Shown: piece by piece, positions 1 to 52,115 of the stretch | How positions within the stretch are numbered: the first letter of the stretch is position 1 | Layout: each line of letters opens with the position of its first letter | Assembly (NCBI GenBank): GCA_902784345.1 | Contig: CACZUD010000005.1 | Coordinates: forward strand, 1-52,115 | Length of the DNA stretch: 52,115 nucleotides | Direction of reading: 5' to 3' | DNA from: an uncultured Pseudomonadota bacterium | GTDB taxonomy: Bacteria > Pseudomonadota > Alphaproteobacteria > Rs-D84 | Program-made: the position numbers and the translations under genes | The notes under the pieces: generated by a model | Databases searched by the model: none | What the model saw: the letters and a program-made list of their open reading frames with translations, nothing else | Told to the model about the DNA's origin: nothing

Positions 1-57
1 ATCCTTTTAAAGACCACCTCCCCCTGCGGGTACTCCTCCACAGGAGGAGAACTTTTT
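1..57 (-). repeat. CTCC-rich intergenic repeat at window edge
   Basis: Imperfect palindromic repeat just downstream of the first surface-protein gene: CTCCTCC..GGAGGAG, then a CCCGCAGGG core and a GGAGGTGG tail. It is the exact reverse complement of the last 57 bases of the window (52059-52115). Related but diverged copies lie at 1856-2013, 2159-2210 and 44980-45021. Function unknown. Its position at both window ends suggests the assembly stopped in a multi-copy sequence. Confidence 0.85.
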
Positions 58-694
58 ACTGTGGACATGTGGTATCATCACAGACATAGTAATGATTGTC
101 GCCCCAATCCACATGAAAATAATGGTCCGAATCTTTGTTCATCTTTGTTCGTGTTGTTGTCATGTTTATATAGAATATATCATTTCCAATTCTTGCATTA
201 AACGAAGGCGTTGTTCGTTTTGTCGATTTCATATACATAACCCCCAGGTTCCCAACATGAAAAAGATGCGGATAACATACGGCAGAGCCGGTCGGTGCAA
301 AAGTGCCACTTGCACACGCGGTTATACCCTGATTATTTGCGCCGGGGGTATAAGTTCCACCAGAACAAATATTATTTATCGGACAAATTGAACATGCATT
401 CGCATTTGCGGGCAGATAATAACCAATCGAACAATTCACACCCGGAATTTCTTCCAAGCCTTGGTCTTCTGGTATATTTTCCTCAAAAACGCCACCTGGA
501 CATTCATAACCACTAAGGCATGCCGTACAAGCCGATGAATTCTTTGGCAAATATGTTCCATTGTTGCAAGTAACCGAAAATACTGCTGTCAACACATGAT
601 AATCACCACACGTACCAATAAAATCTGCATCCGTCATAACCGCAAGCGAAGGTGCTGTGAAAAACAATAAAAATAAAATTATAAATTTTTTCAT
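56..694 (-). CDS. Secreted Cys-rich surface protein (212 aa)
   Basis: An N-terminal signal peptide (residues 1-18, hydrophobic run ending PSLA) is followed by Cys-rich modules of the form CxxCLSGYECPGG and CSICPINNICSGG (about residues 45-140), resembling short disulphide-rich repeats of surface proteins. The last 125 residues (GYYLPANAN to the end TTCPQ) are nearly identical to the C-terminus of the 1057-aa protein at 48887-52060, so this is a movable C-terminal module on a different N-terminus. Probably exported to the envelope or surface; ligand unknown. No strong Shine-Dalgarno is visible before the ATG. The 3' flank is the CTCC-rich repeat shared with the other gene. Gene identity is secure as an ORF; function is not known. 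Confidence 0.8.
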   Translation of the reverse strand: MKKFIILFLLFFTAPSLAVMTDADFIGTCGDYHVLTAVFSVTCNNGTYLPKNSSACTACLSGYECPGGVFEENIPEDQGLEEIPGVNCSIGYYLPANANACSICPINNICSGGTYTPGANNQGITACASGTFAPTGSAVCYPHLFHVGNLGVMYMKSTKRTTPSFNARIGNDIFYINMTTTRTKMNKDSDHYFHVDWGDNHYYVCDDTTCPQ

Positions 695-975
695 GTTTTT
701 TTTGTTGGGCTCTGTTTCCCAGAATTCGTTCCTCCTTTTTTTTGCGACACCACGTCACCTTCGGTGCCACCTCTCTTGCCATCCGTCTTCGCTATCGCTA
801 CGCCGAGACGCAGGAGGGGAACTTTTGTGTGGGGGTGGATTGTGCCGCCCCCACACCCCCAAAGCTGCGCTTTTTCGGCATATCGTGCGTTGCACGATAC
901 GCATAGTGCCTGCCGGAAGAAAATTTTGTTTCATTGTTCATACTATATTTCCCCATTTCGACCCTGAATAGAGCA
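695..975. other. Repeat-like GC-rich spacer
   Basis: No convincing gene. About 720-925 is markedly richer in G+C than its neighbours and contains short imperfect palindromes, including ATCGTGC-GTT-GCACGAT at 882-898. ORFs on both strands here lack codon periodicity or recognisable motifs and look like translations of a repeat. Probably an intergenic repeat element. Confidence 0.5.
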
Positions 976-1590
976 TTATGCGCCACCGACCCCGAACACC
1001 GCTCGACGAAAGCCGGGGCGGCTCCGGACGCGGTCGCCGCAGGCGACCGCACAGCCAGACGCGCACGAAGACGCCGAACTGCGGTCGATGCTGAACACCC
1101 ACGCCAAGGACGATGACATATTTGTAGTACTGCCATTAAAGGTTGCACTGGTCCCCTTGCACCAGCAATATCGCGTCGTTCCGCTGGTAGATGGACTGGT
1201 CTTCTTTGTACAATGCCCTTCTTGCCAACAAGAATTCGTGTTAGCGGTTGCACTGGTCGATGAACAACGCCACGACCCAGTTAATGTCCCGTAATTTCCA
1301 GTCGCTGTCCATGTCGCCGCACCTGTACCAGTGGAGGTCGGTGTATAACTCGTGAACGGAAAATATATCATCTGTTTCCAATTTTCGGGCGAGGTCAGTT
1401 GTTTCCAGCCCTTGAACGTATAACCATTTTTCGTTGGGGCACCTTGCGTCGGCATGGTCACATTATCGCCAGTAGTACAACTTGTGTATGCATAAAAAGT
1501 ATCTTCATCCAGTATCCAGTTTACCTGTTCTGTTGCACCATATGCAGTGCAGACCATCATCGCAAATAAAAATGCTAATAATTTTTTCAT
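976..1590 (-). CDS. Secreted protein with InlB-type repeat motif (204 aa)
   Basis: Signal peptide at residues 1-18 (hydrophobic run ending TAYG). Around residues 55-64 is NGYTFKGW, the hallmark of Listeria-Bacteroides (InlB B-like, Flg_new) repeats found in surface proteins. The centre is Thr/Ser-rich with several Cys (CSSTSATANTNSC, HCTKK, YCWCKG) that may form disulphides, and the end has another Cys cluster (CASGCAVAC) followed by a basic FRRAVFGVGG tail. A good Shine-Dalgarno (GGGGGACAGGA) precedes the ATG. The last roughly 100 bases are strikingly GC-rich compared with the rest of the gene, so the C-terminus may have been replaced by recombination. The leader upstream carries an attenuator-like set of alternative hairpins. 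Surface location is inferred; no function can be assigned. Confidence 0.75.
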   Translation of the reverse strand: MKKLLAFLFAMMVCTAYGATEQVNWILDEDTFYAYTSCTTGDNVTMPTQGAPTKNGYTFKGWKQLTSPENWKQMIYFPFTSYTPTSTGTGAATWTATGNYGTLTGSWRCSSTSATANTNSCWQEGHCTKKTSPSTSGTTRYCWCKGTSATFNGSTTNMSSSLAWVFSIDRSSASSCASGCAVACGDRVRSRPGFRRAVFGVGGA

Positions 1591-1614
1591 TCCTGTCCCC
1601 CGTTTTCACAAACA

Positions 1615-1723
1615 CCAAAAAACCACCAAAAATTCAGGTGGTTGGAGGTTCGTAACTATAATGCATCGAAAATAGTGGGCTTATTTTTATATATCGCCAC
1701 CCTCCAACCTAATTTCGTTGGAG
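1615..1723 (-). promoter_or_regulatory. Attenuator-like leader with mutually exclusive hairpins
   Basis: Read on the minus strand ahead of the 204-aa surface gene. Three competing structures are visible: an early hairpin CTCCAAC/GTTGGAG (plus-strand 1717-1723 with 1702-1708); a long-range pairing GGTTGGAGG/CCTCCAACC (1701-1709 with 1640-1648) that uses the same bases; and a terminator-like hairpin AACCACC/GGTGGTT (1637-1643 with 1621-1627) followed by a U-run. The 5' terminator arm overlaps the long-range pairing, the classic logic of antiterminator and terminator. No known riboswitch consensus is recognised. It might instead be a small terminated RNA. Confidence 0.45.
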
Positions 1724-1825
1724 TTTCATCCATTTTTGGACGCGATGCTTTACGGGTTACGACACCCCATCGGCAGAATCCCTGCTGACAAAATTATTCT
1801 ATCAAACAAGATTATTTTTGGCAAT

Positions 1826-1850
1826 AAAAAAACACCGCGTTTGCGGTGGT
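1826..1850 (-). terminator. Intrinsic terminator downstream of gapA
   Basis: CACCGC-GTTT-GCGGTG hairpin (1833-1848) followed on the minus strand by a U-run. It lies about 370 bp beyond the gapA stop, after a stretch of intergenic repeats, and is the first good minus-strand terminator after gapA. Confidence 0.65.
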
Positions 1851-1855
1851 AAAAA

Positions 1856-2013
1856 TCTCCCCTTGGGGGAGGGTGGGTTTTGTGCCAGTCGTTCGTTATT
1901 ATGAAAACACCAGAATATTCCTCCCCCGTCCGCTTCGCGTCCACCCCCTGCCAAAGGGGGAATAAAAATTCTCCCCTTGGGGGGAGTACCGACGAAGTCG
2001 GGGAGGGAGGGTT
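1856..2013. repeat. CTCCCCTTGGGG-type intergenic repeats
   Basis: Several back-to-back copies of short palindromic modules: CTCCCCTTGGGGGAGGG at 1857-1873, a CGTCCGCTTCGCGTCC motif near 1928, and a longer unit CTCCCCTTGGGGGGAG plus TACCGACGAAGTCGG near 1971-2002. The last recurs at 2159-2210 and, diverged, at 44980-45021 and the window ends. Non-coding; probably extragenic palindromic repeats. Confidence 0.75.
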
Positions 2014-2020
2014 CTGTTTC

Positions 2021-2097
2021 CTCGATACGCAATAATAAAAATCAAAAAAATCTTGTGAATTTCGATTTTTTAAGATTTTTCTAATTGTGTATTCTCG
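2021..2097 (-). repeat. 77-bp element with inverted ends, copy 1
   Basis: Begins CTCGATACGCAATAATAAAA and ends with TCTAATTGTGTATTCTCG; the two ends are imperfect inverted repeats of each other. The reverse complement recurs at 34454-34534 with diverged middle sequence but conserved ends. It looks like a tiny non-autonomous palindromic element. Confidence 0.65.
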
Positions 2098-2158
2098 TAT
2101 TCGCCATGCGCTATCGCTCTGGCGTATACCGCAACGGTTTCGGTGCACTTCGTTTCCA

Positions 2159-2210
2159 ACCCTTGGGGGGAGTACCGACGAAGACCGGGAGGGAGGGTTC
2201 CCCCTTGGGT
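2159..2210. repeat. CTCC-family repeat next to gapA 3' end
   Basis: Another copy of the palindromic unit (CTTGGGGGGAGTACCGACGA core, then GGGAGGGAGGG and CCCCCTTGGG) between the gapA stop and its terminator. It would be transcribed as part of the gapA 3' untranslated region. Confidence 0.65.
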
Positions 2211-2220
2211 GCGGAATTTA

Positions 2221-3222
2221 TTAAAGTGTTTTTCCAATTGCAACGGCTGTATCACACATGCGGTTCGAAAATCCCCATTCGTTATCGTACCATGCGGTTA
2301 CGTGTATTAAATGTTCATCAATAACACGTGTTTGTGTCGAATCAAAAATCGCGCTGTGTTTGTCGTTCGTGAAATCTATCGACACAAGAGGCAAATCATT
2401 ATAGCCCAAAATTTCAGATTCTGCAGATTTCATCGTTTTGTTCACGGATTCTATTGTTGCACGTTTGTTCACATTTAACGCCAATTCGACAACCGATACA
2501 TCTGGGGTTGGGACACGAATCGCAATGCCGTCCATTTTTCCGTCCAGTTTTGGTAATACCAAACCAATTGCTTTGGCTGCGCCAGTACTGGTTGGAATCA
2601 TGGATAAATTTGCCGCGCGTGCACGACGAAAATCTTTGTGGTTTTTATCCAATAATTGTTGGTCGCCAGTGTATGCATGAACTGTTGTCATCCATCCGTT
2701 CGCAATACCGAACTTTTTATCCAATACATTTAATACAGGTGCCAAACAATTTGTTGTGCATGAAGCGTTTGAAACTATCAAATCTTTCTTGGTTAATTTG
2801 TTTTCGTTAACACCGAAAACTATCGTTTTGTCTGCGCCATTAGACGGTGCAGAAACCAATACGCGCTTTGCACCGTTGTCCAAATGTATGCGCGCTTTGT
2901 CTGCCGATGTGAAAAGACCAGTGCATTCCATAACTATATCAATCTTTAATTGTTTCCATGGCAATTTAGATGGATCGCGTTCGGATAAACATTTAATCCG
3001 TTGTCCGCCAACCAATATATATTCGCCGTCCAGTCTTACATCCATTGGTAATTTTCCATGAACTGAATCATATTCCAGCAAATAGGCGTTTTCTGCGGCT
3101 GGCGCTAAATCATTAACCGCCACAAATTCAATATCTTTGCGTCCAGATTCCAATGCGGCGCGCAAAACAAGACGACCGATACGACCAAAACCATTTATTG
3201 CAACACGAATTTTTTTCATCAT
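2221..3222 (-). CDS. gapA: Glyceraldehyde-3-phosphate dehydrogenase
   Basis: Type I GAPDH, the glycolytic enzyme oxidising glyceraldehyde-3-phosphate with NAD+ and phosphate to 1,3-bisphosphoglycerate. The N-terminal Rossmann motif NGFGRIGR (10-17), the NAD-favouring D38 after VAVN, the catalytic SNASCTTNC with C155, and H182 in TTVHAYTGDQ are all present. NLSMIPTSTGAAKA and the C-terminal WYDNEWGFSNR are also canonical. The length of 333 aa is normal. An AAAGGAAAT Shine-Dalgarno precedes ATG-ATG; the first ATG gives the usual spacing. The gene stands alone, diverging from miaA, with repeats and a terminator downstream. Confidence 0.97.
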   Translation of the reverse strand: MMKKIRVAINGFGRIGRLVLRAALESGRKDIEFVAVNDLAPAAENAYLLEYDSVHGKLPMDVRLDGEYILVGGQRIKCLSERDPSKLPWKQLKIDIVMECTGLFTSADKARIHLDNGAKRVLVSAPSNGADKTIVFGVNENKLTKKDLIVSNASCTTNCLAPVLNVLDKKFGIANGWMTTVHAYTGDQQLLDKNHKDFRRARAANLSMIPTSTGAAKAIGLVLPKLDGKMDGIAIRVPTPDVSVVELALNVNKRATIESVNKTMKSAESEILGYNDLPLVSIDFTNDKHSAIFDSTQTRVIDEHLIHVTAWYDNEWGFSNRMCDTAVAIGKTL

Positions 3223-3300
3223 AATTTCCTTTCTTTGTATATGTGGTTATTCTATCACAAAACAGCAAAAAATACAGTTGGATTTTTTTCGGGGCTTTTC

Positions 3301-3335
3301 TTGCAAACACTGATTCGTGATTTTATAATGTTTTT
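3301..3335 (+). promoter_or_regulatory. miaA promoter, predicted leaderless
   Basis: TTGCAA (3301-3306), 17-bp spacer, TATAAT (3324-3329), then only 6 bases to the miaA ATG. Transcription would start at the ATG itself. No Shine-Dalgarno is present. Confidence 0.75.
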
Positions 3336-4232
3336 ATGAAACACAACGCAATTATTATCGCGGGTCCAACCGCATCGGGGAAATCTGACTTTGCTCACAA
3401 ATTGGCAAAGCATATCAATGGTGCAATAATAAATTGTGACAGTGTGCAAATTTATCGCGGAATTGAAAATATATCTGCGTCGCCTTTTGCGGATGTTTCC
3501 GGTGGTTTCGATGAAATAGATGGTGTGCCATACAAACTTTTTTCGATTCTTTCTTTGAACGAACATATCAGTGTTGCAGACTATTTAATCCTTGCTAAAA
3601 AAGCATTCGATGAAGTCGTTGCTATGGGTAAAACACCAATCTTTGTGGGGGGGACGGGCTATTACATAAATGTTTTGTTAAATGGCATTTCGCAAATTCC
3701 AGAAATAAGTTCTGAAAATCGCAATCGTGCACGTGAATTAGTCGAACAAGATATTATAGGTGCAAAGAAAATGTTGCCGTCGGAATTTACTGCAACCGAC
3801 CCACAACGTGTCGCGCGCGCACTGGAAGTTTTCTTTGAAACAGGAATACACATCACTGATTGGCAAAAAATGCCACGCGCAGGCGCACTGGTGCCAGATG
3901 CTTTGCGTGTTCTAATTGTGCCAGAACGCGAAGTTTTATTAAAGCGAATTGCATCGCGTATTCCAGAAATGATTCATGGTGGCGCACTGGAAGAGGGCAA
4001 AAACATTATAAAAAATAACATGGATGCAACGCGTGCAATCGGTGCAGTGCAAATCTGTGATATGCTTAATGGAAAAGTTTCAGAAAAAGAAGCAATTGAA
4101 AACTGGACAATAAAAACCAATCAATATGCAAAGCGTCAGCGCACTTGGTTTTCCGGTCAATATAAAGCAGATATAGAAATAAAAAACGTTCCAAATGACA
4201 AAGATTTGGAACGTGTGATTGGTGCACTATAG
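3336..4232 (+). CDS. miaA: tRNA dimethylallyltransferase
   Basis: Adds a dimethylallyl group to A37 of tRNAs that read U-starting codons, the first step to ms2i6A. Seen: P-loop GPTASGKS (10-17), DSVQIYRG after it, GGTGYYINVLLNG near 105-118, and the C-terminal TNQYAKRQRTWF signature that closes the prenyl-transfer site. The 298-aa length is normal. The start is fixed by a perfect promoter ending six bases before the ATG, so the mRNA is probably leaderless. It converges with a hypothetical gene on the minus strand, only 5 bp away. MiaA often neighbours hfq or mutL; here it does not. Confidence 0.96.
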   Translation: MKHNAIIIAGPTASGKSDFAHKLAKHINGAIINCDSVQIYRGIENISASPFADVSGGFDEIDGVPYKLFSILSLNEHISVADYLILAKKAFDEVVAMGKTPIFVGGTGYYINVLLNGISQIPEISSENRNRARELVEQDIIGAKKMLPSEFTATDPQRVARALEVFFETGIHITDWQKMPRAGALVPDALRVLIVPEREVLLKRIASRIPEMIHGGALEEGKNIIKNNMDATRAIGAVQICDMLNGKVSEKEAIENWTIKTNQYAKRQRTWFSGQYKADIEIKNVPNDKDLERVIGAL

Positions 4233-4237
4233 TTTTT

Positions 4238-4810
4238 TTATTTTACCAATTCAGAAACATTGATTTTTAGGGTTATCATATGTCTTGCTCTTTTCTTGGT
4301 TATTGTATGAACGGCTTCTGCGACCTTTTCATATCTTGGATCTGCCTGTTTTTTGCTGGCAAATTTTTCCTTTTGTTTTTTGTTAAAAACAGCAATATCT
4401 TTCATGTAATTTTTTATTTTATTTTGAACCATTGCGTTATTCACAAATAAAATTTTCATTAACTGTTGTGTGCAATCATTGCTGGAAATACCTTTTTTGC
4501 AAATGTATTTTGACAAATATTGACTTATCAGACCTGTAAGTGTTCTTAAGAAACAAGGACTTTTGTTGGTCTGGGTGTCTTCCAATAAAATCAAGAACAT
4601 TCTGGTTTTGCTTAACAAGAAAGCTTCACATTCTGGACGAAATACGAAAGTATCGCGCCAAGTGTTTCTCATTGTTTTTGCTGTTTGATAAGAACCGCCA
4701 AATTTTTCGATGAATTTTTCTGCGATAAAATCTTTGTATGCTTCAAATTGAACCTGAGCCGCTGCCATCTGTTGTGCGCGTACTTCTTTAAGTTTTTTGG
4801 ACTTTGCCAT
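4238..4810 (-). CDS. Hypothetical Lys-rich helical protein (190 aa)
   Basis: No recognised domain. The protein is basic and predicted mostly helical, with a Lys-rich N-terminus (MAKSKKLKEVRAQQMAAAQ) and C-terminal half, three Cys and no signal peptide or membrane segment, so probably cytosolic. A clear AAAGGAAT Shine-Dalgarno precedes the ATG. It stands alone between convergent miaA and divergent priA. The upstream 100 bp is almost pure A/T and shared with the priA promoter. Real gene by RBS and clean ORF; function unknown. Confidence 0.75.
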   Translation of the reverse strand: MAKSKKLKEVRAQQMAAAQVQFEAYKDFIAEKFIEKFGGSYQTAKTMRNTWRDTFVFRPECEAFLLSKTRMFLILLEDTQTNKSPCFLRTLTGLISQYLSKYICKKGISSNDCTQQLMKILFVNNAMVQNKIKNYMKDIAVFNKKQKEKFASKKQADPRYEKVAEAVHTITKKRARHMITLKINVSELVK

Positions 4811-4882
4811 TTTTTATTCCTTTGGTTTTGTTCAGATTAAATATAACACAAAAAACAAAATTGTCAATATTTTATTTGTCTG

Positions 4883-4917
4883 TTGAAAAAAATAAAAAAA
4901 ATGGCTAATTTAAGAAT
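4883..4917 (+). promoter_or_regulatory. priA promoter, predicted leaderless
   Basis: TTGAAA (4883-4888), 17-bp spacer, TAATTT (4906-4911), then AAGAAT and the priA ATG. Same geometry as the miaA and ligA promoters. The -10 is weaker than consensus. Confidence 0.55.
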
Positions 4918-7113
4918 ATGTTTAAATCTGGCGATATTGTGAAAGTTCTTGTTCCGAATGTCATAAATCGGGGGTACGATTATCGTCTTAATGAAAATGC
5001 AGATATTGGCGCTTTTGTGCGGGTTACAGTGATGAATCGTCAATATGTCGGTGTGATAGTTGGCAGCGGCGACAGTGGTTTGGACGAATCCAAAATCAAA
5101 TCGATAATCGAAGTCTGCAATATGGGAAAAATGTCCGGTGCAGACATAGATTGGATTTATAAAATGTCAGATTGGACACTGATGGCGCCGGGCGGTGTGT
5201 TGCGCCTGATTCTTAATGTTCCAGAAGCGTTTAATCCGCCAAAATTTGAACAGTTATACACTTTTAATTTTGACACGACTGCCAAGATGACCGATGCGCG
5301 TCAAAATGTAGCCGATGCGTTTTCTTCTAATGATAACGAAGCGATGTCGGTAAATGATATAATGAATATCGCACACGTTTCTAATGCTGTTGTAAAAACG
5401 ATGATAAAGGCAGGCGTTTTATGTCCATCGGATGCGCGTGAAATAACAGATACAAGTTTTAACCATAAATATTTCGATACGGGTTCGGTTGTGTTAAACG
5501 ATGAACAACAAAGTGCGGCAGATACGATTGCAAATGCATTGGGTGAAAACAGTTTTTCTGTACATTTGCTGGACGGTATAACAGGCTCGGGCAAGACACA
5601 GGTTTATTTTGACAGTGTTCTGCGTGCGTATAATGCGGGAAAATCAGTTTTGTTGATGATGCCTGAAATCGCGTTGACTGCACAGTTTATGGACAGATTC
5701 AAAAAACGTTTTGGGGCGCCGCCTGTTGTATGGCACAGTAATTTAACATCTGCGCGTCGTCGTAATATTTGGCGCGGTGTTGCGCGTGGCGACATTCGCA
5801 TAGTTGTTGGTACGCGCAGTGCGCTGTTTTTGCCATGGCAGAATTTGGGGTTGATAGTTGTAGATGAAGAGCATGATACTTCGTACAAACAAGAAGATAT
5901 GGGGAATTATCATGCGCGCGATATGGCGATTTTGCGTGCCAAGATTGCTGGGTTTCCAGTGGTGCTGGCATCCGCAACGCCATCGCTTGAAACAATGCAT
6001 AATGTAGCGCAGGGCAAATACAGACGGCTTCGTTTGACTTCGCGATTTGGTGGTGCGCAAATGCCAAAGATTGAAACGATAGACATGCGAAACAGTCGAC
6101 CTGAATCTTATAAGGTTGGTGAAGAAGAAAAGTCAGGCAACCTGTCACAACAATTATGCAGTGAAATCGCAAGCACTTTGGCAGAACATAAGCAAATAAT
6201 GCTGTTTATAAATCGTCGTGGTTTTGCACCGATTGTTCAGTGTAAAAAGTGCGGTTGGGTTGCGGGGTGTCCTGATTGTTCTGCGTCTTATAATTATCAC
6301 AAGCACATAAATAAATTAGTGTGTCATATGTGTGGTCGTATGGAACCTGTGCCGACGCTTTGTCCACAGTGTAAAAATACAGTTTCAATGCGTGGGGCAG
6401 GGCTGGAAAAAATCGAAGAAGAAATTGCTGCTAAATTTCCAAATGCACGAACTGCGCTGGTTTCCAGTGATACAATTATGTCGCGCGAAGCATTGGAACG
6501 CATTGTTCACAAAATGGAAAACGGTGAAATAGACATAATTATTGGCACACAAATATTGGCCAAGGGACATCATTTTCCGAATTTGACCCTGGTAGGTGTT
6601 GTTGATGCAGATATGGGATTGTTTGGTACAGATTTTCGTGCGGGTGAACATACTTTTCAACAGCTTTTTCAGGTCGCAGGACGCGCGGGCAGGGGCGAAT
6701 TTCCGGGGCGCGTATTGTTGCAGACTTTTCAGCCTGAACATCCGGTAATTCGCGCAATTTGTGCGGGCGACAGGGATGAATTTATGGCGTCGGATATGGA
6801 ATCAAGACGTGCGGCGCAAATGCCACCGTTTGGGCAATTAATCGCCGTTATTGTCGAAGCCAACAAAGAATCGGTGTTAAAAAAATATTGTGCGGAATTG
6901 TCGCGTGTCGCACCCGCATTAAACGGTGGAAAAATCATGGGACCAATAGCGGCACAAATGTATCAGATAAGAAATTGGTATCGTATGCGATTTTTAGTTT
7001 CAGGCAATTCGCGTGCGAATTTGCAACCAATAGTCAGTGCATGGATTAACAAAGTAAAACAGCCTGCAAATGTTCGAATTAAAATTGATGTCAACCCACA
7101 GAATTTTATGTAA
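4918..7113 (+). CDS. priA: Primosomal replication-restart helicase PriA
   Basis: 3'-5' DNA helicase that recognises stalled forks and reloads DnaB. Walker A GITGSGKT (220-227), DEEH box (316-319), SATPSLE (motif III), and helicase motifs around GTQILAKGHHFP and QVAGRAGR are all visible. The eight-Cys zinc domain sits between (CKKCGW..CPDC..CHMCGR..CPQC, about 442-485). The N-terminal 3'-DNA-binding domain is present, and 731 aa is a normal full length. The start lacks a Shine-Dalgarno but lies 6 bases from a -10 box, suggesting a leaderless mRNA. A strong bidirectional terminator follows directly. Confidence 0.96.
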   Translation: MFKSGDIVKVLVPNVINRGYDYRLNENADIGAFVRVTVMNRQYVGVIVGSGDSGLDESKIKSIIEVCNMGKMSGADIDWIYKMSDWTLMAPGGVLRLILNVPEAFNPPKFEQLYTFNFDTTAKMTDARQNVADAFSSNDNEAMSVNDIMNIAHVSNAVVKTMIKAGVLCPSDAREITDTSFNHKYFDTGSVVLNDEQQSAADTIANALGENSFSVHLLDGITGSGKTQVYFDSVLRAYNAGKSVLLMMPEIALTAQFMDRFKKRFGAPPVVWHSNLTSARRRNIWRGVARGDIRIVVGTRSALFLPWQNLGLIVVDEEHDTSYKQEDMGNYHARDMAILRAKIAGFPVVLASATPSLETMHNVAQGKYRRLRLTSRFGGAQMPKIETIDMRNSRPESYKVGEEEKSGNLSQQLCSEIASTLAEHKQIMLFINRRGFAPIVQCKKCGWVAGCPDCSASYNYHKHINKLVCHMCGRMEPVPTLCPQCKNTVSMRGAGLEKIEEEIAAKFPNARTALVSSDTIMSREALERIVHKMENGEIDIIIGTQILAKGHHFPNLTLVGVVDADMGLFGTDFRAGEHTFQQLFQVAGRAGRGEFPGRVLLQTFQPEHPVIRAICAGDRDEFMASDMESRRAAQMPPFGQLIAVIVEANKESVLKKYCAELSRVAPALNGGKIMGPIAAQMYQIRNWYRMRFLVSGNSRANLQPIVSAWINKVKQPANVRIKIDVNPQNFM

Positions 7114-7145
7114 AAAAACACCGCTTTCGCGGTGCTTTTTTTTTA
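7112..7145. terminator. Bidirectional terminator
   Basis: CACCGC-TTTC-GCGGTG hairpin (7119-7134) with an A-run on the left and a T-run on the right. It serves priA on the plus strand and the 140-aa gene on the minus strand. Confidence 0.85.
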
Positions 7146-7565
7146 TCTGTTGTTTTCTGCTGTTTTCGACGATCTGAACGCAGCTTGAATTTTTGCAATA
7201 AGTTTTGATATTCCCGAATTAAACGCTTTTACTTTTTTGTTCTTTGCGGAAGCTGTTTTTTCTTCAAGTTTCTCTTCTCTTCCTTCCCATATTGCTTCGG
7301 GAAAAAGCGTGCCAGATTCTTTCATTTTCAGCATTTTGTCGATACGCGCGGCAGCTATGTTCGCACCGTAAAGATCTTTGGTAACACCGTTTTCTTCGGT
7401 TGTCGCCAATATTTCATTACATTGTACGATTTTTTTATCAAGTATTTCATTGAATTTTTCTGTATCAATTGCATGACCAGATTTATCAATCGCTTTGGCC
7501 GCCAATAATTCTTGTTTTAAACCATCTGTGATTTTGTTTAATTGTTTTTCTATGTCCATGTACAT
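7143..7565 (-). CDS. Hypothetical helical protein downstream of VirB11-like ATPase (140 aa)
   Basis: No known domain. Predicted helical and charged, without signal peptide or membrane segments, with a basic C-terminus. A strong AAAAGGAAAC Shine-Dalgarno precedes ATG-TAC-ATG; the first ATG has ideal spacing. It starts 36 bp after the stop of the VirB11-like gene on the same strand and ends in a shared terminator, so the two probably form one transcript. A link to secretion is possible only by this position. Confidence 0.7.
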   Translation of the reverse strand: MYMDIEKQLNKITDGLKQELLAAKAIDKSGHAIDTEKFNEILDKKIVQCNEILATTEENGVTKDLYGANIAAARIDKMLKMKESGTLFPEAIWEGREEKLEEKTASAKNKKVKAFNSGISKLIAKIQAAFRSSKTAENNR

Positions 7566-7601
7566 TTTTGTTTCCTTTTGGTTTTTTTGTTAAAAAATTT
7601 T

Positions 7602-8561
7602 TTATACAACTTCTGTTACTGCGCGCAATGTGCCATCGCGCGAAAGTTGTACTACACGAATTTTCTTTTTCATTTCTGCTATTAAATCAGTTCTGTCGTA
7701 CGCAGGCTGAGTATGTAATATGCGATCTGCGAATGCAGCATAGGCGGCTTCGGCACTTTCGGCATGAATAGTTGTGTAAAAGTGGTCATGTCCGGTTCCT
7801 AACATTTCCCAAAGAACCGCCGCATTATCTGTTGATATTTCACCACCGATTATAACATCTGGGGTCATACGTACAACCAAATCTAGCAAGCGTGCATAAT
7901 TAAAATCGTTTGTTTGTTCTGTTCGGGACAACACAAAGTGAACGCGGTTTTTCTGTGGAACGCGGATTTCACGTGCGTCTTCGACAGTAATAACACGACT
8001 GTTTTGGTCTATCAATGTCAGCATGTGATTCAAGAAAGTTGTTTTACCAGTTGATGTTGCGCCGGAAATCAAAATCGGACTGCCGTCGTTAATCGCAGAC
8101 ATCAATCTTTCGTATGGGTCATCAGGACGCACATTTTTACGTGGTTTGACTTTTAACAACTTTTCACCGCGTTTAAGATGATAATTTTCAAAACTGGTTT
8201 CACTTACCCCACCGCCACGAATATTCAATGCCACGCCGCCAGTTACATCACTTTCGTCATACTGTACATTTGGTCCCGCAATAGCAGAAAAACGATGATT
8301 CCCAGGCAATGTCGCATAGACAACAGGTATACCGTGTATCGGGTCAAAAGGTCTTTCGTAAATGTTCGCAACAGTATGAATTAAATCAATCAAGTACTGT
8401 TTTGATAAAACTTCTGCATTATACGAAACCCATGGAACGCGGCCACCATTAAGACGCATCCATACTTCCCCGGCGTGATTTATCGCAATCTCTTCAACGA
8501 AAGACGGACGATAAAATTCTTCCAGTGGTTTCAATAAAGATTCAAGTACTACATTAGTCAT
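7602..8561 (-). CDS. VirB11/PilT-family secretion ATPase
   Basis: Hexameric ATPase that powers type IV secretion (VirB11 class) at the inner face of the inner membrane. Walker A GATSTGKT (167-174), the Asp-box ITVEDAREI (191-199), Walker B-like DVIIGGEI (235-242) and the His-box GHDHFYTTIHAESA (about 257-270) are present. The length of 319 aa matches VirB11 (about 340). I chose the ATG at 8561 because a TTGATT-17-TAAAAT promoter ends 7 bases before it; the longer ORF would run into that promoter. It lies about 18 kb from the VirB7/VirB8-like operon, so the secretion genes are dispersed, as in Rickettsiales-type systems. Followed by a hypothetical gene. Confidence 0.88.
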   Translation of the reverse strand: MTNVVLESLLKPLEEFYRPSFVEEIAINHAGEVWMRLNGGRVPWVSYNAEVLSKQYLIDLIHTVANIYERPFDPIHGIPVVYATLPGNHRFSAIAGPNVQYDESDVTGGVALNIRGGGVSETSFENYHLKRGEKLLKVKPRKNVRPDDPYERLMSAINDGSPILISGATSTGKTTFLNHMLTLIDQNSRVITVEDAREIRVPQKNRVHFVLSRTEQTNDFNYARLLDLVVRMTPDVIIGGEISTDNAAVLWEMLGTGHDHFYTTIHAESAEAAYAAFADRILHTQPAYDRTDLIAEMKKKIRVVQLSRDGTLRAVTEVV

Positions 8562-8617
8562 CTTTTTTATTTTATCATAAATCGTGGCTTGAATCAAAAT
8601 TGTTTATTTGCTAAAAT
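8562..8617. promoter_or_regulatory. Overlapping divergent promoters
   Basis: Minus strand: TTGATT (8592-8597), 17 bp, TAAAAT (8569-8574), then 7 bp to the VirB11-like ATG, predicted nearly leaderless. Plus strand: TTGAAT (8589-8594), 17 bp, TAAAAT (8612-8617) for the lipoprotein gene. The two -35 boxes overlap in the palindrome TTGAATCAA, so polymerase can occupy only one direction at a time. Confidence 0.7.
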
Positions 8618-8642
8618 GAAAAAAAGTAACAAGAGAGAAAAA

Positions 8643-9182
8643 ATGAAAAAATCTTTATTTTTTGTTTTAGGACTGGCGTTGACGGTTGCTGCGTGCAGCA
8701 GTGATAATGGCGGATATCCTGGGAAAAATGGCGAATATTACGATGAACAAACTGCACAGTATGTAACTGAAAAAAATGAGTTTGCCGAAATCGATTCGTA
8801 TCAGCCTCGTTCTATGAAAGAACGCGAAGAAATCGCACAACATTGGAATACTGCGCGTAAAGAAACCAGATGGCAAGAATACAAAGGCACAATGATTCGT
8901 ATCGAAATTTTGCTTGGCGACAGCAATGTTCGTGAAATGCGCCTGCGTTTGATGCAAAATGCAGATGGTGCAGATATAGATGCGGATGCCAGAACTGTGT
9001 TGGGGCATGTTGCTGACTATGAAATGAAGAAAGTTTGTGGTCGTAATGCCGAAAGTATAGTTGTCGTTTATGACAGACCTTCTTTCGAAGTAATGCGTCC
9101 TACAACGTTCTTTGATTATCGTGTCGAAGCCGAAGGCGAATCTATGCGTGAATATGGTTTCAGATGCGTATATAACAAGTAA
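8643..9182 (+). CDS. Hypothetical lipoprotein (179 aa)
   Basis: Signal peptide with lipobox TVAAC (C18), then a Gly/Ser-rich linker, so a lipidated envelope protein. The rest is soluble and charged, alpha/beta-like, with Cys in KKVCGR and FRCVYNK that could pair in the periplasm. No known family recognised. The ATG at 8643 fits the signal peptide and a GAGAGA Shine-Dalgarno; an upstream in-frame ATG would add an implausible N-terminus. It forms an operon with the FKBP-type lipoprotein 16 bp downstream. Confidence 0.82.
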   Translation: MKKSLFFVLGLALTVAACSSDNGGYPGKNGEYYDEQTAQYVTEKNEFAEIDSYQPRSMKEREEIAQHWNTARKETRWQEYKGTMIRIEILLGDSNVREMRLRLMQNADGADIDADARTVLGHVADYEMKKVCGRNAESIVVVYDRPSFEVMRPTTFFDYRVEAEGESMREYGFRCVYNK

Positions 9183-9198
9183 ACCAAAGGAAAAATAA

Positions 9199-9513
9199 AT
9201 GAAAAAATTTGTTGGAATATTGGCAATGTGTGCGGCATTGGGTGCGTGTGAAAAAACAGCTAAAAACGGCGATACAGTTGTTATCGATTTTGCTGGATTT
9301 TTGGGCGAAGAACAATTTGCGGGCGGTACAGCGGAAAATTTCCCATTGAAATTGGGCAGTGGTCAATTCGTACCTGGCTTTGAAGACCAATTGATTGGCG
9401 CAAAAGTTGGTGAAACACGTGATGTAAATATCACTTTCCCACAAGATTATGTTCCAAACCTTGCTGGTAAAGATGTTGTGTTCAAAGTCACAATCAAAGA
9501 AATCAAAAAATAA
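9199..9513 (+). CDS. Lipoprotein FKBP-type peptidyl-prolyl isomerase
   Basis: Signal peptide and lipobox LGAC (C17) followed by one FKBP domain (residues 20-104). The pattern [13 protein letters not shown], then FPQDY and a [16 protein letters not shown] ending is that of the isomerase domain of trigger factor rather than of FkpA or Mip. It therefore looks like a lone trigger-factor-type PPIase domain moved to the membrane surface, catalysing prolyl isomerisation of envelope proteins. AAAGGAAAAATA gives a Shine-Dalgarno. Second gene of the operon; a terminator follows at once. Confidence 0.88.
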
Positions 9514-9530
9514 TTTGAAAAACCAAAGAA

Positions 9531-9557
9531 AAAACCGCCCAAAAGGCGGTTTTTTTA
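9531..9557. terminator. Bidirectional terminator
   Basis: CCGCC-CAAAA-GGCGG stem extended by A/T pairs (9531-9553) between the convergent FKBP and lpxI genes, with T-runs on both strands. Confidence 0.85.
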
Positions 9558-10373
9558 TATCGCTTTGATAAATATCTTTGCTTTGTTAGCCGCAGCGATT
9601 ACCGCAGGTTTATCAATAACAAAACAAGTTTTTGCATTTACAATTATTCCATGCAATTTCGCCGCAGATACCGCACGCACAGTATCAACACCAATCGCAG
9701 GTATGTCGATTCTTAAATCTTGACCTGGTTTTGTCATTTTTGCAAACACACCACCGGTTTTGCGACGTTTTTTACGCATTTCAACGACGCGATCCAACAT
9801 ACGCGCAGTGCCTTCGGCTGCTTCGACAGCGATGACTTGTTTATCAACAACAACAGATGCGCCAATGTCTTCAACACCAATGGTGTGTGAAACCTGAATC
9901 GCACGCGTAATATCTTTTTCATCACTGCGAGATGGTTTTGTTTTTGTTTGAATACCTGCTTTTTCAAAAGTTAATTCAGGTGCCAAATCTTGCGCAGCAA
10001 CAATTTCATAGCCACGTTTTTCCAGTGCTTTGTTAAATGCGACAGCCATTGAATCATACCCCCGTTGATGTTTTAATACACTTAATAAAACCCCAATAGA
10101 CCAAAAATCAGGTCGAATATCAGACAAATTTATGTGTCCCAAAGCCCCCACAAAACAGAGTTTGTGTATGTCGCGCTTTTTGCATTCGCGTGCCGCCAAT
10201 CCAGCCCCCCCGACACGTATTACCAAATCTGGATTAAGTTTTGGGTCATAAAAATTTTTAAGACCAATAACATAAACATCCCATCCGTTTTTACGAAATG
10301 CATCGCGTGCCTGAAACGGCAGGGATAATGCACCACAAAAAAGAGCGACTTTTTTATCTTGTTTTTTCATCAT
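9555..10373 (-). CDS. lpxI: UDP-2,3-diacylglucosamine pyrophosphatase LpxI
   Basis: Hydrolyses UDP-2,3-diacylglucosamine to lipid X and UMP in lipid A synthesis, replacing LpxH in many Alphaproteobacteria. Recognised from the DUF1009/LpxI pattern: N-terminal LFCGALSLPFQARDAF, the middle IGVEDIGASVVVDKQ and VEAAEGTARMLDR, and the C-terminal QDLRIDIPAIGVDTV with AKLHGIIVNA. The 272-aa length is typical. A TTGATT-17-TATCAT promoter ends six bases before the first ATG, so the mRNA is probably leaderless. Other lpx genes are not in this window. Confidence 0.92.
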   Translation of the reverse strand: MMKKQDKKVALFCGALSLPFQARDAFRKNGWDVYVIGLKNFYDPKLNPDLVIRVGGAGLAARECKKRDIHKLCFVGALGHINLSDIRPDFWSIGVLLSVLKHQRGYDSMAVAFNKALEKRGYEIVAAQDLAPELTFEKAGIQTKTKPSRSDEKDITRAIQVSHTIGVEDIGASVVVDKQVIAVEAAEGTARMLDRVVEMRKKRRKTGGVFAKMTKPGQDLRIDIPAIGVDTVRAVSAAKLHGIIVNAKTCFVIDKPAVIAAANKAKIFIKAI

Positions 10374-10434
10374 GCTTTAATGATAGTTTTAAAACACACT
10401 GGAATCAAGACAGAATTTATATTAAGATGAATCT
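10374..10434. promoter_or_regulatory. Divergent lpxI / methyltransferase promoters
   Basis: Minus strand: TTGATT (10403-10408), 17 bp, TATCAT (10380-10385), 6 bp, lpxI ATG. Plus strand: a weaker TGGAAT (10400-10405), 17 bp, TAAGAT (10423-10428), 6 bp, methyltransferase ATG. The two -35 regions overlap. Both predict leaderless starts; the plus-strand one is less sure. Confidence 0.6.
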
Positions 10435-11370
10435 ATGCAAAATAAAAAATGTCCTTTTTTTAATATATGCGGCGGTTGCCAGTTTGATTTCATTGGCGAA
10501 GATTACCGTACAGAAAAACTGAAAAAACTGCCGAAAATAGAATTTACGCACGACGCAATTTGGGGCGGCGTTGGTACGCGCAGACGGGCAGATTTTACTT
10601 TTGTAGATGGGCATTTTGGATTTTTTAAAAAGCAATCGAAAGACATAGTTGATGTGAATATTTGTCCGAATGTAGTTCCTGAAATAAATTCTGTGTTGAA
10701 AGATATTGCGCGTTTACCATGGCGTGGTGCAGGTTCTGTGTTGATTACAAAATGTGAAAACGGGATAGATGTTGCTGTAAACAGCGATATTCCATATTTC
10801 AGTGCTGATTTCAAAAACGCGGTTGAAAAATTGCCGCCACAAATAATTCGATTTACTTGGAACAGTTCGATTATTCGTAAATACTGTGAACCAGAAATTA
10901 AGTTTAACAACAAAATTATACCTTATCCGACAAATGCTTTTTTGCAGCCAACGGTCGAAACAGAACAAATCTTGCGAGATTTGGTTGTTAAATATGTTGA
11001 TGGTGCAAAACATGTGGCGGATTTATTCTGTGGTCTGGGTAATTTTACTTTTGCAACAAACGCAACAGGTTTTGATATTGTTGGCAATGGCATAAAGCGT
11101 GATTTGTTTAAAAAGCCGTTAACAGCCCAAAATTTAAATCAATATGATGCGGTGATAATGGACCCACCACGTGCCGGTGCAGAAAAGCAAAGTAAAGAAT
11201 TAGCCAAATCAAATATAAAACGAATCGTTTATGTTTCATGTAATCCGACAACTTTTGTTCGTGATAAAAAAATTTTGGAAAACGTCGGATACAAAATGAA
11301 TGTTGCAATTCCCGTTGATCAATTTATAGGTTCGACACATTGGGAAATATTCAGTGTGTTTGAAAAATAA
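10435..11370 (+). CDS. RlmD/TrmA-type RNA (uracil-5-)-methyltransferase, compact form
   Basis: SAM-dependent m5U methyltransferase acting on rRNA or tRNA. A 4Fe-4S set C6, C12, C15 and C77 (CPFFNICGGC and NICP), SAM motif DLFCGLGNFTF, MDPPRAGA and the nucleophile Cys in YVSCNPTTF are all present. There is no N-terminal TRAM domain, and the stretch between SAM motif I and DPPR is only about 45 residues, shorter than in E. coli RlmD, so the fold is pared down. It resembles the alphaproteobacterial subfamily with RDLFKKPLT before DPPRAGA. 311 aa versus about 430 in RlmD. The exact target base cannot be told. Confidence 0.88.
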   Translation: MQNKKCPFFNICGGCQFDFIGEDYRTEKLKKLPKIEFTHDAIWGGVGTRRRADFTFVDGHFGFFKKQSKDIVDVNICPNVVPEINSVLKDIARLPWRGAGSVLITKCENGIDVAVNSDIPYFSADFKNAVEKLPPQIIRFTWNSSIIRKYCEPEIKFNNKIIPYPTNAFLQPTVETEQILRDLVVKYVDGAKHVADLFCGLGNFTFATNATGFDIVGNGIKRDLFKKPLTAQNLNQYDAVIMDPPRAGAEKQSKELAKSNIKRIVYVSCNPTTFVRDKKILENVGYKMNVAIPVDQFIGSTHWEIFSVFEK

Positions 11371-11398
11371 AAAAAGCCACCCTTGCGGGTGGCTTTTT
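11371..11398. terminator. Bidirectional terminator shared by methyltransferase gene and sRNA
   Basis: Perfect 12-bp stem AAAAAGCCACCC-TTGC-GGGTGGCTTTTT. It ends the plus-strand methyltransferase transcript and, on the minus strand, the candidate sRNA. Confidence 0.9.
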
Positions 11399-11544
11399 CC
11401 GGATGCCCAGAAAGGAAGGAAAGGAGAAAAAGAAACGGGCATCCTAAACTTGTGTTTGGGCCCAAAGTCCAGAGGAGAGAGAATGTAGGAGGGAGTCTGA
11501 AAACCCTGGGCCCGATATAGTCAAACGATTTTCATCCCTTGACG
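11371..11544 (-). ncRNA. Candidate anti-Shine-Dalgarno ('cuckoo'-type) sRNA
   Basis: Minus-strand transcript of about 175 nt. Promoter TTGACA (11574-11579), 17 bp, TACATT (11551-11556). Then a small hairpin GTCAA/TTGAC; a hairpin closed by GGGCCC and CAGA/TCTG with a loop carrying CTCCCTCCT (about 11444-11516); a hairpin GGATGCCC/GGGCATCC (11400-11446) with a loop carrying CTCCTTTCCTTCCTTTCT; and a strong terminator. The loops mimic the 16S rRNA 3' end (CCUCCUUUCU). Established: alphaproteobacterial cuckoo/alpha-r15 RNAs present CCUCC motifs in hairpin loops to pair with ribosome binding sites. Assignment to that family is inference from architecture. The plus strand has purine-rich loops and no promoter of its own. 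Confidence 0.65.
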
Positions 11545-11550
11545 AATCGA

Positions 11551-11591
11551 AATGTAATACACAAAATGTCATTTGTCAAGTATTTTGTCAA
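11551..11591 (-). promoter_or_regulatory. sRNA promoter with TTGTCAA repeats
   Basis: Minus-strand -35 TTGACA and -10 TACATT for the candidate sRNA. Upstream, 11573-11591 reads TTGACAAAATACTTGACAA on the minus strand, matching the palindrome at the regulator promoter (21733-21751) at 16 of 19 positions. A shared operator is possible. Confidence 0.5.
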
Positions 11592-11737
11592 AAATTTTTT
11601 TTGCTTTTTTTATTTTTATGCATTTTCTGGCTTTTTTATAGGGATACATACCAATAATCAAAGATTGAATTTATTCAGATTATCAAGTATTATTAGATTG
11701 TTTGGTTGGAAAACTGATAAAAAATAGGAGAAAATTC

Positions 11738-11986
11738 ATGACGCACGAAGATGTATGGCGCGCAATAGAAAAATTTGCAACAGAACATCATATGTCTTGT
11801 TCTGGATTGGCAAAATGCAGCGGTTTAGACCCAACCACCTTTAATAAAAGCAAACGTTGGTCCAAAGAAGGTCAACCCAGATGGCCATCAACCAACAGTA
11901 TTTCTAAAATATTGGCATCTACGGGTGCTTCATTGGAAGATTTTACTAAATTTATCCCGTCAAATGAACAGCATTCCGTGCGATAA
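11738..11986 (+). CDS. Small HTH protein (82 aa)
   Basis: A compact helix-turn-helix of the Cro/C1 type without a sensor domain. SCSGLAKCSGLDPTTFNKSKRW is split here as the turn region (about 20-40), followed by WPSTNSISKILASTGASLEDF, the pattern of small XRE regulators in Alphaproteobacteria, often the N-terminal part of phage repressor-like S24 proteins. The ATG at 11738 has a good AGGAG Shine-Dalgarno 6 bp upstream; a longer ORF from 11702 lacks one. It sits between the sRNA and the winged-helix gene, about 1.1 kb before the phage-derived cluster, which it could control. That role is a guess. Confidence 0.75.
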   Translation: MTHEDVWRAIEKFATEHHMSCSGLAKCSGLDPTTFNKSKRWSKEGQPRWPSTNSISKILASTGASLEDFTKFIPSNEQHSVR

Positions 11987-11993
11987 TAAAATC

Positions 11994-12028
11994 TTGCACA
12001 GTGTTGTTTTATTCGGTATTCTATCTGT
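11994..12028 (+). promoter_or_regulatory. Promoter of winged-helix gene and birA, predicted leaderless
   Basis: TTGCAC (11994-11999), 17 bp, TATTCT (12017-12022), 6 bp, ATG. No Shine-Dalgarno, so the first gene is probably translated from a leaderless mRNA. Confidence 0.65.
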
Positions 12029-12448
12029 ATGTTAGACAATATAAAAATTTATGCGTCAGATAAATACTGGAAAAGTATCTTGGCTGATTTGGGCGCAAAT
12101 CTTGTGGATTCTTTGGATTGTGCGGACGTGTTTTTTGATGACATTAAAATAAATGCGCCCGTTTCAGTTGATGATTTACAGAATTTGATTCTGAAACAAT
12201 TCGATAATAATGATATTATTATCAATGTTTTTGGGCATGATGTAGTATTGCCTGAATTGCAACGAAAAATAGTTGTTGCTCTTTATAAAAATCCAAATAT
12301 TCAAATGCGTGAATTAAAGTTAGCTGTCGGCGTTATGCCAGATATTGCTACACACAGTGTGGAAAATGCTATTTATCAATTACGAAAAACATTCGGACAC
12401 GATTTTGTTTTAAACGAAAATGGGAGATACAGAATTGGGCGCATATAA
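12029..12448 (+). CDS. OmpR-type winged-helix protein without full receiver (139 aa)
   Basis: Residues about 68-139 resemble the OmpR/PhoB winged helix: VVLPELQRKIVVALYKN, then a helix pair, VENAIYQLRKTFG and a terminal hairpin VLNENGRYRIG. The N-terminal 60 residues are too short for an intact receiver domain and lack the phosphorylatable Asp pattern, so it is an orphan or remnant DNA-binding regulator. The start is set by the promoter 6 bp upstream. Its 3' end overlaps birA by 29 bp, implying translational coupling. Alphaproteobacterial BirA proteins often lack the N-terminal HTH of E. coli BirA. Whether this neighbour supplies DNA binding is unproven. Confidence 0.7.
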   Translation: MLDNIKIYASDKYWKSILADLGANLVDSLDCADVFFDDIKINAPVSVDDLQNLILKQFDNNDIIINVFGHDVVLPELQRKIVVALYKNPNIQMRELKLAVGVMPDIATHSVENAIYQLRKTFGHDFVLNENGRYRIGRI

Positions 12449-13100
12449 ATTAATTTCTTTTGATAAAATTTCATCTACCCAAGATTATGCGCATGATTTA
12501 ATCGCCCAAAAAAAAGCAACAGATAAAACAGTTATAACGGCTCTGGCGCAAAGCGCGGGGCGCGGACGTTACAGACGCACATGGGTTTCGCATCACGGTA
12601 ATTTGTATGCATCTTTTATTTATAAAATCGCAGAACGTGATCCACGTTTGTCTTACGCTGTAGCGGTGGCAGTCGCAGAAACATTGATTTCATTTGGATT
12701 AAAGCCACAAATAAAATGGCCTAATGATGTTTTGATAGATGGTAAAAAAATCAGTGGAGTGTTAATTGAATATGCTCAAAATTTCGTAATTGTTGGTATT
12801 GGTATAAATATACAAACTTGTCCCACGGTTAAAGAATATCAGACAACAAAAGTAAAAAAATATGCAGATGTATCTATTGAAGAAGTTTTAAGTGTGCTGA
12901 TGAAAAAATTAGATAAATGGCGCAAAGCAGATTTTTATGATGTTCGGAATCGTTGGATGGAATTGGCGATATGCATAAATAAAACAGTTCGATACCAAGG
13001 AAAAGATGCAGAATTGATAGGTATTAACGAAGATGGTGCATTGGTGTTGCGCTTTGATACCCGCTATGTTTTGACATACGGTGATGAAATCAGAATTTAA
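12420..13100 (+). CDS. birA: Biotin--[acetyl-CoA-carboxylase] ligase
   Basis: Activates biotin to biotinyl-AMP and attaches it to biotin carboxyl carrier protein. The catalytic-loop motif QSAGRGRYRRTW, KWPNDVLIDGKKISGVLIE and VGIGINI are all seen, and the C-terminal SH3-like domain is short but present. No N-terminal repressor HTH, as in class I ligases. Two starts are possible: ATG 12420, without a Shine-Dalgarno, or TTG 12435, with GGGAGA 7 bp upstream. Both overlap the winged-helix gene. A strong phage-cluster promoter begins 6 bp after the stop. Confidence 0.93.
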   Translation: MGDTELGAYKLISFDKISSTQDYAHDLIAQKKATDKTVITALAQSAGRGRYRRTWVSHHGNLYASFIYKIAERDPRLSYAVAVAVAETLISFGLKPQIKWPNDVLIDGKKISGVLIEYAQNFVIVGIGINIQTCPTVKEYQTTKVKKYADVSIEEVLSVLMKKLDKWRKADFYDVRNRWMELAICINKTVRYQGKDAELIGINEDGALVLRFDTRYVLTYGDEIRI

Positions 13101-13106
13101 TAGGTC

Positions 13107-13135
13107 TTGACTTTTATGTCAATTTGTGATATTAT
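13107..13135 (+). promoter_or_regulatory. Strong promoter of phage-derived cluster
   Basis: TTGACT (13107-13112), 17 bp, TATTAT (13130-13135); start near 13142. The -35 lies in the palindrome TTGAC-TTTTAT-GTCAA, resembling the operator-like palindrome at the double-HTH regulator's promoter except for a shorter spacer. Confidence 0.75.
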
Positions 13136-13162
13136 ATAGAGCATCAAGAATAGAAATTGTGC

Positions 13163-13184
13163 CCGCAAGATTTGCGGTTTTTTT
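13163..13184 (+). terminator. Leader terminator 1 of phage-derived cluster
   Basis: CCGCAA-GAT-TTGCGG followed by seven T, only about 20 nt after the predicted start of transcription. It would end most transcripts before the first gene. Confidence 0.7.
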
Positions 13185-13197
13185 ATTCTTTATTTTT

Positions 13198-13226
13198 GCC
13201 TGCACATTTTTTGTGTGGGCTTTTTT
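13198..13226 (+). terminator. Leader terminator 2 of phage-derived cluster
   Basis: Nine-pair stem GCCTGCACA/TGTGTGGGC with a T-rich loop and six T after it, second of two terminators in the 100-nt leader. The pair suggests attenuation or a need for antitermination. Confidence 0.7.
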
Positions 13227-13249
13227 AATACAAAAAAACAGGTCAAAAC

Positions 13250-13660
13250 ATGCAACTTACTTTAATAAAGAACAATGATGATACCCAAATCGTATCATAT
13301 AAATTGGCACGCATAATATTTGCAGAAACTGGTGGTGTTTCTCTGCCTATTGTGGAAGCGATGTCTTCTATGATTAACAATATTCATATAAAACAAAATA
13401 AATCTTTTGAATCTATTTCAATCGATTCAGATTTGTTTGAATGTTTGAATCCGAAATCATCGCGACATCAAAATTTAAACATATCAGCAAACGACAGAAA
13501 ATTTCAGATGTGTTTGCGCGCAGTAAAAACAATGATGCATGGCAATTTACGAGATACTGTTTTTGGTGCGACAAAATTTCATCACGCAAATGTTATTCCA
13601 AATTGGGCGATGTCGCGCGGTTATATTGCAGAATGCGAAGATATTTTGTTTTATTTATAA
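13250..13660 (+). CDS. Phage-type cell wall hydrolase (SleB-like)
   Basis: Resembles the Hydrolase_2/SleB family of lytic enzymes. Residues 19-40 LARIIFAETGGVSLPIVEAM match the catalytic-Glu region (E26), and the end GATKFHHANVIPNWA..ILFY matches the conserved C-terminal part. No signal peptide, as expected if the neighbouring membrane protein acts as a holin. 136 aa, so a bare catalytic domain. An ACAGGTC Shine-Dalgarno precedes the ATG. First gene after a promoter plus two terminators. In circular order it follows the small membrane gene at 25658. Confidence 0.8.
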   Translation: MQLTLIKNNDDTQIVSYKLARIIFAETGGVSLPIVEAMSSMINNIHIKQNKSFESISIDSDLFECLNPKSSRHQNLNISANDRKFQMCLRAVKTMMHGNLRDTVFGATKFHHANVIPNWAMSRGYIAECEDILFYL

Positions 13661-13674
13661 AGAAAGGATAATTC

Positions 13675-13866
13675 ATGAATAAAATAATCAAAGGCGGATA
13701 TTTAAAAGATAAAAAAACTTATGTTGTATCAACTGTTGGTATTGTGTCTGCTGTCGGGGCTTATTTAATCGGCGACGAAGATATTTTTACAATGATGCAA
13801 ACTATATTTATGTTGGGTGGTATATATTTTCTTAAACAAGAATCTTCAACCAAAGGAAAAAAGTAA
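13675..13866 (+). CDS. Small membrane protein, holin-like (63 aa)
   Basis: Two hydrophobic stretches (about 18-34 and 38-54) flanked by Lys-rich ends, in the position and size of a phage holin next to the hydrolase. AAAGGATAATTC gives the Shine-Dalgarno. Its stop overlaps the next start (TAATG), so translation is coupled to the scaffold gene. The holin role is inferred from size and place; there is no sequence signature. Confidence 0.6.
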   Translation: MNKIIKGGYLKDKKTYVVSTVGIVSAVGAYLIGDEDIFTMMQTIFMLGGIYFLKQESSTKGKK

Positions 13867-14522
13867 TGGAACAAGTACCAGAAAAATTTCTTGATGAAAA
13901 TGGCGAATTGAATACATCTGCATTGGTTAAATCATATTGTGAATTAGAAAAAAAGATGAGCAGTATGATATCTGTACCAAAAGATGACAGCGATGTCGAT
14001 GTAAAACAAAAATTTAATCATGCAATTGGTGTGCCGGATAATGCATCTGAATATCCAACAAATGATTTGTTTGATGACGAATCGGTTCGTAATAAATTTC
14101 ATGAAATTGGATTAACTTCACAGCAAGTTGAAAAAATTTATTCTATTGCTGAAGAATTTTTAACACCAACTTTAAAAAATTTATTTGAATTACAAAATCA
14201 AACAAACGCAATAAATGAATTAAAAAATTTTTTTGGATCAGCAGAAAAAATGAACGATGCATTACGTGAAATAAATGCATTTGGACAAAAGTATTTACCG
14301 GAATCTGCATTTGAAGAACTGTGCGCTACACCCCAGGGAATACAAGGCGTGTACAAGATGATGCAGTCGCTTGAACCAGATGTTTTAACTGATAAAAACG
14401 CAACAGAAAATTTATCAGATGATGTGTTGCGTGATATGATGCGTGATCCAAAATATTGGCGTGATAAAGATCCAGAATATATAAGAAAAATTGAAAACGG
14501 TTTTAAAAAATTATATTCATAA
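13866..14522 (+). CDS. Phage capsid scaffolding protein
   Basis: 218 aa, acidic, strongly helical with a coiled-coil-prone middle, and an end LRDMMRDPKYWRDKDPEYIRK typical in style of podovirus scaffold proteins, split here into motif words (RDMMRDPKYW, DPEYIRKIENGF). It lies upstream of the capsid gene as in T7-like phages (gp9-gp10 order), though a histone-like gene intervenes. Scaffold proteins direct procapsid assembly and are later released. The assignment rests on position, composition and the C-terminal motif. Confidence 0.75.
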   Translation: MEQVPEKFLDENGELNTSALVKSYCELEKKMSSMISVPKDDSDVDVKQKFNHAIGVPDNASEYPTNDLFDDESVRNKFHEIGLTSQQVEKIYSIAEEFLTPTLKNLFELQNQTNAINELKNFFGSAEKMNDALREINAFGQKYLPESAFEELCATPQGIQGVYKMMQSLEPDVLTDKNATENLSDDVLRDMMRDPKYWRDKDPEYIRKIENGFKKLYS

Positions 14523-14535
14523 ATTATTTTTATTC

Positions 14536-14591
14536 TTTACTATTTGTTTTGATTCATATAAAATAGAATCAAGAACAAAATAATTTTGTTC
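14536..14591 (+). promoter_or_regulatory. Promoter with two palindromes before histone-like gene
   Basis: TTTACT (14536-14541), 17 bp, TAAAAT (14559-14564). The -10 is enclosed by TTGATTC...GAATCAA (14549-14572), and a second palindrome AACAAAATAATTTTGTT follows at 14574-14590. The arrangement suggests repressor control separate from the virion genes. Confidence 0.55.
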
Positions 14592-14620
14592 TGTCCAAAA
14601 AATATTAAAAGGAGAGAAAC

Positions 14621-14926
14621 ATGTTCGGTTTAAAGAAAAAATGTGCAAGCGCAAAACCAGCTGCAAAACCAGCTGCAAAGAAAGCACCTGCAAAAAAAGT
14701 TGCTGTTAAAAAACCAGTTGCAAAAAAAGCACCTGCAAAAAAAGTTGCTGTTAAAAAACCAGTTGCTAAAAAAGTAGTTGCAAAAAAAGCACCTGCAAAA
14801 AAAGTTGCTGCTAAAAAACCAGTTGCTAAAAAAGTAGTTGCTAAAAAACCAGCTGCAAAAAAACCAGTTGCAAAAAAAGCACCTGCAAAAAAACCAGCTG
14901 CTAAAAAAGTTGTAAAGAAAAAATAA
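14621..14926 (+). CDS. Histone H1-like Lys/Ala/Pro-repeat protein (101 aa)
   Basis: Almost wholly composed of KKPVAKK / KAPAKK / KVVAKK units after a short head ([16 protein letters not shown]), like the C-terminal tails of eukaryotic H1 and bacterial H1-like proteins (Hc1, AlgP, BpH1). Such tails bind and compact DNA non-specifically. At DNA level the gene is a tandem array of roughly 45-bp units, open to slippage. AAAGGAGAG Shine-Dalgarno. It has its own promoter and three terminators downstream, so it is a separately controlled 'moron'-like unit inside the virion cluster. A role in condensing packaged or host DNA is speculation. Confidence 0.85.
14630..14920 (+). repeat. Tandem coding repeat in histone-like gene
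   Basis: Repeating units of GCACCTGCAAAAAAA, GTTGCTGTTAAAAAA, CCAGTTGCTAAAAAA and close variants, each encoding five residues, combined in 30-45 bp blocks. Copy number probably varies by slippage. Confidence 0.85.
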
Positions 14927-14944
14927 TTTTTTTCGCACGAGTTT

Positions 14945-14981
14945 AAAAATCCCCAAGACGTTTGTTTTTGGGGATTTTTTT
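14945..14981 (+). terminator. Terminator of histone-like gene
   Basis: AAAATCCCC/GGGGATTTT stem with a T-run, first of three successive terminators before the capsid gene. Confidence 0.85.
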
Positions 14982-14992
14982 ATGATAAATTT

Positions 14993-15027
14993 TTCAGTTG
15001 GATGTAAAAAGTTCAACTGAATTTTTT
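14993..15027 (+). terminator. Second terminator before capsid gene
   Basis: TTCAGTTG/CAACTGAA stem followed by six T. Confidence 0.7.
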
Positions 15028-15048
15028 ATTGGATAATCCAATTTTTTT
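15028..15048 (+). terminator. Third terminator-like hairpin before capsid gene
   Basis: ATTGGA-TAA-TCCAAT followed by T-run; short stem, so weaker. From 15049 to 15161 I see no clear promoter, although the capsid must be expressed from here or by read-through. Confidence 0.5.
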
Positions 15049-15161
15049 GGACCCTTTTGTGTTGTTTTGTATTTATGGCGCGACCCGTCGCATAACCACA
15101 AATCAAAATTTTTTCAAATCACGCGATACACGTTTTTTAATTTAAACAAAAAGGATTTCTT

Positions 15162-15986
15162 ATGTCTATGTCTGTAGATCAAGTGTTTGTAAAACAATTT
15201 GAAGCAGATGTTCATTTGGCTTATCAGCAAATGGGCACAAAATTGCGCTCTACAATCCGCAGCAAAACAGGGGTTGTTGGTGCATCTACTACTTTCCAGA
15301 AAGTTGGCAAAGGTATCGCCAGCACAAAATCACGTCATGGAATTGTTCCTGTGATGAATTTGAATCACACACCTGTTGAATGCACTTTGCAAGATTACTA
15401 TGCAGGCGATTGGGTTGATTCTTTGGATGAATTGAAAACAAATGTTGATGAACGTCGTGTTGTTGCTTCTGCTGGGGCGTATGCTTTGGGTCGCAAAACA
15501 GATGAATTAATCATTAACGCAATGAACAGTGCAACACAATATGTCGGTGATTATTCTACCGGTTTAACAAAAGCATTGATTATGGCAGCATTGGAAAAAT
15601 TAAATGCCAATGATGTGCCAGATGATGGTCGCAGATATGCTGTTGTTGGCGTTCATCAATGGAACGAACTGTTGGCTTTGGATGAATTTGTATCTGCTGA
15701 CTATGTTGGTGGTGCAACACCATTGGTTGATGGTTGTGAATCACGCAAATGGTTGGGTGTGAATTGGATTTTGTGCAACAATTTGCCAATCAGCAGCGAT
15801 GATCGTGATTGCTTTATGTATCATGCATCCAGCATCGGTCATGCATGCGGTCAAGAAGTAAAAACAGATATTACATGGCATGGTGAACGTGCTGCACACT
15901 TTATCAGCAACAGCATGTCCCAAGGTGCAGTGTTAATTGATAACGAAGGCATCGTCCGTATCAAATGTGATGATGATGCAGCATAA
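15162..15986 (+). CDS. Podovirus-type major capsid protein
   Basis: 274 aa, similar to the HK97-fold capsid proteins of T7-like and related podoviruses (Phage_capsid_2 type). Features: N-terminal VFVKQFEADVHLAYQQ with LRSTIRSKTGVVGASTTFQ, the middle RRYAVVGVHQWNELL (P-domain), and the end MSQGAVLIDNEGIVRI. AAAGGATTTC Shine-Dalgarno before ATG-TCT-ATG. No frameshifts. Followed by a decoration-like gene and a terminator, giving a capsid-decoration transcription unit. Family call from motif memory. Confidence 0.85.
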   Translation: MSMSVDQVFVKQFEADVHLAYQQMGTKLRSTIRSKTGVVGASTTFQKVGKGIASTKSRHGIVPVMNLNHTPVECTLQDYYAGDWVDSLDELKTNVDERRVVASAGAYALGRKTDELIINAMNSATQYVGDYSTGLTKALIMAALEKLNANDVPDDGRRYAVVGVHQWNELLALDEFVSADYVGGATPLVDGCESRKWLGVNWILCNNLPISSDDRDCFMYHASSIGHACGQEVKTDITWHGERAAHFISNSMSQGAVLIDNEGIVRIKCDDDAA

Positions 15987-16008
15987 TCTATAACAAAAAG
16001 GAAGAACG

Positions 16009-16239
16009 ATGGCTTTTCAAAATAAAAATTTATCTGTTATTGCATACGCAAATGGTTTTACTTTGTGGCATTATAAAGAAAACGCCACATTGGCAACAAT
16101 AACTGCGTCTGGATATTTTTCCAGTTTGAAAAATCTGATGAATACAGGCGATATCATTTTAATTAATGGTTCAAATGGTTCAGCGATTAAAGTTATTACT
16201 GTTGCCGAAGGCGTTGTAACCGTTGGGGCATTGTCTTAA
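16009..16239 (+). CDS. Small beta-rich protein, capsid decoration-like (76 aa)
   Basis: Directly follows the capsid gene (22 bp gap, AAAAGGAAG Shine-Dalgarno). The sequence MAFQNKNLSVIAYANGFTLW, then short beta strands and a GDIILINGSNGSA turn, is a type often found next to capsid genes in alphaproteobacterial podoviruses. Size and place suit a capsid cement or decoration protein, but no function is proven. Ends in a terminator. Confidence 0.65.
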   Translation: MAFQNKNLSVIAYANGFTLWHYKENATLATITASGYFSSLKNLMNTGDIILINGSNGSAIKVITVAEGVVTVGALS

Positions 16240-16245
16240 TAATCA

Positions 16246-16275
16246 AAATCAGGGGATTATTCCCCTGATTTTTTT
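16246..16275 (+). terminator. Terminator after capsid unit
   Basis: Eleven-pair stem AAATCAGGGGA-TTAT-TCCCCTGATTT followed by T-run. Confidence 0.9.
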
Positions 16276-16293
16276 AATAAATAGGTGCAAGAT

Positions 16294-16812
16294 ATGTTTA
16301 CAAAAATAGATTTATGTTCAATGGCTCTGTTAAAACTGGGCGAAAAACCGATACAGTCGTGGCGCGAAGATAGTGCCGCTGCGCAATTATCGCGAACACT
16401 GTTTGAACCAACAGTTGATACGTTATTGTCTTTGTTCCCATGGCGTTTTGCAACCAAAGAGTTGGTTTTAAATAAAACCCAAGAAAATGATTTTTTAATT
16501 CCAAATGAAGTTCTGCGAATTTTAAAATGTAATGGACAAATTATCGGTAACAGAATAAAGGCGTCAGATAACACAATAAAAATAACTGCTGTTGTAAAAA
16601 CAGAACCAGAAATGTTTCCGGGCTATTTCGCAACACTGGTTGCTGCAAAACTGGCAATGGAATTTTGTATACCGCTTATTGGTGATGCAAATGTTTTCAA
16701 AATGATGACTGCTTTATACGAATCAGAGTTTCAATCTGCGAAATTTATAGACAGTACTACATCAAATCAATCAAATATTGGAAATTTTTCTTTGATAGAT
16801 TCCAGATTTTAA
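16294..16812 (+). CDS. Tail tubular protein A-like adaptor (T7 gp11-like)
   Basis: Forms the adaptor ring between portal and tail nozzle. The start FTKIDLCSMALLKLGEKPI, then LSRTLFEPTVDTLLSLFPWRFAT, is the classic N-terminus of this family. I use ATG 16294, with AGGTG 7 bp upstream, over GTG 16285. 172 aa, near T7 gp11 (196 aa). Followed 18 bp later by the nozzle gene, as in T7. Confidence 0.83.
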   Translation: MFTKIDLCSMALLKLGEKPIQSWREDSAAAQLSRTLFEPTVDTLLSLFPWRFATKELVLNKTQENDFLIPNEVLRILKCNGQIIGNRIKASDNTIKITAVVKTEPEMFPGYFATLVAAKLAMEFCIPLIGDANVFKMMTALYESEFQSAKFIDSTTSNQSNIGNFSLIDSRF

Positions 16813-16830
16813 AGCACAAGGAGTTTTTAC

Positions 16831-18543
16831 ATGGGAAATTTTCTTAAAACACAAAACAGTTTTTCACATGGTGAAGTCTCGCCAGAATTTTACGCAATAG
16901 GCAGTGTTAATGGGCTGTCATGTATTGAAAATATGGACGTTTTGCAATCTGGTGCTTTGAAACGCAGGGCCGGATTAAAACAAATAAGCGAAATACCAGA
17001 TAATGCTATTCTTGTGCCGTTTCAAATCAGCGAAAGTGAAAAATATTTGCTGGTTATGTATGGGCGCATAATAGATATTTATCAAAATGATGTAAAAATA
17101 GAATCTTTGTATGCTAACTGGACAAATATTGATTTGAAAAAATTGCAATATGCACAAAGATTTAACAAAATCTTTTTTGTTCATCCTGATTTCTGTCCGC
17201 AGATTTTCACAAAAGATGCAACCGGGTTTCATATTGACCAATTTCATTTTCATGTTAATACAGATGTAAGTTGGGATATACCGTTTATGCGGTTTGATGA
17301 TATGGAAGATGTTTCTATCACAATCACAAACAGTGATATTGATAATAATCATGCTGTTTTTACCGCAAACAAAGATATATGGACAGACGATTGGGTGTGG
17401 GAAAGATTGTTGGTCAACGATAAACAATGGATAGTGCAATCTGTACAGAATGCGCGTGTCGCAACAGTATTCACAAACAATGGATTTTCATGTCCGGGAT
17501 ATGCGCTTTATGATTGGTATGTCGCGGCATTCAGTGAAAAACGCGGATGGCCCAGTGCGGTATCTTTTCATCAAAACCGGCTTGTTTTTGGCGGAACAAA
17601 ATCTGCGCCAAATAATATTTGGATGTCCAAAGTTGGTGAATATAACAATTTTAATTCTGGCGATGGGCTGGACGATGATGCAATTTCTACGGCATTATTA
17701 TCTTCGCAGCACCACCAGATATCTACGATAGTCAGCAGTGATAATTTGCAAATATTGACTTCTGTGGGCGAATGGGCGATTTCAAATTCACCACTTACAC
17801 CGTCAAATGTCAATATTAAACAGCATACTTCTGTGGGCAGTATAACCAATGTTTACCTGCCACCACAACAAATAGAAGGCGCAACAGTATTTGTTTCACA
17901 ATCTGGTAAAGATGTGCGCGAACTGGATTTAGACGATTTAAGCCAGCATTATAATGCTAATGATTTGTGTTTGTGGTCTAAACATTTAATGAAAAATCCA
18001 GTAAGTATTGCTTTTAACCAATTAACACATCAATTGTTTGTTGTTATGTCTGATGGGTTTATGGGCGTGCTTAATAAACACCCAAATACAGAAATCAGTG
18101 CATGGGGCAAATATATAACAGATGGTTCCTTTAAATATGTATCTGTTTTTGATAATGCGACATATGTCATTGTTAAGCGCGATAATAAATATTATCTGGA
18201 AAAATTTGATGATGAATATTTAACAGATGCAACAAACCACAATTTTACATATAAAGTATCTGCGTTGCCAATGATTGTTAGTGGACATAATCCAAAGAAA
18301 ATTCGGGCGCGTAAAATATCTTTGCGCGTCAAAGACACAAAAACAGTGTTTATAAATAATTATCGCGCGGAAATTCCAAACAGTGTTTATGAAATAGATA
18401 ATCCGGGGTATAGCGGCGATTTATCTATAAATTTATTGGGAACACAAATTAACACAATGGAACCTTTGTGGACACTGTCCAGCAACGAACAATTACGTGC
18501 AACAATATTATCCGTTACAGTGGACGGTTGGTATTTAGTTTAA
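16831..18543 (+). CDS. Tail tubular protein B-like nozzle (T7 gp12-like)
   Basis: 570 aa. The N-terminus NSFSHGEVSPEFYA, then CIENMDVLQSGALKRRAG, is the signature of podovirus nozzle proteins, followed by beta-propeller-like repeats, e.g. WPSAVSFHQNRLVFGG and WGKYITDGSF. Shorter than T7 gp12 (794 aa) but without stops. CAAGGAG Shine-Dalgarno. It forms the tube through which DNA leaves the particle. Its intact reading frame argues that the tail is still under selection. Confidence 0.85.
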   Translation: MGNFLKTQNSFSHGEVSPEFYAIGSVNGLSCIENMDVLQSGALKRRAGLKQISEIPDNAILVPFQISESEKYLLVMYGRIIDIYQNDVKIESLYANWTNIDLKKLQYAQRFNKIFFVHPDFCPQIFTKDATGFHIDQFHFHVNTDVSWDIPFMRFDDMEDVSITITNSDIDNNHAVFTANKDIWTDDWVWERLLVNDKQWIVQSVQNARVATVFTNNGFSCPGYALYDWYVAAFSEKRGWPSAVSFHQNRLVFGGTKSAPNNIWMSKVGEYNNFNSGDGLDDDAISTALLSSQHHQISTIVSSDNLQILTSVGEWAISNSPLTPSNVNIKQHTSVGSITNVYLPPQQIEGATVFVSQSGKDVRELDLDDLSQHYNANDLCLWSKHLMKNPVSIAFNQLTHQLFVVMSDGFMGVLNKHPNTEISAWGKYITDGSFKYVSVFDNATYVIVKRDNKYYLEKFDDEYLTDATNHNFTYKVSALPMIVSGHNPKKIRARKISLRVKDTKTVFINNYRAEIPNSVYEIDNPGYSGDLSINLLGTQINTMEPLWTLSSNEQLRATILSVTVDGWYLV

Positions 18544-18559
18544 CCAAGGGAGATTAAAT

Positions 18560-18907
18560 ATGGGACAATTAGTATCAGATGTAACCAAAGTTTTAGATTA
18601 CCAAGAATCTAAGAAAGAAGCGGAAAATCAACGTCAAAAAATATTAGCACAAATGGCAGAAGATGAAGCCACAAAAACAAACCTGATAAAAAAAGCGTTG
18701 GCAACACAACGGGCCAAATATGGTGCATCAGGAAACAGCGGCAAAGGCATGTCTGAAAGTGCTGTATTAAAACGCTTGCGTGATGAAACTGCACAGCCAT
18801 ACGAAACAAAACGAAAAGAAAATATAGAAAAGATAAACAAAATAAAAACAACGAAACCAAATATTATAAAAACATGGTTATCAAACATTGATAAAATCGC
18901 AGGATAG
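18560..18907 (+). CDS. Phage-associated helical protein (115 aa)
   Basis: Charged, coiled-coil-like, with a central Gly-rich segment RAKYGASGNSGKGMSESA and long helices on both sides. No family name recalled with certainty. It fills the slot between nozzle and tail fibre where T7 carries the large internal-virion proteins, which are missing here. AAGGGAG Shine-Dalgarno. Confidence 0.6.
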   Translation: MGQLVSDVTKVLDYQESKKEAENQRQKILAQMAEDEATKTNLIKKALATQRAKYGASGNSGKGMSESAVLKRLRDETAQPYETKRKENIEKINKIKTTKPNIIKTWLSNIDKIAG

Positions 18908-18917
18908 GGAGGGTACA

Positions 18918-19454
18918 ATGTATAAAATCTCTTATGTTGGGGATGGCGAAAACACAGAATTTTCCTTTTCTTTCCCTTTCTTTCAAGAAGCGGACATCAA
19001 GGTCAGTATTGATAATACCGTATTAACTACTTCACAATACGATGTTAATCCAAACGAAGATTTTTCAGGTGGAACAGTCGTGCTTTCAACAGCACCAGAA
19101 CCCGGAAAAAATATAGATATCTTTCGTCAGGTAAGTTTATCGCGTGTGATTGATTATCAACCGACAGCAAAAATAAATCCAGAAGATTTAAATGCTGATT
19201 TTAATTTCTTGTTGGCTGCATTACAGGATATTCGAACTATCGATATCGATCTAGCACAATGGGCAAACGTTCATGATAACCTTTTAACCAAAGTTGATTA
19301 TGTAATATCAACCATAGAAGATAAATTATCCGGCGGTGGCGTGTTGGGACTGTATTACAATTTGGTATCAGTCTTAGACGAATTGATAAACGATTATGGT
19401 TCTGTTGATGAAGATGCAGACGATGACAACAATGACGATTACGGCAGCATTTGA
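18918..19454 (+). CDS. Tail fibre N-terminal attachment domain (T7 gp17-like), short
   Basis: Residues 1-110 fit the N-terminal tail-attachment domain of T7-type fibres: alternating F.FSFPFF, then the QYDVNP hairpin, TAPEPGKNIDIFRQVSLSR and LNADFNFLLAALQD. After this comes a short helix and a very acidic end DEDADDDNNDDYGSI, with no shaft or receptor-binding part. Start at ATG 18918 with strong GGGAGGG. The 3' end overlaps the terminase gene. Either a separate protein supplies host binding, or the particle has lost its original receptor range. Confidence 0.8.
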   Translation: MYKISYVGDGENTEFSFSFPFFQEADIKVSIDNTVLTTSQYDVNPNEDFSGGTVVLSTAPEPGKNIDIFRQVSLSRVIDYQPTAKINPEDLNADFNFLLAALQDIRTIDIDLAQWANVHDNLLTKVDYVISTIEDKLSGGGVLGLYYNLVSVLDELINDYGSVDEDADDDNNDDYGSI

Positions 19455-20031
19455 TTTTTTAGATGCTTGGAACAAAGTTCTGGGGTTGCAAACACCACAA
19501 CATCATAAACAGATAATGAATTTTTTGGTTGATGTGTTTAACAATGCGCCACATCGTGGATTGTTGAACGCTTTCAGGCATTCTGGAAAATCTACAGTGG
19601 TTGGGGTATTCGCAGCGTGTGTGTTATATCACAACCCTGGGACCAGAATTTTGATATTGTCGGCAGAATCTGGTCTTGCTTCGCGTATGGTTGCGCATAT
19701 AAAAAATATCATAGAAAATCATCCGTGGTGTGAAGGCATTGTGCCTGATGTAAAAAAAGAGTGGGGTACACATAAAATAACTATCAATCGACCAATCGGA
19801 ATTCGTGAACCGTCCGTTATTTGTCAGGGCGTTTCTGGAAATATAACAGGTCTGCGTTCTGATTTGATAATATGTGACGATGTGGAAGTTCCAAATACTT
19901 GCAATACAGCACAAAAAAGAATCAATTTGCGTGAAAGATTGCGTGAACTGGATTTTATATTATCGCCAAACGGAACAATGATTTTTATCGGAACACCGCA
20001 CACACAAGATACTATATACAAAATCGAATAA
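19396..20031 (+). pseudogene. Large terminase, N-terminal ATPase half
   Basis: Carries the packaging motor ATPase: FRHSGKST Walker A (60-67 from the longest start), Walker B DLIICDDVE (156-164), and the coupling motif IGTPHTQDTIY at the end. The reading frame stops at 20029-20031, just where an intact terminase would continue into its nuclease domain, which is found 3.3 kb away at 23326-24174 in the same orientation. Several in-frame ATGs (19396, 19408, 19414, 19423, 19432) overlap the tail-fibre gene; none has a Shine-Dalgarno. It could be a pseudogene half, or a functional split subunit, since no further damage is visible. Confidence 0.85.
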
Positions 20032-20032
20032 A

Positions 20033-20674
20033 TTAAGAACGCGAAGACATAAATGTACGTAATTTGGCCAACATTTCTTTACCTTTATCACCGAACATAG
20101 GTAAATATGTTTCAAATTCAGGCATGTCCGCTTGAATTTGTGCGCGATTTCGTTCTGTAAGCGTTTCGGATACCAGTTCTTTCGCACTGTCCCAAACGCG
20201 ATAGGCTTTGTCTGTTTGTATGACAGTATTCCATTTGGACAACAGATCATGGTCAGACGAGATTGCTGATTTTATACTTTGAATCCAATCATTACCAAAT
20301 TTTTTAACAAAAGGTAATTGTTTGATTTCATTTAAATTTTCAGGTGTTGGTTCAAAGTTTTCCAAAACCTGTTTTAATTGATTGATTTCTTTTTCGGACA
20401 AGGATTCATTTTCTGCCATACCAGTCATTAAACCACCGTATGGTAATAAATCTTTGTCTATGGAATCCATAGGGGTTTTTCCGCTGCGCAAATTTTTAAT
20501 ATGTTCAACAAGTTTTTTACCTGTTGGTAAAGTTTCGAGTTCTGTGATAACCTGAGAATCATTGGATTCTGCAATAAAAACCTGGTTAACAGCAGCCCAT
20601 CCGCCGTCAATGACATGTGCCTGACGATAAAGGTTTAATAAACGTTGTGCGATTGTGTGAGCTTGTTGTTGCAT
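20033..20674 (-). CDS. Hypothetical helical protein (213 aa) after double-HTH regulator
   Basis: No known domain. It begins MQQQAHTIAQRLLNLYRQAH and is helical and acidic to neutral with no signal peptide. It follows the double-HTH gene by 28 bp with a GGAGGGACC Shine-Dalgarno, so it is probably co-transcribed. Its stop codon lies one base from the stop of the truncated terminase half, marking the left edge of the inserted block. Confidence 0.7.
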   Translation of the reverse strand: MQQQAHTIAQRLLNLYRQAHVIDGGWAAVNQVFIAESNDSQVITELETLPTGKKLVEHIKNLRSGKTPMDSIDKDLLPYGGLMTGMAENESLSEKEINQLKQVLENFEPTPENLNEIKQLPFVKKFGNDWIQSIKSAISSDHDLLSKWNTVIQTDKAYRVWDSAKELVSETLTERNRAQIQADMPEFETYLPMFGDKGKEMLAKLRTFMSSRS

Positions 20675-20702
20675 GTTGGTCCCTCCGATTCAATATGCGT
20701 TT

Positions 20703-21710
20703 TTATTGCATTACTATCATAACAACTTTGTGCATTGTTTTGCCAGAAACTTTTTCGTCTGGATTTGATACATGTCCAAAGATTTTGCCGTGTGCATCTT
20801 GACGAACCACAACGATTTGTGCATTAACGACATCTTCAGATGAAAGTTTATCAAAATCTGAATTTATGCAAACAGCCAAATCACCAACGTTTGGTGTTGC
20901 ATTAGAATCTACAAAAACATACGAAGATTCTGGAACGAAACCGCCCAGTCTTTTGGAATTAGGTATAACAGCATAAATTCCTTTGTGTCCTTCCAATGTC
21001 GTAGGTGCGATAATCATTGTTTCATCAGATTTTTTTAATTTGATAGCTTTGCCCGCAGGTTTCCCGAAAACAGGAACTAATTTTTTACGTGCATTATCGT
21101 ACAACTGTGCGCCATAAAGACCACCGTTGATATCCAGTCCAGACATTGGATTAACTGGTTCCAAAACAGATTTGACGCGTTCTTTGACTTTGTTAATTTG
21201 TTTTGTTAATTCACCGGCCTTGTAAAGTTTTGCGATTTCATCAAACAATTCTGATGCGGTGTATCCAAAGGCGTTAGCCAACACATCGATTTCGTTTTCA
21301 TAAACTTCACGTTGCCCGACTTCGATTTTGTGATATACAGACAATGTCATTTTCGCGTCCTTTGCGGCCTTGGCAATAGTCTTTTCGCTGCGCTGGCGAA
21401 TCTTGCGAAGTCCAGAACCAAAAATCTTTAATCCGCTGTCTTCGTTGTCTGTCAAACGACGTTTGATTTCATTTTGCCAATTTTGTGCAACAGAATCAGA
21501 TTCGTGAATAAATATATCTGACAGTTTGCACCCCAATATTGTGCATACATTCAATAACTGCTTTTGATTAAGACGACGAACGCCTTTTTCAATCTTTGAC
21601 ACTGCCGACAATGACAAATTTGCACGACGTGCCAATTCTGTCATTTTCATGCCTTTGGCTGCGCGAATATTACGGATATTGTTCGGGAAAATGATTTCTT
21701 CTTGTGCCAT
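20703..21710 (-). CDS. Double XRE-HTH regulator with S24-like C-terminus
   Basis: Two Cro/C1 HTH domains in tandem (about 8-66, NIRNIRAAKGMKMTELAR; and 98-156, LRKIRQRSEKTIAKAAK), then a linker and a C-terminal domain resembling the LexA/CI S24 fold (SYVFVDSNATPNVGDLAVC to IFGHV). The usual Ser-Met and Lys dyad is not obvious, so self-cleavage is doubtful. A clean promoter overlaps a palindrome (21733-21751), a candidate autoregulatory operator. AGGAG Shine-Dalgarno. Being inside the virion cluster it may repress it, but the gene could equally be a host regulator carried with dnaB. Confidence 0.82.
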   Translation of the reverse strand: MAQEEIIFPNNIRNIRAAKGMKMTELARRANLSLSAVSKIEKGVRRLNQKQLLNVCTILGCKLSDIFIHESDSVAQNWQNEIKRRLTDNEDSGLKIFGSGLRKIRQRSEKTIAKAAKDAKMTLSVYHKIEVGQREVYENEIDVLANAFGYTASELFDEIAKLYKAGELTKQINKVKERVKSVLEPVNPMSGLDINGGLYGAQLYDNARKKLVPVFGKPAGKAIKLKKSDETMIIAPTTLEGHKGIYAVIPNSKRLGGFVPESSYVFVDSNATPNVGDLAVCINSDFDKLSSEDVVNAQIVVVRQDAHGKIFGHVSNPDEKVSGKTMHKVVMIVMQ

Positions 21711-21732
21711 TTTTGACTCCTGAATACATTTG

Positions 21733-21769
21733 TTGACAAAATTCTAGTCAATTTTTAAAACTTTGGCAA
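21733..21769 (-). promoter_or_regulatory. Regulator promoter with operator-like palindrome
   Basis: Minus strand TTGCCA (21764-21769), 17 bp, TAGAAT (21741-21746). The palindrome TTGACAAAATTCTAGTCAA (21733-21751) covers the -10. A close match lies at 11573-11591 and a shorter-spaced relative at 13107-13122. Confidence 0.7.
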
Positions 21770-21776
21770 GCAAAAA

Positions 21777-23333
21777 TTAAATCATATCGTCTGGAAAATC
21801 ACTGATATCGGCAACGCTTAGAGTGCCGGCATCATTTGTTGAAGATACGTAAGGGGTTTCGAATCCTGTATCAGGTGCGGACTGTTGAGTAAATTGGTTA
21901 AGGTTATCGAACAAGCAATATTCGCCAAAGAAACTTAAATGAACGGTTTCTGGTTTGCCATGACGATTCTTTGCAATAATAATATCACCTTTGTTGCGCG
22001 CGGCATCCAAACGTTTTTGCCAGTTTTGCATAGATGCTTCGGATGCGTTTCCTGATAATTTTTTATCAGGCGAACGTCCTTCAAGGTAATATTCTTCACG
22101 ATATGTGAACATAACGATATCAGCATCTTGTTCAATAGAACCAGATTCACGCAAATCGGACAAGATAGGTCTTTTATCATCACGTTGTTCGACGCTACGT
22201 GATAACTGGGACAATGCGATAACAGGAACATTTAATTCCTTTGCCAAAATCTTTAATCCACGTGTGATTTCTGACAATTCTTGAACACGATTGTCATTGT
22301 GTTTACCGCCAGGTGAAGTCATCAACTGAACATAGTCGATAACAATTAATGCCAATCCATCATATTGACGTGCAATACGACGTGCGCGCGTTTTAATCGC
22401 CGCTACAGACATATTCGCAGTGTCGTCAATAACAATAGGAATCTTTGACAGTGCTTCGGTATATTGGGACATTTTTGTAATGTCTTCATCTGTGAAGTTT
22501 GCATCACGTATGCGCGAAGCAGGTATCTTTGATTGCGAAGACAATACGCGTGCCGCCAGTTGAGAATAAGACATTTCCAAACTGAAGAAAGCAACCGCAC
22601 CATGATATTGTGCATTTGCACGACCATTTAATATTGCGTTTGCCGCATTGAAAGCAATGTTCATTGCCAAGGTTGTCTTACCCATAGCAGGACGACCGGC
22701 AATAATAATTAAATCAGAGTTATGCAATCCGGAAATAGATTTGTCTAAATCGTCTAATCCTGTGGTAAGTCCGGACAATTTGCCATCTGCTTTATAAGCG
22801 ATTTCGGCTTCTTGCAGTGCGCTTTTCAAAGCGTCAGCCAGCGATACAACACTGCGTTCGCTTTGACCCGTAGATGCCAGATTAAACAGTTTTTGTTCTG
22901 CCGATTCTATTTGGACATTTACTGTTTTATCTAAATCTTCGGTATAGGCATCGTCAATAATGCTTTGCCCCAGTTGAATCAAATCACGACGACGGGCATT
23001 ATCAAAAACTATACGACCATAATGTTCAACATTTACAACGGTAGACCCTGCGGATGCCAATTTGGATAAATATTCAACGCCACCGACTGTTTCCAGTGTT
23101 CCTTGCTGTTCCAGGTATGATTTTGCGGTGATTATATCAAAAGGAATCCCGACAGCAAATTGACGCATTGCCAATCTGTAAATTTCTTGGTGTGCAGGAT
23201 GCGAAAAATGTTCTGGCAAAAGAAAGTCCGATACAGATTCAAGGGCGCGATTGTTCATCAATACCGCGGCCAAGACAGCCTGTTCGGCTTCTAAATTAGT
23301 AGGTAAAGTTTTCGGAGTGAAGTCCATGTCCAT
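21777..23333 (-). CDS. dnaB: Replicative DNA helicase DnaB
   Basis: Hexameric 5'-3' fork helicase. The N-terminal domain opens NLEAEQAVLAAVLMNNRALE, Walker A is GRPAMGKT (213-220), Walker B LIVIDYVQLM, and the C-terminal RecA motifs ALSQLSRSVEQR and DLRESGSIEQDAD are intact. 518 aa with a normal tail, so it looks like the chromosomal enzyme rather than a phage helicase. The start codons (ATGGACATGG) fall 8 bp inside the resumed terminase reading frame on the other strand, so no normal dnaB upstream region remains and no clear promoter is seen. It heads the minus-strand block that splits the terminase gene. A second dnaB elsewhere would change its reading. Confidence 0.95.
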   Translation of the reverse strand: MDMDFTPKTLPTNLEAEQAVLAAVLMNNRALESVSDFLLPEHFSHPAHQEIYRLAMRQFAVGIPFDIITAKSYLEQQGTLETVGGVEYLSKLASAGSTVVNVEHYGRIVFDNARRRDLIQLGQSIIDDAYTEDLDKTVNVQIESAEQKLFNLASTGQSERSVVSLADALKSALQEAEIAYKADGKLSGLTTGLDDLDKSISGLHNSDLIIIAGRPAMGKTTLAMNIAFNAANAILNGRANAQYHGAVAFFSLEMSYSQLAARVLSSQSKIPASRIRDANFTDEDITKMSQYTEALSKIPIVIDDTANMSVAAIKTRARRIARQYDGLALIVIDYVQLMTSPGGKHNDNRVQELSEITRGLKILAKELNVPVIALSQLSRSVEQRDDKRPILSDLRESGSIEQDADIVMFTYREEYYLEGRSPDKKLSGNASEASMQNWQKRLDAARNKGDIIIAKNRHGKPETVHLSFFGEYCLFDNLNQFTQQSAPDTGFETPYVSSTNDAGTLSVADISDFPDDMI

Positions 23334-24174
23334 TAGATTAAACGAAAATTTTCAGAATTCAATACCTTTTTTAAAGGGGTATCGGCAATTAAAAATACCA
23401 ATAATAGATGATGCCGGAAATCCGGCGTGGCCCGAGATGTTTCCAATCGAAAAAATACACGAATTGGCGGACATTGTTGGGCCACGACATTTTTCTGCCC
23501 AAATGATGTTGGAATATGTCGCACAAGAACGTATTCAACTGGATCCAGGAGCAATCCATTTTTATACAGAGGATTTTGATATTTTGTCTTCGCGAATCGG
23601 GGAAAACAATATTACAGGTTTTTCGTTTTATTGGGACCCGTCAACCGGGCGGCATAATCGCGATGGCAGTGTATGCGCGCTGATTTATCGCGACGATAAA
23701 AACAGAAATGTTTTTGTTCATGATGTTATGTATATGGTTATTGAAGACGAAGATATTCACCCACTGGCACATCAGTGTTCTGACATCTTAGATTTTATGC
23801 AAAAACATCATCTAACCAGAATAGGTATTGAAACAAACGGAATAGGCAATGCGTTGCCTGAAATATTGCGTGATATTGCAAACAAAAAGCAAAGAAATAT
23901 AGGTATCACGCAAATTTCAAATCATATTAACAAAGAAACAAGAATTTTAAACGCTTTGGAACCTTTGTTGTCCACAGGCCACCTTTATATGCACGAAGGA
24001 ATAAAACAGACAATGTTGTTGTCTGAAATGTTGGCTTTTACACCAATCGGTTCCAAAGAGCACGATGACGGTTTAGATGCGCTGGCTGGGGCGATATCTA
24101 TGACACCAATTCCAACCAGAACATTTAACAAACCAACAATGCAAATTCGTGCAAATACGGACTTTAAAGTTTAA
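23326..24174 (+). pseudogene. Large terminase, C-terminal nuclease half
   Basis: Continues the terminase: FLKGYRQLKIPIIDDAGNPAW (given here as FLKGYRQLKIP and AWPEMFP), GPRHFSAQMMLE, then the RNase H-like nuclease with YWDPSTGRHNRDGS, IGIETNGIGN and the terminal SKEHDDGLDALAGA. The frame is open across dnaB's start, where ATG 23326 has GGAG 8 bp upstream, so a 282-aa nuclease could be made as a separate protein. No stops or shifts inside. Joined to the N-half it would give a normal terminase of about 480 aa. Followed by the portal gene after 20 bp. Confidence 0.85.
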
Positions 24175-24194
24175 CCAAACCAAAGGAATAACAA

Positions 24195-25418
24195 ATGCAA
24201 AAAAATCTTATGCAATTATATAAACGTGCGCTGGACGAAAGAGAAGCATGGTTGCCACGTTGGAAAAACGCGATGCGTTATACAATTCCAACAGATGATA
24301 CAGAATCTGCAACTTTGTTTGATGCAACCGCAGCAGATGCTGTTGATAATTTGGCGGCATCAATGTATTCTCTGTTAACACCACCGGAATCATTGTGGAT
24401 AAATCTGGTTCGTGAAAGCGATTTATCCCCAGATGCAGAAGTCGCAACCGCTATGTTGCGTGCACACTTGAACGATTCTAATTTTTATACAACTGTGCAT
24501 CAGTGTTATCTGGATTTAGTCGTTCTTGGAACAGCTTGTTTGTTTATGGCAGAAAACCCAATCGGTGCAGATTCTGCTTTTTCATTTACTGCGATACCAA
24601 TGAAAGATATTGCGATATTGCCGGGGGCAGTTTTTCATACAACTTCTTTACCAGCATGCGATTTAATGGAAAAATATCCTAACTTTGTATTTCCATCAAA
24701 TATACGCGAAAGTATAAAATCTAATCCGCAAACACCTATCAGATTAGTGCAATCTTTAATCGGTAAAGATTTTACTGCATGGGTCGATGTTGGTGGTGAT
24801 ATTGAAAACAATATTGTTGCACGTGGAACATTTGAAACAAATCCATATATTATTTTCCGTTGGTCGTTGGTCAGTGGTGAATTATATGGGCGTGGTCCAG
24901 TATTGCGTGCGCTGCCAGATATTAAAACAGCCAACAAAGTTGTTGAATTGGTATTAAAGAATGCAACTATCGCGGTAAGCGGTATATGGCAGGCGGATGA
25001 TGATGGTGTTATTAATTTGTCTAATATCAATTTGACTCCGGGTGCAATAATTCCAAAAGCAGTGGGCAGTTCTGGTTTAACACCTTTAACCAGTGGTTCT
25101 AATTTTGATGTATCGCAAATTGTGCTGCGTGATTTGCGCGACAGAATTCGTCATACGCTTTTGGCGGACAGATTAGGATTATTGTCTGATAAAGAAATGA
25201 CTGCCACAGAAATATTGGCACGTAATAGCGATATGGTGCGTATTTTGGGTGCAACATACGGTCGTCTGTTGCATGAATTTATAAGACCTTTGTGTGAACG
25301 TGGTCTTCAAATATTGTCGCGTCGTGGGTTGATAGACCCTATATCGTTGCATTCGGACGCAGAATTAAAATACATTGCACCAATTGCACAAATGGCACGC
25401 GAAGAAATGTCCATATAA
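24195..25418 (+). CDS. Podovirus-type portal (head-tail connector) protein
   Basis: 407 aa. YKRALDEREAWLPRWKNAMRY at the start (words RALDEREAWLP), the LAASMYSLLTPPESLWINL block, FRWSLVSGELYGRGP and KEMTATEILARNSDM match the T7 gp8-like connector family. The dodecamer is the DNA channel docking the terminase. Somewhat short compared with T7 gp8 (536 aa), missing mainly C-terminal length. AAAGGAATAAC Shine-Dalgarno. It directly follows the terminase nuclease half, the standard order. Confidence 0.87.
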   Translation: MQKNLMQLYKRALDEREAWLPRWKNAMRYTIPTDDTESATLFDATAADAVDNLAASMYSLLTPPESLWINLVRESDLSPDAEVATAMLRAHLNDSNFYTTVHQCYLDLVVLGTACLFMAENPIGADSAFSFTAIPMKDIAILPGAVFHTTSLPACDLMEKYPNFVFPSNIRESIKSNPQTPIRLVQSLIGKDFTAWVDVGGDIENNIVARGTFETNPYIIFRWSLVSGELYGRGPVLRALPDIKTANKVVELVLKNATIAVSGIWQADDDGVINLSNINLTPGAIIPKAVGSSGLTPLTSGSNFDVSQIVLRDLRDRIRHTLLADRLGLLSDKEMTATEILARNSDMVRILGATYGRLLHEFIRPLCERGLQILSRRGLIDPISLHSDAELKYIAPIAQMAREEMSI

Positions 25419-25429
25419 AAGGATGAAAT

Positions 25430-25630
25430 ATGAACGAAATTGAAAAACACTATGCGCGTGTTTTTAATACACCGTCTGGGAAACAAGTGTTGAATCATTT
25501 GCGCACTATAACCAAAGAACGCGTCATGGGCCAGAACGCCACCAACGAAGAACTTCGTTGGTGGGCGGCACAAAATGCACTGGTTTCCCAAATAGAAAAT
25601 CTTATAAAAAGGGGGAATAATCCAACATAA
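25430..25630 (+). CDS. Bbp19-like small phage protein (66 aa)
   Basis: Resembles the small conserved phage proteins of the Bbp19 type: YARVFNTPSGKQVLNHLR at the N-terminus and a helical end. They are found beside portal genes in podoviruses; role unknown. 11 bp after the portal stop, with AAAAGGATG as Shine-Dalgarno. Confidence 0.7.
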   Translation: MNEIEKHYARVFNTPSGKQVLNHLRTITKERVMGQNATNEELRWWAAQNALVSQIENLIKRGNNPT

Positions 25631-25657
25631 ATATATGGTAAATTATTTTTTTAAATC

Positions 25658-25918
25658 ATGACCAAACAACAAAATATATTTAACTTTATTGACATGTTAC
25701 GCGACAGTTGGTTTTTAATCGCCTTTGTCGCAGGCATGGTTTATTGGGTTGCACGTCAAGATTCATCACTTTCCGAAATAGAACGTCAAGACCAAAGAAT
25801 AACATCGCTGGAAAATCGGACAACAATATTAGAATCTGGAATAGGGCAACTGCAATTAAAAATAGACGGAATCAAAGAAGACGTTACTTTAATCAAAAGC
25901 GCGGTTATAAAAAACTAA
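25658..25918 (+). CDS. Single-TM coiled-coil phage protein (86 aa)
   Basis: One membrane segment (about 17-33, WFLIAFVAGMVYWVA) followed by a heptad-rich helix (RITSLENRTTILESGIGQL). The shape fits a phage lysis accessory (holin or spanin-like). In the circular order of the virion cluster it would precede the hydrolase at 13250. Its stop overlaps the stop of yraN on the other strand, marking the right limit of phage-derived genes. Confidence 0.6.
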   Translation: MTKQQNIFNFIDMLRDSWFLIAFVAGMVYWVARQDSSLSEIERQDQRITSLENRTTILESGIGQLQLKIDGIKEDVTLIKSAVIKN

Positions 25919-26268
25919 ATAGCATTTTTGGCCCAATATATTTTATGACCACAAACGACAATCACATCAAATCTGGCATTTCCTGTCCAATGTTGGTTTA
26001 TCAAATAAGTTTCTGCGGCACGACGCAGGCGCGCCGATTGGGTCGGTGTTATCGCGTCCCACGCCGCAGGAATATTTGGTCGTGCTTTGACTTCAACAAA
26101 AACTATGGTGTCTTTGTGTTTTGCAATAATATCTATTTCTGCACGATTAGTATTCTTTCCGGTTATATATCTGCTTTTTAGTATGCGGTATCCATGAAAT
26201 CGCAAATACATACGTGCCAGAAATTCAGAATATAAACCAACAGTATAAGATGTTTTTTTAAAAAGCAT
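25915..26268 (-). CDS. yraN: YraN family nuclease-like protein (UPF0102)
   Basis: Small PD-(D/E)XK-like protein of the YraN/UPF0102 family: LYSEFLARMYLRFHGYRIL, then RAEIDIIAKHKDTIVFVEVKA with the E-I-D and E-V-K catalytic-type residues. The start is ATG 26268, overlapping the end of the upstream gene by 11 bp; a longer ORF to 26328 would overlap it further. Physiological substrate unknown. It is last in the VirB-like operon by position, though probably functionally unrelated. Confidence 0.85.
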   Translation of the reverse strand: MLFKKTSYTVGLYSEFLARMYLRFHGYRILKSRYITGKNTNRAEIDIIAKHKDTIVFVEVKARPNIPAAWDAITPTQSARLRRAAETYLINQHWTGNARFDVIVVCGHKIYWAKNAI

Positions 26269-27049
26269 AAGGTTTTGCCTGAAAATTTTCGCGTGCTTTT
26301 TGGATGTTTTCAGAAGAATCGGTTGCATTCAAACCTTTGTCTTGTAAAACCAGTTGACCATAAAACGCCTGCATCATTGGGTCATACGCGTTTTCAGAAG
26401 AAATCCATTTGTCTTCGTCAGAATTTGGAATTCCATATTTATCAATCACACCTTGCCAGAAAGCCAGAATTTTCTTTTCGCGTTGGTTTTCAAATTTTTC
26501 GTTGTCACCTTCCATCTGGTTTACATCGTTGTTATACACAACTTTCCACACCAGGTTATCTGTTGCATTGCTTGTAAAATAAATATCAACTGTTTCGCCA
26601 GTGAAAAGGCGTTCCAAATGTATTTCAGATACATACAACAGGCCGCGGTTTTTTGCCAAAGAATTTATACATTTTTCCAATTGTTCGGGAACAAAAATAT
26701 TGTTTTGCCGACATTCGTAATCAAGATTATATTTCCATTCTTTGTTGATAGTATAAATTACACTGTTCTTTTGGCGTGGCGCATAAAGACCAGAACCATT
26801 AAAGAATAAATCATTAACCTGGTCATAATTCATACCCAACATTACACCGGCAATATCAAATTGTTTTACATTAACGACACCTGCACCAGAATTCAAAGAT
26901 ATGCTTTCTGTCATCATATCGCTGTCTTCATCATCAACAATCGCAAAACTATCAAAAGACAAATTGTCGTCAAAATCGTCTGCAAAAGACATATTTGATG
27001 TAAACATCAATCCACAAAAAGACAACAAAAGGAATGTTTTCTTTATCAT
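26258..27049 (-). CDS. Exported protein of VirB-like operon (263 aa)
   Basis: Signal peptide (1-23, ending SFA), an acidic low-complexity stretch FDDNLSFDSFAIVDDEDSD, then a soluble domain with two Cys (YECRQN, EKCINS) that could form a disulphide. FDIAGVMLGMNYDQV suggests a periplasmic fold, but I recognise no family; it is not VirB9-like. Its ATG overlaps the stop of the second VirB8-like gene, so it is translated with it. Confidence 0.75.
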   Translation of the reverse strand: MIKKTFLLLSFCGLMFTSNMSFADDFDDNLSFDSFAIVDDEDSDMMTESISLNSGAGVVNVKQFDIAGVMLGMNYDQVNDLFFNGSGLYAPRQKNSVIYTINKEWKYNLDYECRQNNIFVPEQLEKCINSLAKNRGLLYVSEIHLERLFTGETVDIYFTSNATDNLVWKVVYNNDVNQMEGDNEKFENQREKKILAFWQGVIDKYGIPNSDEDKWISSENAYDPMMQAFYGQLVLQDKGLNATDSSENIQKARENFQAKPYAF

Positions 27050-27714
27050 TATAAATCCTTGTTCCCCACGTTTGTCACTTCGAATCTAAATAATCCTACT
27101 GGATTTTTTCCTTCTTGTAAATACTTTTGAACATCTTTATCTTTCCTTATTCCGGGTCTAAATATCGCTTCTATGTAAATTATACCTTGTTCTTTGATTG
27201 GTTCTGTTGCCATTTTGTTCGTTTCTGTCCATGTTTCTGTATAATAACGAACCGAATAATAGATTGGCTTTTCAATTTCATCACTGTAATTATAATCTGC
27301 TGGTCGATTCAAAGCCGCAATGCCATCGTCATAAACATGTACTATACGAAACATGTTTTTTGCCGACATTTCCGCGATTGTTTGTGCCTCTCCGTCTTGC
27401 CATTGTTTGAACGCAGAATAGGTTGATAAATTATGCAAAACAGAACGGTTTTCAACATTATTTTCACCAGGAATAACTTTGAAATATTCAGACACATATT
27501 TTTTTATCAATTTATTTCTTAAATCTTCTGCGGAAATATCATTTATATCTTGCAATTCGCCAACGCGTTGATTTGCAAAATTATCAGTTTGAAATATATA
27601 AGATTTTATTGAAGACCTTTCGTTAGCACGATAAACCAACGCAACCAAAACCACGATAATAAAAGTTATTATCAATAAAACCAAGCCCGATAAAAATGAT
27701 ACTATCTTATTCAT
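27049..27714 (-). CDS. VirB8-like protein 2
   Basis: One N-terminal membrane anchor (about 6-28) then a periplasmic domain ending GKNPVGLFRFEVTNV, the equivalent of the NPLGF(x)V end of VirB8. VirB8 nucleates the inner-membrane part of type IV secretion machines. 221 aa, normal size. It overlaps the preceding VirB8-like gene by 8 bp. The N-terminal FANQRVGELQDINDI and YVSEYF segment suit the NTF2-like fold. Similarity is weak, so the family call rests on architecture, C-terminal motif and neighbours. Confidence 0.7.
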   Translation of the reverse strand: MNKIVSFLSGLVLLIITFIIVVLVALVYRANERSSIKSYIFQTDNFANQRVGELQDINDISAEDLRNKLIKKYVSEYFKVIPGENNVENRSVLHNLSTYSAFKQWQDGEAQTIAEMSAKNMFRIVHVYDDGIAALNRPADYNYSDEIEKPIYYSVRYYTETWTETNKMATEPIKEQGIIYIEAIFRPGIRKDKDVQKYLQEGKNPVGLFRFEVTNVGNKDL

Positions 27715-28402
27715 TTATCAATCTGTATGAATTAAACGTTTTTATGTAATACCCCAAGGTTGCAGGATATTTGTTTGAATCTTGTTCTATGGTTATAAAC
27801 ACCAATGCATTAAAGGAAGCTGACATGGATGGACGAACAGAAACGATAACTTGCCATGTTCCAGATGTTTCATTAACCGTATTTGGTGTAATCAGCATGC
27901 GTTCAGCAGTCCATGTCCCAGACGCTTTTGTATAAGCACGATAATCTGGCAACACATTTGTAGTAAATTCTTCAAATACTTTTACATCAGATTTGCACGA
28001 TATAGCACAAGTTATATTATCTGGATTGATTTGTTCGCTTTGTGCACATTCTTCAACGCTGCACTGTTGCCAGCGTGCTTCGTTGGTTTGAGCATTACCA
28101 GAAATTGTAAACCAATTTTTTACGAAATCACTGACCAGTTTTTCTTGAACTATTTGGTATTGATGAACAGATTCTTTTTCGGTTTTCCCGGGATATGTAA
28201 TAACACTCCATTCGTTAGTAAAGGGGTCAACGGATATCAAAAACGGATAATTTTTTTTGAAATGTATCCCCAGCAACAAAAAACAACACATTGCTACAAT
28301 TAAAAAAAAGGCGATTGAAATCCAAACAGCAAAAGTACGGGAAAGCGCAATAGTCCGTCCCGCAGGAAATGATTTTATGTTAAAACCATTTGGATAATCC
28401 AA
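27707..28402 (-). CDS. VirB8-like protein 1
   Basis: Cytoplasmic N-terminus, one membrane anchor (about 27-48), then PFLISVDPFTNEWSVI, matching the 'P-V-x-V-D-x-x-T-G' region of VirB8, and an end PATLGYYIKTFNSYRLINE, given here as LGYYIKTFNSYRL, like the VirB8 C-terminus. Four Cys in the periplasmic part (CSVEEC, CAISC) are unusual for VirB8. Two adjacent, divergent VirB8-like genes recall the duplicated rvhB8 of Rickettsiales. First membrane gene after the lipoprotein. Confidence 0.72.
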   Translation of the reverse strand: MDYPNGFNIKSFPAGRTIALSRTFAVWISIAFFLIVAMCCFLLLGIHFKKNYPFLISVDPFTNEWSVITYPGKTEKESVHQYQIVQEKLVSDFVKNWFTISGNAQTNEARWQQCSVEECAQSEQINPDNITCAISCKSDVKVFEEFTTNVLPDYRAYTKASGTWTAERMLITPNTVNETSGTWQVIVSVRPSMSASFNALVFITIEQDSNKYPATLGYYIKTFNSYRLINE

Positions 28403-28428
28403 TTAAATCCCCCCTTTGTATAAAGCAT

Positions 28429-28584
28429 TTATGCGCGATATACCAACACACAGGCGCATGGACTTAATTTCAATTCGTTATTGTCATAACCAATACTTAC
28501 CGGTTCTGCATCATAAATTTGACCACAGCCAGCCATTGAGAAACCAACAATAACTAATGCAAGTATCGCCAAAATTTTTTTCAT
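28429..28584 (-). CDS. Small VirB7-like lipoprotein (51 aa)
   Basis: Signal peptide with lipobox MAGC (C20) and a mature part of only 32 residues with a CAC motif near the end. VirB7 proteins are tiny lipoproteins that stabilise the outer-membrane VirB9 ring; size, class and place directly before VirB8 support the call, sequence does not prove it. ATG 28584 has AAAGGAG upstream; the longer ORF has no basis. Its promoter is at 28606-28635. Confidence 0.65.
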   Translation of the reverse strand: MKKILAILALVIVGFSMAGCGQIYDAEPVSIGYDNNELKLSPCACVLVYRA

Positions 28585-28605
28585 GCTTTCTCCTTTCTTT
28601 CTTTG

Positions 28606-28635
28606 AGTATAAGAAAAATCCATCCCCCGCGTCAA
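28606..28635 (-). promoter_or_regulatory. Promoter of VirB-like operon
   Basis: Minus strand TTGACG (28630-28635), 18 bp, TATACT (28606-28611). It gives a leader of about 15 nt containing AAAGGAG before the lipoprotein ATG. Confidence 0.65.
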
Positions 28636-28647
28636 GCCAAAACAATA

Positions 28648-30921
28648 TTAAAACTGTGTTGCAAACGACAACAAGAAACGTCTTTCATCGTCGTACTTAT
28701 TAACCTTCATCGGCCAACCCCAAGAAAAGTTCATTGGTCCCATTGGTGTGTTCCAATAAATACCAAAACCAACAGATGTGCGCCAATCTTGGTCGATTAT
28801 ATTTGGCTTTCCATAATATTCGTATTCTTGCTTTGGTGGACGTCCCAAAATACCATAATCAGCAAACACAAAACCTTTGATTTGATATTCATCTGGGATA
28901 AATATTGGGAAATTAACCTGTGTTGAACCATTAAGCTTCCAAAGTCCGCCTAATGAATAAGAACGATAGAACCAGTTGCGCGAACCAACACCTGCGACAT
29001 CAAATCCACGCAAGCTTTCGCCACCAAGGAAATAACGATAAACACGTGGGATATAATCATTGCTTTCCAATGATTGTAAATATCCAAAATCCCACCCTGT
29101 GCGGAATTGCCAGCGGTCATCAAAGAATTTTACAAGACCTGTTATGTCTGCATTATAGCGCATAAATGTGTTCGTGCTGCCAAATCCTGTATATGCGGCA
29201 CCTATATTACCAACTATACCAGTGTGAGTGTTTTGTTGGAAATTAGTGTTCAAATTATAATAACGCAGATTTGTACCCAATGTATAAAGATTTGCCTTTT
29301 GCCACCCGCCAAGATTTAAATCATAGTTCTGGTCGAAAGTTGCAGATAAACGCATTGTCTGTGTCCAGTGATCTGTTAAACGCCAACCCAATCTGCCCGA
29401 TACCATAAAGGAATCTCTATCATACCCATAGCCACCCAATTTAGAATATTGATATTGGGTATAAGATACATCAAAACCGCCAGATAATTCACGATTGAAC
29501 AGGAAAGGTTCGGTGAAACTGAATAATGCTTGACGTTGATATTGTGCAATTGATCCCTTTAATTGTACAATCTGTCCGCGTCCCATAAAGTTGTTTTCTG
29601 TGATACCTGCATCAACCATAAATCCATTGATTGTAGACCAACCAAAACCGCCAGACAATTCGCCAGTTGGTTGTTCTTCGACTTTGACATCCAAATTCAT
29701 CATGTTCGCATCTGCAAGACGTGTTGGAACCATTTGAACGTCTTTGAAATAACGGGTGTGCATCAAATTCTGACGACCTGTTTCAATTGTTTGCAGTGAA
29801 AAAGGATCGCCTTCGCGCATAGGCAAGTGGTGTTCAATAACACTGTCGAAAGTGCGAACATTACCCAGCAAATTTATATTGTTGATATAGATACGATTTG
29901 TTTTTTGAATTTTGAAAATTATGTCGACTGTTCTGGTGTCGTCATGTTTTGTTGGAACAGGTTCGACAGTTATAAATGCGTATCCATGGTCGGCGACTTT
30001 GCCACGCAGTGCGGTAATCGTTGCATCTATTTCATCTATGTTATAAATGTCTTTTTTAGATACGGTTAATGCACGCTTTAATTCTTTGTCTGGGACGTCC
30101 ACAAAAGGGTTGTCAATTGTAACTTCGCCAATTCTGTATTGTTCACCTTCGTCCACAGTGTATTTCACAGAATAGTATTCGCGATCTTCTGTAAATTCAC
30201 CCTTTACATCAGTGATACGGAAATCAAGAAAGCCATTTCGCATATAAAATTGGTGTAATAATTGTTGGTCGTATTGAATACGGTCTTCGTCATACACATC
30301 AAATTGAGTCATAAAACGCCACCATGCATATTCGCGCGACAAAATTTCTTTGCGCAAAGTGCCGGAACGGAATTTTTTATTGTTTTCAAAATCAATATCA
30401 CGAATATAGGTTGGATGTCCTTCTTTGATTTCAAAGACGACATTTACACGATTGTTATCCAAATCTATTTTCTTTGGGTTAATCTTTGTGCCGAAAAAGC
30501 CTTTGCGTTGGTAAAGTGTCAAAAGACGTTGAACATCACCACCAATCATAGATTTATCGTACGATGTGCGTTCTTTTGTTTTTATTTCTTTTTTTAAATC
30601 TTCTGTGTCGATTTCATCGTTGCCTTCGACAGTAACCATATTCACAACAGGCGATTCAACAACATCTATTTTCAAGATGCCGTTGTTTAGTTTAACATCA
30701 ACTTTTTCGAAATAACCACTGGCTTGCAAATCTTTGGCAATATTGTTTATGTGTTCGGAATTAATGTTGTCGCCAGCCTTTACATTTGCCAAAATGCGCA
30801 CAGATTCAGCATCCATACGCTGGTTACCCTTTACATCAATACGCGAAACCACAGCAGCATTTGCAGAACCAACAAATGTAATCAAAAACAACGATAAAAA
30901 TTTTGATGCTTTTATTCTCAT
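28648..30921 (-). CDS. bamA: Outer membrane protein assembly factor BamA
   Basis: Omp85 protein inserting beta-barrel proteins into the outer membrane. Signal peptide (ending SANA), five POTRA domains (about 25-425; e.g. VSRIDVKGNQRMDAESVR, here RIDVKGNQRM), then a 16-strand barrel with the VRGF-like SLRGFDV motif near residue 650 and terminal Phe (FATQF). I start at ATG 30921, which gives a proper signal peptide; the ORF runs further upstream into rseP. 757 aa, normal. Last gene of the frr-uppS-cdsA-rseP-bamA series. Confidence 0.96.
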   Translation of the reverse strand: MRIKASKFLSLFLITFVGSANAAVVSRIDVKGNQRMDAESVRILANVKAGDNINSEHINNIAKDLQASGYFEKVDVKLNNGILKIDVVESPVVNMVTVEGNDEIDTEDLKKEIKTKERTSYDKSMIGGDVQRLLTLYQRKGFFGTKINPKKIDLDNNRVNVVFEIKEGHPTYIRDIDFENNKKFRSGTLRKEILSREYAWWRFMTQFDVYDEDRIQYDQQLLHQFYMRNGFLDFRITDVKGEFTEDREYYSVKYTVDEGEQYRIGEVTIDNPFVDVPDKELKRALTVSKKDIYNIDEIDATITALRGKVADHGYAFITVEPVPTKHDDTRTVDIIFKIQKTNRIYINNINLLGNVRTFDSVIEHHLPMREGDPFSLQTIETGRQNLMHTRYFKDVQMVPTRLADANMMNLDVKVEEQPTGELSGGFGWSTINGFMVDAGITENNFMGRGQIVQLKGSIAQYQRQALFSFTEPFLFNRELSGGFDVSYTQYQYSKLGGYGYDRDSFMVSGRLGWRLTDHWTQTMRLSATFDQNYDLNLGGWQKANLYTLGTNLRYYNLNTNFQQNTHTGIVGNIGAAYTGFGSTNTFMRYNADITGLVKFFDDRWQFRTGWDFGYLQSLESNDYIPRVYRYFLGGESLRGFDVAGVGSRNWFYRSYSLGGLWKLNGSTQVNFPIFIPDEYQIKGFVFADYGILGRPPKQEYEYYGKPNIIDQDWRTSVGFGIYWNTPMGPMNFSWGWPMKVNKYDDERRFLLSFATQF

Positions 30922-30940
30922 TTTCTTTCTTTCTATTTTT

Positions 30941-31999
30941 TTAATTCCATCCAAATACGCGCGCTATATCGTTCCACATAGTGAAAGCAAACAACAACAG
31001 GATTAAAATCCAACCGATAACGATGGTTATCTCCATTGCTTTGCCACCCAATTTGCGACGCGTTAAAGCCTCTATAATCAAAATTAATAAATATCCGCCG
31101 TCTAATACAGGCAACGGCAACAGGTTTATAACAGCCAAATTAACAGAAATCAATGCAATTATTGAAAGGAAGATAAAGAATCCAGCTTCTAATGCATGTC
31201 CTGAAACCTGGGCAATGGTTATGAATGAACCTAACTGTTTCGAAGAGCGTTCACCCGTTATAATTTGTTTCAACACAATCAGTAAAGTTTTAGATTGATG
31301 GTATGTTTCGCGCAATCCAAAATACATCGCACCAAATACGCCTTTTTTGCGGAACATAGTTTTACTGCCATCGGCAATAAGTCCCCAACGTTCTGCCGGT
31401 GTAAGTGTTACTTTTATTAACTTGTCTTTACGTGCAATTAAAACATTTGCATCGTGTTTGTCTGCTATTTCTTTGGCGATAATCAATTCACCCCAATTTC
31501 CGATATTTTCGCCATCGATTTTCATTATAACATCACCAGGTTTTATGCCGGCTTTAAACGCAACGCTGTCGCGAACAACCTGACCGACCACAGGCAATTG
31601 AATATTACGCGGTCTGAACATAAAATCAGCAGAATAAATAGCCCACGCCAACAAAAAGTTCATAAACACACCTGCGGCAATAATTATAAATTGTTTCCAC
31701 GCAGGTACAGACAGGTAATGCCCAATCTTTTTTTCTTTTGGTAATTCTTGATATTTCTTACGGTTGAACATATCTTCTTGACCGTAAATAGAAACATATC
31801 CGCCCAGTGGTAAACAGCATAATTTCCAAACTGTATTATGTTTGTCGTGCCATTTTATTAATGCCGGACCAAATCCAATAGAAAAAGCATCAACACGAAC
31901 GCCCGCCCAACGTGCAGCCATAAAATGTCCTGCTTCATGGACAAAAACAACAACTCCCAATACTATTAACAGCGCAACAATTGTTAAAATAGTATGCAT
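30941..31999 (-). CDS. rseP: Site-2 zinc metalloprotease RseP
   Basis: Intramembrane protease clearing signal-peptide remnants and anti-sigma factors. HEAGH (21-25) in the first membrane segment, a single PDZ domain (about 120-210, VVRDSVAFKAGIKPGDVI), and the second metal-binding motif NLLPLPVLDGG before the last helices. 352 aa, shorter than the two-PDZ E. coli form (450 aa), as in other Alphaproteobacteria. ATG 31999 has GGGG 8 bp upstream; the TTG six bases earlier is less likely. The gene dxr, often found here, is absent. Confidence 0.95.
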   Translation of the reverse strand: MHTILTIVALLIVLGVVVFVHEAGHFMAARWAGVRVDAFSIGFGPALIKWHDKHNTVWKLCCLPLGGYVSIYGQEDMFNRKKYQELPKEKKIGHYLSVPAWKQFIIIAAGVFMNFLLAWAIYSADFMFRPRNIQLPVVGQVVRDSVAFKAGIKPGDVIMKIDGENIGNWGELIIAKEIADKHDANVLIARKDKLIKVTLTPAERWGLIADGSKTMFRKKGVFGAMYFGLRETYHQSKTLLIVLKQIITGERSSKQLGSFITIAQVSGHALEAGFFIFLSIIALISVNLAVINLLPLPVLDGGYLLILIIEALTRRKLGGKAMEITIVIGWILILLLFAFTMWNDIARVFGWN

Positions 32000-32011
32000 G
32001 TTCAATCCCCT

Positions 32012-32683
32012 TTAGCCTATGAAAAACCACATTAACGGCAAAACGTAAATCCAACCGTCAAATCTGTCCAGTATTCCACCATGTCCTGGCAGTAATTTGC
32101 CAAAATCTTTTACGCCAAGGCATCTTTTGATATAACTGGCTGTTAAATCGCCATATTGCGACAGCAAAGATATACTGATACCCATCAATATTGCAAAGAC
32201 AATATCACTGCCAAACGGTTTGATGTATAAAAAGAATAATATAGACATCAAAGTTCCGCATAAAATACCACCAATCTGTCCAGACCATGTTTTATGTGCA
32301 GACAATCTTTCCCACATTTTATCGCCACCAAAGATTTTTCCAAATAACCAAGCACCAACATCTGCGCCCACGATAATCATCAGCAACCACAACATAATCC
32401 AAGGACGTGCACCAACAAAATAGGCGGAAACCAACATCAAAACCAACCACAATAAAAACAAGATAAAATAAACAAAATTTTTGTTAAAGATTTCACTGGT
32501 TGCGTTTTTAAAGCACTTCACGGTCTCATATATCGCGCCGACTACAATTAAAACGCTCAAAATACGTACAGGATATATTTGTGGAAAATAGTGTTGCAAA
32601 GCAACAACTGCACCCAATATCGCCAGCATCGCAAGTGCAGATAAAATACGCAGACCTGTATTAGATAATTCAGATATTTTCAT
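32012..32683 (-). CDS. cdsA: Phosphatidate cytidylyltransferase
   Basis: Makes CDP-diacylglycerol from phosphatidic acid and CTP, for phospholipid synthesis. Six or so membrane segments and the C-terminal signature KDFGKLLPGHGGILDRFDG. The start at ATG 32683 follows the uppS stop by one base and uses GGGGAAG inside uppS as Shine-Dalgarno, so translation is coupled. 223 aa, a little short. Confidence 0.94.
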   Translation of the reverse strand: MKISELSNTGLRILSALAMLAILGAVVALQHYFPQIYPVRILSVLIVVGAIYETVKCFKNATSEIFNKNFVYFILFLLWLVLMLVSAYFVGARPWIMLWLLMIIVGADVGAWLFGKIFGGDKMWERLSAHKTWSGQIGGILCGTLMSILFFLYIKPFGSDIVFAILMGISISLLSQYGDLTASYIKRCLGVKDFGKLLPGHGGILDRFDGWIYVLPLMWFFIG

Positions 32684-32684
32684 T

Positions 32685-33440
32685 TTATTTCTTCCCCGAA
32701 TAGTTTTTCTTTTTACCACCGCCGAAACGACGATTGCGTTTTTGGTATTCGTCCAAAACACGTTGCCACAATTTTTCAGACTTTACCAAATCAGGCCAAT
32801 GTTCTGGCACAAATAACAATTCTGCATACGCCAATTTCCAAAGCAAGAAATTAGAGATTCTGTTTTCATTGCTGGTGCGAACCATCAAATCCACAGGCAA
32901 CAAATCGCCAGTGTCCATAAATGTTTCAAAAGATTCTTTATCTACTGGCTTGCCATTTTCAATCGCAGCATTTACCGCGCGAATGATTTCATCTTGTCCG
33001 CCGTAATTCAACGCAAATGCGACAGTTCCACCAGTGTTTTCAGCAGAAACTTCTTCCAATTTATCGCAAAGTTTAGCCAATTTTTTTGGCAATCTGTCGC
33101 GTGAACCAAGAATGCGATAGCGCAGATTTTTTTCAATTGCATGCTTCATATTTTTGTTTAATTCGGTATAAAACAAATCCATTAAAAAGCTTACTTCTTC
33201 GTCAGAACGATTCCAATTTTCTGTTGAAAAGATATAGAAAGTAATCGTAGTAACACCGCGCGCAATAAACCAATCAACCAGATTTTCAAAGTTAGAAATT
33301 CCCGCCCTGTGTCCCATTAACGGCGGCAGACCGCGCATTTCAGCCCAACGGCGATTGCCATCACAAATGAAAGCAATGTGTTGAGGTATTTTAACAGGCA
33401 TGTCTGATTCAACAGATTTTTTCTTGAAGATATTGAACAT
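32685..33440 (-). CDS. uppS: Undecaprenyl diphosphate synthase
   Basis: cis-Prenyltransferase making the C55 lipid carrier for peptidoglycan and LPS. FICDGNRRWA contains the catalytic Asp, GHRAG follows, and RTSNENRISNFLLWKLAYAE is the substrate-binding region; Asn replaces the usual Gly of RTGGE. A Lys/Gly-rich tail (NRRFGGGKKK) is extra. 251 aa, normal. Between frr and cdsA as in most Proteobacteria. Confidence 0.95.
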   Translation of the reverse strand: MFNIFKKKSVESDMPVKIPQHIAFICDGNRRWAEMRGLPPLMGHRAGISNFENLVDWFIARGVTTITFYIFSTENWNRSDEEVSFLMDLFYTELNKNMKHAIEKNLRYRILGSRDRLPKKLAKLCDKLEEVSAENTGGTVAFALNYGGQDEIIRAVNAAIENGKPVDKESFETFMDTGDLLPVDLMVRTSNENRISNFLLWKLAYAELLFVPEHWPDLVKSEKLWQRVLDEYQKRNRRFGGGKKKNYSGKK

Positions 33441-33464
33441 ATTTATTCCTTTCCTTGCCCTTGA

Positions 33465-34025
33465 TTAAACAGACATGATGTCGGCTTCTTTTTGTTTTGC
33501 CATTGCGTCAACTTCATTACCGCGTCCATCAAAAACCTTTTGAATATCTTCTTCGTATTTGCGTTGATCGTCTTCAGAAATTTCTTTGTCTGTGACCGCG
33601 CGTTTAATCTTAGACATCGCATCTTGGCGGATATTGCGCATAGAAATCTTGGCTTCTTCTGCATATTTCCCGGCAACTTTGGTCAATTCACGACGACGTT
33701 CTTCTGTTAATGGTGGCAAATTCAAACGAATAACACCACCTGCAGTCATAGGATTCAATCCCAAACCTGAATCACGAATCGCTTTTTCAACCGCAGGTGC
33801 ATTTGCAACGTCCCAAACGGTTACAGACAATGTTTGAGTGTCCGGTGTTGATACAGTTGCAACCTGATTCAATGGCATTTCAGAACCATATACTGGGACT
33901 TTGACCCCATCTAATAAATGCACAGACGCACGTCCAGTACGCAGGCCAGCGAATGCGTTCTGCAATACTTCCAGTGTTTGTGCGGTTTTTTGTTCAACTT
34001 CGTTTTTCAGTGATGAATAATCCAT
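33465..34025 (-). CDS. frr: Ribosome recycling factor
   Basis: Splits the post-termination ribosome with EF-G. Typical start (MDYSSLKNEVEQKT), LRTGRASVHLLDGVKV, the LNLPPLTEERR motif and the helical end EDIQKVFDGRGNEVDAMAK. 186 aa, the usual size. AGGAG Shine-Dalgarno. First gene of the envelope operon; pyrH and tsf, its common partners, are not here, and the tRNA genes diverge from its promoter. Confidence 0.96.
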   Translation of the reverse strand: MDYSSLKNEVEQKTAQTLEVLQNAFAGLRTGRASVHLLDGVKVPVYGSEMPLNQVATVSTPDTQTLSVTVWDVANAPAVEKAIRDSGLGLNPMTAGGVIRLNLPPLTEERRRELTKVAGKYAEEAKISMRNIRQDAMSKIKRAVTDKEISEDDQRKYEEDIQKVFDGRGNEVDAMAKQKEADIMSV

Positions 34026-34073
34026 AATTTACTCCTGTTGATATATTCGATAAGGAAAGGTTAGCAAAATGAT

Positions 34074-34102
34074 TTGACTTTTTGCAAGAAGAAATATAGA
34101 AT
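34074..34102 (+). promoter_or_regulatory. tRNA operon promoter
   Basis: TTGACT (34074-34079), 17 bp, TAGAAT (34097-34102), 12 bp before the mature tRNA-Ala 5' end. Confidence 0.75.
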
Positions 34103-34114
34103 ATGCTCTCGCAT

Positions 34115-34190
34115 GGGGTTGTAGCTCAGTTGGTAGAGCACTTGCATGGCATGCAAGGGGTCGTCAGTTCGAGTCTGATCAGCTCCACCA
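34115..34190 (+). tRNA. tRNA-Ala (GGC)
   Basis: Complete cloverleaf: acceptor GGGGTTG/CAGCTCC, anticodon stem CTTGC/GCAAG with loop ATGGCAT (anticodon GGC), T-arm GTCAG-TTCGAGT-CTGAT, encoded CCA end. The G:U near the acceptor (G3:U70) is the alanine identity element. Confidence 0.97.
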
Positions 34191-34210
34191 AGTTTTTACC
34201 CAAAAGTTAT

Positions 34211-34288
34211 GGCGGGTGTAGCTCAGTTGGTTAGAGCGTCGGTTTGTGGTACCGAATGTCGCCAGTTCGAATCTGGTCACCCGCCCCA
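34211..34288 (+). tRNA. tRNA-His (GTG)
   Basis: Eight-pair acceptor GGCGGGTG/CACCCGCC, i.e. with the extra G-1 opposite C73; anticodon stem TCGGT/ACCGA with loop TTGTGGT (GTG); T-arm GCCAG-TTCGAAT-CTGGT; encoded CCA. Retention of G-1:C73 matters because one large alphaproteobacterial group has lost it. Confidence 0.97.
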
Positions 34289-34289
34289 T

Positions 34290-34327
34290 AAATTAAAATA
34301 CCGCCCGAAGTGGCGGTATTTTAATTT
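34290..34327 (+). terminator. tRNA operon terminator
   Basis: Sixteen-pair perfect stem AAATTAAAATACCGCC/GGCGGTATTTTAATTT directly after tRNA-His. Confidence 0.92.
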
Positions 34328-34643
34328 ATTAGGTGTGACCAGATTCTAGAACTGGCAGAAGCCAGTTCGACTATGAGTAAGCGAGAACGAGCATAGCGAA
34401 GTTCGAGTGCCAACGAATGCCGCGCAGTGTCGGCATAGCCGACCGAGCGACCCCGAGAATACACAATTAGAAAAATCATAAAAACGGAGTTTGTAAATAC
34501 GAGTTTTTATAGATTTTTATTATTGTGTATCGAGAAAAGGTCACCCGCCCCCATGACGAAGCAATCTGGTCCCCCGGTACAGATTTTTATTGAAAATCGC
34601 AGATTTTGTGCTACAAAGTTCATGTAACAAAAAAGGACAAAGT
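34328..34643. other. Spacer with tRNA-His fragments and small repeat
   Basis: No gene. 34334-34355 is an inverted copy of the tRNA-His T-arm with two extra bases (GTGACCAGATTC-TA-GAACTGGC, read without the dashes). 34539-34554 repeats the tRNA 3' end GGTCACCCGCCCC directly, and 34563-34575 another fragment AATCTGGTCCCCC. 34370-34452 is GC-rich. The fragments resemble scars of insertion or recombination at the tRNA 3' end. Confidence 0.7.
34454..34534 (+). repeat. 81-bp element with inverted ends, copy 2
   Basis: CGAGAATACACAATTAGAAA at one end and ATTATTGTGTATCGAG at the other, imperfect inverted repeats. The reverse complement matches 2021-2097, best at the ends. It lies between fragments of tRNA-His. 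Confidence 0.65.
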
Positions 34644-35216
34644 ATGTCGAATAATTTAATTACACCCGATAAATATGTACGAATAACCGATAAAACGCAT
34701 TTCGTTGGTGATGAAGAAACAAGACGTTATCATAATGAACTTGTGCTGCAACGCGAATTTATACACCCAGAACAAATTGCCAACTTGCGTAAAAAACATC
34801 CAAATCTTACGGCTGTTTGTTGCATGATATCAGAAACAGGTTGCGATTGGTGTAATCCAAAATTTGGCAATCTCGCTTGGAATCCAGTGCTTAGATATAA
34901 TTTAAACAATCCATCTACGGTTCCTGGTATACACCAATGGGTAAGAGCAGAATTGTGTGATAAATATTTCACACCTTGGTATTATGCGGGGCTGTGTGCT
35001 AATGATTCAATATTCAGATTATGTTATGCAGTAAATTCTCTTGGTGATAATTGTATCTTGGCGACATCGTATGGTAAAGAATTCAAGAATATGTTAAACT
35101 TTCTTGGTTGCGATCCTAAACTTGTTGAAAACAAAATTTCGCGTTGGATAAACGATGTAAAGGCAAGGCAAGGCGCATTAATAAAACAAACTTTGAAAAC
35201 GGAAAAACAAAGATAA
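34644..35216 (+). CDS. Hypothetical Cys-containing protein (190 aa)
   Basis: No family recognised. Soluble, with scattered Cys (VCCMISETGCDWCNP near 77-90, then LCDKYF, GLCANDS, RLCYAV, CILATS, GCDP) that might bind a metal. No signal peptide. I choose ATG 34644, with AAAAGGACAAAG upstream, over 34590, which has none. Stands alone between the tRNA scar region and a terminator. Confidence 0.72.
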   Translation: MSNNLITPDKYVRITDKTHFVGDEETRRYHNELVLQREFIHPEQIANLRKKHPNLTAVCCMISETGCDWCNPKFGNLAWNPVLRYNLNNPSTVPGIHQWVRAELCDKYFTPWYYAGLCANDSIFRLCYAVNSLGDNCILATSYGKEFKNMLNFLGCDPKLVENKISRWINDVKARQGALIKQTLKTEKQR

Positions 35217-35245
35217 AAAACCGCCCAAAGTGGCGGTATTTTATT
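35215..35245. terminator. Terminator between convergent genes
   Basis: CCGCC-CAAAGT-GGCGG stem (35221-35236) with flanking A- and T-runs. Confidence 0.8.
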
Positions 35246-35585
35246 TTGTTAATTCGTATGAGTTTTCTATCAGATTTTGAATGTTTTTTGTTGGTAATGT
35301 ACCGTCCAGCAATATCGTAATCCAATGATTTTTGTTCATGTGATATGCTGGCAAAATACCTTTGACACCACGAAAAAAATCTGCATCGTTTGTTTTTAGA
35401 TTTATAATATCAACATCCCCATCACCAGACAATTTCAAAGTATTGCGTGAAACAGTGCCAATTAAGGCGAACCATTTATTGTTGTTTTTATGCCGAAAAA
35501 TGCAATATGAAGGATAACGTTTCCACAGATATTCTGGGGAAACGTTATATTTTTTATTTATGAATTTTATGATTTCATTTTTCAT
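35241..35585 (-). CDS. MmcQ/YjbR family protein
   Basis: 114 aa of the YjbR/MmcQ type, a CyaY-like fold with DNA-binding proposed in some members. Typical: a C-terminal AYHMNKNHWITILLDGT and the FALIG strand. Cytosolic. Its ATG overlaps the last base of the upstream hydrolase gene's stop, so the two are coupled. Function of the family is poorly defined. Confidence 0.83.
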   Translation of the reverse strand: MKNEIIKFINKKYNVSPEYLWKRYPSYCIFRHKNNNKWFALIGTVSRNTLKLSGDGDVDIINLKTNDADFFRGVKGILPAYHMNKNHWITILLDGTLPTKNIQNLIENSYELTK

Positions 35586-36607
35586 TATTTCAAATTTGTT
35601 TTAAAGAATTGTTCTAATTTATCAAAAGGTATTTTTTCCATGTTGTCGTATAAATCAACATGGTTTGCACCTGGGATAATCATCAATTCTTTGTTGTTGC
35701 CAGTTAATTTAGCAAAAGCACCTTCGCTGAAATAACGGCTGTGTGCGTTTTCGCCATGTACCAATAATACAGGTGTGCGTATTTCATCTGCGCGTTGCAA
35801 AATCGGCATATTGATGAAAGACAAAGAACTTGTTTTGTTCCATCCACCGTTTGAATTTAATGAACGTTTATGATATCCACGTGGTGTTTTGTAATACGCA
35901 TAATAATCTTTTACAAATTGTGGTGCATCTTCTGGTAACGGGTCAACAACACCGCCGGCTAAATCGTATTTACCGTTTTTATAATCGATGGTGCGCTGTT
36001 CGTTTAATGCCTTTTTAGTTGCAAAACGCGCATCGGCATTATCATCTGCATCAAAATAGCCATTTGCGTTTACACGTGTCATATCATACATGGTTGATGC
36101 AACAGTTGCCTTGATACGTGTATCCATGGCGGCTGCATTAATTGCCATGCCACCCCAACCACAAATACCGATTATACCAATTTTTTCTGCATCTACATCT
36201 TTGCGTGTGCTCAGGTAATCAACAGCCGCAGAAAAATCTTCGGTGTTTATATCTGGGGATGCGACATAACGAACATTGCCACCACTTTCACCAGTAAATG
36301 ATGGGTCAAAAGCCAATGTGATAAATCCACGCGCTGCCATTTCTTGTGCGTACAGTCCGGACGATTGTTCTTTAACAGCACCAAATGGACCAGATATTGC
36401 AATCGCTGGCATTTTTTCAGATGTTTTGTTCTTTGGCATATATAAATCGCCAGTTAATTTTATGCCATAACGATTATGAAAATGTACTTTTTGTGTGATT
36501 ACATTGGGGTTTCGTGGAAATACATTATCCCATTTATTACAAGGGTAAAGAAAATACCCAAAAATCCCGAAAATTACGATAATTGCTAATATGATTGACC
36601 ATTTCAT
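35585..36607 (-). CDS. Membrane-anchored alpha/beta hydrolase
   Basis: N-terminal hydrophobic segment (4-20) then an alpha/beta hydrolase domain of dienelactone-hydrolase style. The nucleophile elbow reads GIIGICGWGGMA, so the nucleophile is probably Cys, as in dienelactone hydrolase, not the usual GxSxG Ser. HGENAHSRYF supplies the acid region and GANHVDLY the His. Substrate unknown; the anchor suggests the periplasmic face. AAGGAGTC Shine-Dalgarno. First of a two-gene operon with the YjbR protein. Confidence 0.85.
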   Translation of the reverse strand: MKWSIILAIIVIFGIFGYFLYPCNKWDNVFPRNPNVITQKVHFHNRYGIKLTGDLYMPKNKTSEKMPAIAISGPFGAVKEQSSGLYAQEMAARGFITLAFDPSFTGESGGNVRYVASPDINTEDFSAAVDYLSTRKDVDAEKIGIIGICGWGGMAINAAAMDTRIKATVASTMYDMTRVNANGYFDADDNADARFATKKALNEQRTIDYKNGKYDLAGGVVDPLPEDAPQFVKDYYAYYKTPRGYHKRSLNSNGGWNKTSSLSFINMPILQRADEIRTPVLLVHGENAHSRYFSEGAFAKLTGNNKELMIIPGANHVDLYDNMEKIPFDKLEQFFKTNLK

Positions 36608-36675
36608 TTTTGACTCCTTTCTATGTGCATAATAAAAATTATGATGTTTTTTACAAGAAAATAATTTTTATAAAC

Positions 36676-36704
36676 TTGCAATATTTTTACGGTGTGTTTA
36701 TAAT
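36676..36704 (+). promoter_or_regulatory. SIMPL gene promoter
   Basis: TTGCAA (36676-36681), 17 bp, TATAAT (36699-36704), followed by a 20-nt leader with AAGGGGGAAAG. An ordinary leadered promoter, a useful contrast to the leaderless ones. Confidence 0.8.
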
Positions 36705-36730
36705 GTTGTACAATCAAAGGGGGAAAGATA

Positions 36731-37477
36731 ATGAAAATATCTGAAAAATTCAAAAATTTACCAACTGTTTGGGTCGTTATTATGGCTTTGGGTATTGCGC
36801 TGGGCGGATTTTTTATTGGTAATGGTGTTTATCAATCATTGGCGTCGCGCACCGTTACGGTCAAGGGCTTGGCAGAAATGGATGTGGTCGCAGATACTGC
36901 CGTTTGGAATATTAAATTCAGTCGTGTTGGTGGCGATTTGACACGGGTTCAATCTGATGTTGATTCTGATTTGGCGAAAACACGTCAATTCTTGATAGAT
37001 AATGGCTTTGAAGAAAACGAATTACAAAACTTGCGTATAACTGTGCGTGATAAATATGCCGGATACAGCGAAGCAGAAAGAAAAGACCAAGCCAGCAATG
37101 ACAGATATGTCGTTGAAACCGGTGTTATGGTGCGTTCTAATTCTGTAAATTTGGTTGATTCTGTGTCGCGTAAAATGGGTGATTTGGTGCGTCAAGGTGT
37201 GACGGTAAGTGAAGATTATGCAGGCCCAGTTTATGTCTTTAACGGTCTTAACGATATCAAGATTAAAATGATAGAAGCCGCAACAAAAAATGCGACTGCT
37301 GCGGGCGAACAATTTGCAAAAGATGCGGGAACTACATTGGGTAAAATCAAGACCGCAAATCAGGGAACATTCAGTATCTCTGCGCGTGATCAAGTCGATG
37401 CGTGGTCTGATAACGAAAGACAGGCAATTAACAAACGCGTTCGTGTCGTTTCAACTATAACTTTCTTTTTAAGATAA
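36731..37477 (+). CDS. SIMPL domain (DUF541) protein
   Basis: N-terminal membrane segment (14-36) then a SIMPL/DUF541 domain: RTVTVKGLAEMDVVADTAVW, EENELQNLRITV and the C-terminal ATAAGEQFAKDAGTTLG with VRVVSTITF. Periplasmic, probably oligomeric; members are linked to stress resistance but have no known activity. 248 aa, normal. Strong Shine-Dalgarno GGGGG. Confidence 0.9.
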   Translation: MKISEKFKNLPTVWVVIMALGIALGGFFIGNGVYQSLASRTVTVKGLAEMDVVADTAVWNIKFSRVGGDLTRVQSDVDSDLAKTRQFLIDNGFEENELQNLRITVRDKYAGYSEAERKDQASNDRYVVETGVMVRSNSVNLVDSVSRKMGDLVRQGVTVSEDYAGPVYVFNGLNDIKIKMIEAATKNATAAGEQFAKDAGTTLGKIKTANQGTFSISARDQVDAWSDNERQAINKRVRVVSTITFFLR

Positions 37478-37479
37478 AA

Positions 37480-39525
<2,046 letters not shown>

Positions 39526-39534
39526 GGGGCAATC

Positions 39535-41292
39535 TTGGCAAGAAATTCACGTGATAGAAGACAACAAGAGCCGCGTTCATTCAAAGCGCGTCTGTTCGGA
39601 TTTTTTATAAATGTGTTTTTAATTTTGGTTGCGATTGGCGGCCTTTATGTTTTGTTTGTGTTTTTGCAGATGCCGTCATTGGATTCTGTATTACATGAAA
39701 CGCGTGAACCAGCGATTATATTTTTGGATAAAAATGGTCGCGAAATCCGTTCTGACGGGCGCATAATGGGGGCGGCTGTATCGGTTGATAATCTGCCCCC
39801 ACATGTATGGCAGGCAATTGTCGCAATCGAAGATAAAAGATTCTTTGAACATGGCGCAATATCGTACCGCGGAACAATTCGCGCAATATTTGTGAATTTG
39901 TTTAATGGGCATTTTGCGGCAGGTGGTTCGACAATAACTCAGCAGACGGCAAAAAACATCTTTTTATCGCGTGAAAAAAAGATATCACGCAAGATACAAG
40001 AATTAATATTATCAATGTGGTTGGAAAACAGATTTACTAAAAACCAAATACTTGATTTATACATGAACAGAGTATCGTTGGTTGGCGGAATGCGTGGCGT
40101 TGATGCAGCATCGGACGCGTTGTTTGGGCATGGCGCGCGCGAAATGACTTTGGCAGAATCTGCGCAAATCGCCGCCATGTTAAAAGCGCCAAGTGCATAC
40201 AGCCCAATAAAGAACCCAGAACGCAATATAAAACGTGCAAAAGTTGTGTTGGCTGAAATGGAACGTCAAAATTATATAACGCCCGAACAGGCAAAGCAGG
40301 CATCATCTGAATTGAAAAAATCTGTAAAAACGCAAGATAAAAACATCTATCGTTACTGGACAGATTTCGTGCGTGATGAAATAGAATCAAGAATAGGCGA
40401 AATAAATCAAGATTTGTATGTATATACTACATTGGACGCAAAACTGCAGAAACGAGTTGCCGCAACTCTGTCGGCTAATATTGGCGAATATCAGGGTGCA
40501 ATAGTCGCAATTTCAAAAGATGGCGCAATACAATCTATGGTTGGTGGTGATGATTATGTTGTCAGTCAATTTAATCGTGTTTTGGCACCGCGTCAGCCTG
40601 GGTCTGCTTTTAAACCAGTGGTGTATCTGGTTGCGCTGGAAAATGGAATGACCCCGGAATCTTATGTTAATGATTCACCGTTTTCAATTGGTGATTATAA
40701 CCCAAAAAATTATGATGAAATGTATTATGGTGGAATAAATCTGGCAACTGCATTTGCAAAAAGTGTTAATTCAGTGCCGTTAAAATTAACCAAAGAATAC
40801 GGCATAGATTCTGTGTTGCAAATGGCGGCGCGCCTGGGTGTTGGGGGAAATTTAAAGCGCGAATATTCAACTGTGTTGGGTGCATCTGAAATGACATTGT
40901 TAGATTTAACGACGATTTATTCTGTGATTTGGAACGATGGAAAATCTGTACACCCGTACTCTATTAACAAAATTACAGACGCGGGCGGTCATGTGATTTA
41001 TGAACGCAATCCGTCCGAAGAAATGACAGTCTTGCAACCACAAACCGTTGAATATATGAAAGAAATGTTGTACGAAGTTGTGACAAAAGGCACCGGCAAA
41101 CGTGCTTACACACCAAATGTTTTTGGTGGCAAAACTGGTACCAGTAATGATAACAGGGATGCTTGGTTCATTGGTACAATACCCGATTATGTAATGGGTG
41201 TTTGGGTTGGTCGTGATGACAACAAACCAATGTCTTCAAAAATCACGGGTGGCACGCTGCCCGCCACAATCTTTCACGAAATTGTGAAATAA
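39535..41292 (+). CDS. Class A penicillin-binding protein (bifunctional)
   Basis: Peptidoglycan glycosyltransferase (GT51: IEDKRFFEHGA, GGSTITQQTAKN) plus transpeptidase (SAFK with Ser357, SVN near 415, KTGT near 532). One N-terminal membrane anchor (about 20-44). 585 aa, shorter than PBP1a and without extra C-terminal domains. Start codon TTG at 39535, well placed after GGGGG; no ATG fits. Ten bases after ligA, so probably co-transcribed. Subtype (PBP1A or PBP1C-like) not settled. Confidence 0.93.
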   Translation: MARNSRDRRQQEPRSFKARLFGFFINVFLILVAIGGLYVLFVFLQMPSLDSVLHETREPAIIFLDKNGREIRSDGRIMGAAVSVDNLPPHVWQAIVAIEDKRFFEHGAISYRGTIRAIFVNLFNGHFAAGGSTITQQTAKNIFLSREKKISRKIQELILSMWLENRFTKNQILDLYMNRVSLVGGMRGVDAASDALFGHGAREMTLAESAQIAAMLKAPSAYSPIKNPERNIKRAKVVLAEMERQNYITPEQAKQASSELKKSVKTQDKNIYRYWTDFVRDEIESRIGEINQDLYVYTTLDAKLQKRVAATLSANIGEYQGAIVAISKDGAIQSMVGGDDYVVSQFNRVLAPRQPGSAFKPVVYLVALENGMTPESYVNDSPFSIGDYNPKNYDEMYYGGINLATAFAKSVNSVPLKLTKEYGIDSVLQMAARLGVGGNLKREYSTVLGASEMTLLDLTTIYSVIWNDGKSVHPYSINKITDAGGHVIYERNPSEEMTVLQPQTVEYMKEMLYEVVTKGTGKRAYTPNVFGGKTGTSNDNRDAWFIGTIPDYVMGVWVGRDDNKPMSSKITGGTLPATIFHEIVK

Positions 41293-41302
41293 AGGTTAAG
41301 AT

Positions 41303-41887
41303 ATGAATACTAATGCACAAAAACCATTGGAAATCAAAGTTGAAGAATTTGTATTAAAACAGATTCCTGCAACACAAGAATATGCCAAACAAATATTTGA
41401 TATCTTTCACGAAGATCCAGACAGCTTTAAATATTGGATGGAATACGGTCTTTACAAGGATGTAAATGAAGTCTTGGAAGAATACAAGCATAAGTATGAA
41501 GACAAAGGTTTTTGTAAATATGCAATGTACGGGATATTCAAAAATGATGAATTACTGGGTGAAATAGGTTTGGGTTGTATTTATACACGCCGTCAAACTG
41601 CAGAAGTCGGTTGGTGGTTAAGAAAATCTGCGCGGGGGCAAGGTGTTATAGATAAATTGTTACCAATAATAGAAGAATTGGCATTTGAAACATACGATTT
41701 GCATAAATTAACAATATGGACAGACAAAGAAAATATAGCAACACAAAAACACGCTGAAAAAAACGGTTATGTTAATGAAGGTTGTTTGCGCGAAGAAAAT
41801 ACTTGGCCGGACGGCACGCATCACAGTACAGTTTTATACGGCAAATTAAAATCTGAATGGCAGACACAAACTGGCAAAGAAAAATAA
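41303..41887 (+). CDS. GNAT acetyltransferase (RimJ/RimL type)
   Basis: N-acetyltransferase with the acetyl-CoA motif ARGQGVIDKLLPII and the surrounding strands (EVGWWLRK, LTIWTDKENIATQKHAEKNG, given as LTIWTDKEN and HAEKNGY). 194 aa. Substrate unknown; RimJ/L-like enzymes modify ribosomal proteins or small amines. Ten bases after the PBP gene. Confidence 0.87.
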   Translation: MNTNAQKPLEIKVEEFVLKQIPATQEYAKQIFDIFHEDPDSFKYWMEYGLYKDVNEVLEEYKHKYEDKGFCKYAMYGIFKNDELLGEIGLGCIYTRRQTAEVGWWLRKSARGQGVIDKLLPIIEELAFETYDLHKLTIWTDKENIATQKHAEKNGYVNEGCLREENTWPDGTHHSTVLYGKLKSEWQTQTGKEK

Positions 41888-41893
41888 AACAAT

Positions 41894-41922
41894 TTGCTTT
41901 TCGTGTTTTGGGGTGCTAATAT
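41894..41922 (+). promoter_or_regulatory. Promoter of YbhN-type gene
   Basis: TTGCTT (41894-41899), 17 bp, TAATAT (41917-41922); short leader with AAGAGA before ATG 41944. Confidence 0.65.
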
Positions 41923-41943
41923 ACTTTCCGCAAGAGATAATTT

Positions 41944-42972
41944 ATGTCAGTTAAAGCGAAACGTTTTTTCAAGAAGCTTATCAGTTATGCTGGAATATTC
42001 TTTTTTATAGTTGCTGCGGGCATGCTTTATTGGCAGTTGCGCAACTATTCATTAATGGATATTGCGCGCGCGTTTTTGAATATACCTTTTATCAATCTGG
42101 TTTTTGCGTGTATTGCGTGTCTTTTCGGGTATTTGGCATTATCACTTTATGATTATCTGGCGCTTGATTACGTGGGGCGCAAAGTATCTTGGTGGAAATG
42201 GATGTTGGCAGGAATGCTGGGCTTTGCGATAAGTAATAACGCCGGTCATGCTGTGGTCAGTGGTGGTGCGATAAGGTATCGTTTATACACGCGTTGGCGC
42301 GTTCCTGCATCTGACATTGTAAAGATGTTGATGTTTTCTGGCTTTACATTCTTTCTTGGATATGCCGCGATTGCGGTTATTGGCTATTTTCTCGTCCCAG
42401 ATGACATGTTTGCGAATTCTGCGGGTATGTCGTTTGGTATAAATGGTTTGTTCATTATGTGTTTGTCAGTTATATTGGCATACTATGCAACGGCGACCAT
42501 GTTAAGCGGGAAAAGTATTCGTATCGGTCAAATAAAATTCCATATTCCGACATTTGGCGAAGCAATTATTCAAACGATTTTGGGAATTGCAGACGCTGTC
42601 TGTGCGGGATTGGTTCTTTATTTCTGTGTCAGTCCGTTTATAGATATGCCATTCGGTGTATTTATCGGATTGTACGTGATAGCAAACGTTGCTGGCGTTT
42701 TCAGTCAGGTTCCGGGTGGTATCGGTGTTTTTGAAACTATATTTATGATGGCTTTGCCCGAAGGTGCGGATAAAGCCAGCATTTTTGGTGCCCTGTTGGC
42801 ATACAGAATAATTTATTATGTGTTGCCATTGATTGGGGTGGGTGGTTTATTCTTTGTTTATGAACGTTGGTTGCGTGCGCGTATGAAGCGGTGGATTGAA
42901 GAAGCCAAACAAAAAATGCCACATTTGCCTTCGTTGCCACACAAAAAACACCATGAAAAAATAGAAAAATAA
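41944..42972 (+). CDS. YbhN/MprF-type membrane protein
   Basis: 342 aa with about eight membrane segments of the LPG_synthase_TM/YbhN (UPF0104) family, related to the flippase part of MprF. Family signs: NNAGHAVVSGGAIRYRL and VPGGIGVFETIFM. A His/Lys-rich tail follows (LPHKKHHEKIEK). No lysyl-transferase domain, so probably lipid transport, substrate unknown. Confidence 0.87.
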   Translation: MSVKAKRFFKKLISYAGIFFFIVAAGMLYWQLRNYSLMDIARAFLNIPFINLVFACIACLFGYLALSLYDYLALDYVGRKVSWWKWMLAGMLGFAISNNAGHAVVSGGAIRYRLYTRWRVPASDIVKMLMFSGFTFFLGYAAIAVIGYFLVPDDMFANSAGMSFGINGLFIMCLSVILAYYATATMLSGKSIRIGQIKFHIPTFGEAIIQTILGIADAVCAGLVLYFCVSPFIDMPFGVFIGLYVIANVAGVFSQVPGGIGVFETIFMMALPEGADKASIFGALLAYRIIYYVLPLIGVGGLFFVYERWLRARMKRWIEEAKQKMPHLPSLPHKKHHEKIEK

Positions 42973-42979
42973 AAATACC

Positions 42980-43008
42980 TTGCCTTTGTAACATGCGTTT
43001 GTTATCAT
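42980..43008 (+). promoter_or_regulatory. Promoter upstream of RNase E/G gene
   Basis: TTGCCT (42980-42985), 17 bp, TATCAT (43003-43008); start near 43015, giving a 160-nt leader to the RNase gene that includes the small ORF at 43036. Confidence 0.6.
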
Positions 43009-43035
43009 AAAAATCGTTGTATAAAATGGGGTAAA

Positions 43036-43263
43036 ATGTTGTTAGTTTTATCACTTTTTACTGTGATTTGCGTCGCACTTTTGGTTATCGCGGTGTGCTT
43101 CCTTGGCATGGGCGGGATTGCCCCATGGGAACAGGTTGCGTCTGTTTTATACATACCCAACACAAAAGGATTATTAAATGTCAAAAAAGATATATGTGGA
43201 TGGTGTTCATCCAGAAGAAACACGGGTGGTGGTGGTCGACAGCGCGACAAATCGTGTGTCTGA
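43036..43263 (+). CDS. Doubtful small membrane ORF in RNase E/G leader (75 aa)
   Basis: ATG 43036 has GGGGTAAA just upstream, and the first 27 residues form a membrane segment (LLVLSLFTVICVALLVIAV). The last third overlaps the RNase gene in another frame and looks like chance sequence. It might be a real small protein, a leader ORF affecting RNase expression, or nothing. Confidence 0.3.
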   Translation: MLLVLSLFTVICVALLVIAVCFLGMGGIAPWEQVASVLYIPNTKGLLNVKKDICGWCSSRRNTGGGGRQRDKSCV

Positions 43264-44977
43264 TTTTGACGTGGAAACAACGACTAAACCTCAGATAAAA
43301 GGGAACATTTATCTGGCCAAGGTTATTCGTGTTGAACCTTCACTTCAGGCAGCTTTTGTTGACTATGGCACTGGTAAAAATGGTTTCTTGCCGTTTTCAG
43401 AAATTCACCCTGATTATTACCAAGTAACCCCAGAACAAAAGAAAAAATTACTTGAACTGGCGCATGCGAACATCGTTGACGACGACGAAGATCCAAACGA
43501 AGAAGAAGACGAAGTCGCAGAATACGATGACAACAATGCCGGCGAAGATAACAAAGAATTATTGAAACGCGCACGCGAATTCAAAATTCAAGATGTTATT
43601 AAACCAAAGCAAATCTTGCTTATCCAAGGCGTAAAAGAAGAACGTGGACAAAAGGGCGCATCAATGACAACGTATTTGTCGTTGGCGGGTCGTTTTGCGG
43701 TTTTGATGCCTAATTCCAGAAAGCGCAACAGTTATGGTGTGTCTAAAAAGATTTCTGACAAGGCAGAACGCGCACGCTTGCGTGATATTTTGCATGGTCT
43801 TAAAATACCAAAGGGCATGACGGTTGTGTTGCGTACTGCTGCACAAGATGCATCTGCGGAAGATATCGCCAAAGATTATGAATATTTAACTGCACTTTGG
43901 AACGATATTCGCAAGACAACTTTGGAATCTGTTGCACCAGTCACAATTCATACCGAAGATTCTTTGCTTCGTCGTGTTGTTCGTGATTTTATTTCTGACA
44001 AAGACGATGTTATGATTGTCCAAGGTCAAGAAGTGTTTGATGAAGCCAAAGCGTATTTTCAACAAATGTATGGTCGCGCACCACGCAAACAGTTGATTCA
44101 ATACAAAGATACAGCACTGCCATTGATGACCAAGGCAGGCGTTGAAAAACAATTGGAAGGATTGCATGGTCCATATGTTGTTTTGCCATCTGGCGGTTCG
44201 ATAGTTATCAACCAAACAGAAGCCATGGTTACAATCGATGTTAATTCATCGCGCGCGATTAAAGAAAAAGATATCGAACAAACTGCGCTGAATACCAACC
44301 TTGAAGCAGCAGAAGAAATCGCATTGCAATTACGCTTGCGTGATTTGGCGGGGATTGTTGCGATTGACTTTATCGATATGGAAGAAGAAAAGAACAATCG
44401 CAAATTGGAACAAAAAATGCGCGAAGTTATGAAACATGACCGCGCACGGACTCAGGTTGCGAAAATCAACGCATTTGGTGTGTTGATGTTGTCGCGTCAA
44501 AGATTGCGTTCTTCATTCATTGAATCTTCGTATGTTGTCTGTCCACACTGTATGGGGGCAGGCGTTGTACCAAGTATTCAAACTGCGTCGATAATCTTGT
44601 TCCGTCATTTGCAAGAAAAATTATTGGCAAAAGCGGCACAAAAAATCATTATGACTGTGCCAAGTGATGTTGCGATTTATCTGCTTAATCAAAAACGTGC
44701 AGAATTGGCAGCGATGGAAAAAGAATTCGAAACAGAAATCGTCATTGTCGGCGATGACAGTTTGATGAATATTGATCAATATTCAATTCAACGCGTTATG
44801 GCAGAAACTGTGAAAACAGACGATGTTTTGGATGCACACGAACCATCAACTGATGCGAAAAAGAAAAACGCACAGCATGTTGAGGCAAAACGTGTGACAA
44901 CAACTGCACCACGTCATCGTAAACCAATCAAAAAACAACAAAAGAAACAATCTTTGTGGAAAAAATTGGTTGGTTAA
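43178..44977 (+). CDS. rne: Ribonuclease E/G
   Basis: Endoribonuclease for mRNA decay and rRNA/tRNA processing. S1 domain (about 38-145) interrupted by a very acidic insertion (101-125, DDDEDPNEEEDE), common in alphaproteobacterial RNase E; catalytic Asp354 (TIDVNSSRA) and Asp397 (VAIDFID); zinc link CPHC near 445. The C-terminus is a short basic tail, not the long scaffold of E. coli RNase E, so a large degradosome platform is absent. 599 aa. AAAAGGATT Shine-Dalgarno. RNase G is a possible alternative name. Confidence 0.93.
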   Translation: MSKKIYVDGVHPEETRVVVVDSATNRVSDFDVETTTKPQIKGNIYLAKVIRVEPSLQAAFVDYGTGKNGFLPFSEIHPDYYQVTPEQKKKLLELAHANIVDDDEDPNEEEDEVAEYDDNNAGEDNKELLKRAREFKIQDVIKPKQILLIQGVKEERGQKGASMTTYLSLAGRFAVLMPNSRKRNSYGVSKKISDKAERARLRDILHGLKIPKGMTVVLRTAAQDASAEDIAKDYEYLTALWNDIRKTTLESVAPVTIHTEDSLLRRVVRDFISDKDDVMIVQGQEVFDEAKAYFQQMYGRAPRKQLIQYKDTALPLMTKAGVEKQLEGLHGPYVVLPSGGSIVINQTEAMVTIDVNSSRAIKEKDIEQTALNTNLEAAEEIALQLRLRDLAGIVAIDFIDMEEEKNNRKLEQKMREVMKHDRARTQVAKINAFGVLMLSRQRLRSSFIESSYVVCPHCMGAGVVPSIQTASIILFRHLQEKLLAKAAQKIIMTVPSDVAIYLLNQKRAELAAMEKEFETEIVIVGDDSLMNIDQYSIQRVMAETVKTDDVLDAHEPSTDAKKKNAQHVEAKRVTTTAPRHRKPIKKQQKKQSLWKKLVG

Positions 44978-44979
44978 TA

Positions 44980-45021
44980 GTTCTCCCCTCTCGGGGGAGG
45001 GGACCCGCAGGGTGAGGGAGG
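44980..45021. repeat. CTCC-family intergenic repeat
   Basis: CTCCCCTCTCGGGGGAGGGG, then ACCCGCAGGGTGAGGGAGG, between the RNase stop and its terminator. Same family as the repeats at the window ends. Confidence 0.75.
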
Positions 45022-45026
45022 TAAAG

Positions 45027-45054
45027 AAAAACCGCCGAAACGGCGGTTTTTTTT
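45027..45054 (+). terminator. Terminator after RNase E/G
   Basis: AAAAACCGCCG-AAA-CGGCGGTTTTT stem with T-run. Confidence 0.9.
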
Positions 45055-45070
45055 ATTGCTTTTAAATTGA

Positions 45071-45211
45071 TTAATTGCAGCTGCCAATCAATTTAGAAAT
45101 TGAAATATCTTTGTGCAACAAGAAATCGTATTCGCAATTTCCAGATTTGTATGAACCTGTACAGGCAGCCAATGTTAATACAGCAAACAATGCCAAGATT
45201 AATTTTTTCAT
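45071..45211 (-). CDS. 46-aa lipoprotein
   Basis: Short ORF: MKKLILALFAVLTLAAC with lipobox LAAC (C17), then a 29-residue mature part starting TGSYKSGNCEYDF and ending GSCN, with two further Cys. AAAAGGAGACAC is an excellent Shine-Dalgarno. Similar in size to VirB7-type or entericidin-like lipoproteins, but no family is recognised. Stands alone between convergent rne and the bepA-like gene. Confidence 0.8.
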   Translation of the reverse strand: MKKLILALFAVLTLAACTGSYKSGNCEYDFLLHKDISISKLIGSCN

Positions 45212-45275
45212 AGTGTCTCCTTTTGTGTTTTCCACGGGCACATTATGAAAGAATTCTTGCTGCTTTGCAAGTTTT

Positions 45276-46577
45276 TTATTTATATTTTTTCAATATATCA
45301 TCAGATTTAATATATTCTGGTGAATTTTTTTTGGATTTGCTCTGTGCCAGTTTCGCATATTTTCTGGCGTTTGCTTTGTCGCCGTTCATATTGTAAAATT
45401 CAGCCATCGCCCAATCAGATTCCCCGCCGTCTGTCACACGTGCCAATATCCAGTACGCCAAAGGCGCGGGTTCTGTCAAAATCACTTTTTTGCATAATTC
45501 GGTTGCGCGGGCTTTATCGCCGGGTTTGTTGCGTTCGCTTAATACCAGTGCCAATGCTGTTTCAATTTGTGGCGCATTTTTAGATAATTTCAAAGATTTT
45601 TCATAGGCATCCACACTGTCATCATACGCGCCAAATTGATATTCTATGTCCCCAAAAAGTTCGTAATAATAAGGATTGTTTGGATTGCGTTTAATCAGGG
45701 TTTGCGTACCTGTCTTGGCTGTTTTTAAATCGCCACCACGCATATTCGCGATTGCGCGCGCATAAATTGCAGCATCGCTTTTATTGGAATAGGGGTATTT
45801 AGTAATAACATTTTTGTCTTTGTCCAGATATCCAATCAACTTTGCACGCAAGATTTCATAGTTTGCATTTTCTGCGGCGATTTTTTCCGCTGATTTTGTC
45901 GGGACTTTTTTCAATTTAGATATTTTTGTTTTCGCATTATTTATGCGTTCATTCGTCAGTGGGTGATTGATACGATTTGGGTTAACTTTACTTTCAATCG
46001 CGCCATGCATGTCGCGCATTTGTTCAAACACTTCGATAAGTCCGTTTGGATTCTGGTTTGCCCGTACCATTAAATCGACAGCCATATCGTCGGCTATGCG
46101 TTCTTCGTCGCGTGAAAAAGACAACATGGATTGTTGTGCAATTCCTGTTGCCCCCGCCATAACACCAACACCAGCCGTAGGATTTCCGCCTGCTACCATC
46201 AGTCCAACCCCCAGTGCCTGAATCACCATAGTGCGAACCATTTCATCGTGCATGCGTTGCGACATTTGCACCATGTGTCCACCGATAGTATGCCCCAATT
46301 CGTGTGCAATAACCGCACGCAGTGCGTTTGGATTTTTGATTTGTTTTAGTAAGCCTGTATAAACAAAAATATCTTCACCGCCGCGAACAAAGGCATTAAA
46401 ATCGTCGTCGTTTACAATGTATACTTTTAATCTTTTTTCAGAAATATTTGCGGCATTTGCGACGGGTTTTATAATTTCAGTAATTTGCTTTTCGATTTCT
46501 GTATCGTTGATAAGCATTGCGCCGTTCGCGCTAAATATAAATAAAACTGAAAACAAAATTGCAAAAATCTTTTTCAT
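45276..46577 (-). CDS. bepA: BepA-like M48 metalloprotease with TPRs
   Basis: Periplasmic zinc protease that checks outer-membrane protein assembly. Signal peptide (1-19), HELGH (92-96), SRDEERIADDMAVDL with the third metal ligand (about 155-168), and C-terminal TPR repeats (about 270-430; NPYYYELFGDIEYQFGAYDD, here YYYELFGDIEYQ). 433 aa, near E. coli BepA (487). Its ATG directly follows the recG stop, so they share a transcript. Confidence 0.9.
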   Translation of the reverse strand: MKKIFAILFSVLFIFSANGAMLINDTEIEKQITEIIKPVANAANISEKRLKVYIVNDDDFNAFVRGGEDIFVYTGLLKQIKNPNALRAVIAHELGHTIGGHMVQMSQRMHDEMVRTMVIQALGVGLMVAGGNPTAGVGVMAGATGIAQQSMLSFSRDEERIADDMAVDLMVRANQNPNGLIEVFEQMRDMHGAIESKVNPNRINHPLTNERINNAKTKISKLKKVPTKSAEKIAAENANYEILRAKLIGYLDKDKNVITKYPYSNKSDAAIYARAIANMRGGDLKTAKTGTQTLIKRNPNNPYYYELFGDIEYQFGAYDDSVDAYEKSLKLSKNAPQIETALALVLSERNKPGDKARATELCKKVILTEPAPLAYWILARVTDGGESDWAMAEFYNMNGDKANARKYAKLAQSKSKKNSPEYIKSDDILKKYK

Positions 46578-48644
46578 CTACGCCCCCGCCACAGTTGAAA
46601 GGTCAAATATTTTACGCAAAGTGCGCGCCCAATCTTCATCTTCGCTATTATTATTCATCGCGGCAGTTTGTGCCAATTTGAATAAATCCCGATGTTCGCG
46701 ATAGTTCACAAAATGATATTGTATCCAACCGCTTTGACGCGTGCCCAGTAATTCACCAACCCCGCGCATCATTAAATCTTGTTCTGCGATAACAAAGCCG
46801 TCTTCTGTTTCGCAAAGAACATCTAATCTTTTAATTCCGTCTGGCGATACATTTGCACCATAAAGCAACACACAAAAAGATTGTTTCGAACCACGTCCCA
46901 CGCGCCCGCGCAACTGATGCAGTGCGGCCAGACCAAATCTTTCTGCGTTTTCGATAACCATAATTGTTGCAGACGGAACATCGATTCCAACCTCTATAAC
47001 CGTTGTCGAAACCAGTACGCGCATTTTTGAATTTGGGTCTGCGAATTCCGCCATAACAGCATCGCGTTGCTTTTTATCCATCTGACCATGGCAAAGACCA
47101 GTATCTGGGAAATGCTTTTTCAATTCTTCATATCGTTGTTCTGCCGCGGTCATATCTGAAACTTCTGATTCTGCGACCAACGGACAGACCCAGAATATTT
47201 TTGCACCGTTTGCAACCTGGGGCGCAATGCGTTCAATCAGTGCACTTGTTCGCATGGCAGGCAATTTAGATGTCTTAATCGGCATACGTCCCGCCGGCTT
47301 TTCATTTATAATCGAAATGTCCATATCGCCATAAACTGTCATCGACAGTGTGCGCGGAATAGGGGTCGCAGACAAAGCCAACATATCGGGATTGTTGCCC
47401 TTGGCACGCATGGCACTGCGCTGGTCCACACCAAATCGGTGCTGTTCATCGATTATGACCAAACCTAAATCTTTGTATTCCACATCATCGGAAAATAGCG
47501 CGTGCGTTCCGATTGCTATTTTCGTGCGCCCCGATTTCAGCGATATCAGTTTTTCGCGACGCGCCACGCCTTTGTCGCGTCCGGTTAAAATATCACAGAC
47601 CAAACCCATTTCATCACACATCGGTTTTATTTTTGCAAAGTGTTGTTGTGCCAGTGTATCTGTGGGTGCCAACAACACAGACTGCGCGCCAGATTCTGCC
47701 ATTTTGACCGCCGCCGCCATTGCAACCATGGTTTTCCCAGACCCTACATCGCCTTGGACCAATCGCATCATCGGTACATCGCGTTTAAAGTCTGCAAAGA
47801 TTTCGTCTATGGTTCGTTGTTGCGCGCCAGTTAATTCAAACGGCAAAATTTCATAGAATTTATCAATCAGATTTTTAGTCGCAACGCGTGGCGGGCGAGT
47901 GTTTTTGTGTGCCAACCGCGCGCGTCGATTTATTGCAATCGCACTTTGATGTGCGAACAGTTCGCTGTACGCCAGTTTTACAATGTATTCATTGTTTGGC
48001 GCCAGTGTATCATTACTTTCCGGATAGTGTACATGTTCCAACGCATCCAAAAATTCCAGCATTCTTTCACTTAATTTATATGCGGCTATACGTTCATGCA
48101 TAATGTTGAAAATCTGGTCGCGCACAGCCGAAAATGTTTTCTGAGTTAACCCTTCGCCCGATGGATATATCGCCTGATGTGTTGGAATCTTAGATGCGTT
48201 TTCAGGTGTTTCGATAAAGTCAGGATGATTGATAACAGCACCATTTCGATTGTTGAATTCTAATTTGCCACTTACTATGCGCCACTGTCCAACCGGCATT
48301 TTTTCCATCCAATAATCAAGAAATTTAGTGTTAAAGAATTGTATAGTAACAGGCGCAGCAAATTTATCGGCGCAAACAATCTGGCTAGGGGTGCGCCGTC
48401 CGCGAAAAACACCGCCTTTCTTGTGAGATTTTACCTGTAATGAAATTGTGATTGTATCGCCGTTTTGCGCGCCAACCACTGAATCAAGTATTTCACGCGG
48501 GCGAACACTGGACGGAATATGAAGCAGAAAATCAAGAACGCGTCGTTCACCCAAAACTTCATTGAACTTGGCGGCCAGCACAGGCCCCACACCATGAATG
48601 TATTGCAAATCAGTATTAAAAAAATCAAAGATTTCATTATCCAT
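46578..48644 (-). CDS. recG: ATP-dependent DNA helicase RecG
   Basis: Branch-migrating helicase for stalled forks and recombination intermediates. Wedge/OB domain in the N-terminal third; Walker A GDVGSGKT, IIDEQHRFG box, SATPIPRT, and the RecG-specific end with QLRGRVGRG and GELLGTRQSG. 688 aa, normal. Abuts bepA. The start has no strong Shine-Dalgarno (the leader reads ACAAATTTG..GGT before ATG), so translation efficiency is uncertain. Confidence 0.96.
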   Translation of the reverse strand: MDNEIFDFFNTDLQYIHGVGPVLAAKFNEVLGERRVLDFLLHIPSSVRPREILDSVVGAQNGDTITISLQVKSHKKGGVFRGRRTPSQIVCADKFAAPVTIQFFNTKFLDYWMEKMPVGQWRIVSGKLEFNNRNGAVINHPDFIETPENASKIPTHQAIYPSGEGLTQKTFSAVRDQIFNIMHERIAAYKLSERMLEFLDALEHVHYPESNDTLAPNNEYIVKLAYSELFAHQSAIAINRRARLAHKNTRPPRVATKNLIDKFYEILPFELTGAQQRTIDEIFADFKRDVPMMRLVQGDVGSGKTMVAMAAAVKMAESGAQSVLLAPTDTLAQQHFAKIKPMCDEMGLVCDILTGRDKGVARREKLISLKSGRTKIAIGTHALFSDDVEYKDLGLVIIDEQHRFGVDQRSAMRAKGNNPDMLALSATPIPRTLSMTVYGDMDISIINEKPAGRMPIKTSKLPAMRTSALIERIAPQVANGAKIFWVCPLVAESEVSDMTAAEQRYEELKKHFPDTGLCHGQMDKKQRDAVMAEFADPNSKMRVLVSTTVIEVGIDVPSATIMVIENAERFGLAALHQLRGRVGRGSKQSFCVLLYGANVSPDGIKRLDVLCETEDGFVIAEQDLMMRGVGELLGTRQSGWIQYHFVNYREHRDLFKLAQTAAMNNNSEDEDWARTLRKIFDLSTVAGA

Positions 48645-48690
48645 ACCACAAATTTAGCAAATTTTTTATTTTTGTGCCAATAAAAAACAT

Positions 48691-48719
48691 TTGCTAAACG
48701 GTATAAAATTTGATATAAT
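48691..48719 (+). promoter_or_regulatory. Promoter of LRR surface gene leader
   Basis: TTGCTA (48691-48696), 17 bp, TATAAT (48714-48719); start near 48726. Confidence 0.8.
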
Positions 48720-48736
48720 TCAAGGAACAGGAAAAA

Positions 48737-48784
48737 ATGACCGAATGTTGCAGAAATCTAGAAAGAGAAAGAGTAATCTTATAA
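48737..48784 (+). CDS. Possible 15-codon leader peptide
   Basis: ATG 48737 follows ACAGGAAAAA and encodes MTECCRNLERERVIL, then stop. It has a TGT-TGC Cys pair and three AGA Arg codons. It lies between a strong promoter and two hairpins, the second a terminator, as in attenuation leaders. Translation is unproven. Confidence 0.45.
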   Translation: MTECCRNLERERVIL

Positions 48785-48791
48785 GCAAATT

Positions 48792-48815
48792 TTGTGCGAA
48801 CGCAAGTTCGCACAA
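48792..48815 (+). promoter_or_regulatory. Leader hairpin with GCAA tetraloop
   Basis: Perfect ten-pair stem TTGTGCGAAC/GTTCGCACAA closed by a GNRA-type GCAA loop. No T-run, so not a terminator; perhaps a pausing or protein-binding hairpin before the terminator. Confidence 0.65.
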
Positions 48816-48822
48816 TTTAAGA

Positions 48823-48863
48823 AAAATCGACAGATAACGCATCGCGTTATCTGTCGATTTTTT
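48823..48863 (+). terminator. Leader terminator before LRR surface gene
   Basis: Eighteen-pair perfect stem AAAATCGACAGATAACGC/GCGTTATCTGTCGATTTT with T-run, only 24 bp before the surface-protein ATG. Transcription would mostly stop here, producing a 135-nt RNA, unless antitermination occurs. Confidence 0.85.
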
Positions 48864-48886
48864 GTTTTATAACGGAAGCGAAGGGA

Positions 48887-51800
48887 ATGAAAAAATTATT
48901 AACATTTTTATTTGCGGCATTTTTCGCCGTTCCTGTATTTGCTGCGTGTACTTCGGGTCAAATCGATGTTACGGGTAACGGTTCAAATTGTCAAACTGCT
49001 CATTTTTCTGTTGGCACCACATCAACGAACACTTTTAAATTCACAATGTCTGCAATCGGGACATTTTATGTCGATTGCGGGAATGGCGGAACATTAACCA
49101 GTGATGCAAGTGACGTAACAAATAATACCACAATTTCGCGTTCCGGAACAACTGTGGCGACATATACGTGTACATGGGGAACATCGAGAGCACAAACAAT
49201 TCGATTTGGTGGAACCGCAACGGGATATTCAACGAACGTAGCCAACGCGGCGATTGCATTTTATATATTTTCCGTCGGAACACAGGCAAAGATTTCAACA
49301 ATTTCCGGAAATTTATCCGCAATGTTTCCATATAAATCGGGTGTTTCCGCAACCGGTGCACAACCAAGGTTTTATCAAACTTTTTATGGTGCAACCGGTC
49401 TGAGATCTATCCCGAGCACTTTATTTGCAAATTATACAACCGGTGCAAGTTATATGTTCTACTACACATTTTATAAATGCACAGGATTAACATCGCTACC
49501 GGCAAATTTATTTGCAAAAGTTACAACCAGTGCAACTAGTATGTTCAGTGGAACATTCAGGGAAACATCAATAACATCGATACCGGAAAACCTGTTTTTC
49601 CCGAACGCAACATCGGTAACCGGACAAAAATCTATGTTCAGCTACACATTTTATGGTTGCAAAGGATTAACATCGATACCGGCGAATTTATTTGCTAAGG
49701 TTACAAGCGCTGGACAACATATGTTCAGCTACACATTTAGTGGTTGCACTGGTATCACCGGATATATTCCAAAATCAACATTTGCCGGATTAATTGCAAA
49801 TGGTTCACCAACCGCAAATTATATGTGGCTGGACACATTTGCGAATACACAATTGGTGTCGTCATGTCCATCCGGAACAACAACAATCGATACAACATAC
49901 AAAGGCACCAACCAATCCAGCGATTATTATGTTAAATGGGGTAATTATGCAATGTGTGAAGGGCCAAGCTTCACAATTACCACCACATCAACAAACACTT
50001 TTAAATTCACAATGTCTGCAAAGGGAACTTTTTACGTCGATTGCGGAAACGGTGGAACACTGACCAGCACGGCAAACGATGTAATAAATAATACCATTAC
50101 GCGTTCTACAACGACGGTGGCGACATATACGTGTACATGGGGAACGGCGGGAGCACAAACAATTCAATTTGGTGGAACCGCAACGGGATATTCAACGGGC
50201 ACAACTACCGCGGCAATTTCATTTTATATATCGTCCGGCGGAACACAGGCAAATATCGCATCAATTTCTGGGAATTTGTCCACAATGTTTCCATATATAT
50301 CGGGTAATGCCGCAACCGGCGCACAACCAAGGTTTTATCAAACTTTTTATGGTGCAACCAGCCTGACATCAATACCGGACACATTATTTGCAAATTATAC
50401 GATGGGGGCAACTTCTATGTTCAGCAGCACATTCAGTGGATGCACAGGATTAACATCAATACCGGAAAACCTGTTTTTTCCAAATGCGACATCGGTAACG
50501 GGACAAGGTTATATGTTCCAACAAACATTTTATAATTGCAAAGGATTAACATCAATACCGGCGAATTTATTTGCTAAGGTTACAAGTGGTGCAACTTATA
50601 TGTTCTATCAAACATTTCAAAACTGTACAGGATTAACATCAATACCGGAAAACCTGTTTTTTCCGAACGCAACATCGGTAACCGGACAAAATTCTATGTT
50701 CTACTCCACATTTTATGGTTGCAAAGGATTAACATCGATACCGGCGAATTTATTTGCTAAGGTTACAAGTGGTGCAACTTATATGTTCTATCAAACATTT
50801 CAAAACTGTACAGCCTTAACATCAATACCTGAAAACCTGTTTTTCCCGAATGCGACATCGGTGACCGGACAAAGTTATATGTTCTACTCCACATTTTCTG
50901 GTTGCAGTGGATTAACAACTATACCAGCAAACCTGTTTTTCCCGAATGCGACATCGGTGACCGGACAAAGTTATATGTTCTCCTACACATTTTCTGGTTG
51001 CAGTGGATTAACAACTATACCGACGAATTTATTTGCTAAAATTACGACCAGTGCAACTTATCTTTTTCAAGGTGTGTTTTATAACTGTGGTGGATTAACA
51101 TCAATACCGGAAAACCTGTTTTTCCCGAATGCGACATCGGTATCGGGACAAACTTATATGTTTGCATATGCATTTACCAGTTGCGGAAAACTAACATCGA
51201 TACCGGAAAATTTATTTGCTAATGTTACAAGTGGTGCAACTTATATGTTCTACTCCACATTTAATAACTGCACAGGATTAACATCAATACCGGAAAACCT
51301 GTTTTTCCCGAATGCGACATCAGTGACCGGACAAAATAATATGTTTAATAACACATTTAGTAGTTGTACAAGTCTAACATATATACCAGAAAAATTATTT
51401 TCCAAGATTACAAGTGCCGCATCAAATTTATTTTACGCTACATTTTCTGGCTGTACAAAAATTACCGGATATATTCCCAAATCAACATTTGCGGGTTTAA
51501 TTGCAAATGGTTCACCAACAGCAAACTATATGTGGCAAAATACGTTTACGAATACAAAATTGGTATCGTCATGTCCATCCGGAACAACAACAATCGATAC
51601 AACATACAAAGGCACCAATCAATCCAGCGATTATTATGTTAAATGGGGGAATTATGCCATGTGTGAAGGGGATGCTGGCTTGGATTGCTCCGCTGGTTAT
51701 TATCTGCCCGCAAATGCGAATGCGTGTTCAATTTGTCCGATAAATAATATTTGTTCTGGTGGAACTTATACCCCCGGTGCAAATAATCAGGGTATAACCG

Positions 51801-52060
51801 CGTGTGCAAGTGGAACATTCGCGCCAACCGGTTCAACCGTATGTTATCCGCATCTTTTTCATGTTGGGAACGATAAAATTTATATGAATTCGACCAAGCA
51901 AACAACGCCATCGTTAAACTTTCGAATTGGCAATGATGTATTCTTCATAAATATGACAACAACACGAACAAAGATGAACAAAGATTCGGACCATTATTTT
52001 CATGTGGATTGGGGTAACAATCATTACTATGTCTGTGATGATACCACATGTCCACAGTAA
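48887..52060 (+). CDS. Giant BspA-like LRR surface protein (1057 aa)
   Basis: Signal peptide (1-19). Two beta-rich modules (about 41-150 and 358-468; shared words FKFTMSA, GTFYVDCGNGGTLTS) each precede a set of short Leu-rich repeats of the BspA/DUF285 type (LTSIPENLF, then a 15-20 residue spacer with MF..TF..C). Set one has about 4 repeats, set two about 12. Each set is closed by ITGYIPKSTF and a WGNYAMCEG cap. A Cys-rich module (928-988) and a C-terminal domain ending TTCPQ follow, nearly identical to the 212-aa protein at 56-694. Probably a surface adhesin or mucus-binding protein. Internal DNA repeats are near identical, so length is likely variable. The Shine-Dalgarno GGAAG is 8 bp from the ATG. 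Confidence 0.85.
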   Translation: MKKLLTFLFAAFFAVPVFAACTSGQIDVTGNGSNCQTAHFSVGTTSTNTFKFTMSAIGTFYVDCGNGGTLTSDASDVTNNTTISRSGTTVATYTCTWGTSRAQTIRFGGTATGYSTNVANAAIAFYIFSVGTQAKISTISGNLSAMFPYKSGVSATGAQPRFYQTFYGATGLRSIPSTLFANYTTGASYMFYYTFYKCTGLTSLPANLFAKVTTSATSMFSGTFRETSITSIPENLFFPNATSVTGQKSMFSYTFYGCKGLTSIPANLFAKVTSAGQHMFSYTFSGCTGITGYIPKSTFAGLIANGSPTANYMWLDTFANTQLVSSCPSGTTTIDTTYKGTNQSSDYYVKWGNYAMCEGPSFTITTTSTNTFKFTMSAKGTFYVDCGNGGTLTSTANDVINNTITRSTTTVATYTCTWGTAGAQTIQFGGTATGYSTGTTTAAISFYISSGGTQANIASISGNLSTMFPYISGNAATGAQPRFYQTFYGATSLTSIPDTLFANYTMGATSMFSSTFSGCTGLTSIPENLFFPNATSVTGQGYMFQQTFYNCKGLTSIPANLFAKVTSGATYMFYQTFQNCTGLTSIPENLFFPNATSVTGQNSMFYSTFYGCKGLTSIPANLFAKVTSGATYMFYQTFQNCTALTSIPENLFFPNATSVTGQSYMFYSTFSGCSGLTTIPANLFFPNATSVTGQSYMFSYTFSGCSGLTTIPTNLFAKITTSATYLFQGVFYNCGGLTSIPENLFFPNATSVSGQTYMFAYAFTSCGKLTSIPENLFANVTSGATYMFYSTFNNCTGLTSIPENLFFPNATSVTGQNNMFNNTFSSCTSLTYIPEKLFSKITSAASNLFYATFSGCTKITGYIPKSTFAGLIANGSPTANYMWQNTFTNTKLVSSCPSGTTTIDTTYKGTNQSSDYYVKWGNYAMCEGDAGLDCSAGYYLPANANACSICPINNICSGGTYTPGANNQGITACASGTFAPTGSTVCYPHLFHVGNDKIYMNSTKQTTPSLNFRIGNDVFFINMTTTRTKMNKDSDHYFHVDWGNNHYYVCDDTTCPQ
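50350..51450 (+). repeat. Near-identical 84-93 bp LRR-coding repeats
   Basis: About 12 tandem units alternate between two types, one encoding SIPENLFFPNATSVTGQ and one SIPANLFAKVTSGATYMF, with only few base changes between copies (for example 50455-50640 versus 50640-50825). A shorter set lies at 49400-49745. Strong substrate for slippage or recombination. Confidence 0.85.
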
Positions 52061-52115
52061 AAAGTTCTCCTCCTGTGGAGGAGTACCCGCAGGGGGAGGT
52101 GGTCTTTAAAAGGAT
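51683..52115 (+). repeat. Inverted copy of the window's left end
   Basis: Coding sequence for the shared Cys-rich/C-terminal module plus the CTCC-rich repeat is the reverse complement, with few changes, of 1 to about 433. The last 57 bases match exactly. Confidence 0.9.

Follow-up and report, generated by a model that had tools for sequence, protein, structure and literature searches.

Cuckoo RNAs (alpha-r14, NfeR1) are defined by the motif CCUCCUCCC in every hairpin loop (PMC3927594, PMC10746234); loci of the CcsR type often adjoin a DUF1127 gene (PMC10253847), and NfeR1 acts independently of Hfq (PMC3927594, PMC10746234, PMC10253847). EcpR1 (SmelC291/sra33), present in Sinorhizobium meliloti and other Rhizobiales, is also Hfq-independent, and its conserved loop represses dnaA and gcrA (PMC4414408). 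Known small RNA regulators of the replication initiator DnaA are few.

The window analyzed here, a stretch of 52,115 nucleotides of DNA from a member of the order Rs-D84, carries on its minus strand what is, judged by comparison of related sequences, a conserved and previously undescribed small RNA gene (Table 1). A first-pass annotation had described a small RNA gene with pyrimidine loops able to pair with Shine-Dalgarno regions, which agrees with the present results, and had taken it for a divergent or new member of the cuckoo/alpha-r15 group. The RNA is indeed new, but its membership in that group was not borne out. Its loops, CUCCCUCCUACAUUCUCUCUCC and GUUUCUUUUUCUCCUUUCCUUCCUUUCU, lack CCUCCUCCC; DUF1127 (PF06568) was absent from all 40 genomes of the order that were searched, leaving the RNA without such a partner; and an Rfam search with the window and the locus returned no family at the gathering score and nothing credible to E 10. 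The alpha-r15 RNA is AbcR, a family distinct from the cuckoo RNAs, and was not among the Rfam matches to E 10, so neither assignment was retained. The loops had also been said to copy the anti-Shine-Dalgarno tail of 16S rRNA. The match to the tail of this genome (GGAUCACCUCCUUUAUAG) is real but short, comprising CCUCCU (6 nt) in loop 1 and CUCCUUU (7 nt) in loop 2. What goes beyond chance is the conservation of the loops across species, rather than this short match. No 23S rRNA was found in this assembly.

Table 1. The predicted small RNA gene, its parts, and its neighbors in the window
Feature	Positions	Strand	Remarks
Small RNA transcript (predicted)	11369-11544	-	start near 11544, end in T-run near 11369-11371; based on promoter, fold, and terminator
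-35 box TTGACA	11574-11579	-	from sequence; second TTGACA 12 nt further upstream, 11586-11591
-10 box TACATT	11551-11556	-	17-nt spacer from -35; within palindrome-like GTGTATTACATT
GANTC site (GATTC)	11544-11548	.	CcrM-type methylation sequence; just downstream of -10 box
Small 5' hairpin	11520-11543	-	from fold; length and sequence differ among species
Hairpin 1	11458-11513	-	GGGCCC stem in window genome, other stems in other genera
Loop 1 CUCCCUCCUACAUUCUCUCUCC	11474-11495	-	22 nt, pyrimidine, closed by AGA/UCU
Hairpin 2	11401-11444	-	GGAUGCCC stem, double compensatory changes
Loop 2 GUUUCUUUUUCUCCUUUCCUUCCUUUCU	11409-11436	-	28 nt, pyrimidine; predicted dnaA-pairing region
Intrinsic terminator	11369-11398	-	from sequence and fold
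Divergent 82-aa Cro/C1-type HTH gene	11738-11986	+	protein MTHEDVWRAIEKFA...; Pfam HTH_26 just below cut-off
Convergent RlmD/TrmA-type RNA uracil-5 methyltransferase gene	10435-11370	+	context only

All elements named in the first-pass annotation (a minus-strand promoter of the form TTGACA-17-TACATT, a small hairpin, two stable hairpins, and a terminator) are present at accurate coordinates, and the loops, estimated at about 22 and 28 nt, measure 22 and 28 nt. The promoter on the minus strand ahead of the RNA is of the sigma-70 type. A TTGAC-type -35 box was found upstream of the RNA in 136 of 173 distinct relatives, with a spacer of exactly 17 nt in 118 of these 136, and the -10 box of the relatives mostly reads TATATT or TACATT. 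The predicted fold of the RNA has an energy of -68.7 kcal/mol, against -46.5 (SD 4.0) for shuffled sequences (z -5.55), and none of 200 shuffles was as stable. Both loops are predicted to be open: nucleotides are unpaired with a mean probability of 0.998 in loop 1 and 0.95 in loop 2. The terminator could double for the convergent methyltransferase gene.

Conservation fitting the plus strand only, which would have spoken against the annotated gene, was not seen. In a wobble test of strand, 86 G-U cells were counted against 9 A-C cells on the minus strand, which identifies the minus strand as the transcribed one; a plus-strand reading was rejected, with wobble pairs, promoter, and terminator all against it. 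Compensatory changes in the stems, proposed earlier as a check, were also evident. Within the genus, 12 of 26 pairs had changed on both sides and yet remained paired, compared with 5.3 expected, a count reached in none of 500 shuffles, and controls with slid pairings were far lower. These pairs were counted on the genus alignment (A1), the family-wide alignment (A2) being too gappy in the loops.

A DNA search recovered the RNA in all but 2 of 34 other genomes of the genus. With a covariance model built from 29 species and a match threshold of E up to 0.1, 172 of 201 genomes of the order matched, nearly all of them in one family and a handful only marginally; the window itself matched at 11370-11545 with 179.6 bits. 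The RNA-bearing family comprises the genus Candidatus Enterousia, whose hosts' guts include those of ruminants, horses, chickens, and termites, and 11 other genera. The literature assigns Candidatus Enterousia to the order Rs-D84, with genome sizes of about 1 Mb or less (PMC12306168). From one genus to another the stems are fully swapped (GGGCCC, GGCGCC, GCAGCACGGAU, CAAGGAA). Loop 1 and its closing AGA/UCU pairs were unchanged in all complete family copies that were read, and loop 1 was the same in 172 of 173 distinct copies, a set that was partly found by this very pattern. In loop 2, a core, CUCCUUUCCUUCCUU, is almost constant and the edges vary. Some further occurrences were observed. Three genomes (G087, G097, and G162) have two RNA copies on different contigs, reflecting duplication or strain mixture. 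Five contigs labelled viral (L204-L208) contain loop 1 of the RNA; they are probably host DNA, since the chromosomal HTH gene adjoins the RNA in at least L207 and L208. A possible distant relative with a single hairpin lies in a genome of another family (G038, L089:1501-1603); its loop retains AUUCUCUCUCCUC and its promoter reads TTGACA...TATAAC, although the E-value is weak.

The HTH gene is the divergent neighbor at 103 of 128 RNA loci, the exceptions being mostly in termite-gut genera. Of 136 RNA promoters, 87 have a GANTC site in the region of the -10 box and start, compared with a background of 0.29 sites per 100 bp; this count is not an independent statistic because the species are related. 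GcrA was found across the order, and the nearly complete genome G060 encodes a CcrM-like methylase with a RAMA domain. Hfq was found in none of 53 genomes of the order and in all six outgroups, which removes the RNA from the class of Hfq-dependent trans-acting small RNAs. Two other genes in the window may be recorded here: one at 14621-14926 (+) encodes a 101-aa Lys/Ala/Pro-rich repeat protein that is histone H1-like (NCBIfam Hc2-like, below cut-off), and one at 7602-8597 (-) a VirB11-like type IV secretion ATPase (below the NCBIfam cut-off), in a sub-megabase gut alphaproteobacterium.

The clearest candidate target of loop 2 is dnaA. In G060, loop 2 paired with translation starts better than all of 60 shuffles (z -3.8 for the top 20), and dnaA was its best partner (rank 1 of 1002 genes), with 21 base pairs at the ribosome-binding site and a predicted energy of -33.3 kcal/mol. 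In the window genome dnaA ranked 2 of 797, the pairing being imperfect, with a longest run of 9 nt and -24.5 kcal/mol, and in a partial genome of another genus it ranked 19 of 560. Start codons in these genome-wide rankings were assigned by simple rules, which misplaced some leaders, for example in G015. Loop 2 outperformed all of 300 shuffles when compared with 29 dnaA leaders (z -4.6). Several genera have perfect runs of 12-20 nt; the match of the leader to loop 2 is poor in several termite-gut genera. A 13-mer antisense to the RNA, GGAAGGAAAGGAG, is expected 0.001 times per genome. All genomes of the genus with the RNA contain it, one copy being that of the RNA gene, and at least two copies were found in 82 of 144 such genomes, the extra one being a second copy of the RNA in a few. 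Nine non-RNA copies could be placed, six from their loci and three (G016, G022, and G028) from coordinates, and every one of them lies just before dnaA. The 13-mer was absent from other families of the order, a read-backwards control gave zero throughout, and in sister families without the RNA the tract is missing from the dnaA leaders. The dnaA site also occurs in some genomes in which the RNA was not found, a point against the pairing; these assemblies are incomplete, but that of G023 is nonetheless 93 per cent complete. Another conserved segment, GCAGGTGGTTTTTACACTCTTG...GGCAGGAAACTCTTTT, lies upstream of the ribosome-binding site in the dnaA leader of the genus (L289-L299, L338).

The candidate target of loop 1 in relatives is the HTH gene. 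Over 107 HTH leaders it outperformed all of 150 shuffles (z -3.9), with runs of up to 15 nt (CCAGAGGAGAGAGAA before the AUG). In G205 (genus g29), where the HTH gene lies apart from the RNA, its leader nonetheless reads ACAGGAGAGAGAAAUG, and G060 has a diverged HTH paralog with AGGAGAGAGAA before its start. The complementarity of the loops to the dnaA and HTH leaders is thus, by these computed controls, statistically unusual. The window genome shows a weaker form of both pairings than its relatives: the pairing of its HTH leader with loop 1 is weak, at rank 130 of 797, and in its clade this leader is a poor match to loop 1 and a modest one to loop 2. Against translation starts in general, loop 1 did no better than shuffles in G060; something else may therefore underlie its strict conservation, and a role as a general anti-Shine-Dalgarno element was not supported. 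Among orthologs shared by G060 and a second genome, G000, four loop-1-complementary starts fell in the top 2 per cent, compared with 0.6 in shuffles (0 of 40). The candidates conserved in this way (virB3-like, SIMPL, Kef-type, and others) were not adopted, the register differing between species; the protein judged VirB3-like by eye matches loop 1 weakly in both G060 and G000.

Loops that consist almost purely of C and U and contain CUCC could belong to a generic repressor of the cuckoo style, which would bind many purine-rich ribosome-binding sites and privilege none. Such an RNA would account for the success of loop 2 over shuffles at many translation starts and for the several weaker candidates conserved between orthologs. 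However, loop 1 performs less well than its own shuffles at translation starts generally, the 13-mer occurs almost exclusively in the RNA and at dnaA, and a generic repressor has no need of 22-28 invariant letters. Specific targets fit better, because the two loops differ, extend far beyond the 16S match, and show conservation from end to end; generic repression is therefore regarded as unlikely. That loop 1 and its closing AGA/UCU pairs do not vary, and that the chaperone Hfq is missing, might instead mean that the loops serve a pyrimidine-binding protein (cold-shock protein, S1, or Rho) as landing site or decoy, base pairing being secondary. Such proteins usually accept sequence drift, however, and the near-unique dnaA 13-mer and the HTH leader matches would be left unexplained, which makes this explanation quite improbable.

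The dnaA match could also be a coincidence of shared ancestry, in which a strong, conserved Shine-Dalgarno tract is merely resembled by the complement of the loop. The dnaA tract is a good Shine-Dalgarno sequence by itself, polypurine tracts are common ahead of starts, and some assemblies without the RNA, including G023, retain the tract. Against this, the match depends on letter order (0 of 300 shuffles), an extra copy of a 13-mer expected so rarely is present in over half of the genomes, and the tract is lacking in the leaders of the RNA-less sister families, so that coincidence seems very hard to credit.

With moderate confidence, we favor the reading that this is an Hfq-independent, trans-acting RNA of the Rs-D84 family, of which loop 2 would block dnaA and loop 1, less certainly, the HTH regulator. 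The predicted partner of loop 2 is GGAAGGAAAGGAGAAA, the extended Shine-Dalgarno region that lies immediately 5' of the AUG in the dnaA mRNA. Occlusion of the ribosome-binding site would block translation of dnaA, leading to less DnaA and less initiation of replication, and the RNA may in this way serve as a replication brake. A duplex of 20 bp is topologically strained when its loop is closed, so the pairing would need hairpin 2 to be partly opened. Loop 1 may similarly base-pair at the ribosome-binding site of the divergent HTH gene; the regulator encoded by this gene probably acts in turn on the RNA promoter, so that the two would form a feedback pair. The GANTC site would provide a link to CcrM and GcrA, and a few more mRNAs are probably regulated too. 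A more elaborate scheme, which we consider doubtful, is that of a replication-control module in an Hfq-free, genome-reduced lineage, in which the RNA and the HTH regulator control each other, the GANTC at the start is read by CcrM/GcrA, loop 2 silences dnaA, and each passage of the fork resets the brake. If the favored reading is true, loops have been fixed across many genera while the stems turned over, in an order that lost Hfq, and the RNA would be a clear-cut example of how reduced genomes regulate by RNA without Hfq. All of the evidence was computed from MAGs.

Analogous to the cuckoo RNAs (CcsR1-4, NfeR1), the RNA has several hairpins with variable stems and conserved, anti-Shine-Dalgarno-like pyrimidine loops. 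Cuckoo RNAs, however, carry identical short CCUCCUCCC loops, whereas the two loops here differ from each other and span 22-28 nt. The antisense RNA of Bacillus subtilis dnaA (PMC12112137) likewise acts on DnaA production through the dnaA leader, a route that is predicted for the present RNA. In contrast to that antisense RNA, which is cis-encoded and overlaps the dnaA leader (PMC12112137), the RNA described here has a separate gene and would act in trans through hairpin loops. The resemblance to EcpR1, whose loop binds dnaA at the start as well as the ribosome-binding site, lies in a trans-acting small RNA with variable stems and a strongly conserved loop directed at the dnaA ribosome-binding site, the pairing being, in the present case, a prediction. 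EcpR1 has two stem-loops, a loop motif UCCGCCGCAUCU, and UCCUCG in SL2, and its gene lies near divK-pleD (PMC4414408). Both UCCGCCGCAUCU and UCCUCG are absent from the present RNA sequence and the locus also differs; moreover, gcrA is not a predicted target, its leader ranking 643 (loop 1) and 276 (loop 2) of 1002, and membership in the EcpR1 family was rejected. Because the defining features of neither the cuckoo RNAs nor EcpR1 are present, the RNA is filed as a new family of the loop-pairing kind that blocks ribosome-binding sites. EcpR1 is its closest working precedent, though unrelated in sequence, and if the predicted pairing holds, the RNA would be a second alphaproteobacterial RNA to target dnaA, having arrived at the same target as EcpR1 from an unrelated sequence.

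Follow-up and report, generated by a model that had tools for sequence, protein, structure and literature searches.

A leader with an eroded dinucleotide repeat ahead of a PARCEL-repeat surface gene in an uncultured alphaproteobacterium: a probable attenuator of phase-variable descent

The locus

The window analyzed here is a stretch of 52,115 nucleotides from an uncultured alphaproteobacterium, whose lineage belongs to an order for which RF32 is a possible name. A gap of 242 nt separates the divergent recG from a gene of 1057 codons, and the leader of the latter lies within this gap. The features discussed below are as follows.

48644, minus strand: start codon of recG
48691 to 48719, plus strand: promoter-like site, TTGCTA-17-TATAAT, with TG ahead of the -10 and 10 of 12 matches
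48737 to 48784, plus strand: leader ORF from the first start codon (ATG1), 15 codons, MTECCRNLERERVIL, stop TAA at 48782 to 48784
48745 to 48837, plus strand: leader ORF from the second start codon (ATG2), 30 codons, MLQKSRKRKSNLISKFCANASSHNLRKIDR, in another frame and overlapping the ATG1 ORF
48750 to 48760, plus strand: pre-repeat motif GCAGAAATCTA, which also precedes the repeats of 137 loci
48760 to 48773, plus strand: eroded GA repeat AGAAAGAGAAAGAG, 12 of 14 positions agreeing with (AG)7
48792 to 48815, plus strand: hairpin hp1, ten pairs, GCAA loop
48821 to 48864, plus strand: putative intrinsic terminator (attenuator), 20 pairs including A-U and G-U pairs at the end, loop of 3, U tract
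48887 to 52060, plus strand: surface gene downstream of the leader, 1057 aa, PARCEL repeats, signal-like N terminus

The product of the gene at 48887 to 52060 scores 102.9 bits against TIGR02167 (cut-off, 30), which places it among the PARCEL proteins, and as judged from these traits it is a secreted PARCEL-repeat surface protein. In the available text of the source (PMC2996958), PARCEL/TIGR02167 denotes repeats of surface proteins. The likeness of the window gene to that family lies in its above-cut-off score, and the family describes repeats of the protein, not the leader. Across the whole window, only two tRNAs exceed the gathering threshold of an Rfam family, and nothing does so at the leader.

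Two further observations concern the surroundings of the leader and the other end of the contig. An inverted repeat of 20 nt (85%) at 48653 to 48698, a possible operator, overlaps the upstream region of recG as well as the leader promoter at its -35. At the far contig end, a second small gene for a secreted protein (976 to 1590, minus strand) has a near-identical start (MKKLLAFLF...).

Promoter, reading frames, and hairpins of the leader

A first-pass annotation of this DNA had proposed a promoter, a 15-codon ORF with a Cys-Cys pair and three Arg codons, a ten-pair hairpin with a GCAA loop, and a terminator, and had read the whole as attenuation architecture on a surface protein. The first three are present at the positions listed above. 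The promoter call is weak when taken alone, because 4 promoter-like sites were found per 500 nt scanned and 1.9 are expected from shuffles. Its -10 region, 21 nt in length (CGGTATAAAATTTGATATAAT), is identical in the leader of the related genome G002. The attenuation proposal depended on there being no second promoter between the terminator and the ATG of the surface gene, and the promoter scan found no sigma-70-like site on the plus strand there.

The terminator itself had been given 18 pairs and a spacing of 24 bp. The strong stem was recovered, and its dimensions were revised to 20 pairs, end pairs included, with 23 nt from its end to the ATG at 48887. Folding of 48785 to 48866 yields -43.5 kcal/mol (z -9.95), and the whole 171-nt leader gives a z of -6.4, neither being equaled by any of 200 shuffles. 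An antiterminator pairing between hp1 and the terminator, sought by folding only, was not found; the two hairpins coexist in both the optimum and the centroid structure. The terminator lies between a leader ORF and the gene, and the initial reading of an attenuation arrangement ahead of a surface-protein gene is supported.

Ribosomes could enter the leader at either of two start codons. In the alignment, the leader start of G002 corresponds to ATG1, which has an SD-like AAGGA; the end of the stop codon of the ATG1 ORF lies 37 nt ahead of the terminator core (48822). The ORF from ATG2 crosses hp1 and stops at 48835 to 48837, inside the 5' arm of the terminator; ATG2 is spaced worse than ATG1, and the aligned G002 leader contains no ATG2.

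Both ORFs run through the eroded GA tract, whose likeness to (AG)7 at that single place has a chance of about 1e-5 or less. G002 has an intact (GA)9 where the window has this tract. What is left in the window amounts to slightly more than two copies of the 6-nt pattern AGAAAG, which, in our reading, would be a poor slippage substrate and would stay in frame on the gain or loss of a 6-nt unit. In the genome of the window, the motif with up to 3 mismatches occurs at 6 places (1 in a reversed control), and the motif together with a GA-like tract is found at the window place (L280) only.

Related leaders and conserved pairing

The window leader resembles that of G002 over its full length (72%), and the G002 leader precedes a different secreted-protein gene. 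The leader of G030 aligns with it in part and has (CA)13 at the place of the repeat, and in both G002 and G030 the repeat comes directly after GCAGAAATCTA or GCAGTTTTCTA. Leaders related in sequence and structure, with long CA or GA repeats within the leader ORF, are present in G002, G030, G184, G033, G001, and G176.

The pairs of hp1 and the terminator are preserved among related leaders despite two-sided changes, as compared by folding in eight stretches, of which the L087 and L157 excerpts end without a complete terminator. Within hp1, C-G is replaced by T-A at pairs 1 and 5 and T-A by C-G at pair 7; pair 8 of the terminator is G-C in the window and A-T in G002. The loop of hp1 varies, being GCAA in the window and GGAT, TGTT, GAA, or TGT among the relatives. 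As hp1 is missing from the G160 and G080 groups, it cannot be essential, and our guess is that it serves as a pause or auxiliary hairpin.

A covariance model of hp1 and the terminator found matches in 12 of 183 genomes at an E value of 0.001 or better; none of those 183 yielded a further close counterpart of the window leader that is free of a repeat. A related terminator and gene are present in G161 (L349) with no repeat, and by eye the leader ORF there passes straight through the terminator. Matches in G020, G079, G118, and G127 were rejected as resembling ordinary terminators or gene ends, and one in G199 (L352) looked different from the remaining leaders.

Motif and repeat across the family

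The leader ORFs of the family carry a long (CA)n or (GA)n directly after a conserved GAAACCCGCAGAAAnCTA. This anchored pattern of motif and repeat occurs in 46 of 183 family genomes, with zero occurrences in a reversed-pattern control, and long tracts of the CA/GA type occur in 49 of 190 genomes sampled in the order. Up to 14 motif-repeat loci are found per genome (G158), and since many arrays sit at contig ends, the locus counts are lower bounds. The named records with motif and repeat (54 stretches) are MAGs of rumen, gut, or termite origin, labeled Alphaproteobacteria, uncultured proteobacterium, or Rickettsiales. Repeat length differs between loci, with one assembly representing each species.

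From about 140 stretches, 137 distinct loci were obtained, and 128 entries, the window included, have at least 60 nt past the repeat. At many loci (type I), the ORF that crosses the repeat continues as the gene itself. A "type I with hairpin" class comprises 19 of the 128 entries, 17 of them with a common hairpin of about 11 to 12 pairs and a U-rich end within the reading frame; the other two, L089 and L206, are of a different kind. A terminator is located past the repeat and ahead of, or near, the end of the long frame in 34 of the 128 entries (30 type II, including the window, and 4 unclear), the type II class being set by our own terminator thresholds. The type-II-like layout is a repeat, often hp1, a terminator, and then a new gene, and eight terminator-bearing loci are present in G001 by itself. 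L183 and L186 were dismissed as false type II loci, the motif there being reversed relative to the gene.

The gene behind the repeat-bearing leader encodes a secreted protein at 20 of 32 loci by a crude test, with four more narrowly under the cut-off; the ORF that follows has no signal-like start at L084, L141, L169, and L190. The first-pass annotation had suggested looking for conservation of the hairpins and the mini-ORF ahead of other surface genes. The pairing of hp1 and the terminator and a repeat-bearing leader ORF do recur before secreted-protein genes, but the Cys pair (1 of 32) and the GCAA loop do not.

Among type I genes, those at L116 to L126, L108 to L110, and L158 to L162 share the in-frame hairpin AAAACAAATCGGGACGATTTGTTTT (by eye, KQIGTIC) right behind the repeat, which is possibly a terminator that works only when out of frame.

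Frame geometry and predicted states

At 28 of 29 terminator-bearing loci, a single post-repeat frame extends as far as the terminator and both others end at least 15 nt short of it, a set from which L110, L132, and L167 are omitted (type-I-like; tandem hairpin units; terminator not cleanly called). The stop of the long frame lies at or inside the stem, from -12 to +21 nt relative to its start, at 24 of the 29. Shuffled spacers yield the one-long-frame property in 14 to 56% of cases per locus. For a stricter form, in which both other stops fall no more than 20 nt from the repeat, the joint chance is about 2e-5 with seven sequence groups taken as independent and 1e-4 once the group of the window and the G001/G176 group are merged. 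Those two groups look related, and because sequence groups B and C look related, the independent loci are fewer than counted.

The one exception to the rule is L196, where two frames reach the terminator, and the long frame passes beyond the stem at L141, L168, L197, and L199. At the G160 loci and in G002, G030, G181, and G184, the long-frame stop overlaps the stem base (offset -1); at most loci of G001 and G176, it falls within the 5' arm, 13 nt in. A 33-nt duplication in L136, a multiple of three, leaves the long frame open with its stop still at +13.

In the window, the first stops fall 0, 8, and 61 nt past the repeat and the terminator core at 48 nt; at most G001/G176 loci, the values are 2, 15, and 61 nt, with the terminator likewise at 48. 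ATG1 leads to the 8-nt stop and ATG2 into the 61-nt frame. By this geometry, the 15-codon ORF noticed initially is the short (predicted OFF) frame, not the frame that could act on the terminator, and the 30-codon ORF from ATG2 is the long frame.

When each locus is read from its best-scoring start codon, a heuristic under which several starts have no SD-like match, 7 type II loci are predicted to be ON and 21 OFF, the 4 unclear loci are all OFF, and type I loci with hairpin are 3 ON and 14 OFF (L089 and L206 excluded). Such a mix would fit random frames, not a fixed reading frame.

A translation-coupled attenuator and its alternatives

We consider it probable, if well short of certain, that this leader attenuates transcription in a manner coupled to translation and that it descends from a phase-variable attenuator. 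The reading is built on what the sequences contain, namely the parts, the frame geometry, the repeats of the relatives, and the conserved pairing, and from these we infer leader translation, a working terminator, slippage, and a role of hp1 as a pause or helper hairpin. In the relatives, RNA polymerase would start at the leader promoter and ribosomes would start on the leader ORF with its CA or GA repeat, slippage of which would fix the frame. For two of the three possibilities, the ribosome would halt soon past the repeat, the terminator would fold, and the surface gene would be mostly off. In the third frame, the ribosome would cross hp1 and halt on reaching the 5' terminator arm or within it; the terminator would then be kept from folding, and the surface gene would be transcribed. 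In the window, the impure repeat would leave the frame nearly frozen, with low expression predicted from the short frame of ATG1 and partial relief from the long frame of ATG2. The window is as such predicted to hold a slippage-locked, mostly attenuated copy, at which switching is not expected now.

Phase or nutrient control had been suggested at the outset, and the two halves of that suggestion fare differently. The phase half is supported by the CA/GA repeats in the leaders of the relatives. The nutrient half corresponds to classical amino acid attenuation, by which scarce charged Cys- or Arg-tRNA would stall the ribosome on the 15-codon ORF and refold hp1 and the terminator. Such a device would display what is present here, a short ORF with a Cys-Cys pair and three Arg codons followed by two hairpins, but the folding gave no antiterminator pairing, the Cys pair precedes the repeat in only the window among 32 listed leader ORFs, the Arg codons follow from the GA repeat (which spells ERER), and the controlled gene encodes a surface protein rather than a Cys or Arg enzyme. 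Nutrient sensing via these codons is not supported, and we regard amino acid attenuation as very improbable. It is slightly less improbable, though still very unlikely, that the hairpins are ordinary intergenic terminators that insulate the divergent recG and surface genes, the latter being transcribed from another promoter. A strong terminator between divergent genes is in keeping with insulation; against it, the terminator faces the surface gene, no plus-strand promoter-like site lies past it, and this arrangement, with an ORF that bears a repeat, is seen again ahead of genes that the crude test scores as secreted in 20 of 32 cases.

Also unlikely, but deserving more weight than these, is a phase switch so decayed that its terminator only imposes a constant reduction of expression and translation no longer has an effect. 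The repeat is eroded, the ATG1 frame has an in-frame stop, and another damaged copy exists in G001 (L373), all of which fit a relic. Set against this are two intact hairpins, a promoter and SD-like site that have been kept, and a long frame from ATG2 that is still open. It had also been proposed that the terminated RNA acts on its own. Two stable hairpins and a terminator would indeed give a stable short RNA, but there is no Rfam match, and among paralogues the sequence varies except for its pairing while the place before surface genes stays; action in trans as a small regulatory RNA is, to us, scarcely credible.

Comparison with known systems

The closest counterpart is the pil1 pilus switch of Streptococcus gallolyticus, where, in the available portions of the report by Danne et al. 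in 2014 (PMC3894217), repeat slippage alters the length of a leader peptide and the ribosome blocks a terminator. The same portions describe mutants in which removal of the terminator raised expression and removal of the leader start lowered it, so that the pil1 mechanism was tested by mutation, and the pil3 case comes from variants. Expression there was also high with leader peptides whose ends fell inside the stem or past it, and in the low state the distance from the end to the hairpin is 39 bp according to the model figure and 49 bp according to the text (PMC3894217).

As far as those portions allow comparison, the likeness consists of a repeat in a leader-peptide ORF, a frame that ends tens of nt short of a premature intrinsic terminator, other frames that end just ahead of it or within it, and control of a surface structure. 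Frames that differ in their reach toward the terminator are found in the window; a simple repeat within the leader ORF is found at the related loci, the window having the eroded tract only. In S. gallolyticus, the repeat is a GCAGA pentanucleotide at two loci of a Gram-positive bacterium, whereas here CA/GA dinucleotides occur at many loci, preceded by a motif, often accompanied by an extra hairpin, and eroded in the window. Low expression there goes with the in-frame count and high expression with the two others, whereas one frame of three is long here.

A second comparison is offered by rph-pyrE of Escherichia coli, in which the position of the upstream ORF stop relative to the attenuator sets expression and the K-12 rph frameshift lowers pyrE, according to the available text of PMC2784333. 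By analogy, rph-pyrE may be viewed as a non-repeat relative of the principle proposed for the window leader. It differs, so far as that text covers it, in sensing pyrimidine supply through coupling, and its frameshift is a single laboratory-strain mutation with no repeat switch. The original studies of this attenuator are reportedly those of Bonekamp in 1984 and Jensen in 1993.

Simple-sequence-repeat contingency loci of Haemophilus, Neisseria, and Campylobacter have tracts in or before surface genes that alter the reading frame. The loci described here with an ORF running on into the gene are of the same kind. The terminator-bearing class differs, in that its repeat lies in a separate leader ORF and acts, as proposed, on transcription.

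Among publications judged by title and the start of the abstract, with subscription literature mostly outside the scope, no further repeat-gated leader-attenuation system besides that of S. gallolyticus was found. Likewise, the listings returned for phase variation or contingency loci in RF32, Alphaproteobacteria, or MAGs from rumen or termites contained nothing on these switches.

The importance of the analysis rests more on the leader family than on the window copy, which looks frozen. If the proposal is right, repeat-gated leader attenuation is not confined to a single streptococcus but has two or more origins, and these small-genome gut bacteria use it at several loci at once. Uncultured Alphaproteobacteria of animal guts would gain a phase-variable surface whose switch states could be read from metagenomes via repeat counts. 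The leaders would also form a natural series, in which the long-frame stop falls before, inside, or beyond the terminator and hp1 is present or missing, suited to measuring the control of termination by the position of the ribosome.

The motif and movement of the leaders

The pre-repeat motif is conserved at positions that the search left free. At the 137 loci, A is found at -16 in 133 and C at -12 in 121, and positions -7/-6 are AA in 116 and TT in 21, never mixed; the search pattern itself dictated positions -11, -10, -8, and -3 to -1, which are outside these bias counts. The reading frame of the motif differs by locus, giving HTHT after ...RRNL at some and YTHT after ...AVF or AET at others, and its conservation is therefore not for the peptide.

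A 4-nt core of the motif tends to be shared within genomes. In 19 genomes with at least 3 loci each (108 loci), the core agrees in 70% of pairs, compared with 20% after shuffling, and 0 of 2000 shuffles were as high. Many genomes are near-uniform, including all 10 loci of G080, all 11 of G158, and 9 of 10 in G001. Where the flanks of a pair are no more alike than shuffles, the core agrees in 40 of 69 pairs within genomes versus 153 of 1004 between them, the latter being a sample and 32 of the 40 agreements coming from G080 and G158. These patterns suggest that a cassette is copied between genes, rather than gene duplication alone, and the uniformity of the core points to conversion or a shared recognition site.

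More tentatively, and with less confidence than doubt, we propose that the members of this bacterial family switch surface genes throughout their genomes by means of a single type of cassette (a motif of 17 to 21 nt plus a dinucleotide repeat), which may spread by copying or conversion among unrelated genes of the same genome. The motif would be kept as DNA, possibly as a recognition or recombination site and not as coding sequence, and the cassette would switch either the translation of the gene itself or, with a terminator, transcription via a leader peptide. The window would then be a frozen example.

The neighborhood of recG bears on how the window leader came to its place. Among 15 loci with a recG at least 79% alike, 12 have a terminator and the end of a different gene, which resembles acetate kinase, at that position, so the window leader and its gene seem to be insertions beside recG. 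L290 (G094) and L297 (G160) have an inserted secreted-protein gene there, and L291 has no sequence at this place. The G160 locus (L087/L297, G160:C74, about 7470) contains an intact (CA)18 terminator-bearing leader and a secreted-protein gene at the same site as in the window, divergent from recG, with a different leader sequence. Could insertion beside recG have happened repeatedly?

Several single loci add to this picture of movable leaders. The G002 leader (L004 1501-1530, G002:C3), which lies away from recG, starts with TTTTTGTGCCAATAAAAAACATTTGC, matching the recG side of the window, and this stretch also resembles the upstream region of the recG of G002 itself, as though the cassette had come from a site next to recG. 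At L373 (G001:C8, about 56300), repeat, hp1, terminator, and gene stand directly behind the terminator of another gene, with neither the usual start of the motif nor a leader start codon; it appears to be a truncated, damaged cassette. In another genus (G113 and G123; L183 to L185, L188, and L221), the motif and GA repeat are reversed relative to the apparent gene start, which by eye reads ATGAARNATACAAAnCTACAAC(TC)n on the other strand, and the repeat seems to be used from the opposite side.
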